A stretch of 47,480 nucleotides of DNA from an uncultured Bacteroidota bacterium (GTDB lineage: Bacteria > Bacteroidota > Bacteroidia > Chitinophagales > Saprospiraceae). Below, piece after piece: positions 1 to 47,480 of the stretch; positions within the stretch are counted from its first letter, which is position 1, and every line of letters begins with the position of its first letter. Location: NCBI GenBank assembly GCA_902609095.1, contig CACLQQ010000011.1:1-47480 (forward strand). Reading direction: 5' to 3'. The notes under the pieces are model-generated. The model saw only the letters and a list, made by a program, of their open reading frames with translations. It was not told the origin of the DNA and did not search any database. Position numbers and translations under genes: made by a program.

Positions 1-147
1 GTTTACGGGGTTCTATTTATCTTAAATACAGCTTAATATAGTTACATATCTAATGAATCTCCCTATAAAGGGCTTAATAAAAAAGCGCTTGTCAAATTTA
101 GCCCCACTAGAAAATTTGACGCAAACTACAACGTACTTTGTACAGAC

Positions 148-849
148 CTAATTAAACTTCGTTCTGATATAGTCATATAGTTCATAGTCGTAGCTATTGA
201 GATCTGCCAGCTTATTCAGGTCAGCCTCAGAAATCCCCAATCGCGAGATGAGCCCACTCTTATCAACGCTACTCTTATTTTTAACTTTGAACTTGCTCCG
301 CGGCAATCCTGTAACCTCACAGATTGACTTGATGTCCTGATTATAGTTTTCGACAGAAGCGATATAGGCGAATTCATCAACATTTTTCTTTGCCGTCTCA
401 ATCATATCTGGTCTCGCATGTACAGTAGTTTCATGTCCAGAAAAAAGCTTGCACATCAAGTTGTGCTGATGGAAGTTCGGCTTAAGAATATTTTGAAAGG
501 TAACCTCATCATTTTTTAACTTCTCATGCATATTATGATCTTTAAAGTCATACCTGACATATGAGTAAAATGACAAGAATCTATTTACTGGATCCCTGAC
601 AATAGAAATTGATCTTAGTGGTCCGAAAAAATCAACAATAGGTGTATACGGCACGTGCCCATAGATATATTTGAACCGCCCGCCCTTATTGCGATTTATT
701 CGTTCCAGAATTTCGATTAGAGGATCTGACTTACCAGTTCTATAAATCGTTGCAAGATCCCTATGCGTAAACTCTGATTCGATCAAAGATCTGAGGCTTG
801 TTCCTCCCGCCTTGGGGACATGTAAGAAGAATACCGGTCTCTTTTTCAA
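148..849 (-). CDS. Sulfotransferase family protein
   Basis: This 233-residue protein is probably a cytoplasmic or membrane-associated PAPS-dependent sulfotransferase that transfers sulfate to a carbohydrate. The 5'-phosphosulfate loop is seen as VPKAGGTS (residues 11-18) after a hydrophobic strand, and the 3'-phosphate-binding segment as SIVRDPVNRF (82-91), which is the family order and spacing. YGHVPY lies at about 63-68. The length is normal for the Sulfotransfer_2 type found in polysaccharide loci. The gene lies 5 bp downstream of a second sulfotransferase on the same strand, so the two are probably cotranscribed. The acceptor cannot be read from the sequence. A surface polysaccharide is likely because a sugar-nucleotide operon lies about 9 kb away. 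Confidence 0.85.
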   Translation of the reverse strand: MKKRPVFFLHVPKAGGTSLRSLIESEFTHRDLATIYRTGKSDPLIEILERINRNKGGRFKYIYGHVPYTPIVDFFGPLRSISIVRDPVNRFLSFYSYVRYDFKDHNMHEKLKNDEVTFQNILKPNFHQHNLMCKLFSGHETTVHARPDMIETAKKNVDEFAYIASVENYNQDIKSICEVTGLPRSKFKVKNKSSVDKSGLISRLGISEADLNKLADLNSYDYELYDYIRTKFN

Positions 850-854
850 TTGGT

Positions 855-1823
855 CTATTTAAACAATGATAATTTAAAATCATAATTGAGAGATATACGT
901 AATACCTGTCCGAATTTCGAGTGAACTTTATAGTAACTCACTTTTTCCGTGATAACTGCCTTCTTATTCAAATTACCATTAAAGCCGTCTCCAAAATTGA
1001 GATTGATCCAGATTTCCTTTTGGCTATTCGTACCAGCTGACTTTTTAGGCTCTATTTTAAAATATACATTTTTGATTTTTGATTTTAGCAACCTTATGTG
1101 GACGTGACCCTTTTCTCCGTAAGTAACCCCCTCTCGCTTAAACTCAACAGACCCATCACTATTATTAGTAATTACACCATTAATCAATCTGTATTTATAA
1201 TCCGCTCCTGGCTTGAGGACATCGAGATCAGATAAATCTTCTTCCGTAACCTCTACAAAATCAAACTGCTCTTTAGAAATATTCTTATAGCCAGTAGTTG
1301 GGTCAATGAATTGTATGCAATTCTTCAGGACCTTATCAGACATTTCATAACCAACGAAAGTTGCCAAATCAATGACATGTTGTTTAGAATCACTGACAAG
1401 GTCCTCGTATGAGACAAAATATACATCGCCCTTGAACTTATCAATAAACCTGTGAATTTTACCGTAGTAATCGTTGGTTACCTTCAAAGCTGTTAAGATC
1501 TTTGCGTCAGACCTCCTCACCTGGGAGTACGCCACATTAAGTTGATTGCGATAAACCAAAATTATCTGCGGATTCCTCACCTCTTCTATAATCTGATCCA
1601 GATGAAAGATGATATGGGGCATTTTCCATCCCCATACTTTATATTTCTCATTCCGATCTCTGATGGTATGTCTGAGCTCTTTTATGTCCATGGTAAGAAA
1701 CTTGGGATCTTCGTGATTATGTCCTAATCCATCACCCATAAATATCTCCATTTCTCGTAATAAGCCTGACACTAGTGAAGTGCCACCTCGTGGTGCACCC
1801 AACACGATAAACGTTTTTTCCAT
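855..1823 (-). CDS. Sulfotransferase with C-terminal extension
   Basis: This protein has 322 residues. The P-loop-like GAPRGGTS (9-16) opens the protein and IILVYRNQLNVAYSQ (87-101) matches the 3'-phosphate-binding region, so a PAPS-dependent sulfotransferase fold fills roughly residues 1-200. From about residue 205 to the end there is an extra beta-rich segment without a recognisable motif, which may bind the glycan acceptor (inference). The ATG is followed directly by the catalytic strand, so the start is sound. It is the upstream partner of the shorter sulfotransferase (5 bp gap). Just upstream is a dead methyltransferase gene on the same strand, so the original transcript may have carried three glycan-modifying enzymes. 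Confidence 0.8.
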   Translation of the reverse strand: MEKTFIVLGAPRGGTSLVSGLLREMEIFMGDGLGHNHEDPKFLTMDIKELRHTIRDRNEKYKVWGWKMPHIIFHLDQIIEEVRNPQIILVYRNQLNVAYSQVRRSDAKILTALKVTNDYYGKIHRFIDKFKGDVYFVSYEDLVSDSKQHVIDLATFVGYEMSDKVLKNCIQFIDPTTGYKNISKEQFDFVEVTEEDLSDLDVLKPGADYKYRLINGVITNNSDGSVEFKREGVTYGEKGHVHIRLLKSKIKNVYFKIEPKKSAGTNSQKEIWINLNFGDGFNGNLNKKAVITEKVSYYKVHSKFGQVLRISLNYDFKLSLFK

Positions 1824-1845
1824 TAGATATTTATCTATTTACAAA

Positions 1846-2741
1846 TTACTTTTTTATCAACGCATAAGTATCTTGCTGTCCTCGATTTCCGCCTGCTATT
1901 CTATAGCTTAAACTCCACTTATTCAACAAATGTTTGACTATCCACTCTACTGTGAGTCCCGCCTCTCCCCAAAATTTTGTATGCAACTCTCTATTCCCAC
2001 TATTCTTGAATGACGGACGAAAATAATGACCATTGCTCAGTAAGTTCATATGCTTTCTTATCTATAGGCATTATTGTCAACGCCTGTAGTTCTCAGCTTG
2101 TTTCTTAACCTATAAAAACTAAGGGCAGTAAATATAAAAACTCTCCTGATTTTATAATACGGTGCAGTTCATGAAACCACAATATAGCCTCCTCTTCACG
2201 AAGATGAGATAAAACAGATATCGAGTATGCACCATCATAATTACTACTCTCAACATCTAACTCAGGAAGCTGTGGTGAAGCAAAAAACTTACAATCCTTA
2301 ATATACTCCGATGCCCATTTAATGGTGGATTATTTAAGTCACACCCCACATAATTTGCATCAGATCTATATAATTTCATGGACTTGACTGTTCATCCACC
2401 AATACATCCAAAGTCTAAATATGCGCCACCTTTCTTAAAAGTGATTTTTGATTTATTCAGAATTGACAAGATCTCGTTCATTCATTAAAAATCAAAGAAG
2501 ACTCCACTCTTTCTACCTACCCAATGAATACTCTAATAAGCAGCGTATTACTAATACTAATCAGATTACCATTGTTGTCCTCACATCTGAGTACAAATCC
2601 CTTTAATATTTCCGTGTAGTTAAGCCTACTATTATAATCCGGAGCAGTACCAATACAATCATTATAAATCTTATGCGTACCTAACTGATCATCGCGCACT
2701 CTATCATTGTAGAAATCAAATAGCTTTTTAGATTTTGTCAT
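1846..2741 (-). pseudogene. Decayed class I SAM-dependent methyltransferase
   Basis: Several frames carry consecutive pieces of one methyltransferase. The N-terminal piece (2517-2741) begins MTKSKKLFDFYNDRV. The SAM-binding strand YLDFGCIGG follows near 2400, then an in-frame TGA (2392-2394) where an Arg is expected, then YVGCDLNN. After a frameshift near 2325 comes ASEYIKDCKFFASPQLPELD with the core NYDGAYSISVLSHL and LHRIIKSG. A further frameshift near 2125 precedes the C-terminal piece (1846-2049), LHTKFWGEAGLTVEWIV. At least four lesions are visible, so no full product is possible. The order and spacing match a small-molecule or glycan methyltransferase of about 290 residues. It lies 22 bp upstream of the sulfotransferases, on the same strand. 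Confidence 0.75.
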
Positions 2742-3234
2742 TTACAGTTACGTTCAAATATATTTCGCATCCTTATCTAAGTCGCACCTCGCCTAAAAAC
2801 TTCTCAATTAAAAAGCAAGGTAAGGACGAAAAAATTATTGACAAGAGCAAAAACAATAAAGAATAGACCGTTGAAACTTCAACCTTATAATATTGCACAA
2901 TCCTCAATATTGGCATATGAAATAAATACAGACAACAGACTGAAACTTGTTGCTCCGAGGAATCTTAACAGCTTAAGTTCAAAAATTCATTTCACAATCC
3001 CCCTTACTCTTAAGCGTTACGACAAGCAGACCACTCCATAGGGTTCAATAGACAAAGTAATTTTCTGGTCTTGCCAAATCATGGGTAAGTCTGAAAAAAT
3101 ACTACCGATTCTATCCATCATCTTACTCATCGACCTTCCAGCTTATGCCCACAAATGTACACATCCATTGGATCAATAAAGACCATACATTGAATCTCTA
3201 TAGGAAACTATGAAGAATTGGAGACTACAACCAA
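2742..3234 (-). other. Gene-free stretch with a possible membrane-protein remnant
   Basis: No intact gene is visible. On the minus strand around 2830-2980 a hydrophobic reading frame (LRFLGATSFSLLSVFISYAN, then GLFFIVFALVNN) is interrupted by stops. It resembles the end of a polytopic membrane protein such as a flippase, but it is too short to assign. The short plus-strand frame at 2838-3041 shows no coding signature. Confidence 0.25.
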
Positions 3235-3267
3235 AAAAAGCTTACCATTTTAGAGGTAAGCTTTTTT
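3235..3267 (-). terminator. Intrinsic terminator, bidirectional
   Basis: There is a 12-bp perfect inverted repeat, aaaaagcttacc / ggtaagcttttt, with an 8-nt loop and a T run on each strand. It lies 22 bp beyond the stop codon of the minus-strand S74 gene and is the clearest terminator in this half of the window. Confidence 0.85.
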
Positions 3268-3288
3268 GTACATATCTTTAACTGATGG

Positions 3289-4323
3289 TTATCTCATTTT
3301 TACCATTTTCTTGTTACTAATTATAGCACCGTCAACCTCCAGAGAATAAGTGTAAGTTCCTGATGGTAACTCATCAGCAGAAATATTTAACTGTCCAGCA
3401 CCACTCTGTAAAGATATAGTTTTGATTAACTGACCAGTCAAATTGTAAAATTTCATCTTTGCGGAAGAAGCATTGTCAGCTACAGTGTAAGAAATAACTG
3501 TACCTTCGTTGTAAGGATTAGGACTATTTTGTCCTAATGTGCTTTGAGCAGCATCAACTAAATCTACATTGTCTATTGTATTATTCTCTACTGAACCAAT
3601 TACTTCTTGTAGATCGGCAACTTGTACTTGAAGATCTTCTATTATTTTTTGCTGCTCCTGAATGGCATTGATTAATAAGTACTTAATCTCACTATCATGA
3701 ATAGCTAAAAACTCCTCCTCAACATTGCTCTTAATATCATCAAACTCATTTTTTATGTGAGTGAACTTACTTACCATATAAGGCACAGTTTTTTGAAGCT
3801 CTTGAGCTATTAAACCGATATGTTCTCTATCGTTAAAAGTACCACCTTTACCATTGTAAGTATATGAAACTGGTCTCAAATCCATTACTTGTTCTAATCC
3901 TGATTTAAAAGTTTTAATGTTGCTCTTAAGTCTCTTGTCAGATGTTAACATTATACCATTAGCCGTAACATCTCCTGCCACCGTAAGGTTTTTGGTGCCA
4001 TTGCGCAATCTCATAGCCACTCCAGCACCAAATCTCCATACTATGTCCGAACCCGTTTTTTGTCTGAACTGTAGCAATCCACTATTATTCAAATATCCCA
4101 TAGCACCCATTGTACCATTTGGATCTTTGTAAACGAATTGAGAGTTTCCTTGAACTTTGGTTGTTTCTAAGAAGATAGTTCCTGCAATACCTTTAACATG
4201 CATAATTTGTTGTGGATTAGGCTCACCTATTCCCACATAACCATTTGAGGCGACTTTAAGTGCCTGCCCCATCATCATTCCGGCGAACATCATAAAACTT
4301 AGTAAAAGAATAAAATTTTTCAT
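3289..4323 (-). CDS. Secreted S74 (tail-fibre chaperone) protein with T9SS type-A sorting domain
   Basis: The start chosen is MKNFILLLSF, 30 codons inside the longest frame, because it begins a clean signal peptide (1-20, ending MMMGQ). Residues about 28-45 (VGIGEPNPQQIMHVKG) are typical of phage-tail-like bacteroidetal surface proteins. Residues 128-225 form a peptidase S74/endosialidase-type intramolecular chaperone, with SDKRLKSNI (128-136) and IGLIAQEL (169-176). A coiled coil (about 215-245) follows, then a type IX secretion type-A C-terminal domain (262-344: LGQNSPNPYNEGT ... SGTYTYSL ... KKMVKMR). At 344 residues the gene looks intact, has its own terminator, and is probably monocistronic. 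The product is likely a trimeric surface fibre. A broken paralogue lies at 45929-46942. Confidence 0.85.
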   Translation of the reverse strand: MKNFILLLSFMMFAGMMMGQALKVASNGYVGIGEPNPQQIMHVKGIAGTIFLETTKVQGNSQFVYKDPNGTMGAMGYLNNSGLLQFRQKTGSDIVWRFGAGVAMRLRNGTKNLTVAGDVTANGIMLTSDKRLKSNIKTFKSGLEQVMDLRPVSYTYNGKGGTFNDREHIGLIAQELQKTVPYMVSKFTHIKNEFDDIKSNVEEEFLAIHDSEIKYLLINAIQEQQKIIEDLQVQVADLQEVIGSVENNTIDNVDLVDAAQSTLGQNSPNPYNEGTVISYTVADNASSAKMKFYNLTGQLIKTISLQSGAGQLNISADELPSGTYTYSLEVDGAIISNKKMVKMR

Positions 4324-4806
4324 TTGTAATTTTTTTAAACTAATCTTTAAAAGAATCAACAAATGGGATTTCTCATTATTTCTCACATCGAGAACGAATG
4401 ATAGAAACCACATTATATCGTTTCCTCATAAAAAGCTCGAAAGCAGGAGAAGAAGATGCGAGACTTAGCATATTAATTCTATCTCGAAGAAGTAAAGTAA
4501 ATCCTGAGACTCAGACCGTCTCCTACTACTTCCTACTTTCTAAAAGTTAATAATTAATTGTCAACATAAAATGTAAGAAGACTTTCTCCTTACTATTATA
4601 AAATAAAGGTAATTTGAAAATTATCCTATCCCCACTTTTAGGGATTTTAATATTTTTTGACATTAGCCCGCTAAAGCGGTTCCTTCATTCAAATGTCTCC
4701 TATACATTTGCCCTTTGGGATCATTCACTCATCCACTTGAAGAGATTTGTTAATTTTTCCGTTAGTCCGAATTGTGGGAGGACTATCGGCAGATAGGTTC
4801 TCTCAT

Positions 4807-4840
4807 TTGAAGGTCGTTTAGACCTTCACCCTAAAGGGAA
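4807..4840 (+). repeat. 34-bp imperfect direct repeat, copy 1
   Basis: The segment starting tttgaaggtcgtttagacc and ending ccctaaaggga recurs at 5037-5070 with three differences. The first half can form a perfect 7-bp hairpin (gaaggtc/gaccttc). It is a dispersed intergenic repeat of unknown origin. Confidence 0.6.
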
Positions 4841-5036
4841 GCAAACCCGCTCACTTCGTGGTTCAATGGTTTGATTATTTTAACATCATCAACTTGGCCA
4901 AGATCGTTCGCTCATCAAAAAATCATTTTTAATAGGGTTTGGTGACCTTACCCACCTGCCTCGCTATTTATTATCTTAAAAGTCCTTTGACTTTCAATAC
5001 TGAGTAGATGACTCCCATCCACTTCATGGTTCACTC

Positions 5037-5070
5037 TTTGAAGTTCATTTAGACCTCCACCCTAAAGGGA
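5037..5070 (+). repeat. 34-bp imperfect direct repeat, copy 2
   Basis: This is the partner of the repeat at 4807-4840 (about 31 of 34 positions alike by eye). Both copies are followed by unrelated sequence, so this is a short dispersed element and not a tandem array. Confidence 0.6.
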
Positions 5071-5858
5071 TCATTTGCTAATGAGTTTCGATAAATAAAC
5101 CATTTTTGATTCATCACGATAACATCACACACCGCTTCTATGAACATGAACTGCTGAACGGCACCACATATACTTACTTCCTAACTTTCGACGGTAAGGT
5201 TTTATTCCTCTAATCACTGCCGTCCTACATTGCAGCCCACCTACTGGGATGTTTTTGACTCCACTTTTTCATGACCACTCCCTCGTTAGACGTGCTCCTC
5301 TTTTAGGTTCATTCATTTGTTTACTTTCAACAACTCAGTTTAAGCAATTTATGAGTAACTGATCTAATGGAAAACCATAATTCTATAAACGTCGAGAATT
5401 TAATCAATAAGTGTCCAAATTTTAGTAATTTATGATTACAAGATAAAAGAGTTGTTCTAAAAGTATAGTGATATTGCGGGCTGACTTGTTCATCCTGTTC
5501 ACACTCATCATATACTATGACCTGATACACTCTTGTTAACTAAGTCATCACTTTTTTGGTAGTTGTATGCAACGCTATAATAAGCCAAGATTCTTAAAAC
5601 TTTTTGGATTACTTACTTCGTTAACGTAAGCTTTATAATCTTACAGCTCCATTCTTTGAAAAGCCAAATTTTGACCGACAAGATAAGTAACACTAAACGA
5701 TAATAATGGTCAACTCCATTACTGCACTCAATCTAACTGTTCACGCTTGTTCCCGTTACTACTTTTCTCCTCCAATGATTTCAAAATGGTGAAACTCATC
5801 TTTATGAGTTCCCTTATATTAAGCTTTTGTTCAGCTTATATTTCCTTTATTGATTTGT

Positions 5859-5876
5859 CAAGGATTGGACCAAGAA
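5859..5876 (+). repeat. 18-bp direct repeat, copy 1
   Basis: caaggattggaccaagaa recurs at 6308-6325 with one difference (g for a). Weaker similarity continues for about 20 bp downstream of each copy (an AACTTC/AACATC stretch followed by GTTTTT). Confidence 0.5.
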
Positions 5877-6307
5877 ATGCTCAACTTCAAAGTTTTTCAG
5901 CCCTTGATAGATGAACATATTTCTCTTAGCCTCTTTTCTTCTCTTCCTTTTCCTTTAATAAAAAGACACAAAAATCAAGGTCATTAAAATGCTCATCACT
6001 TTCGCTGCTCCCACCCCCACAGTTTATGACTGATCCACTCGCTGTTCTTAGAATATAATTTTCAAAATCCTAATATTCAACGTCTTGGATACATAATATA
6101 CAAGCTATGTCAATCCTATCCTTCATCTATTTCTTATATCGACAACTTACTCTAAATAAATCGGATTGCCCTTTACTTCCTCTTAAATCGATCTCTCCTC
6201 AAACAATTACCCTTGAGAATCATAATGATAACTACTTTTATATCTATGGTTAACACGTTGAAATATATAGATTTCTATGCCATATGATACCATCATTCTA
6301 TTAATGC

Positions 6308-6325
6308 CAAGGATTGGGCCAAGAA
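6308..6325 (+). repeat. 18-bp direct repeat, copy 2
   Basis: This is the second copy of the 5859-5876 motif (caaggattgggccaagaa). The two copies are about 450 bp apart within the gene desert. Confidence 0.5.
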
Positions 6326-6923
6326 CTGTTAACATCTGTAGTTTTTGACAAATTCCAATTTAGTCTTCCAAACAAATTCTCTTAAAGCCATAAAGCCGTC
6401 CCCGTCTTAATTTTGTGTTTACCCGCTTATTAATAGTGTTAGCTATAATCTTTATTATAAGCTTATTGCAAATATAAGGGACACAAAAAGATTTTGTATT
6501 CCCTAAAAGTGGGTAAATTATTTTCTCGCTGGCATTAATGTATTTTGTAATCCTCTTTTCGGAATCATGCCCTCCGTACCCTAAAGCGACAAATTGATCT
6601 GCTCACCCTCCTCGCCTTTCGGCTGGCAAATCGACAATAATCTATTTGTGTCTAAAAGTGGGATGAACGAAACGCAATCCGTATGAAGTAGGGATTACAG
6701 TTTAAACGACCTTGGGTGGTGTGTCTACCTGCCGTGGCGGGAACCTGTGTTAGCAGCTTAATCGCTATGTCTATTTAAAAACGGAAATCTACTTTAAGGG
6801 GTAAAAAATCAAATACTATAGCGTAGTCAATCATCTATTAGCACTTTTGCAGTCGGCCAAAAGCCCTCTTACGGTCGACATGTTCTTTCATTTTTGAGAT
6901 CAATTATATAGTTAGTGCCGAGC

Positions 6924-7144
6924 AAGCCTGAACGGGTTTATATTTTTATAGAAAAATAATTCGAGGCGAGCCTGAACCCTGAAGGGATGATATGACCAGT
7001 CTATAATCCTTTGACTAAGTATAGGTCCTATCACTTTTTTAAAAAAATAGTAATCAATAAATCCAATAGTATAAGGCTCCCCTCCATGCTTAGCTACCCG
7101 CAAACCCACGATGCTATTGATGCCTCGGGCCTACCTGGTAATGA
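6924..7144 (+). repeat. About 220-bp direct repeat, copy A
   Basis: The block runs from aagcctgaa to cctggtaatga. It contains aattcgaggcgagcctgaa, tatgaccagt, aatccaatag, gctcccctcc and the stretch gcttagctacccgcaaaccc, and it matches 7248-7464 along its whole length with small indels. Short open frames that cross both copies translate similarly only because of the duplication. They lack a start context and any family signature, so they are not annotated as genes. The cctgaa(c)cctgaaggg core is a common type of bacteroidetal intergenic repeat. Confidence 0.75.
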
Positions 7145-7247
7145 GAAATTGAGTATTTAGAATGAAAAATGAAAGATTAGTGGCTGCAGTAATCGGAAAT
7201 GGAAATTGATAATGAAAGATAGTAACGAGTGGTTAGTGGTGAATCAA

Positions 7248-7464
7248 AAGCCTGAAGGGCTAATATTCTTATAGAAAATAATTCGAGGCGAGCCTGAAAC
7301 CTGAAAGGGTAATATGACCAGTTTATAACCCTGTGCCTATGTATTTGCTCGCTCACTTTTTTAAAAAAAGTAATCAAAAAATCCAATAGCATGAGGCTCC
7401 CCTCCGTGCTTAGCTACCCGCAAACCCCCGATGCTATTGATGCCTCGCCCTTCCTGGTAATGAA
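7248..7464 (+). repeat. About 220-bp direct repeat, copy B
   Basis: This is the second copy of the 6924-7144 block, about 100 bp further on. The best-conserved parts are the cgaggcgagcctgaa segment and the last 60 bp, which end in gatgctattgatgcctcg. Divergence between the copies by eye is modest (roughly 15%), so the duplication is not recent. Confidence 0.75.
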
Positions 7465-7598
7465 AGATAGTAGCGAGGGCAGAGTTACAATGAGCGAAAG
7501 GCAATCTCAATTAAACATTAAAATTTTATTTCACGGAAATAGAACTGAATATTAATGACTTCCGAATTATTGAAGGATCTGCCTAATTTATATAGGCT

Positions 7599-7994
7599 TC
7601 AACTTAATACCGCCTTGGTATAATTAGTAAGATCACTTAAATGATTTATTACAATACTCTCAACAATTTCTAAATTCAGCTTTTGGTAATCATAAACAGC
7701 TATATTGCGAAAAAAAATCATTTTCTTTAAGCATTCACATAAGTCAGCAGCTATAACTCTATGTTTGGACAGCACATCGAAGACGACTCTATACTCTTGG
7801 GGAATTCCCCATCTATTGACCCCAATAAGATGTTCTCCAAGATCTATGCTGGCCTGTATCGCACGCTAGATATTAAGTATAATTGAATCTTGATGTCCAT
7901 AATCCGTGGCAAAACTATTTGGATCAGACTCCTCAGTAACTCGTCGAAGACATCGTTCAACTGTGGCTACTTTATTCATAACAACTTCATCCAT
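7599..7994 (-). pseudogene. hepT: HepT-like HEPN toxin, interrupted by in-frame TAG
   Basis: The frame starts at an ATG (7992-7994) that overlaps the end of the upstream mntA-like gene, and it encodes 131 residues. A single TAG follows SIILNI, where the family normally reads NLQRAIQA (CAG to TAG is one transition). After the stop the frame continues RAIQASIDLGEHLI and the HEPN active-site region RNIAVYDYQ, in which the usual His is replaced by Tyr. HepT proteins are RNases neutralised by the MNT partner through AMPylation. Length and overlap with mntA are as in intact pairs. With the stop only 43 residues are made, without the catalytic motif, so the toxin is very probably dead. Confidence 0.8.
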
Positions 7995-8400
7995 GACATA
8001 CAGTCTTATTGCTTCGAATCTGTTTGTAAATTGGTTCATTTAATTCCATTAGGTCTATATATAGCCATATGCACTTTGACTCATATGCGTCAACAATATC
8101 GACATCCGTACAATAAATACTCCTGCCAGATTGAATAACTTGTTTTTGAATAAATGTTGTAATATCCCTAAGATCTACTAAATCAATATCAATAGAAAGT
8201 TGAGATGCAATCCTCTCTTGAATATTCCATCTATGTAGATTATCCAATTCTGACTCTGCTAAAACAGCAATATCTATATCGCTCTTGGCATGAAAGCTAT
8301 TAGTTAGAATACTACCAAAGAGATAGATTGCCGATAGGCCAGTAATCTCTTGTGATGAGATGTGATTGATAATCGGTATGCTATTTTTGATATCAGTCAA
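7987..8400 (-). CDS. mntA: MntA-like minimal nucleotidyltransferase (antitoxin of HEPN/MNT pair)
   Basis: This is an intact 137-residue frame. The nucleotidyltransferase signature is complete: YLFGSILTNSFHAKSDIDIAV (about residues 27-47; a GS followed by DxD) and a third acidic strand, IDIDLVDLRD. MntA enzymes AMPylate the HepT toxin and act as antitoxin. Its stop codon (7987-7989) overlaps the hepT start, as usual in these operons. The partner toxin is broken by a stop codon while this gene is open. Confidence 0.8.
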   Translation of the reverse strand: MTDIKNSIPIINHISSQEITGLSAIYLFGSILTNSFHAKSDIDIAVLAESELDNLHRWNIQERIASQLSIDIDLVDLRDITTFIQKQVIQSGRSIYCTDVDIVDAYESKCIWLYIDLMELNEPIYKQIRSNKTVCHG

Positions 8401-9186
8401 AGTATCTAAACTAATTATAGGAAGTAGTGCAAATTATAGATTAGTAATGTACAAAATAGTTAAAGATCCGTGAGTGAATATTCTAACTGATAATCATGAG
8501 AATATTTCATTTGTGAGTTAATAATGAAGAATCAGAAGTCAGTAGCACTGGAGAGTTTCTATGGCGAATATTACACAAAAAATCTTCATTGTTAACCAAC
8601 CAAAAGGCTAATGGACTGATAATGCTGTAGCAAAAAAAGAATAATTGATAATTGGGAATGAAGCAAACCCTGAAGGGGTGGTACATCTTATTATGGTAGT
8701 ATTTGTGCCGCAGTTTCTGTCAAGCTAGCTCTCTTCGCAAGTTTTAGTGCCTTTAAAGCAACAGATTCCAATAAAACTTGATAATTGAGAATTAAAAATT
8801 CAGCGATAATCCTGTCTGATGAACAACTAAAAGAAAGACTGAAAGGCTGCAATAATTATAGAATAGTTCTGCAGGAAATATTCACAAATCCTGAAAGGAT
8901 GTTACTTTTTAGTAGTTATTAGTTTAGAAGTACAGTAGTCTCCGCAAACCCTGCGCTCTCTGCGAGCTTAGCGCCTATGAAAGAAATATGGACATCCAAT
9001 TACTATATAGATATTCCTATGCGGTAGGATGCTGACAGGTTATTGAGATTAGGGCATTGACATTCTTTATATCAACTGTAGCAAACATCTTATCTTTATC
9101 ATAAGCCGCTCACTTCTGAAAATTTTCATTATAGAAGGCAACGACAGTATGAAATAGTATCAAATGATAAAATAAAAGTCAAACAA
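8401..9186. other. Intergenic region with fragments of common bacterial repeats
   Basis: No gene is seen in 786 bp. Two fragments resemble a widespread intergenic repeat with the theme ctctgcgagcttagcgcct: 8710-8760 (ctctcttcgcaagttttagtgcc) and 8941-8985 (ctctctgcgagcttagcgcc). Copies of the caaaccctgaagggg theme occur at about 8664 and, degenerate, at about 8887. AG-rich stretches of the gataattgagaatt type recur at about 8641, 8778 and later at 10063 and 10860. This is mosaic repeat DNA between two toxin-antitoxin relics. Confidence 0.5.
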
Positions 9187-9480
9187 ATGGATGTATCTCA
9201 ACTATCCTCAAGGATGTTCTGGAATACACCTGTAGAGCATATTGACCCTTGGGTACATCGTGGATGGATCATAGAACGAGCCATGAGATATGGTTCTCTC
9301 TCAGATTGGCACCTATTAAAAAAGTGGTATGACAAAGAAACAATGCGTCAATCAGTGATCAGGTTAAGAGATCTTGATGCTATGAGCATTGCTTATTTGA
9401 GTATAGTTTTGGACATGCCTAAAAAAGAATTTAGATGTTATCCCGAGAGACAGTTACGCCCGAGCTTTTGGCATCGTTAG
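9187..9480 (+). CDS. DUF6922-type protein (AbiEi-like antitoxin partner)
   Basis: This is an intact 97-residue frame. SRMFWNTPVEHID, then GWIIERAMRYGSLSDWHLLK and the end KKEFRCYPER, are characteristic of the short DUF6922 proteins that sit directly upstream of AbiEii nucleotidyltransferases. I infer an antitoxin or regulatory role from that linkage. Its 3' end overlaps the start of the abiEii pseudogene (ATG at 9435) by 46 bp, as in intact systems of this type. No strong promoter is visible upstream. Confidence 0.65.
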   Translation: MDVSQLSSRMFWNTPVEHIDPWVHRGWIIERAMRYGSLSDWHLLKKWYDKETMRQSVIRLRDLDAMSIAYLSIVLDMPKKEFRCYPERQLRPSFWHR

Positions 9481-10045
9481 GGCAGCTAATGACGTTAAGG
9501 GTATTAAGTGAAACAAGGTTGGCGGGAGGTACCCCCGCCTTAGCACTACAGTTAGGTCATAGACATTCTGTAAATATCGATCTATTTGGAAAGATAAGAG
9601 CAACTGGAGAAAATCTTATGGCTTCGCTGTCTAAGATAGGGAAAATCAATACTGCCCAGTCAGATAAAGCTGTAAGACAGTATTTTATAAACCAGATCAA
9701 GGTGGACATCGTGAATTATCAATATGACTGGATCGCCCTGATGATTACCAATGCAGGAATAAGAATGGCAGATAAATCGGATATCCCTGCTATGAAAGTT
9801 TCAGCAATTACAAATCGGGGCTCTCGCAAGGATTTTGTTGATCTTTATTTTTTATTAAAGCACTATTCTTTACGGGATATTCTGGATTTTTATTTTAAAA
9901 ATATCCGGATGGTAATGATTGGTTAGCGATCAGAAGCTAAGGCTATTTCGATGATGCTGAGCAACAGCCCATGCCCAAAATGCATGCAGATGAAAACTGG
10001 CGCGATATCAGACGAAAGATTGCGGATGAAGTAAAGAAGTGTTAG
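9435..10045 (+). pseudogene. AbiEii-like nucleotidyltransferase toxin, frameshifted
   Basis: The frame opens MLSRETVTPELLASL and reaches GGTPALALQLGHR followed by SVNIDLF. The family normally has GGTALALQLGHR...DIDLF, so one residue is inserted and the first catalytic Asp appears as Asn. DFVDLYFLLKHYSL follows. The frame then ends early at 9926. A frameshift near 9900 restores YPDGNDWLAIRS, a TAA stands where Leu is usual, and then GYFDDAEQQPMPKM and a normal C-terminus run to 10045. AbiEii enzymes are the toxins of type IV toxin-antitoxin (abortive infection) systems. The active-site change, frameshift and stop together make a functional product unlikely. Confidence 0.75.
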
Positions 10046-10238
10046 TTAATAGCTGATCATTGAGAATGAGAAATTTAGACCGCCAAGCATCTGTTAAAAT
10101 CATCGCTTTACGCACTTAGACCCTTTGTGAGAATTATTTTTCATCCATGACTTTGTAGATATTTCTCTGCGACCAATATGAAAAAAGAGTTCATAAAATG
10201 GCAATGACTCAATTGATCACTAACAACTAAGAGTGGTA

Positions 10239-10818
10239 TTAGTCTCTTAAAATGTCATCCACACTGATGGTGAATTTACTAAGAATCGAACTGGTGACAC
10301 TTTCTCCAGTGACTTATGGTTTACTACCAATATACCTTCCTCATTCATTAAAGGTATAGATTATAATGGTCTGCTCCATAGGAGATACCAGCTAATATTC
10401 TATGACTCCATTTTCTTCATTAAGTTCAAATTTTTCTTTTCTCTCCTTTACGAGAATTACCTGGAGATAAAATTTCTATAATTAGCTCCGGGGCTCCAGA
10501 ACAGCCTTTATCAGTAAGTATGGTAGTATCACATATGGCACATATATCAGGTTGTACAACAGTAGAATGAGCATCCTGTGATAATACAACATCGAAAGGA
10601 GCATTATAAATTTTGCATTTTTTGCCATCGAGGTGGCCAGCTATATGAACTAACAGGTTTCTTGATATACCTTGATGATATCTTTTAGGGGACGGTGACA
10701 TCTTGAATAACTTACCTTTTATAAGCTCTACTCTTTCTTGAAATTGCCAGGTTACGTAGTCGGCATAGGTGTAATATCCATTTGGATCAAGCTGTGAAAA
10801 AGATGTGATCTTAGGCAC
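10239..10818 (-). pseudogene. Uma2-family (DUF820) endonuclease, frameshifted with stops
   Basis: Uma2 proteins have a restriction-endonuclease fold. Seen here are YYTYADYVTWQFQERVELIKG, then MSPSPKRYHQGISRNL, VVQPDICAIC and PELIIEILSPGNS, which carry the PD...E-type residues of the family. The first frame stops at 10426. With a one-base shift it continues KEKFELNEENGVIEY, TAG (Trp expected), LVSPMEQT, TGA, GRYIGSKP, TAA, and ends SKFTISVDDILRD at 10239. The repaired length (about 193 residues) equals a normal family member, so this is a recently decayed whole gene rather than a fragment. Confidence 0.8.
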
Positions 10819-10928
10819 GAACGATTAATTAAGAATTGATATTTTACATTGATTAGTTGAGAATTGATATCACACCCAGCAAAACCTGAAAAAAGGAAAT
10901 GCTAATATTTATGTAATACATTGAAAAA

Positions 10929-10966
10929 TTAGCACTCGCTAACGATAAATCTTGGATCTCGATTTA
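10929..10966 (-). terminator. Possible transcript end after the wbp operon
   Basis: Two adjacent small hairpins, ttagc-actc-gctaa (10929-10942) and taaatc...gattta (10946-10966), lie 13 to 50 bp beyond the last stop of the minus-strand operon. There is no clear T run, so rho-independent termination is only a guess. Confidence 0.3.
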
Positions 10967-10978
10967 TTAGGAGCCAGA

Positions 10979-11875
10979 CTATTTGACCCTTCTGATCAAA
11001 CTAACAATCTCTATGGCCTTTCTTACTTCAGCAGTTCCGAATCCTCCTCCATTTAGAATATCCTGATAACTCATGGTGTGTAGATCGGTAAAACCATCAC
11101 TAAACTCAATTTCCTCTCCTGATACAGATATATTTCTGAACGTTCTCTGACCAGCCTTTTTAAGTTCTACAGGAATATCATCATGATTAATGCTGAGAAA
11201 CCAATTGACATTTGCTCGTTCTAATGCTAAAAAACCCTTTGCCCTATCATACTGACATAATTCTACTTGAGCATCGGTAACGTTGCCAAAAATCCATATC
11301 AACATATCAAAAAAGTGAATGCCTATATTAGTCACGATTCCACCACTCTTAGTCTCGTCCCCCTTCCATGAAATCGAATACCACTTACCCCTAGAAGTAA
11401 CGTAAGTTAAATCAATGTCATAGATTCTATCCTTTGGTCCCTGATCCACTTTATTTTTTAAATTGATAATCTCAGGATGAAGGCGCAACTGCAAGATGTT
11501 ATAAATCTTATTACCTGTTTCCTCTTCTAATTGTTGCAGTACATCAATATTCCATGGGTTAAGCACCAGTGGTTTCTCGCATATAACATCACATCCATTT
11601 CGCAACCCAAAGCGACAATGAGCATCATGTAAATGACTGGGCGTACATACGCTAAGAAAATCTAATGGGGTTTTAGAAAGTGAACGTTTATGAATATGGC
11701 GATCAAACCTTTCAAATTCTGTGAAGAAGTTTGCTTCTGGAAAATAAATGTCGATGATTCCGACACTATCATTAGGATCATATGCTGCCACTAGTTGATG
11801 TCCAGTATCCCTGATAGCAATCATATGTCTGGGAGCAATGTATCCAGCTGCACCAATTAGAGCGAAGCTTTTCAT
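10979..11875 (-). CDS. wbpB: Gfo/Idh/MocA oxidoreductase, WbpB-like UDP-sugar 3-dehydrogenase
   Basis: This 298-residue protein has a Rossmann motif GAAGYIAPRH (8-17), the family's catalytic CEKPLVLNP (99-107) and the C-domain segment SGGIVTNIGIHFFDM (176-190). In the WbpABED route this enzyme oxidises C3 of UDP-N-acetylglucosaminuronate so that WbpE can aminate it. The neighbours wbpA, wbpE and wbpD on the same strand make this assignment much stronger than the generic family name. It is the last gene of the operon, with a 93-bp gap from wbpD and no terminator seen in that gap. The length agrees with WbpB proteins (about 310). Confidence 0.85.
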   Translation of the reverse strand: MKSFALIGAAGYIAPRHMIAIRDTGHQLVAAYDPNDSVGIIDIYFPEANFFTEFERFDRHIHKRSLSKTPLDFLSVCTPSHLHDAHCRFGLRNGCDVICEKPLVLNPWNIDVLQQLEEETGNKIYNILQLRLHPEIINLKNKVDQGPKDRIYDIDLTYVTSRGKWYSISWKGDETKSGGIVTNIGIHFFDMLIWIFGNVTDAQVELCQYDRAKGFLALERANVNWFLSINHDDIPVELKKAGQRTFRNISVSGEEIEFSDGFTDLHTMSYQDILNGGGFGTAEVRKAIEIVSLIRRVK

Positions 11876-11968
11876 ATCATAAATCTATGTTGAATAGACG
11901 CTAATCGGAAAAATATACTTCAGAACATGAGTGTATATAGCCTAAATAAGTAGTTTGATAAAATATTG

Positions 11969-12553
11969 TCAAATAAGCCTAATCACTATTTCTTCAGGCT
12001 TCATTCTGTATAGACCTCCACTTTCTGGACAAGTTGCTTCATTTGTATCATCAAAATGAAGTCTGTGACCATATTCACTCATCCATCCTATCCTCTTAGC
12101 AGGATTGCCAACCCATAATTCATAATCTAACACAGGTTTAGTTATTACCGCACCAGCCCCTATGAAGGCATACCGCCCTATTTTATTACCGCAGACTATA
12201 GTGGCATTAGCTCCTATAGTAGCTCCTTTCTTCAATATAGTTTTGAGGTATTCATTTCTACGGTTGATAGCACTTCTAGGATTGGTAACATTAGTAAATA
12301 CCATAGATGGCCCTAAAAAAACATCATCCTCACATATTACACCCTCGTGAATCGATACATTATTCTGAATCTTCACATTGTCTCCTATAAGCACATTAGA
12401 CATCACTACTACATTTTGACCTAAACTACAATTACTCCCAATTTTACAACTTGGCATTATATGTGAAAAATGCCAAATCTTCGTACCTTTCCCGATTTGA
12501 CACCCTACATCAATTACAGCAGTAGGATGAGCAAAATATTTCTTGTCTGACAT
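11969..12553 (-). CDS. wbpD: WbpD-like UDP-amino-uronate N-acetyltransferase (left-handed beta-helix)
   Basis: The start chosen is [10 protein letters not shown], whose ATG shares one base with the TAA of wbpE (TAATG), rather than three codons upstream. The product has 194 residues. Hexapeptide-repeat acetyltransferase signatures run through the protein: [73 protein letters not shown] and GWMSEYG. These match enzymes that acetylate the 3-amino group of UDP-2-acetamido-3-amino-2,3-dideoxyglucuronate using acetyl-CoA. The stop is TGA, the only TGA terminator among the clear intact genes here. Translational coupling to wbpE is likely from the overlap. Confidence 0.9.
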
Positions 12554-13695
12554 TAGCAACAATTAGGATTCGCAAAAAAATTACGAATACAGTCACAAAT
12601 ATATTGGATCGTGTCTTTTGATAGTTCTGGGTAAATAGGGAGGGAAAGTACTTCTGAACATAATTGCTCGGTAACTGGAAGCTGATGTTTAGGAAAGTAG
12701 TTTGTGTATGCTAACTGTCTATAAAGGGGTAAAGGATAGTACACCATAGAAGCTATGCCCCGCTCAGCCAAATAACCCTTCAAGCTGCCTCTCAACCCAT
12801 TACTAATTCTCAATGTATACTGATGAAACACATGAGATCCATAATCCCCCCGTTTTGGTAGACCTATCTCAGCAATACCTTCTAATTCCTTATCATAAAT
12901 AGAAGCAGCCAGCTGGCGTGATTCGGAGTGATAATCTAAATACCTCAATTTTACGGTCAAAATAGCTGCTTGTAACGCATCTAATCGAGAATTTAATCCA
13001 ACAATTTCATGATAATACTTTATTCGTTGACCATGATTGGCAATCATCTTGATTCTCGCAGCAAAATTTTCATCTGAAGTATAAACAGCTCCCCCATCAC
13101 CGTAGCATCCGAGGGTCTTAGTTGGAAAGAATGAGGTGCAACCAATATGCCCAATAGTTCCTGTTTTCGATGTGAGGCCATTTGAAGAAGTATATGTAGC
13201 TCCAAATGATTGGGCATTATCTTCTATAACATAGATATCATTTTGATCAGCTATAGACATAATCGCTTCCATATCTGCAGCCTGTCCAAATAAATGAACA
13301 GGAACAATCGCCTTAGTTTTTTCTGTGATACTTCGGTCTATCTCACTAATTGATATATTATAAGTGTCAGGATCTACATCTACCAATATGGGTACTAAAC
13401 CCAAAAGGACAATAACTTCTATCGTTGAGATATAATTAAAGGCTGGTATAATCACATGATCACCACACTTCAAGTCAAGAGCCATAAGTGCAATCTGCAG
13501 CGCATCAGTTCCACTTCCACAACTAATTATATGTGTCCCACCTAAATACTGAGATAGATCTGATTCAAACTCTGCTACAATTGGTCCCTTGATAAATCTT
13601 GCGGAGTCAATGACTTCTTGTATTCGAATATCTATTTCATCTTTGATTTTATCATATTGACCTTTTAGGTCTAACATTTGGATACCCTCATTCAT
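12553..13695 (-). CDS. wbpE: DegT/DnrJ/EryC1/StrS aminotransferase, WbpE-like
   Basis: This 380-residue PLP enzyme has the Schiff-base lysine in [16 protein letters not shown] (Lys193), the cofactor aspartate in [10 protein letters not shown] (157-166), and [13 protein letters not shown] (58-70) for phosphate binding. In context it would transaminate the 3-keto sugar made by WbpB, using glutamate. Met7 ([11 protein letters not shown]) is an alternative start that matches the usual N-terminus better. The reported ATG lies 13 bp from the wbpA stop. The 3' end overlaps wbpD by one base. The length is typical (about 360-380). Confidence 0.9.
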
Positions 13696-13708
13696 ATTTT
13701 GTGAAAAA

Positions 13709-15004
13709 TTAGAGTGTCCAATACGTCAAGTTTTTAAATTTCTTCAAGCTAAATTTTGCTCTCTTTAGGTCAAATACAATTGGTTTATCTTTAAAATAGC
13801 TCAAATACCCTTCATCTGGCATCGATACATATTGATCATGTTTTACTGCAATGACAACAGCATCATAATCTGAATTGGCCGGTGTTATTAGGCTTAGCTG
13901 ATATTGACGTTTCACCTGACTTGCTGAGACACCTGGATCTTCTACATCTACTGTTACTGAATATGACTTCAATTCCATAATCAAATCAACGACTTTAGAA
14001 TTTCTGATATCTGCAACATTCTCTTTGTATGTTAAGCCTTTTACCAAAACTTTACATTGGCTTGGATTCTTACCCAAAACCAACAATTCTTGAATAAGTG
14101 ATTTGGCTATAAAATGAGGAATATAATCATTCACTCGTCTACCTGCTGCAATGACTTGAGGATCGTGACCCAACTGTTTAGCCTTGTGTAAGAGATAAAA
14201 GGGATCAACACTGATACAGTGTCCACCGACTAAGCCTGGTTGGTACTTATGAAAATTCCATTTGGTTCCGGCTGCTTCGAGTACCTCACTTGTATCTATT
14301 CCGATCTTATCAAAAATGATAGCAAGCTCATTGATTAATGAGATATTCATATCTCGTTGAGTATTTTCAACAACTTTGGCTGCTTCAGCGATGATAATAC
14401 TTGAAGCTTGGTGTAAGCCAGCAGTAATGATAGAGCAATATACATCACTAATCACCTCCAAAGCTTCAGAATCATTTCCAGAAACCACCTTTGGTATTTT
14501 TGTTAAAGTCCTTAGATTATCTCCCGGACTAATACGTTCTGGTGAATAACCTAATTTAAAATCAGCCCCCAAAGAAAGCCCTGAACAGGTCTCTAAAAGT
14601 GGTAGACATTCCTCTTCGGTGCATCCAGGATAAACAGTAGATTCATAAACCACATAATCACCTTTTTTTAAGACTCTACCAATACTCTCAGTTGCACTGA
14701 TAAGCTGAGATAAATCTGGCACTTTATAATCGTCAATATCTGTAGGTACCGCTATAATATGAAAGTGTGCTTGAAAAAGATCGTCTGCTTGATTCGTAAA
14801 GGTAATATCCACATCTTCAAACTCATTAGATTGAATTTCCTGAGATGGATCCATTTTATTGTTTAGTAGAGCAATACGTTTAGGATCAATATCAAACGCT
14901 ATTACTTTACATTTTTTTGCGAAAGCTAAAGCAAGAGGAAGGCCTACATAACCTAAACCAGTTACGGATAATAGTTTGTTCTTTGATAGTAGGTCTTTAA
15001 GCAA
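13709..15004 (-). CDS. wbpA: UDP-N-acetylhexosamine 6-dehydrogenase (WbpA/TviB type)
   Basis: This 431-residue UDP-glucose/GDP-mannose dehydrogenase family enzyme has the NAD-binding GLGYVGLPLA (16-25), YESTVYPGCTEE (120-131), the substrate segment YSPERISPGD (153-162) and the catalytic cysteine in GLVGGHCISVDPFYLL (Cys263). The ERISPGD form resembles the TviB/WbpO branch, which oxidises UDP-GlcNAc or UDP-GalNAc at C6. With wbpB, wbpD and wbpE next door, UDP-GlcNAc is the likely substrate. It starts 6 bp after the fcl stop. The sequence cannot separate the GlcNAc and GalNAc specificities with certainty. Confidence 0.85.
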   Translation of the reverse strand: MLKDLLSKNKLLSVTGLGYVGLPLALAFAKKCKVIAFDIDPKRIALLNNKMDPSQEIQSNEFEDVDITFTNQADDLFQAHFHIIAVPTDIDDYKVPDLSQLISATESIGRVLKKGDYVVYESTVYPGCTEEECLPLLETCSGLSLGADFKLGYSPERISPGDNLRTLTKIPKVVSGNDSEALEVISDVYCSIITAGLHQASSIIIAEAAKVVENTQRDMNISLINELAIIFDKIGIDTSEVLEAAGTKWNFHKYQPGLVGGHCISVDPFYLLHKAKQLGHDPQVIAAGRRVNDYIPHFIAKSLIQELLVLGKNPSQCKVLVKGLTYKENVADIRNSKVVDLIMELKSYSVTVDVEDPGVSASQVKRQYQLSLITPANSDYDAVVIAVKHDQYVSMPDEGYLSYFKDKPIVFDLKRAKFSLKKFKNLTYWTL

Positions 15005-15010
15005 AGTCTT

Positions 15011-15949
15011 TTAATTCCAGTTAACATGCTTAACGTCTTCATAGACCTGTTTAATTCCATCTAATAAGCTTATCTGAGATTTCCAGCCCAACTGCTTGAG
15101 TCGAGTACTATCCATTAACTTCCTTGGCGTACCATCTGGTTTAGACAAGTCGTGAACAATTTCACCTTCAAATCCTACAACTCCCTTTATCAAATCGGTC
15201 AACTGTCTAATAGTAACTTCCTCTCCAGTTCCCACATTGATGAATTGCTTCTCGTCATAATTCTTCATTAAAAAAACTAAAGCATCGGTTAAATCATCCA
15301 CATGCATGAATTCTCTTAAGGGGCTTCCCGTACCCCACATAACGACTTCTGGAAGCTTAGCTCTTTTAGCTTCTATAAACTTTCTCAAAAGAGCTGGTAA
15401 AACATGACTATTATTAAGGTCATAGTTATCATTAGGTCCATACAGATTTGTAGGCATGGCAGAAATAAAATTGCATCCATACTGATCCCAATACGCTTCA
15501 CACATTTTAATACCTGCAATCTTAGCAATGGCATAAGGTTCATTAGTGGGTTCTAAAGGGTCTGTTAACAAATACTCCTCTTTTAAAGGCTGTGGAGCCA
15601 TTTTGGGATATATACATGACGAGCCCAGAAATAATAATTTCTTAACTCCATTCATATAACTTTGATGAATAAGGTTATTTTGAATTTGGAGGTTATCATA
15701 CAAAAAATCAGCTCTGTATGTATTGTTAGCATGAATACCTCCAACTTTAGCTGAGGCAACAAATACATAATCTGGCTTTTCGGAGAAAAAAAAATTTTGA
15801 ACAGCTGGCTGCTTTCGAAGGTCTAATTCTTTCGAAGTTTTATGAATGACATTATGATAACCTTCAGATTTCAGTTTTCTAAGTATTGAAGAACCAACCA
15901 TGCCACGATGACCAGCAATATAGATTTTAGCATCCTTATTCATGTTCAT
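15011..15949 (-). CDS. fcl: GDP-L-fucose synthase
   Basis: This is a 312-residue NAD(P)H-dependent epimerase-reductase that converts GDP-4-keto-6-deoxymannose to GDP-L-fucose. Visible are the nucleotide-binding [11 protein letters not shown] (12-22), [10 protein letters not shown] (66-75), [10 protein letters not shown] with the catalytic Ser (107-116), and the Tyr-Lys pair in PYAIAKIAG (Tyr139, Lys143). The first ATG overlaps the gmd stop by 14 bp. A second in-frame ATG (Met3) lies closer to the stop and could be the true start. Either way the two genes are coupled. The enzyme is complete and normal in length. Confidence 0.93.
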
Positions 15950-17054
15950 TTTTAATCTTGAAGCCCTGGTCCTTTAGCAGTTTATCTTTTTCAAATAACT
16001 TCAAATCAGACTGAACCATCTCTTCTATCATCATATCTAAATCATACTTTGGCTGCCATCCCAATTTTTCTTTAGCCTTGGTAGCATCACCAATCAAAAG
16101 GTCAACTTCAGTAGGTCTAAAATAGTTAGGATCAACACCAACAACTTGCCTTCCAACTTCCAAAGGATAACCAGAATTTAGTGCTGAAACGACATAAGCT
16201 CTTTCTTCAACTCCTGTGCCTTCGAACTTTAGCTTGATCCCAACTTGACCAAAAGCCTTAATCACAAAATTTCTAATAGATGTGGTTACACCAGTCGCTA
16301 TTACAAAATCCTCTGGTGCTTCTTGTTGTAAGATCATCCACATTAAATCAACATAATCCTTTGCATGGCCCCAATCTCGTTGAGCATCCAAATTCCCCAA
16401 ATACAACTTATCCTGTAAGCCCAAGGCAATTTTGGCTACAGCACGAGTAATCTTCCTGGTGACAAATGTTTCCCCCCTTAGCGGACTCTCGTGATTGAAT
16501 AGTATCCCATTACAAGCATACATATTGTAAGCCTCTCGGTAATTCACAGTTATCCAATACGCATATAGCTTGGCCACCCCATATGGAGACCGAGGATAGA
16601 AAGGTGTCTTCTCTGACTGTGGAACCTCTTGAACTAATCCATACAATTCAGAAGTTGATGCTTGATAAATTTTTGTCTTTTCAATTAATCCAAGTATTCT
16701 CACCGCTTCCAGTATTCTCAATGTCCCTAACCCATCTACGTCCGCTGTATACTCCGGGCTATCAAAACTCACTTTAACATGAGACATCGCTCCGAGATTA
16801 TAAATTTCATCAGGTTGAACCTCTTGGACTATTCTGATAATATTGGAAGAATCAGTCAAGTCTCCATAGTGTAACTTGAATCGAATATCTTTTTCATGAG
16901 GATCTTGATATAGGTGATCTAACCTGACTGTGTTAAACAAAGAAGACCTTCGCTTAATTCCATGAACGATATATCCTTTCTTCAACAGAAATTCTGATAG
17001 ATAGGCACCATCTTGTCCAGTTACTCCAGTAATTAGGGCTACCCTTTTACTCAT
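15936..17054 (-). CDS. gmd: GDP-mannose 4,6-dehydratase
   Basis: This is a 372-residue short-chain dehydratase that makes GDP-4-keto-6-deoxymannose from GDP-mannose. It carries [17 protein letters not shown] (8-24), the motif [16 protein letters not shown] (31-46), the catalytic region ASTSELYG (132-139) and [12 protein letters not shown] (Tyr158, Lys162), plus [16 protein letters not shown], all diagnostic of Gmd. It is the first gene of the six-gene minus-strand operon. The 220-bp gap to the divergent menA must hold the promoter, but I could not pick a convincing -7/-33 pair. Confidence 0.95.
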
Positions 17055-17261
17055 TGTTCAGATTCTTAAAAATCAAAAGCGTGAAGATATTGAATTAGCG
17101 GACTATAAGTTATGACCTCAAAAAGAATTGATTCTGCATGATTTTCCATTAAAGTAGAATTTTCCAAAACGATGAAAAGATCAAAGAGCTTAATTCCAAC
17201 TTATCTACCCATCTTTAGGTATAAATATACATGGCCTAAAACCACTTGAATAGTTTATCGT

Positions 17262-17273
17262 TTAGAATTCTAA
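17262..17273. promoter_or_regulatory. 12-bp palindrome in the gmd/menA divergent region
   Basis: ttagaattctaa is a perfect palindrome that ends one base before the menA ATG (17275). It could be an operator or simply a chance AT-rich palindrome. There is no second copy in the interval to support a regulator site. Confidence 0.2.
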
Positions 17274-17274
17274 T

Positions 17275-18168
17275 ATGTCTAACCTTTGGATCCAAGCCGC
17301 TCGATTGAGAACCTTGCCATTGGCGATTGCCAATGTGAGTATAGGTACTGTATTAGCCCATAACTTTGGTCAGTTCTCTTGGGTGATATATGGTTTGACG
17401 ACACTTACCGCTGTTCTTCTTCAGGTCTTGTCTAATTTAGCCAATGAGTATGGAGACTTCGTGCACGGAGCTGATCATGATCAAAGACAAGGCCCTAAGA
17501 GGACCGTACAATCTGGAGCGATCTCAGCTTCTCAAATGAAAAATGCGATTTTATTAGTTGGGGCACTCTGCATCTTATCGGGATGTACATTAGTATTTCT
17601 GACAGGTTTGTCTATAGTCTTTAAGATGTTCTTTATTGCTCTTGGTTTTATTGCAGTATGGGCGGCGATCAACTATACCGCTGGAGATAAACCATATGGC
17701 TACAGAGGCTTGGGAGATTTGTCAGTATTCTTATTTTTCGGATTGCTTTCAGTTATCGGAAGCTACTATTTACAATCGAGCACTTGGAATTGGAGTATTC
17801 TCCTTCCGGCAATCTCATGTGGAGCCTTCTCTATGGCAGTGCTCAATATCAATAACATCAGAGATATCGAATCAGATCGGATAGCAGGCAAGGACTCACT
17901 CGCACTAAAGATGGGTCGATCAACCGCTGTTACTTATCATGCCTCTTTATTGATTACAGGCCTTATCTCAGCATCACTATTCACGTTCATCAATTATAGT
18001 CATTGGATTCAACTGATTTTCTTATTGGTCATTCCTTTACTCACTATAAACTATCGAGCCGTCAAATCGAAAATTAAGCCTATGGAATTAGATCCATACC
18101 TAAAGCAGATGGCGCTGACCACTCTTCTATTTGTTATTACTTTTTCCGTAGGGCTAATCTGGTCATAG
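17275..18168 (+). CDS. menA: 1,4-dihydroxy-2-naphthoate polyprenyltransferase
   Basis: This is a 297-residue integral membrane prenyltransferase that attaches the polyprenyl tail to DHNA in menaquinone synthesis. The first Asp-rich prenyl-diphosphate site is NLANEYGDFVHGAD (54-67) followed by RQGPKRTVQSG, and the second is NNIRDIESDRIAGK (193-206). Both are typical of MenA and not of UbiA or heme O synthase. About eight hydrophobic helices fill the rest. It is transcribed away from gmd and stands alone. The 59-bp gap to the next gene contains a weak hairpin (tctttc-att-gaaaga) that is unlikely to be a strong terminator. Confidence 0.92.
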   Translation: MSNLWIQAARLRTLPLAIANVSIGTVLAHNFGQFSWVIYGLTTLTAVLLQVLSNLANEYGDFVHGADHDQRQGPKRTVQSGAISASQMKNAILLVGALCILSGCTLVFLTGLSIVFKMFFIALGFIAVWAAINYTAGDKPYGYRGLGDLSVFLFFGLLSVIGSYYLQSSTWNWSILLPAISCGAFSMAVLNINNIRDIESDRIAGKDSLALKMGRSTAVTYHASLLITGLISASLFTFINYSHWIQLIFLLVIPLLTINYRAVKSKIKPMELDPYLKQMALTTLLFVITFSVGLIWS

Positions 18169-18227
18169 AACCAGTTTGAATACTAAAGCCTCAGGATTCT
18201 TTCATTGAAAGATTATAAATTTAAGAT

Positions 18228-20072
18228 GTGGAACGATTGATATGGCTATCTGGGATTGTTTTGCTGCTCGGCTTTAAACATAAGTTGTGCAGCCAAACAC
18301 TTTGTGAAGGTAGTTTAGGAGCCAATTTATTCGAGGATGGTGACTTTGGGAGTGGGATGTCCAACAACTTTCCAAGCAATGCAGGTTTGGCACCAGGATA
18401 TCGTTATGTGACCAATGGTCCGCCTTCAGATGGAGAGTACATCCTAACCAATAATATGGGGCAATGGGCCAACCTCTATGGCACTTGGCTGGGTCTGCAA
18501 GATAACAGTAATGACCCCAATGGCTATATGATGGTCGTTAATGCTTCTTTTGAACCAGGCTTATTTTATGAACAGATCATTACCGATATCTGTGAGAATA
18601 CTGCTTTTGAGTTTTCTGCGGATATTATCAATGTAGTTGGCCGAACTGTTCCGAATCATATCGAACCAAATGTTGCATTTCTTATAGATGATCAGCTCGT
18701 ATTGCAAACTGGGAACATTCCCCAAGATGAACGATGGAAAACGTTCGCTTTCAGTTTTACTACAGCCCCTGGACAAAATTCAGTCAAACTCTCACTTAGA
18801 AATAATGCTCCTGGTGGTATCGGCAATGACCTGGCATTGGACAATATCAGATTCAGAGCATGTGGGCCGCCGAGTCAAATCGTCGCTAACGTGACCGATA
18901 GTATAGTCTGCACTGAAGATAGCCCGCTGCAACTTAGTGTAGAGATTGAATCTAACGTGGAATTAGAAAATCCTTTTTATCAATGGCAAGCGGAAAGTGA
19001 ATCAGGATGGTCGAACATAGATAATAGTAATGCGCAAACCATTAATATACTCGATGTCCCTACTGGCTCTTACCGATATAGAGTCAGTTTCGCAGGTACA
19101 GAATTCAATTTTGATAATGAGAAATGTAGATTTTTCTCTGAACCAATAAAACTGTTCATCCCTCAAAGGGAATTTTTCCTAACTGATACCATATGTGGTG
19201 GAACAGGAATTGACATATCTGGACTCACTATTACAGAACCTGGGATCTATGTTGAAGAGCTGGTATCTTCATTAGGATGCGATAGCATTACTACCTATTT
19301 TATCGATACGATTGCTCGAGCAACGATATCTGCCGAACTCGATTTGGAAGATCCATTATGCTATCAAACTCCTACTGGAGTAATTGCAGGACTTAACATT
19401 GCCAATGGATATGCACCCTATTTCATTTCAGTAGATGGCAAAGATTATACAAGCACTATTGCCGATAATCTTATAGCAGGGCCTAAACAAGTACAAATCA
19501 TTGATCGGTATGGATGTTTCTTTGAGTCTGAAGTTAGCTTAAGTGACCCAGAAGAGTTTATTATTTCCATAGGGCCAGATCAGGAGGTACTGCTCGGAGA
19601 AGAAGTATCAGTCGATATTATCAGCAATCAAGTTGTAATTAGTGCCTCGATTATAAATCCTCCCCCAGGCCTAATAGATTCATCAAATCTTGTAATTGTT
19701 CCCTTTGATAACTCTGAGCTTATCGTGCAAGCATATTCGGAGGATGCTTGCATCACAACAGATAGCATTAATATATCGGTGGATCAAGATGTGAGTCTCT
19801 ATATACCTAATGCCTTCAGTCCAAATGGGGATGGAATGAATGACCTATTCAAAGTCTCTGCTGTCGGACGGAGCATTCAGAATATCGAATTCCTGAATAT
19901 CTATAGCAAGTGGGGTGAGTTAGTCTATAGTAGTAGCGAACTATCCGGATGGGACGGATACCAAACTAACGGAGAAAAAAGTATCAATAGTGTTTATATT
20001 TATCATCTGAAAGGATCATTAATTAATGATGCGCCAATTGAGGAAGTTGGCTCACTTCAATTATTTAGATAG
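18228..20072 (+). CDS. Secreted protein with gliding-motility (T9SS type-B) C-terminal domain
   Basis: This is a 614-residue extracellular protein. It has a signal peptide (about 1-23, ending LCSQ). An N-terminal jelly-roll-like domain follows (about 27-210, beginning GANLFEDGDFGSG and ending DLALDNIRFRACGPP), resembling carbohydrate-binding or galactose-binding-like modules. Ig/PKD-like beta segments with paired cysteines occupy about 220-520. The last 94 residues are the gliding-motility-associated sorting domain, with YIPNAFSPNGDGMNDLF, FLNIYSKWGELVY and the end GSLQLFR. Such domains direct export and anchoring through the type IX secretion system. The function beyond surface display is unknown. 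It is intact and 15 bp upstream of the HupE-like gene. Confidence 0.85.
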   Translation: MERLIWLSGIVLLLGFKHKLCSQTLCEGSLGANLFEDGDFGSGMSNNFPSNAGLAPGYRYVTNGPPSDGEYILTNNMGQWANLYGTWLGLQDNSNDPNGYMMVVNASFEPGLFYEQIITDICENTAFEFSADIINVVGRTVPNHIEPNVAFLIDDQLVLQTGNIPQDERWKTFAFSFTTAPGQNSVKLSLRNNAPGGIGNDLALDNIRFRACGPPSQIVANVTDSIVCTEDSPLQLSVEIESNVELENPFYQWQAESESGWSNIDNSNAQTINILDVPTGSYRYRVSFAGTEFNFDNEKCRFFSEPIKLFIPQREFFLTDTICGGTGIDISGLTITEPGIYVEELVSSLGCDSITTYFIDTIARATISAELDLEDPLCYQTPTGVIAGLNIANGYAPYFISVDGKDYTSTIADNLIAGPKQVQIIDRYGCFFESEVSLSDPEEFIISIGPDQEVLLGEEVSVDIISNQVVISASIINPPPGLIDSSNLVIVPFDNSELIVQAYSEDACITTDSINISVDQDVSLYIPNAFSPNGDGMNDLFKVSAVGRSIQNIEFLNIYSKWGELVYSSSELSGWDGYQTNGEKSINSVYIYHLKGSLINDAPIEEVGSLQLFR

Positions 20073-20087
20073 GAAAATAAATGAGTT

Positions 20088-20639
20088 ATGTTTAAGACTT
20101 ATCTACAACTTGGATTCGAACACATTTTGGATTTGCAAGGGTATGATCACATCCTTTTCATCATAACACTATGCGCCATTTTTTCAATCGTACAATGGCG
20201 ACAGTTATTGATTCTGATCACAGCATTCACCATAGGGCATTGCCTTACGTTAGCATTATCAGCGCTCAAAATAGTTCAGATAAATGCCGAATTAGTTGAA
20301 TTCCTTATTCCACTGACAATACTTATGACTGCCATCTATAATATAATTATAAATGACCATAGTAATATGATCATCCACTATGTAATGACGTCATTATTCG
20401 GATTGATACATGGCTTAGGCTTTAGCAATTTCTTCAAGGCTTTATTAGGTAAGGAAGAGAATATATTACAACCTCTTTTAGCCTTTAATATAGGGGTTGA
20501 AATCGGTCAAATCATAATTGTCACCATCACAATGTTCGTTTCATTTTTTTTCTTAGAGGCAGGTATTAAACAGCGATACTGGACTATCGCACTATCGATA
20601 GTTAGTGCTATAATCTCTATTTATCTTATGATCAAATAG
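20088..20639 (+). CDS. HupE/UreJ family membrane protein
   Basis: This 183-residue polytopic inner-membrane protein has about six helices. Family marks are GFEHILDLQGYDHILF (9-24), with its conserved His and Asp, then FTIGHCLTLALSAL and LFGLIHGLGFSNF. Histidine-rich helices of this sort are linked to nickel or cobalt handling in hydrogenase and urease clusters. In Bacteroidota the family is widespread without hydrogenases, often near DUF6702 genes, and such a gene lies at 22496-22969. The substrate is unknown. The gene is intact and likely cotranscribed with the preceding T9SS protein gene. Confidence 0.8.
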   Translation: MFKTYLQLGFEHILDLQGYDHILFIITLCAIFSIVQWRQLLILITAFTIGHCLTLALSALKIVQINAELVEFLIPLTILMTAIYNIIINDHSNMIIHYVMTSLFGLIHGLGFSNFFKALLGKEENILQPLLAFNIGVEIGQIIIVTITMFVSFFFLEAGIKQRYWTIALSIVSAIISIYLMIK

Positions 20640-20710
20640 AATATTTATATCCTTTGTAAGCGTTTTATCCTTCACTTGAGTTATCATTTCAGATTAACTT
20701 ATAAATTGAC

Positions 20711-21991
20711 ATGAAACACTTAATTCTTATAGTATTCGCAGCATTAACCCTATTCTTAAACAGTTGTGAGGACAATTGTGTCGACACTTATCAGTTTGAA
20801 GCCTACATACCCGTTTACAAAAATGCAAAAGAACTAAATCCTGAAATAACTTTTGAGAGTCAACGATCTTTAGAAAATCCAGGTAAAATTTACTACTATG
20901 GTCAATACATATTGATTAATGAGCAACATCAAGGGATACACATTATAGATAATAGCGATATCCAATCTCCTCAAAAAATTGGGTTCATTAATATAGAGGG
21001 CAACTTGGATATTGCGCTCAAAGATGATTATATCTATGCTGATGATTACTATAATCTAATCATAATAGACATCAGTGACATACAAAATCCAAGTATTACC
21101 AATACCATTCCCAATATAAGAGAAGAAGCTTACTTCGATGAAGTGCGCCAAGCTTTCATTGTAGACTATGAACATAAAAAGACAGAAGTAGAGGTTGAAT
21201 GTGGAGATGAGATACCATTCGAAAAAGAGATAGATGGCGTATTCTACTATAATACTAACGTGTTTAGAATCGGAATCGATCAACCTGTTTTGTTTGATGC
21301 TGCTAATGGGGCAATTCCAGAAGTAGCAGGAGGAGGTGGTTCTTTAGCAAGAGTAGCATTCATAGGAGAATATTTTTACTACGTGAATAACTATGCCATG
21401 AAAGTATTCTCTGCAAGAGATTTATCTGAACCTGATCTCATTAATACTGTATATCTGGATTGGGGAGTGGAGACTATTTTCCCATATAAGGAGAATATCT
21501 TCATAGGAGCTAATGACGGTATGCACATATTAGATAATAGAGATCCTGCCAATCCTCAGTACATCTCAACATTCAGACATGCTCGTGCATGTGACCCAGT
21601 CGTGGTACAGGATGATGTGGCCTATGTAACTCTCAGAGATGGCACAGAGTGTCAAAACTTCATTAATCAGTTAGACGTGGTCGATATCCGAGATCTTGAA
21701 GAACCTCAGCTATTAGCTTCGTTTCCTATGGATCATCCACATGGTTTATCGGTACGTGATGAGACACTCTACTTATGTGAGGGAGAACACGGACTTAAGA
21801 TCTTCAACATTTCAAACTTAGAAGAGATTCATGAAAATCTAATCTCTCATATCCAAGATATTGGAGCTTACGATGTAATTTCCATCAGTCCAGAATTACT
21901 TTTGTTAGTGGGACCAAATGGTTTCTATCAATACGATACCTCCAACCCTAAATCACTGGAATTACTCAGTGCTATCAAGATAGGAACTTAG
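20711..21991 (+). CDS. LVIVD-repeat lipoprotein
   Basis: This is a 426-residue lipoprotein. The signal peptide ends in the lipobox LNSC (cysteine at about residue 19). The body is a series of beta-propeller-like LVIVD repeats, for example GIHIIDNSDIQSPQKIG, NLIIIDISDIQNPSITN, GMHILDNRDPANPQYIS, VVDIRDLEEPQLLASF and GLKIFNISNLEE. The repeats suggest a surface-anchored propeller for protein or ligand binding. There is no catalytic motif. It is intact, with the same orientation as the HupE-like gene and a 71-bp gap. Proteins of this type are common in Bacteroidota outer membranes and their roles are unassigned. Confidence 0.8.
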   Translation: MKHLILIVFAALTLFLNSCEDNCVDTYQFEAYIPVYKNAKELNPEITFESQRSLENPGKIYYYGQYILINEQHQGIHIIDNSDIQSPQKIGFINIEGNLDIALKDDYIYADDYYNLIIIDISDIQNPSITNTIPNIREEAYFDEVRQAFIVDYEHKKTEVEVECGDEIPFEKEIDGVFYYNTNVFRIGIDQPVLFDAANGAIPEVAGGGGSLARVAFIGEYFYYVNNYAMKVFSARDLSEPDLINTVYLDWGVETIFPYKENIFIGANDGMHILDNRDPANPQYISTFRHARACDPVVVQDDVAYVTLRDGTECQNFINQLDVVDIRDLEEPQLLASFPMDHPHGLSVRDETLYLCEGEHGLKIFNISNLEEIHENLISHIQDIGAYDVISISPELLLLVGPNGFYQYDTSNPKSLELLSAIKIGT

Positions 21992-22041
21992 CACATTCCT
22001 AATAAGTCACCATTGGGTTTGTTTAAGATGCCTGCACAAGA

Positions 22042-22405
22042 TTAAGTTGCTTCGACCTTAATACAGAGACTCCAAAGATGAACATCATTAGTGAAAGAAG
22101 GTGTATTACGACATTTTGGTTTAATGGAGGCATGGCTCCTCCGAAAGTAGTCTCCCAATCTGAAAAAGTTAAAGACTGTAAACTGGACGATGAGGCTAAA
22201 GCCCATTCAGTATCTGCTGGACTCGTATTACTGATATAGCTTATCTCAGAGGCAATATTGAACAAATCTTTATTATTAGCTCTCGTTAGAATAACCAACG
22301 GAGATAATTGATCATTATTAGCAGGCATAGTTCAGTCTGCTCCATTTGAGCAATACTTACATTTGACAAAGAGAGAAAGCTGAGTAAGAGAAATAAATAT
22401 TTCAT
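22042..22405 (-). pseudogene. Small secreted protein of Bacteroidota, two frameshifts
   Basis: From the ATG at 22405 a signal peptide reads MKYLFLLLSFLSLSNVSIAQ. The frame is then lost after MEQTE and picks up in another frame as LVILTRANNKDLFNIASE, TSPADTEWALAS and LTFSDWETTFGG, followed by NQNVVIHLLS. A second shift restores DDVHLWSLCIKVEAT and a stop at 22042. The phrases SPADTEWALxS and VVIHLLSxDDVxL are familiar from short secreted modules in Bacteroidota surface proteins. No catalytic role is known. The neighbours on both sides are intact plus-strand genes, so this lone minus-strand gene died in place. Confidence 0.6.
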
Positions 22406-22495
22406 ATTTAGGGTTGATGCCTATTTTACCCTGAAAAATAAAATAAAACAACTCATATTACCGTTGTATTGAGGGATAAAGCTTGTTAGCTAATA

Positions 22496-22969
22496 ATGAT
22501 TTTTCTTTACATTACTGTAATATCCTTGTCGTTCATTGAAGCACACGATATACATGTAAGTGTCAACGAGATTGAGATTAATGATAACAAACTTGAATTG
22601 GTTCTAAAAACCTTCCTCGATGACTTACAGATTGCTGTAGGCTTAAAATCAGGAACAGAAATACCTGAGGGCTATACTTCTTCAGATGAGCTCATAGCTA
22701 AATATATCTCTGAGACTATATCGATTAATTATAATGGTGCTAATGTGCCTTTATCCATTGACGATATATCCGCGTCTCCAAACGCAGTCTGGATCACACT
22801 ACACTCCTATGATCATCTGGATTTAACTGAAGGAATATTGGAGTTTCATTCTACCTTCCTCACAGAAGTTTACGGTGATCAAAACAATATGCTTAAAGTT
22901 GCCACATCATCAGGAATGAAATCAGGTCTACTCGATGGTCAGAAGACTCATCTGACAATAGAGCTTTAA
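22496..22969 (+). CDS. DUF6702 family protein
   Basis: This 157-residue protein has a short hydrophobic N-terminus (residues 1-16, ending EA) and then HDIHVSVNEIEIN, a long mixed beta/alpha segment (LELVLKTFLDDLQIAV) and the C-terminal LKVATSSGMKSGLLDGQKTHLTIEL. The pattern fits DUF6702, exported small proteins that accompany HupE/UreJ-like membrane proteins in Bacteroidota. An accessory role in metal handling is an inference from that neighbourhood. The gene is intact. The ATG at 22496 is the only sensible start, because it directly precedes the signal segment. Confidence 0.7.
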   Translation: MIFLYITVISLSFIEAHDIHVSVNEIEINDNKLELVLKTFLDDLQIAVGLKSGTEIPEGYTSSDELIAKYISETISINYNGANVPLSIDDISASPNAVWITLHSYDHLDLTEGILEFHSTFLTEVYGDQNNMLKVATSSGMKSGLLDGQKTHLTIEL

Positions 22970-23074
22970 TTGTAGACCCTCTCGTCGATTATTCACTGAA
23001 TTACATAGGATAGTTGATACACTAATTGAGCTGAAGGTCATATATTATTGTAATCAAATCAGCACAACCTATAC

Positions 23075-24754
23075 ATGAGAAGCCTTATAATCCTTGTATT
23101 TTGTATCATGACATCTATTATTGCCTTAAAAGGTGAGAATGGATTTATCATCGAAAAATATCATGTCGAAGTCCTCCTACAGGAAGATGGTGCAATCAAA
23201 GTCATTGAAGATATTCAAGTCAACTTATTAGAAAAACGGAGAGGTATCTATCGAGATATCCCTGTCAAATACAACTTAGGACAGGATAAAAACTATCGAG
23301 TCAAAATAGAAGATATCGAAGTATCCAATTGGAACTACAAGGTTACAGAAAGGAATGGCATGAAGAATATTCGAATAGGCCAAGCAGATCGATATCTAAC
23401 TGGTCTACAAAATTATAAGATCACCTATAGAGTTTATGGTGCAATTTCTAGATATATGGAGTCTGACGAATTTTATTGGAATGTTATTGGTGTGCAATGG
23501 GAAGTCCCAATTAAAAATGCCAGTTATGAGGTGAGATTCCCTTATGGATGGAAATCTAAAGTGTCCAACTACAAAACATTTATTGGAGATGAGGGATCCG
23601 TTCTCAGCAGCCTGGATACATTAACGGAGAACATTATCCAAAATGATAGGACAATATCACTTTCTCCTAATCAAGGAATAAGTATTGCGTTTGAACTACC
23701 ACCTGGGCTATTACCAGATAATCTTAAGTCATATGTGAACACCCCTCAAAACCCTAATCAAGCCTATAAAGAGCCAAATTACTGGTTAGGCCTTATTCCC
23801 ACAGGATTAGCCGCTCTACTGTTTGGGCAATGGAGGCAAAAAGGAAAACGTCAATCAAAGTCAGCATATATCAATGAAGAAACTTATCCCCCAGTTGATA
23901 TGAGTCCAGCACAGGTGGGCACCTTCTATGATTATAAAGTCAATCGCCGAGATATCATTGCACTATTACCCTATTGGGGTGAGGAAGGGTATCTTAAAAT
24001 GCGCCAGCTGGAGGAAGATGTATACTTCGAAAAGATTCAGCATATTCCAGATGATGAACCAGAATATGCTCGATATCTGTTTAAAAAGATCTTCGAGAGC
24101 AGCGATAGCACATTACTATCCTCATTTCAAGAAAAGATGTATCAAACCATGGGCTCTGTCGCTAATAAAATTATGAAAGAAGTGAAAGCTAAAGAGCTTT
24201 ATGACTCAAAAGCAATGAAGACATTTCATTCAGGCTGGATGATTGCTCTGTCCATGCCCTTATTTACAATAGGGATCATGTCTATCGTCAGGCTTCAAGC
24301 CGACTTTATGGGTATTGGATTTATAATACTTGCTATTTATTCCTTTGTCATCCATTTCCTGCAACCTCGATTGAGTGAGAAAGGACGTAACTATCATGAG
24401 CACCTGAGGGGGCTTTACCAATTCTTGAAAGAGCCTAATCCAGAAAAGCTTAATGAACTGATGCTTGATAATCCCAATTACATTAATCAGCTCTTTCCAT
24501 ATGCATTAGCATTTGGCCTTGATAAAGAATGGGAACAACTCTTTAAAAGTCGAGATTACGATGCTCCAGACTGGTATGTCTATGATTCCATGTTTCATCA
24601 AGGATCTCGACCTACATTTGATACCTTTGCTAAGGATTTTGGTGCACATAATATAGAGAAGGTTTTTTATTCAGCTCCAGCATCCAGTTCAACAGGAGGT
24701 GGTGGTGGTAGTGTTGGAAGTGGCTTCGGAGGTGGCGGTGGAGGTACTTGGTAA
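23075..24754 (+). CDS. DUF2207 domain membrane protein with Gly-rich tail
   Basis: This 559-residue protein has a signal peptide (1-19), then the DUF2207 extracytoplasmic domain (about 22-215), starting NGFIIEKYHVEVLLQEDGAI with the typical RRGIYRDIPVKY (55-66). One helix (about 236-251) is followed by a basic stop-transfer segment (RQKGKRQSK), a cytoplasmic region (about 260-385), two more helices (387-405, 411-429) and a second cytoplasmic part. The end is a Gly/Ser-rich tail with GFGGGGGGTW, as in many DUF2207 proteins. The role of the family is unknown. The gene is intact, and its stop lies one base from the convergent moaE stop. Confidence 0.85.
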   Translation: MRSLIILVFCIMTSIIALKGENGFIIEKYHVEVLLQEDGAIKVIEDIQVNLLEKRRGIYRDIPVKYNLGQDKNYRVKIEDIEVSNWNYKVTERNGMKNIRIGQADRYLTGLQNYKITYRVYGAISRYMESDEFYWNVIGVQWEVPIKNASYEVRFPYGWKSKVSNYKTFIGDEGSVLSSLDTLTENIIQNDRTISLSPNQGISIAFELPPGLLPDNLKSYVNTPQNPNQAYKEPNYWLGLIPTGLAALLFGQWRQKGKRQSKSAYINEETYPPVDMSPAQVGTFYDYKVNRRDIIALLPYWGEEGYLKMRQLEEDVYFEKIQHIPDDEPEYARYLFKKIFESSDSTLLSSFQEKMYQTMGSVANKIMKEVKAKELYDSKAMKTFHSGWMIALSMPLFTIGIMSIVRLQADFMGIGFIILAIYSFVIHFLQPRLSEKGRNYHEHLRGLYQFLKEPNPEKLNELMLDNPNYINQLFPYALAFGLDKEWEQLFKSRDYDAPDWYVYDSMFHQGSRPTFDTFAKDFGAHNIEKVFYSAPASSSTGGGGGSVGSGFGGGGGGTW

Positions 24755-24755
24755 G

Positions 24756-25172
24756 CTACGGATGAGCAGCCACCCATACCTCACCATCTTCAAAAATCTC
24801 TTTCTTCCAGATAGGTACCCTCTCTTTTAGAGTATTGATAGCATACTGGCAAGCCTCGAATGCAACCTTGCGATGTGGAGTAGCCACAGATATGATTACG
24901 GCAATATCTTTTATTTCAAGTGTTCCAACTCTATGGTGAATGGATACATGTGTTGCAGACCATTGAGCAACTATGGTCTCAGCTATTTTATTCATTTCTT
25001 TTATAGCCATTGATTCATAGGCCTCAAACTCTAAGCGTAAGACCTTTTTACCCTTAGTCTGATTACGGACTGTTCCCACGAATTGCACAGTACCTCCTAC
25101 TCCTGGATCTGTCACCTCGCCATACGAATTGGTAGGATTTATTTTTTCTTCGCTAATCTTTACACTTATCAT
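24756..25172 (-). CDS. moaE: Molybdopterin synthase catalytic subunit
   Basis: This 138-residue protein is the large subunit of molybdopterin synthase, which adds two sulfurs to cyclic pyranopterin monophosphate. Family residues are all present: GTVQFVGTVRNQTKG (27-41), FEAYESMA (49-56), IHHRVGTLEI (78-87), SVATPHRKVAFEACQ (95-109) and the catalytic lysine region VPIWKKEIFEDG (119-130). It lies 10 bp downstream of moaD on the same strand, and together they form the heterotetrameric enzyme. It converges with the DUF2207 gene, leaving a one-base gap, and no terminator fits between them. Confidence 0.95.
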   Translation of the reverse strand: MISVKISEEKINPTNSYGEVTDPGVGGTVQFVGTVRNQTKGKKVLRLEFEAYESMAIKEMNKIAETIVAQWSATHVSIHHRVGTLEIKDIAVIISVATPHRKVAFEACQYAINTLKERVPIWKKEIFEDGEVWVAAHP

Positions 25173-25182
25173 ATCCTACTCC

Positions 25183-25425
25183 TTAGCCACCACTTACTGG
25201 TGGTATTACGATTACTTCATCATTCTCCGCCAGCATATAATCATCCTCTTGGTACTCATCTCTTACGGCTAAAGAAAAGGTCAACAGATCATCAAACTCG
25301 GGATATGCTTTAGACAAGTATGATTTAACATCTCCTGTTGTCTGAATTTGGTCTTCGTCCAATTCGACTACACCAGACTTTAGGATATCCTTAGCTATGC
25401 CAAATGCCCGTAACCTTATCTTCAT
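25183..25425 (-). CDS. moaD: Molybdopterin synthase sulfur carrier subunit
   Basis: This 80-residue ubiquitin-like protein starts MKIRLRAFGIAKDIL and ends EVIVIPPVSGG. The C-terminal Gly-Gly is the thiocarboxylation site that delivers sulfur to MoaE. Length and termini are standard for MoaD. It is the first gene of a moaD-moaE pair and divergent from moaA, with 107 bp between starts. Confidence 0.93.
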   Translation of the reverse strand: MKIRLRAFGIAKDILKSGVVELDEDQIQTTGDVKSYLSKAYPEFDDLLTFSLAVRDEYQEDDYMLAENDEVIVIPPVSGG

Positions 25426-25532
25426 ATGCCTTTGTTTCTATACAGCCTGAATATCTGGCTAATTATTCTGACTTGCATATTAAGGCATCTTATGCACTTA
25501 TGCCATATCTTCAATGCTCCTAAATTGATAAC

Positions 25533-26519
25533 ATGCTATACGATAATCATGGTAGAGTCATCAACTATCTCCGCATTGCGGTCACTGATAGATGCAACTT
25601 ACGATGCCATTATTGTATGCCTGAGGAAGGGATCAAGTATGTCGATCGTTCGAATCTATTGACATTCGAAGAGTTAGAGCGAGTCGTGACCATATTTTCA
25701 AGGTTAGGAATTGATAAGATCCGCATAACAGGTGGAGAGCCTTTCTTAAGAAAAGGAATAAATGACTTTCTTGAGTCAATAGTAGCCATAGGTAGAGTTA
25801 AAAGTACACATATTACTACCAATGGCACACTTACTCATGATAAAGTTGGAGAACTTAAAAACCTTGGTGTAAGCTCTGTAAATCTCAGTTTAGATAGTCT
25901 TGATCCAAGTCGGTTCTTCGAGATTACCCGACGTGATAACTTTGATCGAGTCATGACCACCTTGGCTGAGCTTATAGAATATGAAATTCCAACTAAGATT
26001 AATATGGTAGTCATGAATCGCCATAATATTGATGACATTTTGCCGATGATAGAATTGACTAAGCACAATGAAATATCAGTTAGATTCTTAGAAGAAATGC
26101 CATTCAATGGTTCAGGTGAGCATGATGACTTGTCTACTTGGAATCATATTCACATTCTTGATTATATCAAGTCCAACCACCCTGGACTGAGAAAAATCAA
26201 TGATGGACCGAATAGTACTTCAAGCAATTATCAGGTCCCTGGCTATGTTGGAAATATAGGAGTCATTGCAAGTTTCTCCAGAACATTTTGTGGCACTTGC
26301 AATCGATTAAGGCTGACCCCAATAGGATTGCTGAAAACCTGTCTCTATGATGATGGAGTGTTCAACATCCGAGATCTGATAAGACAAGGAGCGACTGATG
26401 CAGATCTATCACACACACTTATTGAGGCATTATCTCATCGAGCTAAAGACGGCTATGAAGCAGAACAAAAACGAAGCATTATTAGAGTTAGTGAGTCAAT
26501 GGCTACTATAGGAGGATAA
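25533..26519 (+). CDS. moaA: GTP 3',8-cyclase
   Basis: This 328-residue radical-SAM enzyme carries out the first step of molybdenum-cofactor synthesis, from GTP. The N-terminal 4Fe-4S site is CNLRCHYC (Cys21, Cys25, Cys28), with RITGGEPFLR (64-73) for SAM. The C-terminal cluster that binds GTP has FCGTCNRLR and LLKTCLYDDG (Cys253, Cys256, Cys270). The C-terminal Gly-Gly (ATIGG) needed for function is present. It is divergent from moaD/moaE. The other cofactor genes (moaC, moeA, mog, moeB) are not in the window. Confidence 0.96.
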   Translation: MLYDNHGRVINYLRIAVTDRCNLRCHYCMPEEGIKYVDRSNLLTFEELERVVTIFSRLGIDKIRITGGEPFLRKGINDFLESIVAIGRVKSTHITTNGTLTHDKVGELKNLGVSSVNLSLDSLDPSRFFEITRRDNFDRVMTTLAELIEYEIPTKINMVVMNRHNIDDILPMIELTKHNEISVRFLEEMPFNGSGEHDDLSTWNHIHILDYIKSNHPGLRKINDGPNSTSSNYQVPGYVGNIGVIASFSRTFCGTCNRLRLTPIGLLKTCLYDDGVFNIRDLIRQGATDADLSHTLIEALSHRAKDGYEAEQKRSIIRVSESMATIGG

Positions 26520-26711
26520 AATACAGGATCAATAAATCAAGAGTCTAAGCTGGAATAATTTACCTTTGAGTTGCATTATCTGTGATAATAGTTTACGTCT
26601 GATTCTTAAGCCTCATAATTACTAAGCAACGTTTCAACTTTATGGAATAGACTAGTCCGCATAGGCAACAGAGACACTTGTACTGACTGGATTAATTAGA
26701 GAATTCAAATC

Positions 26712-27854
26712 ATGAATGGGATCAGCATCTCAGCTGGGCTCATATTCTTAGGATTCACCTTGGCTTACGCCTTTACCGACTATCGAGCGACCTTTAATGA
26801 GAGTCTTGTGGCCATATTATTTTATTTATTTACCATTTGGCTTAACAAGAATGGATATTTCAATTTTTCGAGAGTATACTTTGTTATTTTCAATGGGTTA
26901 TTATTTTTTTATTATGCTTTAGCACACGTAGAACCTGATGCAGCTGAGTAATTACTCCTCTGTAGTAGCGTGAGTTCCATGTTATTTTTCAGACGGCTCT
27001 ACACTATCGCTTTCTACTTTATTTTTAACATGGCCATATTCTTTTTAGCCAAATTCCTATTTGATTGTATCGAGCCTTTTTCCTCACATGCCGGCGCTAA
27101 CCTATATGTAGAGAATCATGTTTTTACGTTTATTGGCCTATTTTTTATAGTATTTCATTTTAATAAAGAGAATTAAATCAAGGAAAAAGAGCTTGATAGA
27201 CGAAATGCGCAGAATGAGCAGCTCTTAAAAGAGGTTCATCATAGGGTGAAAAACAATCTACAAATCTTGTCGAGTCTGCTAAGCCTTCAGTCTGACTCTG
27301 AGCAGAATGAAAAAGTACTGGAGCCTTACAAGAAGGAAGAAATAGAATGGAATCCATGGGCCTCATTCATCAGCACTATACAATCATGGCACCCTGAGAT
27401 CTATTGATATGCAAGAATACATCCCCGATTTGTGCGAATTTCTATCTGACATGATTCGTAATAATCATAGCGAGATTAAAATACACTCTGATGTCGATGA
27501 CACCTATCTGTAGATGTAGAAAAAGCGATACCCTTGGGGCTCATAATAAATTAGCTTATCACCAACTCAATAAAATATGCTAAGCCTCTAAATCAAGAAG
27601 TAAAAATAGATGTAAAGCTATGGCTGAATGATATGAATGAGCTGTCCCTATTAGTATCTGATAATGGTACAGGTTCAAATGAATCTGTAGAGGATGCCAA
27701 ATCAACAAACTTTGGAAGTCAGTTAATTACAATTCTGAGTAAAAAGCTGAAAGGTGAAATCAAAGTAGACCAATCAATAGACCATTCCACACATGTCGCA
27801 TTTAAGCGATTCAAGTTATCTCCTGAATCTGCGGTAACTACCCTTACTGATTAG
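26712..27854 (+). pseudogene. Sensor histidine kinase (HisKA_2 type), degraded
   Basis: The 5' part (26712-26951) encodes hydrophobic helices and stops at 26949. A second hydrophobic piece in another frame (26970-27176) ends at a stop, after which the first cytosolic part reads [14 protein letters not shown] and the HisKA_2 phosphoacceptor [20 protein letters not shown] (27215-27290). Frameshifts follow. The ATP-binding region survives in pieces: GLIINELITNSIKYAKPL around 27540-27590 (with base changes) and LSLLVSDNGTG ... SQLITILSKKLKGEI at 27633-27854. At least four lesions are visible. The cognate response regulator is not in the window. Membrane sensing followed by phosphotransfer was the likely original role. 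Confidence 0.8.
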
Positions 27855-27887
27855 TGCTTATGAATAGAAAGGGCAATTGACCTCGAA

Positions 27888-28664
27888 TTAATCCTTAAAA
27901 CTCATCTCATAGTTCTCATAGAAAAATTCACCACGTAGATATTCTATCTTTCTATATTCATCAACTCTGAAGCTTTTACGATAGGAAATCATGATCAGTG
28001 GAAGTTTCTCATTCTTAGCAGTATTCTCGATATAAGCATATGTCGGGGCATGATAGACCATGCTCCCAGTATAAGTTCCACTCTCGACATCAAAATAATA
28101 CCACCAAGTATCATCGGCGCTATGATTATCATGGCTCGCAAGTTGATACACTGCTTTGATAACATCTACCTTTTGCCCTGATCTCAACTGATCCTGTCCT
28201 TCATAACTCAGCTGAACATGATCATCTGCCAACTTGAATGGCATAAACAGGACATAATGAGCGCTCAAAAATGATTTAGTTGCAGACTCCTCGCTACCTG
28301 GTACTGACTTGCCATCCAAATATTTTTTTGCTGCACCATTCTCATATTTGATAGAATGACGCTGACCATCTTTCATCCAAAATACTGTCGCCGATAAAGC
28401 GGGTGCCATATTATACTCATGGAACTGCGTTACGTCACTCTCTATAGATCCATTCGGATGATATAGTATGCTGCGCTTCTTATAACTTATGGATTTCAGA
28501 TTATTATACTGTTCCATCCCTCCAGCAGCAGTAAAGGCACGTTGTAGAACTTTATTTACTTTTGAATCTAAATGGCCGAATGGTTGTTCTGTTACCTTGT
28601 TATATGAAGAACAACCAGTTGATAATATCACTGATAGTATAAAAAAACTAAAGCCTCTAAACAT
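27888..28664 (-). CDS. Lipoprotein, DUF6503-like
   Basis: This is an intact 258-residue frame with a lipoprotein signal (ILSTGC, Cys18). The body is beta-rich, with AFTAAGGMEQYNNLKSISYK (48-67), TVFWMKDGQRHSIKYENG, WWYYFDVESGTYTGSMVYH and the end FFYENYEMSFKD. This pattern, in which a gly-met-x-x-tyr/trp helix opens a LolA/LppX-like beta-sheet, fits outer-membrane-associated lipoproteins such as DUF6503. Ligand and partner are unknown. It starts 19 bp after the end of the fbp pseudogene on the same strand, so it may have been the second gene of an fbp operon and has outlived it. Confidence 0.7.
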   Translation of the reverse strand: MFRGFSFFILSVILSTGCSSYNKVTEQPFGHLDSKVNKVLQRAFTAAGGMEQYNNLKSISYKKRSILYHPNGSIESDVTQFHEYNMAPALSATVFWMKDGQRHSIKYENGAAKKYLDGKSVPGSEESATKSFLSAHYVLFMPFKLADDHVQLSYEGQDQLRSGQKVDVIKAVYQLASHDNHSADDTWWYYFDVESGTYTGSMVYHAPTYAYIENTAKNEKLPLIMISYRKSFRVDEYRKIEYLRGEFFYENYEMSFKD

Positions 28665-28683
28665 GGCACAAATGTAGTGAGCC

Positions 28684-29730
28684 CTATATAAATTGATGTA
28701 CCTCTTGGATCATATTTTCTGAACCACTAAAAAATGGATATCTCTGATGCAATTTTTGAGGTTTGATGTCGAATATATTTGGACTCCATCAGTAGACGCA
28801 CCATGTGCTTGTTCCATAATTAAAGCCATAGAATTACACTCGTAACACATGCAACTTCCTCTCAAGCTTCAGATTGGTCCCTGGCTACATATAGATCCCA
28901 CATTTAAGTATATACCTGTGAATATCAGATACTAATGACCCAATAAATCTACCCGTATAAGGCCGGCTACTTTCCTCCTCAATCTGCTTAATATGTCTCA
29001 AATAATCCTTTACACCTTGAGAAAAGAAGGGATAATTCCTCTCATTAACAGAATAAATCTTGCCTTTGATTGGAATCTTCATGTCAGGATGAGATAAAAA
29101 ATATGAACCAATAGTGGGGTCCAAAGTAAATCCATGAACGCCATTACCTGTTGTATAGACTAGTATAGTAGATGACCCATAAATGACATATCCTGCTGCT
29201 ACCTGATTTCGTCCAGGTTGTAAGAAGTCTTCAATCGTCGAATTACTCCCTATAGGCGTGACCCTTTTATATATGGAGAATATAGTTCCAACCGAAACAT
29301 TCACATCAATGTTAGAGGATCCATCCAATGGATCAATTAGAATAACATACTTGCCATTTCGGCATTGAGGAGTATTAAATGTTACAAAAGACTCTTCTTC
29401 TTAAGATGCAATACCACATACAATTTGTCTTGTATCAATTGCTTTGATAAACTTCTGATTAGCGTACAGGTCAAGCTTTTGCTGATCTTCTCCTTGAACA
29501 TTTTGCTCTCCTACAGATCCAAGAATATCTTGGACCAATCCCGCTTTATTGATTTCAGCGTTAACAATCTTAGCCACAAGCCTAATACTACTGATTAACT
29601 TCGACAACTCTACACTGGATTCAGGGAACTGGTTTTGATTTTTGATGATGAACTCCCCTAATGTGATTACTTCTGGCATGCACTCCGTTAATTGGTTAAA
29701 TAAAATTACTTTTCTTCTAATAGAGAGCAT
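28684..29730 (-). pseudogene. fbp: Class I fructose-1,6-bisphosphatase, several lesions
   Basis: The N-terminal part (29404-29730) ends GIAS and is followed by an in-frame TAA (29401-29403), where Glu is usual. It then continues in the same frame [28 protein letters not shown] (metal and substrate site) and [21 protein letters not shown]. An in-frame TAG follows (28885-28887, Tyr expected), and then PGTN. A frameshift near 28820 gives CYECNSMALIMEQAHGASTDG, and another near 28770 gives FDIKPQKLHQRYPFFSGSENM and the normal stop at 28684. All segments of the enzyme, which forms fructose-6-phosphate in gluconeogenesis, are therefore present in order, but the gene has two nonsense codons and two frameshifts. 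Confidence 0.9.
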
Positions 29731-29784
29731 TTATATATGGAAGTCAATCAAGAATATCATTGCTGGTAAGAGTACTTTTGCATT

Positions 29785-31191
29785 ATGAGCATGCATGCGA
29801 ATCAAAACATCATTGCCCTCGCCACTCCATCGGGACCGGGAGCTATAGGAGTAATCCGTTTATCGGGACCAGATGTCATTGAGATCTGTGATCAGTTCTT
29901 CTTTAGTCAAAATCTGAGTAAATCTGATGGACATACCGTCCACTACGGTAAAATTAAAACAGAACAAGGCAAGATTCTCGATGAATGCTTAGTAACCTTA
30001 TTCCGAGCTCCTCGTAGCTACACGAAGGAAAATAGCCTCGAAATCTCCTGTCATGGCTCTCCGTATATCATTGATCAAATCATACAACTATTCCTGAGGA
30101 ATGGGGTACGACTTGCAGAGCGAGGTGAGTTTACGATGCGTGCATTCCTCAATGGTCAACTGGATCTATCTCAAGCAGAGGCAGTAGCTGATCTCATAAC
30201 CTCCGATAATGAAGCCTCTCATGAAATCGCAATGAATCAGATGAGAGGAGGATTCTCTGATGAGATACAAAAGCTAAGAAAAGAACTCATCAAATTCGCC
30301 AGTCTTATAGAGTTGGAATTAGACTTCGGAGAAGAAGATGTTGAGTTTGCTGATCGCACTAAGCTGACTAATCTGGTCGAGAAAATTCAGTCTGTTATAC
30401 TACGATTGATTAATTCATTCCAATTGGGTAATGTCATTAAAAACGGTGTATCAACCGTTATCGCAGGGCGTCCCAATACGGGTAAGTCCACTCTACTCAA
30501 TGCCCTACTCAATGAGGAGCGTGCCATCGTTTCAAAGATCGCAGGGACGACAAGAGACACCATAGAAGAAGGTCTCAATATTAAAGGTATCAACTTCAGA
30601 CTGATTGATACTGCTGGGATCCGCTGTGCTCAGGATGAAATTGAAAAAATCGGTGTAGAACGCACCATAGAAAAGATTGCTCAATCTACCTTGGTGATAT
30701 ATGTCTTCGACGTGACAGCGACCACACCAGCTGATCTTTGGGATGATGTTGATCGATTCCTCAGAGGTAGTCAAGCTATTACAGCCAAGAGCAAACAAAT
30801 CTTCATAGGTAACAAAATGGACCTTAATCCTTACACTCGACCTGAGAACTACTATAACGAAGGACTCATTTCCTATGACAACCTCATCACCGCCTCCGCT
30901 AAGAACAAAATGAACATCGAGTATATCAAAGATCGCCTCTATGAAATGGTCATAGACGATCCCTCTCTCCTCGATCAAACCGTAGTGACTAACAATCGTC
31001 ATTATGAGGCCCTCAATAACTCTTATGAAGCCTTATCAAAGGTTCTATCAGGATTATCAGATGGTACAACAGGAGACCTCATTGCACTCGACATCCGACA
31101 AGCCCTCCATCATCTCGGACTAATCACGGGAGAGATCAGCACCGATGATTTATTGGAAAGTATATTCAGTAGCTTCTGTATTGGAAAGTAA
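29785..31191 (+). CDS. mnmE: tRNA uridine-5-carboxymethylaminomethyl modification GTPase
   Basis: This 468-residue protein is complete. It has the N-terminal folate-binding domain with ALATPSGPGAIGVIRLSG (11-28) and GEFTMRAFLNGQLDLSQAEA (114-133). The G domain has GRPNTGKST (228-236), GTTRDT (254-259), DTAGIR (275-280) and a G4 motif, NKMDL (about 345). The invariant C-terminal CIGK includes the catalytic cysteine. With MnmG it modifies the wobble uridine of several tRNAs. Met3 (MHANQ) is an alternative start. The last 18 bp coincide with a known integration hotspot for mobile islands, and decayed mobile DNA follows at once. Confidence 0.96.
   Translation: MSMHANQNIIALATPSGPGAIGVIRLSGPDVIEICDQFFFSQNLSKSDGHTVHYGKIKTEQGKILDECLVTLFRAPRSYTKENSLEISCHGSPYIIDQIIQLFLRNGVRLAERGEFTMRAFLNGQLDLSQAEAVADLITSDNEASHEIAMNQMRGGFSDEIQKLRKELIKFASLIELELDFGEEDVEFADRTKLTNLVEKIQSVILRLINSFQLGNVIKNGVSTVIAGRPNTGKSTLLNALLNEERAIVSKIAGTTRDTIEEGLNIKGINFRLIDTAGIRCAQDEIEKIGVERTIEKIAQSTLVIYVFDVTATTPADLWDDVDRFLRGSQAITAKSKQIFIGNKMDLNPYTRPENYYNEGLISYDNLITASAKNKMNIEYIKDRLYEMVIDDPSLLDQTVVTNNRHYEALNNSYEALSKVLSGLSDGTTGDLIALDIRQALHHLGLITGEISTDDLLESIFSSFCIGK
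31174..31191 (+). other. Candidate integration site at the mnmE 3' end
   Basis: ttctgtattggaaagtaa spans the codons FCIGK plus stop. From memory, the same part of mnmE (trmE/thdF) is the attachment site of SGI1-type genomic islands. Mobile-element genes begin about 250 bp downstream. I did not find a second copy of this 18-mer by eye at the far end of the decayed island, so an att duplication is unproven. Confidence 0.4.
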
Positions 31192-31306
31192 TCACTACAG
31201 AACAAACCGATACTCAACAACTACAAAAGAACCTTAAGCCCCATTATTTGGGCAATTCTGCCTCCGCAAACTTTATTGATACTTTGCTTTACTATCTATT
31301 TATTAT

Positions 31307-31320
31307 GTACATATATGTAC
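31307..31320. promoter_or_regulatory. 14-bp perfect palindrome upstream of the island's first gene
   Basis: gtacatatatgtac is a perfect palindrome 125 bp upstream of the HTH pseudogene at the head of the mobile island. It could be an operator for an island regulator. No function is shown. Confidence 0.25.
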
Positions 31321-31444
31321 CTTATTTATACCTCAAAGGGATAAATAAGCAATTTTGTATCCCAACTCTTTTTTTTGACGTATTATGGCACACTCTGATA
31401 CATATAGACACAGCAAGGCACGCCAAGACATAAGTAGGGACTAA

Positions 31445-32030
31445 ATGAGTAGTAATATTAGAATCAATCGAATTTGTCCAGCAATGTACAAGGGAATCTA
31501 TAGCCCGTACAACGGTTACTAAATACTATTTGGACAAATGCAGTAAGTCAGCCTACAAAGCCCGTAAACGAGCCAAAAATCTGAAACAGTCAAACGCTGA
31601 AACCACACGAATAAAACAACTCCCTATTGAGCAACTGAAAGCCAAAGAGTTTTTAAGCATAAGTGAGTTATGCCAGTTAGTTGGAAATAGTAGGTGTACC
31701 ATTTACCGATTGATTGAACAAGGTGATCTGAAAAAAATAAAAGTTGGAAGCCACACTATAATTAAACGTGCAGCACTAAACAAGCTATTGAGCAATAAAG
31801 AACCTGAAAAACCTGAAATATCAAATCAGCAAATGAAAGACCTCAAAGATTGGAAACAGAAAAGAGTGTTTAATATGAATGACTGTTACACCTTAACAGA
31901 GATACAGGATAAATATGGAGTTTCTGAAAGCACAGTACGGCAGTTAATCAAAAGAAACAGCATACCAAAAATGAAAAAGAGTTGGTGTGCCTGTGTACCG
32001 AAACAGATTATTGATGAATTATTGACGTAA
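31445..32030 (+). pseudogene. Mobile-island HTH protein, frameshifted near the N-terminus
   Basis: Island proteins of this kind begin MSSNIRI, then a small Zn-ribbon (CxxC) and ARTTVTKY...C. Here MSSNIRINRIC (31445 on) loses the ribbon in a frameshifted stretch and the frame resumes as ARTTVTKYYLDKCSKSAYKA. Two excisionase-like helix-turn-helix units follow: FLSISELCQLVGNSRCTIYR (about 31650-31710) and YTLTEIQDKYGVSESTVRQL (about 31890-31950). The open 166-residue part from 31530 could still be made. The protein was probably a regulator or directionality factor for the neighbouring integrase. Only the 5' end shows damage. Confidence 0.65.
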
Positions 32031-32872
32031 AAAAAGTTTTTTCCGCGGTTCACATTTTTCACGGTTTTCACAAATAGCATTAAAGACAATGGCAACAAAT
32101 GTCAGTTTAAGGCAAAAGAAAATAAGCAAGGGGCGTAAAAGCCTGTTCCTTGATTTTTACCCACCAATACCACACCCCAAAACTGGCAAACACACAGGCA
32201 GGGAGTTTTTAGGGTTTTACATTTATGAGAAAGCTAAAACAACAATTGACAAACAGCATAATACTGAAACCTTGAAAATAGGCCAAAGCATACGCCAAAA
32301 GCGTGAAAACTTCCTTAATGAGCCTGGGATATACAGCCAATACGAACAGGAACAACTGAGGCTAAAGGAATTAGGTGAACAATGTTTTGTTGGATACTTC
32401 ACAAAGTTAGCAACCAAACGCAAAGCCAGTAACCACAATAATTGGGTTTCAACACTCAATTATCTTGACACTTTCACAAATGGCAGTTTAAAGTTTGCTA
32501 ACCTCGACCACAAGTTTTAAGAGGATTTTAAAGATTACCTACTTACTACCAAAAGCAATAAGAGTAACAAGACAACCCTTTCACAAAATTCAGCCGTTTC
32601 GTACTTCAACAAGGTAAAAGCTGCACTAAAACAAGCCTATAAAGACGGTATTTTGCAATACGACCTAAACGCTAAAGTAAAACCTATAAAAGCAGCCGAA
32701 ACAAGGCGTGAATATTTAACCCTTGACGAACCTCAATAAACTTGTAAAAACCGATTGTAATAACCCTTTAATGAAACGTTCAGCCTCCTTCTCGGCACTT
32801 ACAGGGTTGAGATTTTATATGTAAATCATTATCTGTATATTAACAGTACAATTGAACTTAATCCAATTTAAA

Positions 32873-33397
32873 ATGAGAAAAACACTATTACTTTTTGGAA
32901 TCGTATTAACTATTCTTTCTTGTGCTCAACAAAAGGATAAATCTTCAACAACTGTAAGTAACAAGGACGATAAAACTATGGCAGTTGCAAAACTTATGAA
33001 AGGATATGTTGACAACAATTTTGATGGAAGTATACTTTCTGAAGGATGTATTGTTCGATTCAACAACATTGAATTAAACAGAGAAGATTTTATAGGAATG
33101 TCGCAATTCCACCACAGTATGTTTGATGATATTACTTTTCCTGATGGCTGGATTGAGACGATCAGTTACCATGGAGAAAACTGGAAAGAAGGGAGCTATC
33201 AGAGCGAAGATGGAGAAACATGGACAAACCAATGGACCAATTGGACTGCTACGTCAAAGATTTCGAAAGAGACTCATACGAATCGAACCCATTTTAATTA
33301 CCATTGGGAGAACGATAAAATTGTTGAGGTCAATGCTCTTTTTTCAGACCTTTGGTATGATAAGGAAGTTAAGTTATTCATGGAAAACCAGAAATAA
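32873..33397 (+). CDS. SnoaL/NTF2-like lipoprotein inside the dead integrase
   Basis: This is a 174-residue intact protein. The start MRKTLLLFGI was chosen seven codons inside the longest frame because it begins a lipoprotein signal (TILSC, Cys17). The body has a SnoaL/NTF2-like cone-fold pattern (VAKLMKGYVDNNFD ... IVRFNNIEL ... HFNYHWENDKIVEVNALF). No catalytic residues can be assigned. The gene lies where the integrase coding region is interrupted, between its first Arg box and the C-terminal domain, in the same orientation. It is one of the few intact genes in the island and is probably a later insertion or passenger. Confidence 0.65.
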   Translation: MRKTLLLFGIVLTILSCAQQKDKSSTTVSNKDDKTMAVAKLMKGYVDNNFDGSILSEGCIVRFNNIELNREDFIGMSQFHHSMFDDITFPDGWIETISYHGENWKEGSYQSEDGETWTNQWTNWTATSKISKETHTNRTHFNYHWENDKIVEVNALFSDLWYDKEVKLFMENQK

Positions 33398-33414
33398 CAG
33401 AATATTAATACCCC

Positions 33415-33460
33415 ATCTAATTGGAGGCTCCTTGGTTTGAGCCCATGAAGGGAAGCAACA
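33415..33460 (+). other. Possible tRNA 3'-end relic
   Basis: The stretch ggaggctccttggtttgagcc ends in a segment like a T-arm (ttggtttgagcccatgaagg) followed by gaagcaa, just before a terminator-like hairpin. It resembles the 3' end and variable loop of a class II tRNA, which is a frequent integrase target, but the T-loop deviates from the usual TTCRA and no 5' half is present. It may mark a recombination scar at the right edge of the insertion in the integrase. Confidence 0.25.
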
Positions 33461-33485
33461 GCCCATCAAAGATGATAGGTTTTTT
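33461..33485 (+). terminator. Terminator-like hairpin within the integrase interruption
   Basis: ccatca-aagatgat-agg forms an imperfect stem (one bulge) followed by six T residues. It lies 64 bp beyond the stop of the SnoaL-like lipoprotein gene and could end that transcript. Confidence 0.4.
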
Positions 33486-33837
33486 ATGCCTTGTATTTAC
33501 TGGGCTCGCATCAAGTCAACCTCTTCACAATTTCAGAAAGTTAAGCTATATAAGATACGGAATAAACCTGTATTTGAAGAGCTTAAATATTCAGCCTACC
33601 ACAACATACATTTATTTTAATGGATTGAAGCAGCAGGAATAACAAAAGATATTACGTTCCACTGTTTTCGCAACCTTACAACTATTCAACGGGACGGACA
33701 TTTACACCGTTTCCAAAATGTTGGGACATAAAGACCTAAAAATAACGCAGGTTTATGCCAGAATAGTTGATGAAGTAAAACGAACAGCAGCCTATACATA
33801 AAATTGGATATGTAACCACTTAAAGCATAAAAGACAA

Positions 33838-34675
33838 ATGAATTACTTAGAAATTGTTTTGGAGGGATATTTTAATGAGAACAACATGAAGTATTTAAAC
33901 AACTATTTCTTCAGAGAATTTAAAAAGGCGAAAAATGAGCTTTTGTTTGAAGCAAATGAATTTTTTAATGGTTGTTTGAACGTGATTGATGGTTGGGAAA
34001 AATATTTCTACGACAAAAACTTTGAACGTAGTAGGGAATTATGTTTAATGCTTGAGGGAGCAGAAAACGGAGCACTTATATTCGGAAATTTGCAGGGTGA
34101 AAGCATTAAGCAACAAAGGCAGGAAACAATAGAGTATTGCATATAGGAACTTAAAAGACGTTCGCCCTGATGGAATAGGAGATATAACTTTTACCGAGCA
34201 TTTACATACATTGACAAATGGTCGTATTGGACACAATCTGGCATACAATGAAGTCTTAAAAATAAAATCATGAATCCTTAAAGCATTTGAGAAAGCTCAA
34301 CTCCATAGTGAAGCCTTACCACCTCAACAGGAAGTAATAATATTTGAATTTGTAAACAACTTTGATAATGTAGATTATTAATTGGTTTATACCCATTTTA
34401 AAACAGGATTACTTAAGAATGATATGCTTACAGAAGATGAATTACAAAAGTTCTTAATAGTTGCTTTTCAAGATAAAACTGACGCTATAAATAAGTTTAA
34501 TCATGAAAACATTGAATCAAAAGACAAGGTTATGAAAGTCTTTTATCAATATTCTAAAGATATAGCAGGGAAACCATACGGCAAACAAAAAGAATATGCT
34601 GGGTTATTGGGTAACTATTTTAAAGGATATAAAACCAATACAGTAGGCAGTAATTTTAGTAAGTCCGTTTACTAA
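33838..34675 (+). pseudogene. Island hypothetical protein, frameshifted
   Basis: Three consecutive pieces make one protein of about 280 residues often found beside Bacteroidota island integrases: MNYLEIVLEGYFNENN (33838 on), then after a frameshift near 34140 RNLKDVRPDGIGDITFTEHL and NGRIGHNLAYNEVL, then after a stop FEKAQLHSEALPP ... FEFVNNFDNVDY. After a TAA at about 34380 comes THFKTGLLKNDMLTEDELQK and the end YFKGYKTNTVGSNFSKSVY. No enzymatic motif is visible and the function of the family is unknown to me. Position and content fit a conserved island accessory gene. Confidence 0.6.
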
Positions 34676-34776
34676 ACCTTTACGAATTTCACGAAAACAT
34701 AACTAAGGTTACGAATCTATTTAATAAGGGGTTAAGCCTAAATACCATTGAAAATAAATAACAAAAAACTTTTGTA

Positions 34777-35147
34777 ATTGAACATAATTTAATATTATAT
34801 CTATTTGTTCCCGAAAAACTCATAATTGACATTTCGGAGAGAGTTACTGCAAATATTCTTAAAACAGTACAGAACAACAACCCAACCACCGAACAGTATG
34901 AACAACTCTTAACCATTCAAGAAGCTACACAATTTCTAAACCTAACAGCACCCTCCATTTACAGCAAGGTAAGTAAATGCGAATTGACCGTAACGAAACG
35001 GAATAAGAGACTGTACTTTTACAGTACCGAACTTATGGTGTACGTTAAAGAGGGCCGTAAAAATCAAACGCTCAAATAGATGCTGAGGCTCAAGCGTATT
35101 TGTCTAACAATAAAAAGGGGGACCAATATGAAAACCTCATACAACAC
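34777..35147 (+). pseudogene. Excisionase-type HTH protein, start lost and frameshifted
   Basis: The reading frame is LILYLFVPEKLIIDISERVT, then EQYEQLLTIQEATQFLNLTA, IYSKVSKCELTVTKRNKRLY, YSTELMVYVKEGRK. It is the MerR/Xis-like HTH protein common in Bacteroidota islands (LLTxxEAxxFL...APSIYSKVSK). The expected ATG seems to be ATT at 34777. A frameshift near 35065 moves the normal end (DAEAQAYLSNNKKG) into another frame, which closes at 35147. The 3' end overlaps the next gene's start at 35128. It was probably a recombination directionality factor. Confidence 0.65.
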
Positions 35148-35331
35148 ACAGATTGAGCAAGTAGCCAATTTACTTAACGACTTTAAGCCACGTTCTTATA
35201 ATATGGCTGCAAAAGAATTGGGACTAAGTAATGAAAGTGTATTAAGATGGCTTTGCAACCTTGTTGAGTATGAAGTATTACAAGTTATAGGTAAAGGTAC
35301 TTACGAAATAACTGGTAAACAAGCCAATTAA
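35128..35331 (+). CDS. Small winged-helix DNA-binding protein
   Basis: This is a 67-residue frame starting MKTSYNTQIEQVANLL, 16 codons inside a longer open frame. This ATG is preceded by aaaagggggacc, a plausible ribosome site. The product has a winged-helix look: NMAAKELGLSNESVLRWLC as recognition helix, then YEVLQVIGKGTYEIT as wing. It lies between the broken excisionase and the broken DUF3987 gene and is probably an island transcription regulator. It shows no lesion. Confidence 0.55.
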   Translation: MKTSYNTQIEQVANLLNDFKPRSYNMAAKELGLSNESVLRWLCNLVEYEVLQVIGKGTYEITGKQAN

Positions 35332-35357
35332 TATAGTGCTATTGCTTGGACTAAAAA

Positions 35358-36830
35358 ATGGCTGGAGTAATGGAAAATCAAAACAACAACCCTTTGTATA
35401 AAAGACATAGAAAAGATACTGCAAATAAGTCCAAAGCAAAAGAACTAAGCCCACACTTTGAGGACTTGCAGCAGCCTGGAACTTATACTAAACATATAGA
35501 GGAGCTTCAGATACAAATAGACAAAGATTACAATCCATTTCCTATAGATATATTTCCTAAAACAGTACAAGAAATAATTACATCAACAAATGAATGTTTA
35601 AATTTTCCTTTTGACTTTACCAGTTCTTCAATGTTGTATGCTGTTGCTGTTGCAATAGGGAATACCAATAATATTGAGATAAAGAGCGGTTGGCAAGAAA
35701 GCTGTTGCATGTTCTTATCCATTGTAGGACGTGCTGGGACGAATAAAAGTCAACCCCTTAGCTTTGGGCTACAACCAATTACTCAAAATGATGATCTGCA
35801 GTATAAAGAGTATGAGAAGAAAAATATAGAATTTGTTAGTTTCTCAGACCTTTCCAAAGCCGAAAGAAAAAACAGGAAATCGGCAATCTTACCAAACCTG
35901 TTTGGAAACAATCTTTAGTAAATGACTTTACCCCAGAGGCCCTTGCAGATGTACATAAATTCAATAAAAGAGGTATTGGCGTATATGTAGACGAGTTGGC
36001 CACATGGTTCAAAAATTTCAACCGTTATACCAAAGGTAGTGAAGAACAATTTTGGTTAAGTGTGTGGAGTCGTAAAGGAATGCGGATAAATCGAAAAACA
36101 AGTGAGCTCACAAACATACCAATGCCTTTCATTCCTGTAATTAGCACCATACAGCCAGGTATTCTGAAAGACTTAGCAGACAATTAGAACTGAAAACGGA
36201 TTTTTAGATAGGTTGCTATTTGCGTATCCAAATAATTTAAAGAAAGAGTATTGGAGCGAAGAGGAATTAGATCCTGAAATATCTAAGAATTAGCATACCA
36301 TTATTTCACGGCTTATGGATTTACCACTACTTCAAGATAGAACATGCAATCCAAAGCCCGAAGTATTGAGATTTACTTCAGAAGCAAAACAACTTTTATT
36401 TGATTGGCAAAGGAAACTAACAGACGAAAGCAATAAGTCGGAAAATGAGGCAATGTGCGGCATGAACGCCAAAATGGAAATGTACGCTGCACGATTTGCA
36501 CTCTTATTTCAAATGATACGATATGCCTGTGGAGAAGATTATAAACAAGCTGTTAAAGCTGAGGCAATAAAAGGGGCTTTAAAGTTGGTTCAATACTTCA
36601 AAAGAACAGCTATTAAAGTGCATAACATTGTAAGCAATGCAAGTCCATTGGATAAGCTGCGTAGCGACAAACAGAACCTTTACAATGATTTACCCGAAAA
36701 TTTTACAACAAGAGAGGGAATCAAGATTGCCGAAAGTTTAGGAATATCTGAGTGGATCTTTAAGTATTTCACAACGAATAGTGACTTATTTATCAATCCC
36801 AAAAGAGGTGAATATGAAAAACGGATTTGA
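35358..36830 (+). pseudogene. DUF3987 ATPase-like protein of the island, degraded
   Basis: The first frame (35358-35918) has a Walker-A-like IVGRAGTNKSQPL. A frameshift near 35880 gives LPKPVWKQSLVNDFTPEAL and VYVDELATWFKNFNRYTKG (Walker-B region). The next piece (to about 36187) ends GILKDLADN. After another shift RTENGFLDRLLFAYPNNLKK follows, with a TAG at about 36291, where Trp is usual, before HTIISRLMDLPL. The last piece runs LRFTSEAKQLLFDW to GEYEKRI at 36830. DUF3987 proteins are primase/helicase-like replication proteins of Bacteroidota integrative elements. The lesions (two frameshifts, one stop) leave no full-length product. Confidence 0.8.
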
Positions 36831-36949
36831 TAAATATGCACATTGTATTTATTGCGTTAATTGCATTAATTGCACTTACAAAACAAGCTCAAATACAACT
36901 TGTACAGTAAATGCAACTTGTGCAAGGTGCATAACAGAAATTTGAGAAA

Positions 36950-38069
36950 ATGAATACAGGACACAGATATAAATTGGCCAGCAACAAAGTACTAAAGCTG
37001 GATTGACCTCATTGTGGAGCAAAAAACACTAGCAACAGTACGTTGATATTGAGACAAATGAGGCATTTCCAAATCAATACGGCAGGTGTGATAATGAAGG
37101 TAAATGTGGTAAATGGCACGATCCCTACAAAGACGGTTATGCTAAAGCCATTTGGGAGCAGGAAAAAGGTAATAAAACAGATGGGAAGTTACAGCCATCA
37201 AAACCAAAAAAGAATCCTGTAACCAAGCCCAAAAAAGCGTTTATTCCCTTTGAGATATTCAGCCGCACCCGTACAGGATATGAAGAGAAAACCTTTTACA
37301 GCGTGTTCATTTCCCTTTTAAAGCACAGGGGACATTGAAAAGCTGATTTCATTGTACCATTTGGGTACAATACCCAAAACTGGGGCGGTATGCTTTCCTT
37401 TCATAGATAAGAACGGAAATGTAAATGCAGTACAGGAAAAGATATTTAACCACCTCAACCACACCGATAAATCAAAGAAATACCATACCAGTTGGATCCA
37501 TTCTCGACTAACTTGCAGCAAATACAGAAATAAGCCTTTACCCAAATGGTTAGAAGCCTACAATAAAAACGAAACAATGGTTTCCTGTTTGTTTGGTGAA
37601 CACCTTTTAAGTAAATACCCATACAATCCCGTAGCTTTAGTTGAGGCTCCTAAAAAGACTATTTATGGCACGTTGAATTTTGGTTTCCCTGAAACAGCCT
37701 ACAAACTTACTTTGGTTAGCAGTATACAATTTAAGCAGCTTAACACTTGAGAAATGCAAAGCCTTGAAAGGAAGAAATGTTTATTTGTTTCCCGACCTTT
37801 CAAAAGATAGCAAAGCCTTTGAGTCATGGGGTAATCAGGCAGCTGAAATACAAAACCAATTGCATGGTACATACTTTCACATTTCTGATTTATTGGAGCG
37901 ATATGCCACAGAGCAGGATAAAGAAGAAGGGAAAGACATTACAGACTATCTAATAAAATTAGATTGGCGACAATTCAGAAGGCAGGACACTCCAAATACT
38001 GTGCAGTCCGAAACAGTTTCAACTATAACCAGTGAAAAAAGTGAAAAAAGTGAAAAAATAACTCCATAA
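36950..38069 (+). pseudogene. DUF6371/Toprim-like island protein, degraded
   Basis: The start is MNTGHRYKLASNKVLKLD. A TGA then stands where the first Cys of the zinc finger (CPHCG) is expected, and a frameshift leads to QQYVDIETNEAFPNQYGRCD, EGKCGKWHDPYKDGYAK and NPVTKPKKAFIPFEIFSR. Another break precedes YHLGTIPKTGAVCFPFIDKN (37352-37750), which contains ALVEAPKKTIYG, and a shift near 37735 leads to the last piece, ALKGRNVYLFPDLSKDSKAF ... KDITDYLIKLDWRQF. This is the CHC2-like plus Toprim-like protein that pairs with DUF3987 in replication of Bacteroidota islands. The 3' end has a 9-bp triplicate (agtgaaaaa, 38031-38058). Confidence 0.75.
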
Positions 38070-38112
38070 AAAGACTTTTTTTTCTAAGCCTAATACCTCA
38101 CCAGAAAATGAA

Positions 38113-38310
38113 TTGATCACAAAGGCTTATGTCAATCAAGAGGGACAACTATTTATAGAAACAACCCTTAGCAAAACCTATTCTGTCTATCCATCAATAG
38201 CTCATTATAATGAACGCAGATGTTCGCCAGATTTTATAGATCGAGACGATGTGAATGTTACTGATTTTAAACCTATCAACTTATCTATGGAAACATTGAC
38301 TATTAACTGA
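38113..38310 (+). CDS. Small hypothetical protein at the end of the island
   Basis: This is a 65-residue open frame from a TTG codon. The ATG 5 bases earlier is out of frame. The sequence YVNQEGQLFIETTLSKTYSV ... DFIDRDDVNVTDFKP is acidic and has no motif I recognise. The stop is TGA, followed at once by TAG. It may be a remnant of a larger gene whose 5' end is lost. There is no strong ribosome site. Confidence 0.25.
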   Translation: MITKAYVNQEGQLFIETTLSKTYSVYPSIAHYNERRCSPDFIDRDDVNVTDFKPINLSMETLTIN

Positions 38311-38312
38311 TA

Positions 38313-38780
38313 GCCCCCCCTACATCTCGCCTCAGAATGCTATGAGATATATATTCTTATAATTCCTGTCCACAGATAGGTAAACCATTATTTATGAGGT
38401 GCTTGTTGAATTTTGGCTTACGTAGTCTATCAGACTCTACAGCAAAGTGATTGTTCTGCTGAGATGGGTTGATTTATGTGGTGGTTGAGTAGTAATCCTT
38501 ATGGTAGAAGATAGTGTGATAGTTTTTGATCCGATTAGCCAAATATGGTAGAGTGATTAGAGATAGGACACAGAAGTATCTGGTGTTAAATGAATGTAGA
38601 CCATATGTAGAGTTAGCGTAGAAGGGCTCATGATTGAATTTTTGATTACAGCTGCGTGTGGAGAGTTGAGACTCAAACAATAAATTTAAAGATATAAAAA
38701 TGAATAAGACATGCGCATTATCAATGTATTTCTATCTGTGATCGTGCTAAGTGTCGGATTAATAGGACAGCAATCGGGCT
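38313..38780 (+). repeat. About 465-bp repeat, copy R1, upstream of FISUMP copy 1
   Basis: From ccccctacatctcgcc through tggtagaagatagtg and gagttagcgtag to the signal-peptide codons of the gene that starts at 38711, this block is closely similar to 42117-42580. It includes 390 bp of non-coding leader and about 70 bp of coding sequence. Similarity by eye is about 85%. A shorter piece of the same block begins at 43384. Confidence 0.85.
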
Positions 38781-39521
38781 TAGAAGTATCCGGCGAGATA
38801 AAGGCGGACTTAATCGATGCCAACTCAGTGATCATCAAAAATGTTGCAGATCCCGTAGAGACCCAGGATGCGGCGACGAAGGGGTTTATTGACGATTTAT
38901 TACTAAATTTTGGTATTTCATTAGATTCAGCAGGAATTAACGGACTTTTGGCCTTATACTATAGTCTATCAGAATTATTGGATGAGGGAGCGAGTCCTTT
39001 AACAATGTATACAGCAGGAGTTCCAATAGACTCATTATATGGTCAGACCTACGCAGGAGGGCTGATATTCTATTTAGATACATTAAACAATTATTTTTTC
39101 GAAGGCTTAGTAGCGGCATCTGAGGACCAATCTACAGGTGGAGCATGGATAACTAAAGGCTCTACATACTCGACATCAAATGGTAATACAAATACAGCAA
39201 TAGGCGGTAATGCTGCAAATACTACAGCTATGATGAATTAAGCTGGCTACACTGGAGTAGCTGCACAGGTATGTTTAGACTATGATATTGTGGAAGGAGG
39301 TGTTACCTATGATGATTGGTTTTTGCCCTCTATAGATGAATTAAATGAAATGTATATAAACCTAAAGTCAAACGGCTTTGGTGGTTTTTCTACAAAAGCC
39401 TATTGGAGTTCTACAGAGAGCAGCAGCCTACACCCGTGGGCACAAAGTTTCAACATAAGCCTCAATGGCAGACAACCTTAAGATCAACGATAACAATGTT
39501 CGTGCAGTTCGGGCTTTTTAA
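38711..39521 (+). pseudogene. FISUMP/DUF1566 surface protein, copy 1 (stop and frameshift)
   Basis: The signal peptide is MRIINVFLSVIVLSVGLIGQ, followed by LEVSGEIKADLIDANSVIIK and ADPVETQDAATKGFIDDLL, a phage-tail-like start. A DUF1566/FISUMP region follows: TYAGGLIFYLDTLNNYFFEG, GAWITKGSTYSTS, TAA at 39239-39241 (Gln expected; copy 2 has Gln), then CLDYDIVEGGVTYDDWFLPS, IDELNEMY and YWSSTESS. A frameshift near 39478 puts the usual ending (VRAVRAF) in another frame, closing at 39521. Such proteins are secreted, C-type-lectin-like surface proteins in Bacteroidota. Its N-terminal half matches copy 3 and its C-terminal half matches copy 2. Confidence 0.85.
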
Positions 39522-39529
39522 CTATTAGT

Positions 39530-39873
39530 ACCGCGATAGTCGTCGATATACGTAAGATACTTTCATATCTACTATGACCCAGTTGCCGCTGCATCTCCTT
39601 GGCGGAAAAGCCCTTCCTCGACATGGTCATTAAACACCTCGCTAAATACTATTTACACATAGGAAGTTTGCTATGAGAAAAAACTGTCCCATTTCGCAAA
39701 CAAGTACGGAAACTTCATGACTTACATTACAACTTTCCTTTAAGCCAATAATATTCGGTATAGCCGCATTTCTTGCAATTCACACCCTATGATTGTCGGC
39801 GAAGCCTAAAATGCTCCTTATAGGATGCCTGATCTGAAAAAGTTTCCATAAATCTCAAAATGTTCTTACTCAT
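39530..39873 (-). pseudogene. IS1595-family transposase, N-terminal relic
   Basis: In one frame from the ATG at 39871-39873 the sequence reads MSKNILRFMETFSDQASYKE, then after TAG GVNCKKCGYTEYYWLKGKL, TAA (Gln expected), CKS, TGA (Cys expected), SFRTCLRNGTVFSHSKLPMC, TAG (Trp expected), YLARCLMTMSRKGFSAKEMQ and RQLGHSRYE. The Zn-ribbon (CKKC ... CKSC) and the GTVFxxSKLP and KKGFSA.EMQRQLGH segments are those of ISXO2/IS1595 transposases. Only the first third remains, the DDE part is lost, and four in-frame stops without indels are present. Inverted repeats are not visible. Confidence 0.8.
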
Positions 39874-40005
39874 TTACTTTTAAGCCAACATCATCACCTC
39901 CGTGCAAGCAATCTGCATCTAGGTAATAATACGTGCAATCATATTTTAGTTTAAATAGTTTGACAATCTTATACTTTAGGTAAATTATATAAAATTCCTT
40001 CATAA

Positions 40006-40944
40006 ATGAGTATACTTCTAAAATATTTGAGTCCATTATTCCTCGCTGTTTGCTTAATTCTATCTTGTTCAAAAGAGTATGGGCCAGGCGAAGAAACAGA
40101 AGTGCGAACCAACCAAAATAATTTAACGGAATCGACGTATTTAAGAATTACCAAGTCTTGGTTTCAGGAACCTCAGGGATGGCTATACCCTATGAATATT
40201 GCAGTTCCCAGTCAAAATGAACCCTCAAATGGGTTTCCAATTCTCATTTTACTTCACGAAAATGGTGGTAGTGGATCGCGTATGTTGAACGAGTGGAAGA
40301 CGCTCGTAACGGATCATATTTTAGTTGCTCCTACTGGATATCGAAAAAGCTGGAACATTTCAGATGAGGCAAGTGAAGCTCCTGACGTGGAAATGGTGAG
40401 TGATTTAATAAAAAGCCTCTCTGAATTTGAAAATGTGGATTTTCAGCGTATACGTATAATTGGGTTTTCGAATGGAGCGGCTTTGGCCAACCGTATTTTT
40501 ATCGAAAATAAAAACGAGGCCATCGATCGAATTGGGGCTGTAGTTTCTCAGCTATCAAAGGCGCAATACCGCAACGATTCATTTTATGCACCAAGCGGAG
40601 ACACTGGAGGTTCGGATGTCCATGATGGTTATAACATTAGTACCGTTCCAATACAAGGAAGGGCATACCTCAGTATTTGTAATGAAAACGATCCTATGAT
40701 TCCCTATTTTGGTGGAGCCTCGGTAGGAGTAGAGTTTTTACCTGCTAAAGAGGCTATATATCATATTGCCAGAAGTCAAGGCCACGACGCTCCTTATGAG
40801 GAAAGTGATGGAAACCAACTCCAAAACTCATTAACCTACGAATACAGCTACCTCGATAAGAATGTGGTGCACCTTCGAGGCTTTGCTTATCACGGAATGA
40901 GTGACACTGCTTTAAATTATCTGATCAACTTTATTACTAACTAA
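40006..40944 (+). CDS. Esterase/PHB-depolymerase-like lipoprotein
   Basis: This is an intact 312-residue lipoprotein (LILSC, Cys21) of the alpha/beta-hydrolase fold. The oxyanion and nucleophile regions are ILILLHENGGSGSRM (79-93) and IIGFSNGAALANRI (151-164) with Ser155 in GFSNG. An acid, Asp229, lies in CNENDPMIPYFGG and a histidine, His296, in GFAYHGMSD. The order matches LpqC-type polyhydroxybutyrate depolymerases and feruloyl-esterase-like enzymes, so the product is an outer-membrane or surface ester hydrolase. The substrate is unknown. It lies alone between two dead FISUMP genes. The long non-coding gaps on both sides suggest its own promoter. Confidence 0.8.
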   Translation: MSILLKYLSPLFLAVCLILSCSKEYGPGEETEVRTNQNNLTESTYLRITKSWFQEPQGWLYPMNIAVPSQNEPSNGFPILILLHENGGSGSRMLNEWKTLVTDHILVAPTGYRKSWNISDEASEAPDVEMVSDLIKSLSEFENVDFQRIRIIGFSNGAALANRIFIENKNEAIDRIGAVVSQLSKAQYRNDSFYAPSGDTGGSDVHDGYNISTVPIQGRAYLSICNENDPMIPYFGGASVGVEFLPAKEAIYHIARSQGHDAPYEESDGNQLQNSLTYEYSYLDKNVVHLRGFAYHGMSDTALNYLINFITN

Positions 40945-41200
40945 TTACAAAAGAACTTTTACTTTTTGGCGTTTTATTTGTTAATCTCAATAAAATTATC
41001 TACAATCCTTCTCATCTGGATCATTAATCTTTACAATTATCCGTAACGTTAACTGTTGTTGATTTAATCATTTTTATAACTTATAAAACTGCTTTATTCA
41101 GCTCACGTAGGTTTGTTATTTCTGTCCTTTTGATTGAATAAACAGCAATAAGAAACGATTAGGTAATTAAGTGTACGCTCATTATTTTTATAACCTAAGC

Positions 41201-42003
41201 ATGTAGAAACACCTTTATATTTTCTTAGTTTTAATGTTTCCTGTATTTGTATTTAGTCAAAATGTAGAAGTCGAAGGCGGAATTATAGTAGACTCGATTG
41301 GCGTAAGGTTAGGATTAATCAAGAATATAGTAGACCTCATAGATGTCCAGGATGTGGTTACTAAGGAGTAAATAGAAGAATTATTAGTTGGTTTTGATAT
41401 ATCATTAAGTTCAGTAGGAGTAGAAGGACTTATTGGCCTTAGGACAGAGTATTTCAGACTTTGGCTTCGGGAGCAAGTCCTTTAATAATGAGAATGGCAG
41501 GAGTTCCAACAGACGTATCATATATTAAGACTTACGCAGGTGGGCTGATATTCTATTTAGATACATTAAACACTGATTCATTTAAAGGCTTGTTATCTAC
41601 GCCTTCGGGCCAGTCTACAGGTGTAGCATGGATAACTGGAGGCTCTACAAAATCGACAGTAAATGATAATACAGATATTTCAATGGGTACAGGTTTAGCA
41701 AATACTATAGCTATGATAAATCAAGATAGATATACTGGAGGAGGTGCAAAGGTATGTTTAGACTATGAGATTATGGAAGGAGGTGTTACCTATTCAGATT
41801 GGTTTTTACCCTCAAGAGATGAACTAAATGAAATGTATATAATTCTAAAGTCAAATGGTTATGGCGGTTTTTCTACTGGAAATTATTGGAGTGGAACAGA
41901 GTACGACTACTAGAGGGCGTGGTATCAGATTTTCAGCATTAGCTTCCAGGTAAGTAACCTTAAGTTCGGCAATCTCACTGTTCGTGTAGTTGGGGCTTTT
42001 TAA
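41201..42003 (+). pseudogene. FISUMP/DUF1566 surface protein, copy 2 (four lesions)
   Basis: The ATG at 41201 is followed directly by TAG (codon 2). The frame then encodes a signal peptide, KHLYIFLVLMFPVFVFSQ, and VEVEGGIIVDSIGVRLGLIK. A TAA follows VTKE at about 41370 and a frameshift near 41465 leads to SGASPLIMRMAGVPTDVSYI and TYAGGLIFYLDTLNTDSFKG. The DUF1566 core is GGAKVCLDYEIMEGGVTYSD, WFLPSRDELNEMY. A TAG follows YDY (about 41911). The tail RAWYQIFSISFQVSNLKFGN and VRVVGAF ends at 42003. The N-terminus differs from copies 1 and 3, while the C-terminal domain is very close to copy 1. Confidence 0.8.
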
Positions 42004-42116
42004 CTATTTATCAATTTAATAATTAGTACCGCTAATTACGATGATATAATAAATAAGTTGAGGGCTGTTATCTCATGGCATATGAGATTAACCTGTAGAT
42101 GTTGGAGAAATATAAT

Positions 42117-42580
42117 GCCCCCTACATCTCGCCTTAGAATGCTATGAGATATATATTCTTAGAATCATTACCTACATATAGCTGAACTCTTATTTATGAG
42201 ATTCTTACTTGGATTATGGCTTACGCAGTCTACCAGACTCTATAATAAATTGTTGGTTCCGCTGGTAGGTTGATTTATGAGGTGGTTGAGTAGTAATCCT
42301 TATGGTAGAAGATAGTGCGATAGTTTTTGACATGATTATCTAAATATGGTAGAGTGATTGGAGATAGGACATAGAATTATCTGGTGACAAATGAATGTTG
42401 ACCATATGTAGAGTTAGCGTAGTAGAGCTCATGATTGAATTTTTGATTATAACTGCGTGTAGAGGATTGAGAAGTAAGAAATAAATCTAAAGATATAAAA
42501 ATGAATAAGTCATGCGCATTATCAATGTATATCTATCCGTGATCTTGCTAAGTATCGGATTAAGAGGACAACAATCAGAT
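42117..42580 (+). repeat. About 465-bp repeat, copy R2, upstream of FISUMP copy 3
   Basis: This is the partner of 38313-38780, starting with the same ccccctacatctcgcc and running into the signal-peptide codons of the gene at 42512. It is preceded by a further shared element, agggctgttatctcatggcatatgagat (42061 on), part of which also precedes copy R3. The block is in the same orientation as R1, 3.8 kb away. Confidence 0.85.
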
Positions 42581-43326
42581 TTAGAAGTATCTGGAGGGAT
42601 AAAGGCAGACTCCATCGATGTGAGCTCAGGAATCATCAAGAATGTAGCAGATCCTATATCTGCACAGGATGAGGCAACAAAGGCATATGTAGATTCTCTT
42701 TTTCTGGTATTGGAAAATGAATTAGAAAGCAAAGTACTGGATGTAGACGGGAATGAATACAATACGACTAAGATAGGAGACCAGCAATGGATGGTAGAAA
42801 ATCTACGAACGACAAAGTACAATGACAGAACATCTATTACATTGGTGACGAGTGCTGGAGCATGGGGCGCTCTTACGACACCAGGTTATTATAATTATGA
42901 TAATGAACCAGATGGATATTTAGTTCCGTATGGGGCTTTATATAATTACTATGTTATGGCAGATACGAACAGTCTGAATGTATGTCCTGAAGGATGGCAT
43001 GTTCCCTCAGATACTGAGTGGACAACGCTAACGATCTTCTAAGGAGGGGAGGTGTTGCAGGAGTTAAAATAAAAGAAATAGGAACATTGTATTGGCAAAC
43101 GCCAAATGAAGGAGCAACAAATGAGAGTGGTTTTACAGGGCTTCCGGGCGGCTCCCGTAACGGTGATGGATCGTACAGCGACATTGGCAATAACGGCAGG
43201 TGGTAGGGTTCTACTGAGTCTGTAGGTGGTGCCTGGGAACGAATCCTGTACTATTTCGATGACAGTGTAAACCGGAACGGCAGCGATAAAAGGTTTGGTT
43301 CTTCGGTCCATTGGTTGAGGGATTGA
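42512..43326 (+). pseudogene. FISUMP surface protein, copy 3 (frameshift and stop)
   Basis: The signal peptide is [20 protein letters not shown], then [20 protein letters not shown] and [19 protein letters not shown], as in copy 1. The C-terminal domain is a different member of the family, the true FISUMP type: [29 protein letters not shown] and [20 protein letters not shown] frameshift near 43036 leads to GVKIKEIGTLYWQTPNEGAT, ESGFTGLPGGSRN, then a TAG (43204-43206) where Trp is usual, then GSTESVGGAWERIL and the end SSVHWLRD at 43326. The product would have been a secreted surface protein. Two lesions prevent a complete one. Confidence 0.85.
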
Positions 43327-43846
43327 CAATTTGGCTATTTGACTATTTGATAAAACCGCGAAAGCGGTAGATTTATAATCAATAAGTAGGGGGCTGTTAT
43401 ATCATCGTATATGAGATAAGAGATGTTGGAGTATTATATGTGGCTACCCTCGTCTCAGAATGCATATTGGAATATTCTTATAATTCCTGTTTTCGACCTA
43501 CTTTTCCTTTGTCAAAATTTGTTCTCATAGAGGTAGATGACTGTTTAACTCTATTTCTATAGATTTGAACACATTTGTACCTTTTTTGTACCTCATAATC
43601 ATAACTAATTGATTTACAGTTATAATCACTTTATGTATAGGAAAGTAATCCTTAATTATTACGAGTATTCTAATGTCTCAAGGCATCTAAATAGTTAATC
43701 TAATATCACTCATAGTACTTCGTCACAATACCTTATGGATAGGGTGAATGGCATAACAGCCGAATAATTAAGAAATAATCTTGATCAATAATGATGTAAA
43801 TTCTACAAGATTGTCTTGGTCGTTATTTTAATATTAAACAAATCAT
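43327..43846. other. Gene-free stretch containing a truncated copy (R3) of the repeat
   Basis: From about 43384 to 43490 the words ggggctgttat, tatgagat, gatgttggagtatta, ctcgtctcagaatgc and attcttataattcctg repeat parts of the block found upstream of FISUMP copies 1 and 3, after which similarity ends. A small hairpin with a GAAA tetraloop (accgc-gaaa-gcggt, 43353-43366) lies just after FISUMP copy 3. The rest (43500-43846) is AT-rich with no gene that I can see. Confidence 0.5.
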
Positions 43847-44224
43847 ATGATGAGGTGCTTCAAAAATTTATTTTTACTCACAGGCTTGTGTCTCTTCAAT
43901 GTTACTTTTATTCAATCCGCATCTGCGCATAGAACAGTTAGTGCGAAAGCACTTTCAACTAAAACTTCAATCAAACCATTAAATGCTAAGGCACTGAAGT
44001 TAAATCCTAAGGCTGCAAGAATTTTACAAAGATGGATTGAGGCTAAGCATGTATAATTCTTAGAAACAGGTCACTTTGTACCAATGGCAAATCCTTCAGC
44101 TAATACAGGAGCTAACCTTCCAGGCGGAGGGACTCCAAATAGTTTTTCCAGTGGTACCAATTGCTTCGAAATAGAATGCCCAGATGTATTTGGAGACGAT
44201 GTCGTCTGTTGGGAATGTCATTGA
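43847..44224 (+). pseudogene. Small secreted Cys-rich-tailed protein with an in-frame TAA
   Basis: The ATG at 43847 opens a signal peptide, MRCFKNLFLLTGLCLFNVTF to about residue 26 (SASA). A Lys/Ala-rich segment follows (SAKALSTKTSIKPLNAKALK ... AARILQRWIEAKHV), then TAA at 44054-44056. In the same frame comes FLETGHFVPMANPSANTGAN, then NLPGGGTPNSFSSG, and an end with four cysteines, TNCFEIECPDVFGDDVVCWE-CH, closing with TGA at 44224. The whole 125-codon frame reads as one gene with one nonsense codon. I do not recognise a family. The Cys-rich end could bind metal or form disulfides. A strong terminator follows. Confidence 0.5.
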
Positions 44225-44323
44225 TAAACTTCATTTAATAATGTTTTTTCAATTATAGACTCAAGATCATTAACGAGTTTATACTCACACTATTAATCTG
44301 GCCTTTCAAAAAGAAATGTTTTC

Positions 44324-44363
44324 ATGATACTGTTACCATAGGTGGCAACAGTATCATTTTTTT
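44324..44363 (+). terminator. Strong intrinsic terminator
   Basis: atgatactgtt / aacagtatcat is an 11-bp perfect stem with a loop of about 12 nt that can pair further (accatagg.. region), followed by six T residues. It lies about 100 bp beyond the small secreted protein and would end its transcript. Confidence 0.85.
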
Positions 44364-44685
44364 ATATCAGAGCATATTCTATTGTAAACAAATTATAATA
44401 ATAAATGAGGAAGTTGAATATAAACCTACTCGCCCCTGTATGTAGTCCTACGTTGAAATATTTGAAGAAAAGATCAGTCTGTATTCATTTAAATCTCAGT
44501 GATCTCGCCTCAATTTATACAAGTTTATATTAATAAGTTAAAGATTATTTTAGAGGTATAGAGTATCATTTATGATTGAATGATGATCGGTAAGTGATAA
44601 AATGATTTAGCGGTATTGCATTTAGTCAATTTCTCATTGAATCATAAGCATACTTTAAACTATCTTAGGGCGGATATAAGAACTT
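44364..44685. other. Intergenic stretch without a gene
   Basis: There are 322 bp of AT-rich sequence between the terminator and the MFS pseudogene. No open frame, repeat or hairpin stands out. Confidence 0.5.
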
Positions 44686-45963
44686 GTGAAAAACAACTCG
44701 CTAACATCCCAGGATTCCTCAAGATACAAGCGGTATGTCTTAACCATGCTAACTATAGTATCAGTATTTGCCTTTATTGACAGACAGCTTATCATCATCC
44801 TACAAGAAGCGATCAAGGAAAACCTAGGTCTATTAGATGCCCAATTAGGTTTTGTAAGTGGCTTAGCCTTCTCGATACTATATGTTATCGTAGTGATTCC
44901 AATAGCTCGATTAGCAGATCGACCCAGTCGCAAAAATATCATTACCATATCGCTCTCCATCTGGAGTTTGATAGCTGCATTAACAGGATAGCGGCGAACT
45001 ATATCCGATTAGCCTTAGCGAGAGTCGGAGTAGGTTTGGGAGAAGCAGGAGCTACTCCTGCATCACACTCAATTATTGCAGATTACTTCCCTCAAGAGAA
45101 ACGATCCATAGCCTATGCCATCCATGGATTAGGGGTCTACATCGGACTATTGTTTGGATTTGCCATAGGAAATATACTACAGCAGCTTTATGGCTGGCGC
45201 ACAGCTTTTTATATCATTGGTGTTCCGGGTTTAGTATTCTCTTTGATATTTTATTTCACCGTCAGAGAACCACAACGAGAACATACCCAATATGATGAAG
45301 AAACAGAGGCAACGATGCCTTCTGTACTCGAAGTCTTCCAATTCTTACTTTCTAAAAAGACATTTATCTGCGTAGGAATAGCGGTGATCCTGCACACGTT
45401 CGTAGGTGGTGCCTTTGCAAACTGGATGCCTCCCCTACTTAAGAGTACATGGGATGGGTACTGTAGAAATAGGCTTGTGGCTAGCTTTTGTGATAGGGGT
45501 CTGTGGAGCTATAGGGACCTATGCAGGAGGATACTTAGTTGATCGACTGAGTAAAAAAGATACAAGATGGTATATCTGGTTGCCAGCTATGTCTATTGTT
45601 AAAAGCATTCCTTTTGCCCTCCTACTCTTATTAAGTACGCAGAAGTATGTGACCCTCTGTGCTTATCTCATTCCTAATGTTACCTATGCTATTTTCTTGG
45701 GTCCCACTTACGCCTTAGTTCAATCAATGGCTGGATCTAGAATGCGGGCTACTGCAAGTGCGATTGTTATGATATCTATTGCACTATTTGGGATGGGTCT
45801 TGGACCATATCTTACAGGTATTCTCAGTGATTACTTGACACCGAGCTATGGCGATCATGCAATTCGATGGAGTCTATTTTATATCTCAGGATTTGATCTT
45901 ATTGCAGCCTATTTCTTTTACAGGGCGTCTAAGATTGTTCTTGATGATGTAAAGCCAGAGTAA
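44686..45963 (+). pseudogene. Major facilitator (spinster-like) transporter, two frameshifts
   Basis: The frame starts at a GTG (44686). The first piece has FIDRQLIIILQEAIKENLGL, QLGFVSGLAFSILYVIVVIP, IARLADR, the MFS motif-A region after helix 2. A frameshift after AALTG (near 44990) leads to RLALARVGVGLGEAGATPAS and ADYFPQEKRSIAYAIHGLGV, GLLFGFAIG. A second shift near 45440 leads to GTVEIGLWLAFVIGVCGAIG, TYAGGYLVDRL and the last helices, ending at 45963. Repaired length is about 425 residues, normal for the family. There are no nonsense codons other than those produced by the shifts. The substrate is unknown. Confidence 0.85.
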
Positions 45964-46942
45964 TTGACTTTATTTTTTTGAAAGCATTTTCAAACACAGC
46001 TTCAATCCTTCTCAGTCTATTCTCCAACTCTTGATTTTTCTTCTTAAGCGCTTCAATCTCAGTCGATTGATTTTCTATAATCTCTTGATGCTCCTTAATA
46101 GCTCTAATGGCCACAATACTGAATCCCGCGTAATTGATTCCATTTACCTGACCTAACCTATCAATACTTACTAATTAAGGGAATAACTTGTAAGCGATGT
46201 TGGCATTGAATGAAATTTCGCCAAGAGCATTATTTGCTATTGACTTGCTTATATATTCATCTATTACTAAGCTTTTAAGCTTGGAAAGGTATTTCAATGA
46301 AGCTTTGGGATTCTTTATAGACGCTTGATCTATTTGTCTAAAGAACCCTCCTGTATTCCAATCGATAAATGATTTAGGCGTATACGTATTTCCATCATCG
46401 TTACTATAGTTAAATCATAGAAGTCCTTTCTCAGAGGCACTACTGTAAATTCTCCATCTTGTACTATCATTTTGAAGATTTAATCCGCCGGTCTGTTCGT
46501 TCTGACCATCACCCCCAGATTGATTGATATGAAGATTTGACTCTGCCTGTCGACTTTCATTAATCATTATACTACCTAAGGAATCATAACTTAGCACCAC
46601 ACCAAAGTCATTTTGAAGTTCAAAGGTCTTTTCAGCTTCAATGCCCACGTTAGCCGTTTCTATATCAAAATCAAAATCTTCGTTAAAGAAGTTTATATCA
46701 TTTTCAGCCTGAAATTTTTTACCCCTGACAGACTCTACTTCAATGTCTCGGTTAAGAGATTGAATAATAAAATCGCCTTGTTTAGAATCAAGGATCCAAG
46801 TTACCGTAGGGTTTTCTAATCATTCCATAAAAATAATTTTAGAAGATTCTGATGTTATTGAAAGATCTCCTTCGATTTCGGCTATTTGTGCTCGAACTCC
46901 AATACTTAATAAGATAAGTAGGGTTGATATGAGAAGTTTCAT
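45929..46942 (-). pseudogene. Secreted S74-like protein with three in-frame stops
   Basis: The 338-codon frame is continuous from a signal peptide, MKLLISTLLILLSIGVRA, to a coiled-coil end, AIKEHQEIIENQSTEIEALK ... RLRRIEAVFENAFKKI. Stops lie at 46820-46822 (TGA, after SKIIFME), 46415-46417 (TGA, after SEKGLL, before FNYSNDDG) and 46175-46177 (TAA, after YKLFP, before LVSIDRLGQVNGINYAG). No indel is needed anywhere. The NGINYAGFSIVAIRAIKEHQ segment and coiled coil are those of phage-tail/S74-type bacteroidetal surface proteins, as in the intact gene at 3289. It overlaps the MFS pseudogene 3' end by 35 bp in convergent orientation. Confidence 0.8.
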
Positions 46943-46995
46943 CTTATAAAAATGGCAAAAAACTCAAATCATAAAAACACATAGGGACATTCTTT

Positions 46996-47480
46996 CTACA
47001 CCAAGAGCTCATTTAACATACCAGCCAATCTTACTCCGGCTCTCAGCAATGGATCCTTCAACTGTGGAATGTAATCATGCTGATACTGCCAGCTGAAAGA
47101 TGGTAAGCCTGTCTCCCGGTCTGTATAGTTATAAATGTTGTTGTAAATATCTTCTCTCAAAGCTATAGACTCATACGCCCAGTTATCTACACTATTACTC
47201 TGCCATTCTAATACTTGCTGAGATATAGTCTTATTAATGAATCTGGCAAACTCAGTATAACTCAATTACTCATACTCAATCATTTTGGTATCCCAAACAG
47301 CATGAATATTTGAACGTTGATCAAAATAGAACAAAGTAATATTATTCCACCTCTATCGCTGTTCTTACCGACATGTAAAGGCATATGTATATCACCTACT
47401 AAGTGAGTTAAAAAAGCTAAGGCCGTAGCTCGTGTTGATCCACGTAAAGGCTGGGCACCAGATTTGTCCATTTTATTCTC
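46996..47480 (-). pseudogene. S1/P1 nuclease, partial and broken (window edge)
   Basis: The 3' two-thirds of a zinc-dependent S1/P1 nuclease is present; the 5' end lies outside the window. THLVGDIHMPLHVGKNSDRG carries three zinc-binding residues (His, Asp, His). A one-base deletion after DRGG shifts the frame. Repaired, it reads NNITLFYFDQRSNIHAVWDT, KMIEYE, then a TAA (Gln expected) and LSYTEFARFINKTISQQVLE, NWAYESIALREDIYN, and ends RAGVRLAGMLNELLV at 46996. These are extracellular nucleases that digest single-stranded nucleic acids. The frameshift and the nonsense codon make the gene non-functional. Confidence 0.85.

Follow-up and report, generated by a model that had tools for sequence, protein, structure and literature searches.

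The question raised by this locus is how three broken gene copies, two of them behind a long repeated leader, came to share and exchange their parts. The copies lie in a stretch of 47,480 nucleotides (hereafter the window) from an uncultured bacterium of the family Saprospiraceae. An earlier note on this DNA had read them as FISUMP paralogues diversified by recombination between surface-protein cassettes. Taken as a whole, the observations are probably best explained by orphaned, decaying target genes of a diversity-generating retroelement (DGR), with the leader as a duplicated promoter/5'-UTR.

The gene order in this family was leader, signal peptide, stalk, head and trailer. All features described here are on the forward strand, and all three window copies were broken by stops or frame changes. 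Copy 1 (38711–39521), comprising a signal peptide, a stalk and an Lcl_C-like head, follows a leader at 38313–38710 and carries an in-frame stop at 39239–39241 and a frame change ahead of the gene end. Copy 2 (41252–42003) consists of a diverged stalk (41252–41389) with a stop inside it and then an Lcl_C-like head; a frame change and a further stop at 41911–41913 were also present, and the sequence search found no leader copy upstream. Copy 3 (42512–43326) has a signal peptide, a stalk and a FISUMP head, and follows a leader at 42058–42511; its frame changes near 43042, and a stop interrupts it at 43204–43206. Gene pieces of the family were dispersed over nine loci, with internal stops or frame changes in seven of the nine.

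The earlier report of a leader of about 390 bp, repeated together with the signal peptide of copy 1 at copy 3, was borne out for a leader of about 395 bp. The query 38313–38770 matched 42118–42570 with 86% identity (E = 6e-150), with ungapped repeat pairs at 38316–38404/42118–42206 (83% identity) and 38467–38766/42268–42567 (89% identity). The leader of copy 3 opens with a first module of about 60 nt (42058–42117), which also occurs on contig C6 and is missing at copy 1. Past copy 3, part of the leader was found again, as had been noted, at 43449–43490 (84%, E = 2.5e-5). With a longer query, the trailer at 43380–43495 matched 42050–42190, which includes the first module, with 74% identity over 115 columns (E = 9e-14); it was 88% identical to the trailer on C30. 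The genome search that the earlier note had suggested yielded further copies at C83:7938–8198 (83%, part of the leader with the signal peptide) and, as leader only, at C6:3–118 (82%, at the contig end), so the leader does not form a single tandem pair. Among 60 relatives, it was matched only in its own genome and by one 41-nt segment in G023, located within a 393-aa reading frame (L016) and taken as chance. Exact patterns of the conserved block had no match in genome_contigs or viral_contigs, collections that may omit this genome's records.

Copies 1 and 3 share the signal peptide and stalk (71% over 65 aa), and the C-terminal domain of copy 1 recurs in copy 2 (families D2, D3 and D5, 78–83%), much as originally described; the description needs correction in that copy 2 also carries a distant form of the common stalk (43% aa identity, E = 3e-7). 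Between copies 1 and 3, the leader with signal peptide agreed at 217/250 positions and the stalk at only 90/125 (p = 6e-4), the copy 3 stalk being nearer to that of C83 (105/125). The gene on C111 has the FISUMP head in common with copy 3 and a stalk 82% identical to it, but a different leader, of the same type as that on C13; the family thus has two leader types. These different combinations of leader, stalk and head among the copies support mosaicism, as judged from sequence, and with it the recombination among copies that had been proposed.

The description as FISUMP paralogues was upheld for copy 3, whose head matched PF09603 (Fib_succ_major) with E = 2.8e-20 and 73.8 bits against a cut-off of 33.9, and not for copies 1 and 2, in which the Pfam profile had no match. 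Both of the latter carry a remote Lcl_C-like head, which in copy 2 matched PF07603 (Lcl_C) weakly (E = 0.22), PDB chain 8q4e (4e-6) and phrog_4245 (2.5e-16), while C83 carries yet another head. PF09603 was also matched in C111, which places the heads of copy 3 and C111, by profile, in the C-type-lectin-like class of DGR targets. DUF1566 (Lcl_C) and Fib_succ_major (FISUMP) both appear as DGR target domains in the published accounts, as far as excerpted here (PMC4159848, PMC8143477). Elsewhere, copy 3 had a relative at one locus (L148, 37%); none was confirmed in viral_contigs, and the phage collection contained no match to the C111 tail or to copy 2.

The main evidence comes from the end of the copy 3 head, where a candidate variable region (43129–43325) differed from C111 mostly at the first two codon positions. 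In this stretch, 33 codons were changed at position 1 or 2, and the third base was kept in 27 of them, in 22 cases as the same C or T; eight codons were changed at both the first and second base with the third kept. In the upstream head and stalk, the third base was kept in 22/43 such codons (Fisher p = 0.008 against the stretch), and third positions made up 13/55 of the differences in the stretch versus 52/106 upstream (p = 0.002).

As controls, 60 FISUMP tail pairs from five relatives were used, drawn from 22 of 40 fetched loci; the remaining 18 were excluded, either for failing the tail rule or for belonging to a genome with fewer than two usable loci. Their third-base retention averaged 0.30 with a maximum of 0.43, values lowered by the control pairs being mostly more diverged than copy 3/C111; pairs with similar divergence (0.41–0.59 of codons changed) yielded 0.25–0.41. 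Earlier controls with stricter tail rules gave third-position shares of 0.37–0.42 (7/14 G049 loci; 11/40 loci, seven pairs). In true DGR template/variable pairs of relatives, the third base was kept in 45/46 cases, and simulated DGR pairs with 5–10% decay per copy retained 0.90–0.80, compared with 0.82 for copy 3/C111. The pattern was less pronounced in other pairs. In the copy 1/copy 2 tail, 14/19 third bases were kept, 11 of them as C or T, in slight contrast to 31/44 upstream (position share p = 0.12). Pairs with C30 were weaker (17/32 and 21/33), and their nucleotide alignment showed no third-position deficit. Adenine depletion in unchanged columns was dropped as a test, as it was unspecific and controls G023 and G016 showed the same. 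The mosaic copies agree with the diversification by cassette recombination suggested earlier, but because of the third-base pattern, which the earlier note had not mentioned, a different mechanism is indicated at the head ends.

Under the preferred explanation, the copies would be decayed members of a dispersed family of secreted, presumably surface-located proteins with a short signal peptide, a tail-fibre-like stalk and a C-type-lectin-like head. The last 60 or so codons would once have formed a variable region rewritten by a DGR acting in trans, in which a reverse transcriptase would copy an adenine-rich template, adenines would be randomised, and the cDNA would replace the head end. The leader would be a promoter/5'-UTR carried along in gene duplications, and later recombination between copies would have produced the mixed combinations of leader, stalk and head. 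The genes would now be losing their frames, with the machinery either lost or on unassembled DNA.

An element with a GAAA or GATA loop, located 3' of several heads, may have marked the target. At copy 3 it is a hairpin with a 5-bp stem and GAAA tetraloop (43355–43368), 28 nt past the stop, and in C111 the distance is 53 nt; past copy 1 (39530–39546) it has a GATA loop, one motif mismatch and an imperfect stem. The motif had four matches in the genome, all just past family heads; the reversed control motif also had four, at up to two mismatches. The BPP-1 target site likewise has a GRNA-loop hairpin shortly past the head, but with a stem of 7–10 bp at 4–34 bp past the variable region in the portion of that study cited (PMC3240598), and here the strict form followed only two of six heads.

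The strongest competing explanation, considered rather unlikely, is that of ordinary adhesin-like paralogues, duplicated, recombined and now decaying, whose heads were diversified by positive selection on the binding face and no retroelement was involved. It is favoured by the searches for DGR machinery. In the assembly, which is 58.71% complete, RVT_1 (PF00078) had no match at E ≤ 1 and tblastn with a relative's DGR reverse transcriptase (RT) had none at E ≤ 10. Blastn at E ≤ 1 with the FISUMP, Lcl_C-like and C83-type head ends found no template repeat, returning paralogues, chance-level matches and one conserved-motif match. Matches on C106 and C51 were rejected as templates, being read as a response regulator and a sulfatase-like protein. 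Moreover, genomes G048, G023 and G049 contain FISUMP families of 9–17 matches each, where no RVT_1 match was found, and adenine-poor tails occur in the controls as well. Selection on amino acids, however, should not keep third bases, and neither the gap between the controls and copy 3/C111 nor the eight doubly changed codons is expected from it.

An improbable reading is that the leader is a functional regulatory RNA or cis-element, selected independently of the genes. The stronger conservation of leader and signal peptide than of stalk between copies 1 and 3 would fit it, as would a 50-nt block (42400–42449) identical at 48/50 positions in each pair among the three leaders compared, and the leader's cytosine content of 0.086, within the lowest 0.2% of windows. 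The first module (42056–42180, about 120 nt) folded somewhat better than shuffles (z = -1.80, equalled by 7/200). The main block, by contrast, had no folding advantage over its shuffles (z = -0.21 for copy 1, +0.51 for copy 3), Rfam at gathering thresholds gave nothing in the window, and the leader-stalk contrast was absent between copy 3 and C83 (p = 0.88). The first module and the 50-nt block nevertheless speak against dismissing the regulatory RNA proposed earlier, and the leader may act in cis. No convincing promoter was recognised: sigma-70-like sites were not above shuffles (17 versus 23.5), and the Bacteroidota-type promoter pattern, in the form used, was absent from the leader.

A former antigenic-variation system, with cassettes recombining via the leader into one expressed locus, is very improbable; leaders shared by three contigs and conflicting leader, stalk and head similarities accord with it, but a separate leader and start region is present at each of copies 1, 3 and C83, the leaders are of two types, none of the three window copies is intact, and the single active site implied by the earlier expression-site proposal was not seen.

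Decaying DGR targets, the preferred explanation, resemble the multi-target DGRs of the DiGReF survey, which, in the part cited (PMC3521204), have paralogous targets with variable C-terminal ends, gene duplication and target genes usually belonging to a larger family. They differ in that the RT and template were not found, at least two head types occur per stalk, and most loci are broken. The excerpted gut-metagenome and Bacteroides-phage targets (PMC4159848, PMC8143477) have the same head domains, C-terminal in a secreted or tail-fibre-like protein, but adjoin an RT and template, neither found here, where the tails also had no phage-record match.

If the explanation is correct, hypervariable genes could be recognised by third-base retention alone after the diversifying machine has gone, and the fate of diversified surface proteins in a decaying lineage would be seen. 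RT-first surveys miss such loci, and one states, in the passage cited (PMC8144416), that remote targets would escape its approach. A broader proposal, put forward tentatively, is a fossil DGR regulon, in which a single machine would have worked in trans on the dispersed genes, with several unrelated-looking heads on one stalk and leader, and a datable decay series would have followed its loss. Because targets, hairpins and leader would then outlive the retroelement, the regulon might have used the 50-nt block as a common control element.

DGRs that look functional occur within the same taxonomic family, in favour of the preferred explanation: seven of 30 RT loci had SQ and YMDD motifs, and five had adenine-biased template/variable pairs. 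The FGE-sulfatase-type DGRs of relatives (L073, L079, L083, L084 and L088) differ from the present copies in head type, as read from translations, in the adjacent RT and template, and in the tetraloop hairpin, present at none of the five; they come from the same order or family and carry adenine-biased pairs.

A tblastn search of the genome with the signal peptide and stalk returned eight places: the three broken secreted-protein genes of the window (copy 1, 38711..39521; copy 2, 41252..42003; copy 3, 42512..43326; all on the forward strand) and matches on contigs C83, C111, C13, C48 and C65 of the same assembly. Contig C30, not among these stalk places, contributed a FISUMP (PF09603) tail at its contig end, which brought the family to nine loci. 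Seven of the nine (copies 1–3, C83, C111, C13 and C48) were interrupted by internal stops or shifts of frame, C65 (locus L147) ended after the stalk and had no head, and C30 was an open fragment. The C65 stalk continued into other sequence, and the frame after it resembles, by reading of the translation, the end of a candidate tyrosine integrase. The stalk weakly matched phage tail proteins (phrog_1640, E 3.6e-5 to 2.6e-4).

The earlier note had described three FISUMP paralogues. This label was appropriate for copy 3, whose FISUMP head was shared with C111, but not for copies 1 and 2, which had a different head in common. The copy 2 head matched phrog_4245 (2.5e-16) and PDB 8q4e (4e-6), and PF07603 only at E 0.22; for the C83 head no clear Pfam match was obtained (PF09603, E 0.053). 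With the label corrected, the observation holds, and the interpretation is supported in part.

The leader query (38313-38770) matched 42118-42570 at 86% and 43449-43490, after copy 3, at 84%, confirming the repeat at copies 1 and 3 and its partial recurrence. Further copies were found on C83 (7938-8198, 83%) and at the end of C6 (3-118, 82%). When the query was lengthened, a trailer at 43380-43495 aligned with copy 3's first leader module at 74% and with the C30 trailer at 88%. As the ends of C6 and C30 fall in these repeats, additional copies may be located on unassembled DNA.

Copies 1 and 3 were proposed to share an N-terminus; they were close in leader plus signal peptide (217/250 identical) but not along the stalk, where 90/125 positions agreed (p 6e-4). 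The pair copy 3/C83 showed equal closeness in both parts (211/249 and 105/125, p 0.88). The copy 1/copy 3 contrast could also be explained by selection on the leader. Such selection cannot account for C111 (L055), which shares with C13 (L145) a second leader type unrelated to the first, yet carries a stalk 82% identical to that of copy 3. Recombination among the copies was supported by the C111 mosaic.

In the last 197 nt of the copy 3 and C111 heads, 19, 23 and 13 sites differed at codon positions 1, 2 and 3, compared to 33, 21 and 52 in the head upstream (lower third-position share in the stretch, p 0.002). The third base was kept in 27 of the 33 codons altered at positions 1 or 2, compared to 22/43 in upstream head and stalk (p 0.008). 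Control FISUMP tail pairs (n = 60, five relatives) kept it at a mean of 0.30 and a maximum of 0.43, real template/variable pairs of diversity-generating retroelements (DGRs; n = 5) in 45/46, and simulated variable pairs with 5–10% decay at 0.90–0.80. The C30 pairs were intermediate (17/32 and 21/33). For copies 1 and 2, the tail (14/19) was near its own upstream value (31/44), although C/T third bases were more frequent in the tail (11/19, compared to 11/44). The signature is therefore carried mainly by the copy 3/C111 pair.

The pattern ACYGCGAWAGYGGTCGA, with at most 2 mismatches, had four genome matches, all directly after family heads (C83, C111, copies 1 and 3). Its reversed control likewise gave four, so that the positions beside heads, and not the match count by itself, constitute the evidence. 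A strict GRNA-loop hairpin (stem of at least 5 bp) followed 2/6 heads, against a background of 0.01–0.02 per kb per strand. Published DGR target hairpins (PMC3240598) have stems of 7–10 bp and are located 4–34 bp after the variable region. A second GAAA-loop hairpin was located at 43940-43953, 0.6 kb beyond copy 3, with no head adjoining.

The assembly comprises 2.76 Mb in 144 contigs, the window being all of C11; Por_Secre_tail and CHU_C domains were present in the domain search, which points to a member of the Bacteroidota. No match was returned from this 58.71% complete assembly by the RVT_1 profile, found in 23/60 genomes searched, or by a relative's DGR reverse transcriptase, and blastn found no template repeats of the three head types in it; this assembly therefore does not demonstrate a DGR. 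Among 41 RVT_1 matches listed in relatives, 30 loci were examined; seven carried motifs that we take to mark the DGR type, and five an adenine-biased repeat pair. Relatives' DGRs with adenine-biased template/variable pairs were L073, L079, L083, L084 and L088. A literature search for DGR together with Saprospiraceae, the presumed family, found none. The family genes look like DGR targets and are not classed as a DGR themselves; such paralogues are of an already known kind, and their orphaned, decaying state is unusual.

The leader had also been considered a candidate regulatory RNA. Its main block (38467-38710) and the equivalent at copy 3 folded no better than shuffles, and an Rfam search of the window gave no match, but the first module at copy 3 (42056-42180) folded somewhat better (z -1.80, 7/200 shuffles), and a 50-nt block was identical at 48/50 positions in every pair among three copies. 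The C83 trailer also folded somewhat better than shuffles (z -2.15, 7/200). The block 38467-38710 was extremely poor in cytosine (0.086), ranking in the bottom 0.2% among 244-nt windows of the two strands. We read the leader as a putative promoter/5′-UTR region, although searches for promoter patterns in it found none.

Just short of the copy 1 leader ends a region (31530-38069) with an HTH_17 protein and DUF3987 and DUF6371, each in two pieces, which looks like remnants of a mobile element. An MFS transporter at 44686-45963 was broken into three reading frames, indicating that gene decay extends beyond the cassettes; the MnmE, MoaA-like and sugar-nucleotide genes of the window appeared whole. 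Between copies 1 and 2, an open 312-aa frame (40006-40944) gave weak alpha/beta-hydrolase matches below the cut-off; with a Cys close to the N-terminus, its product may be a lipoprotein.
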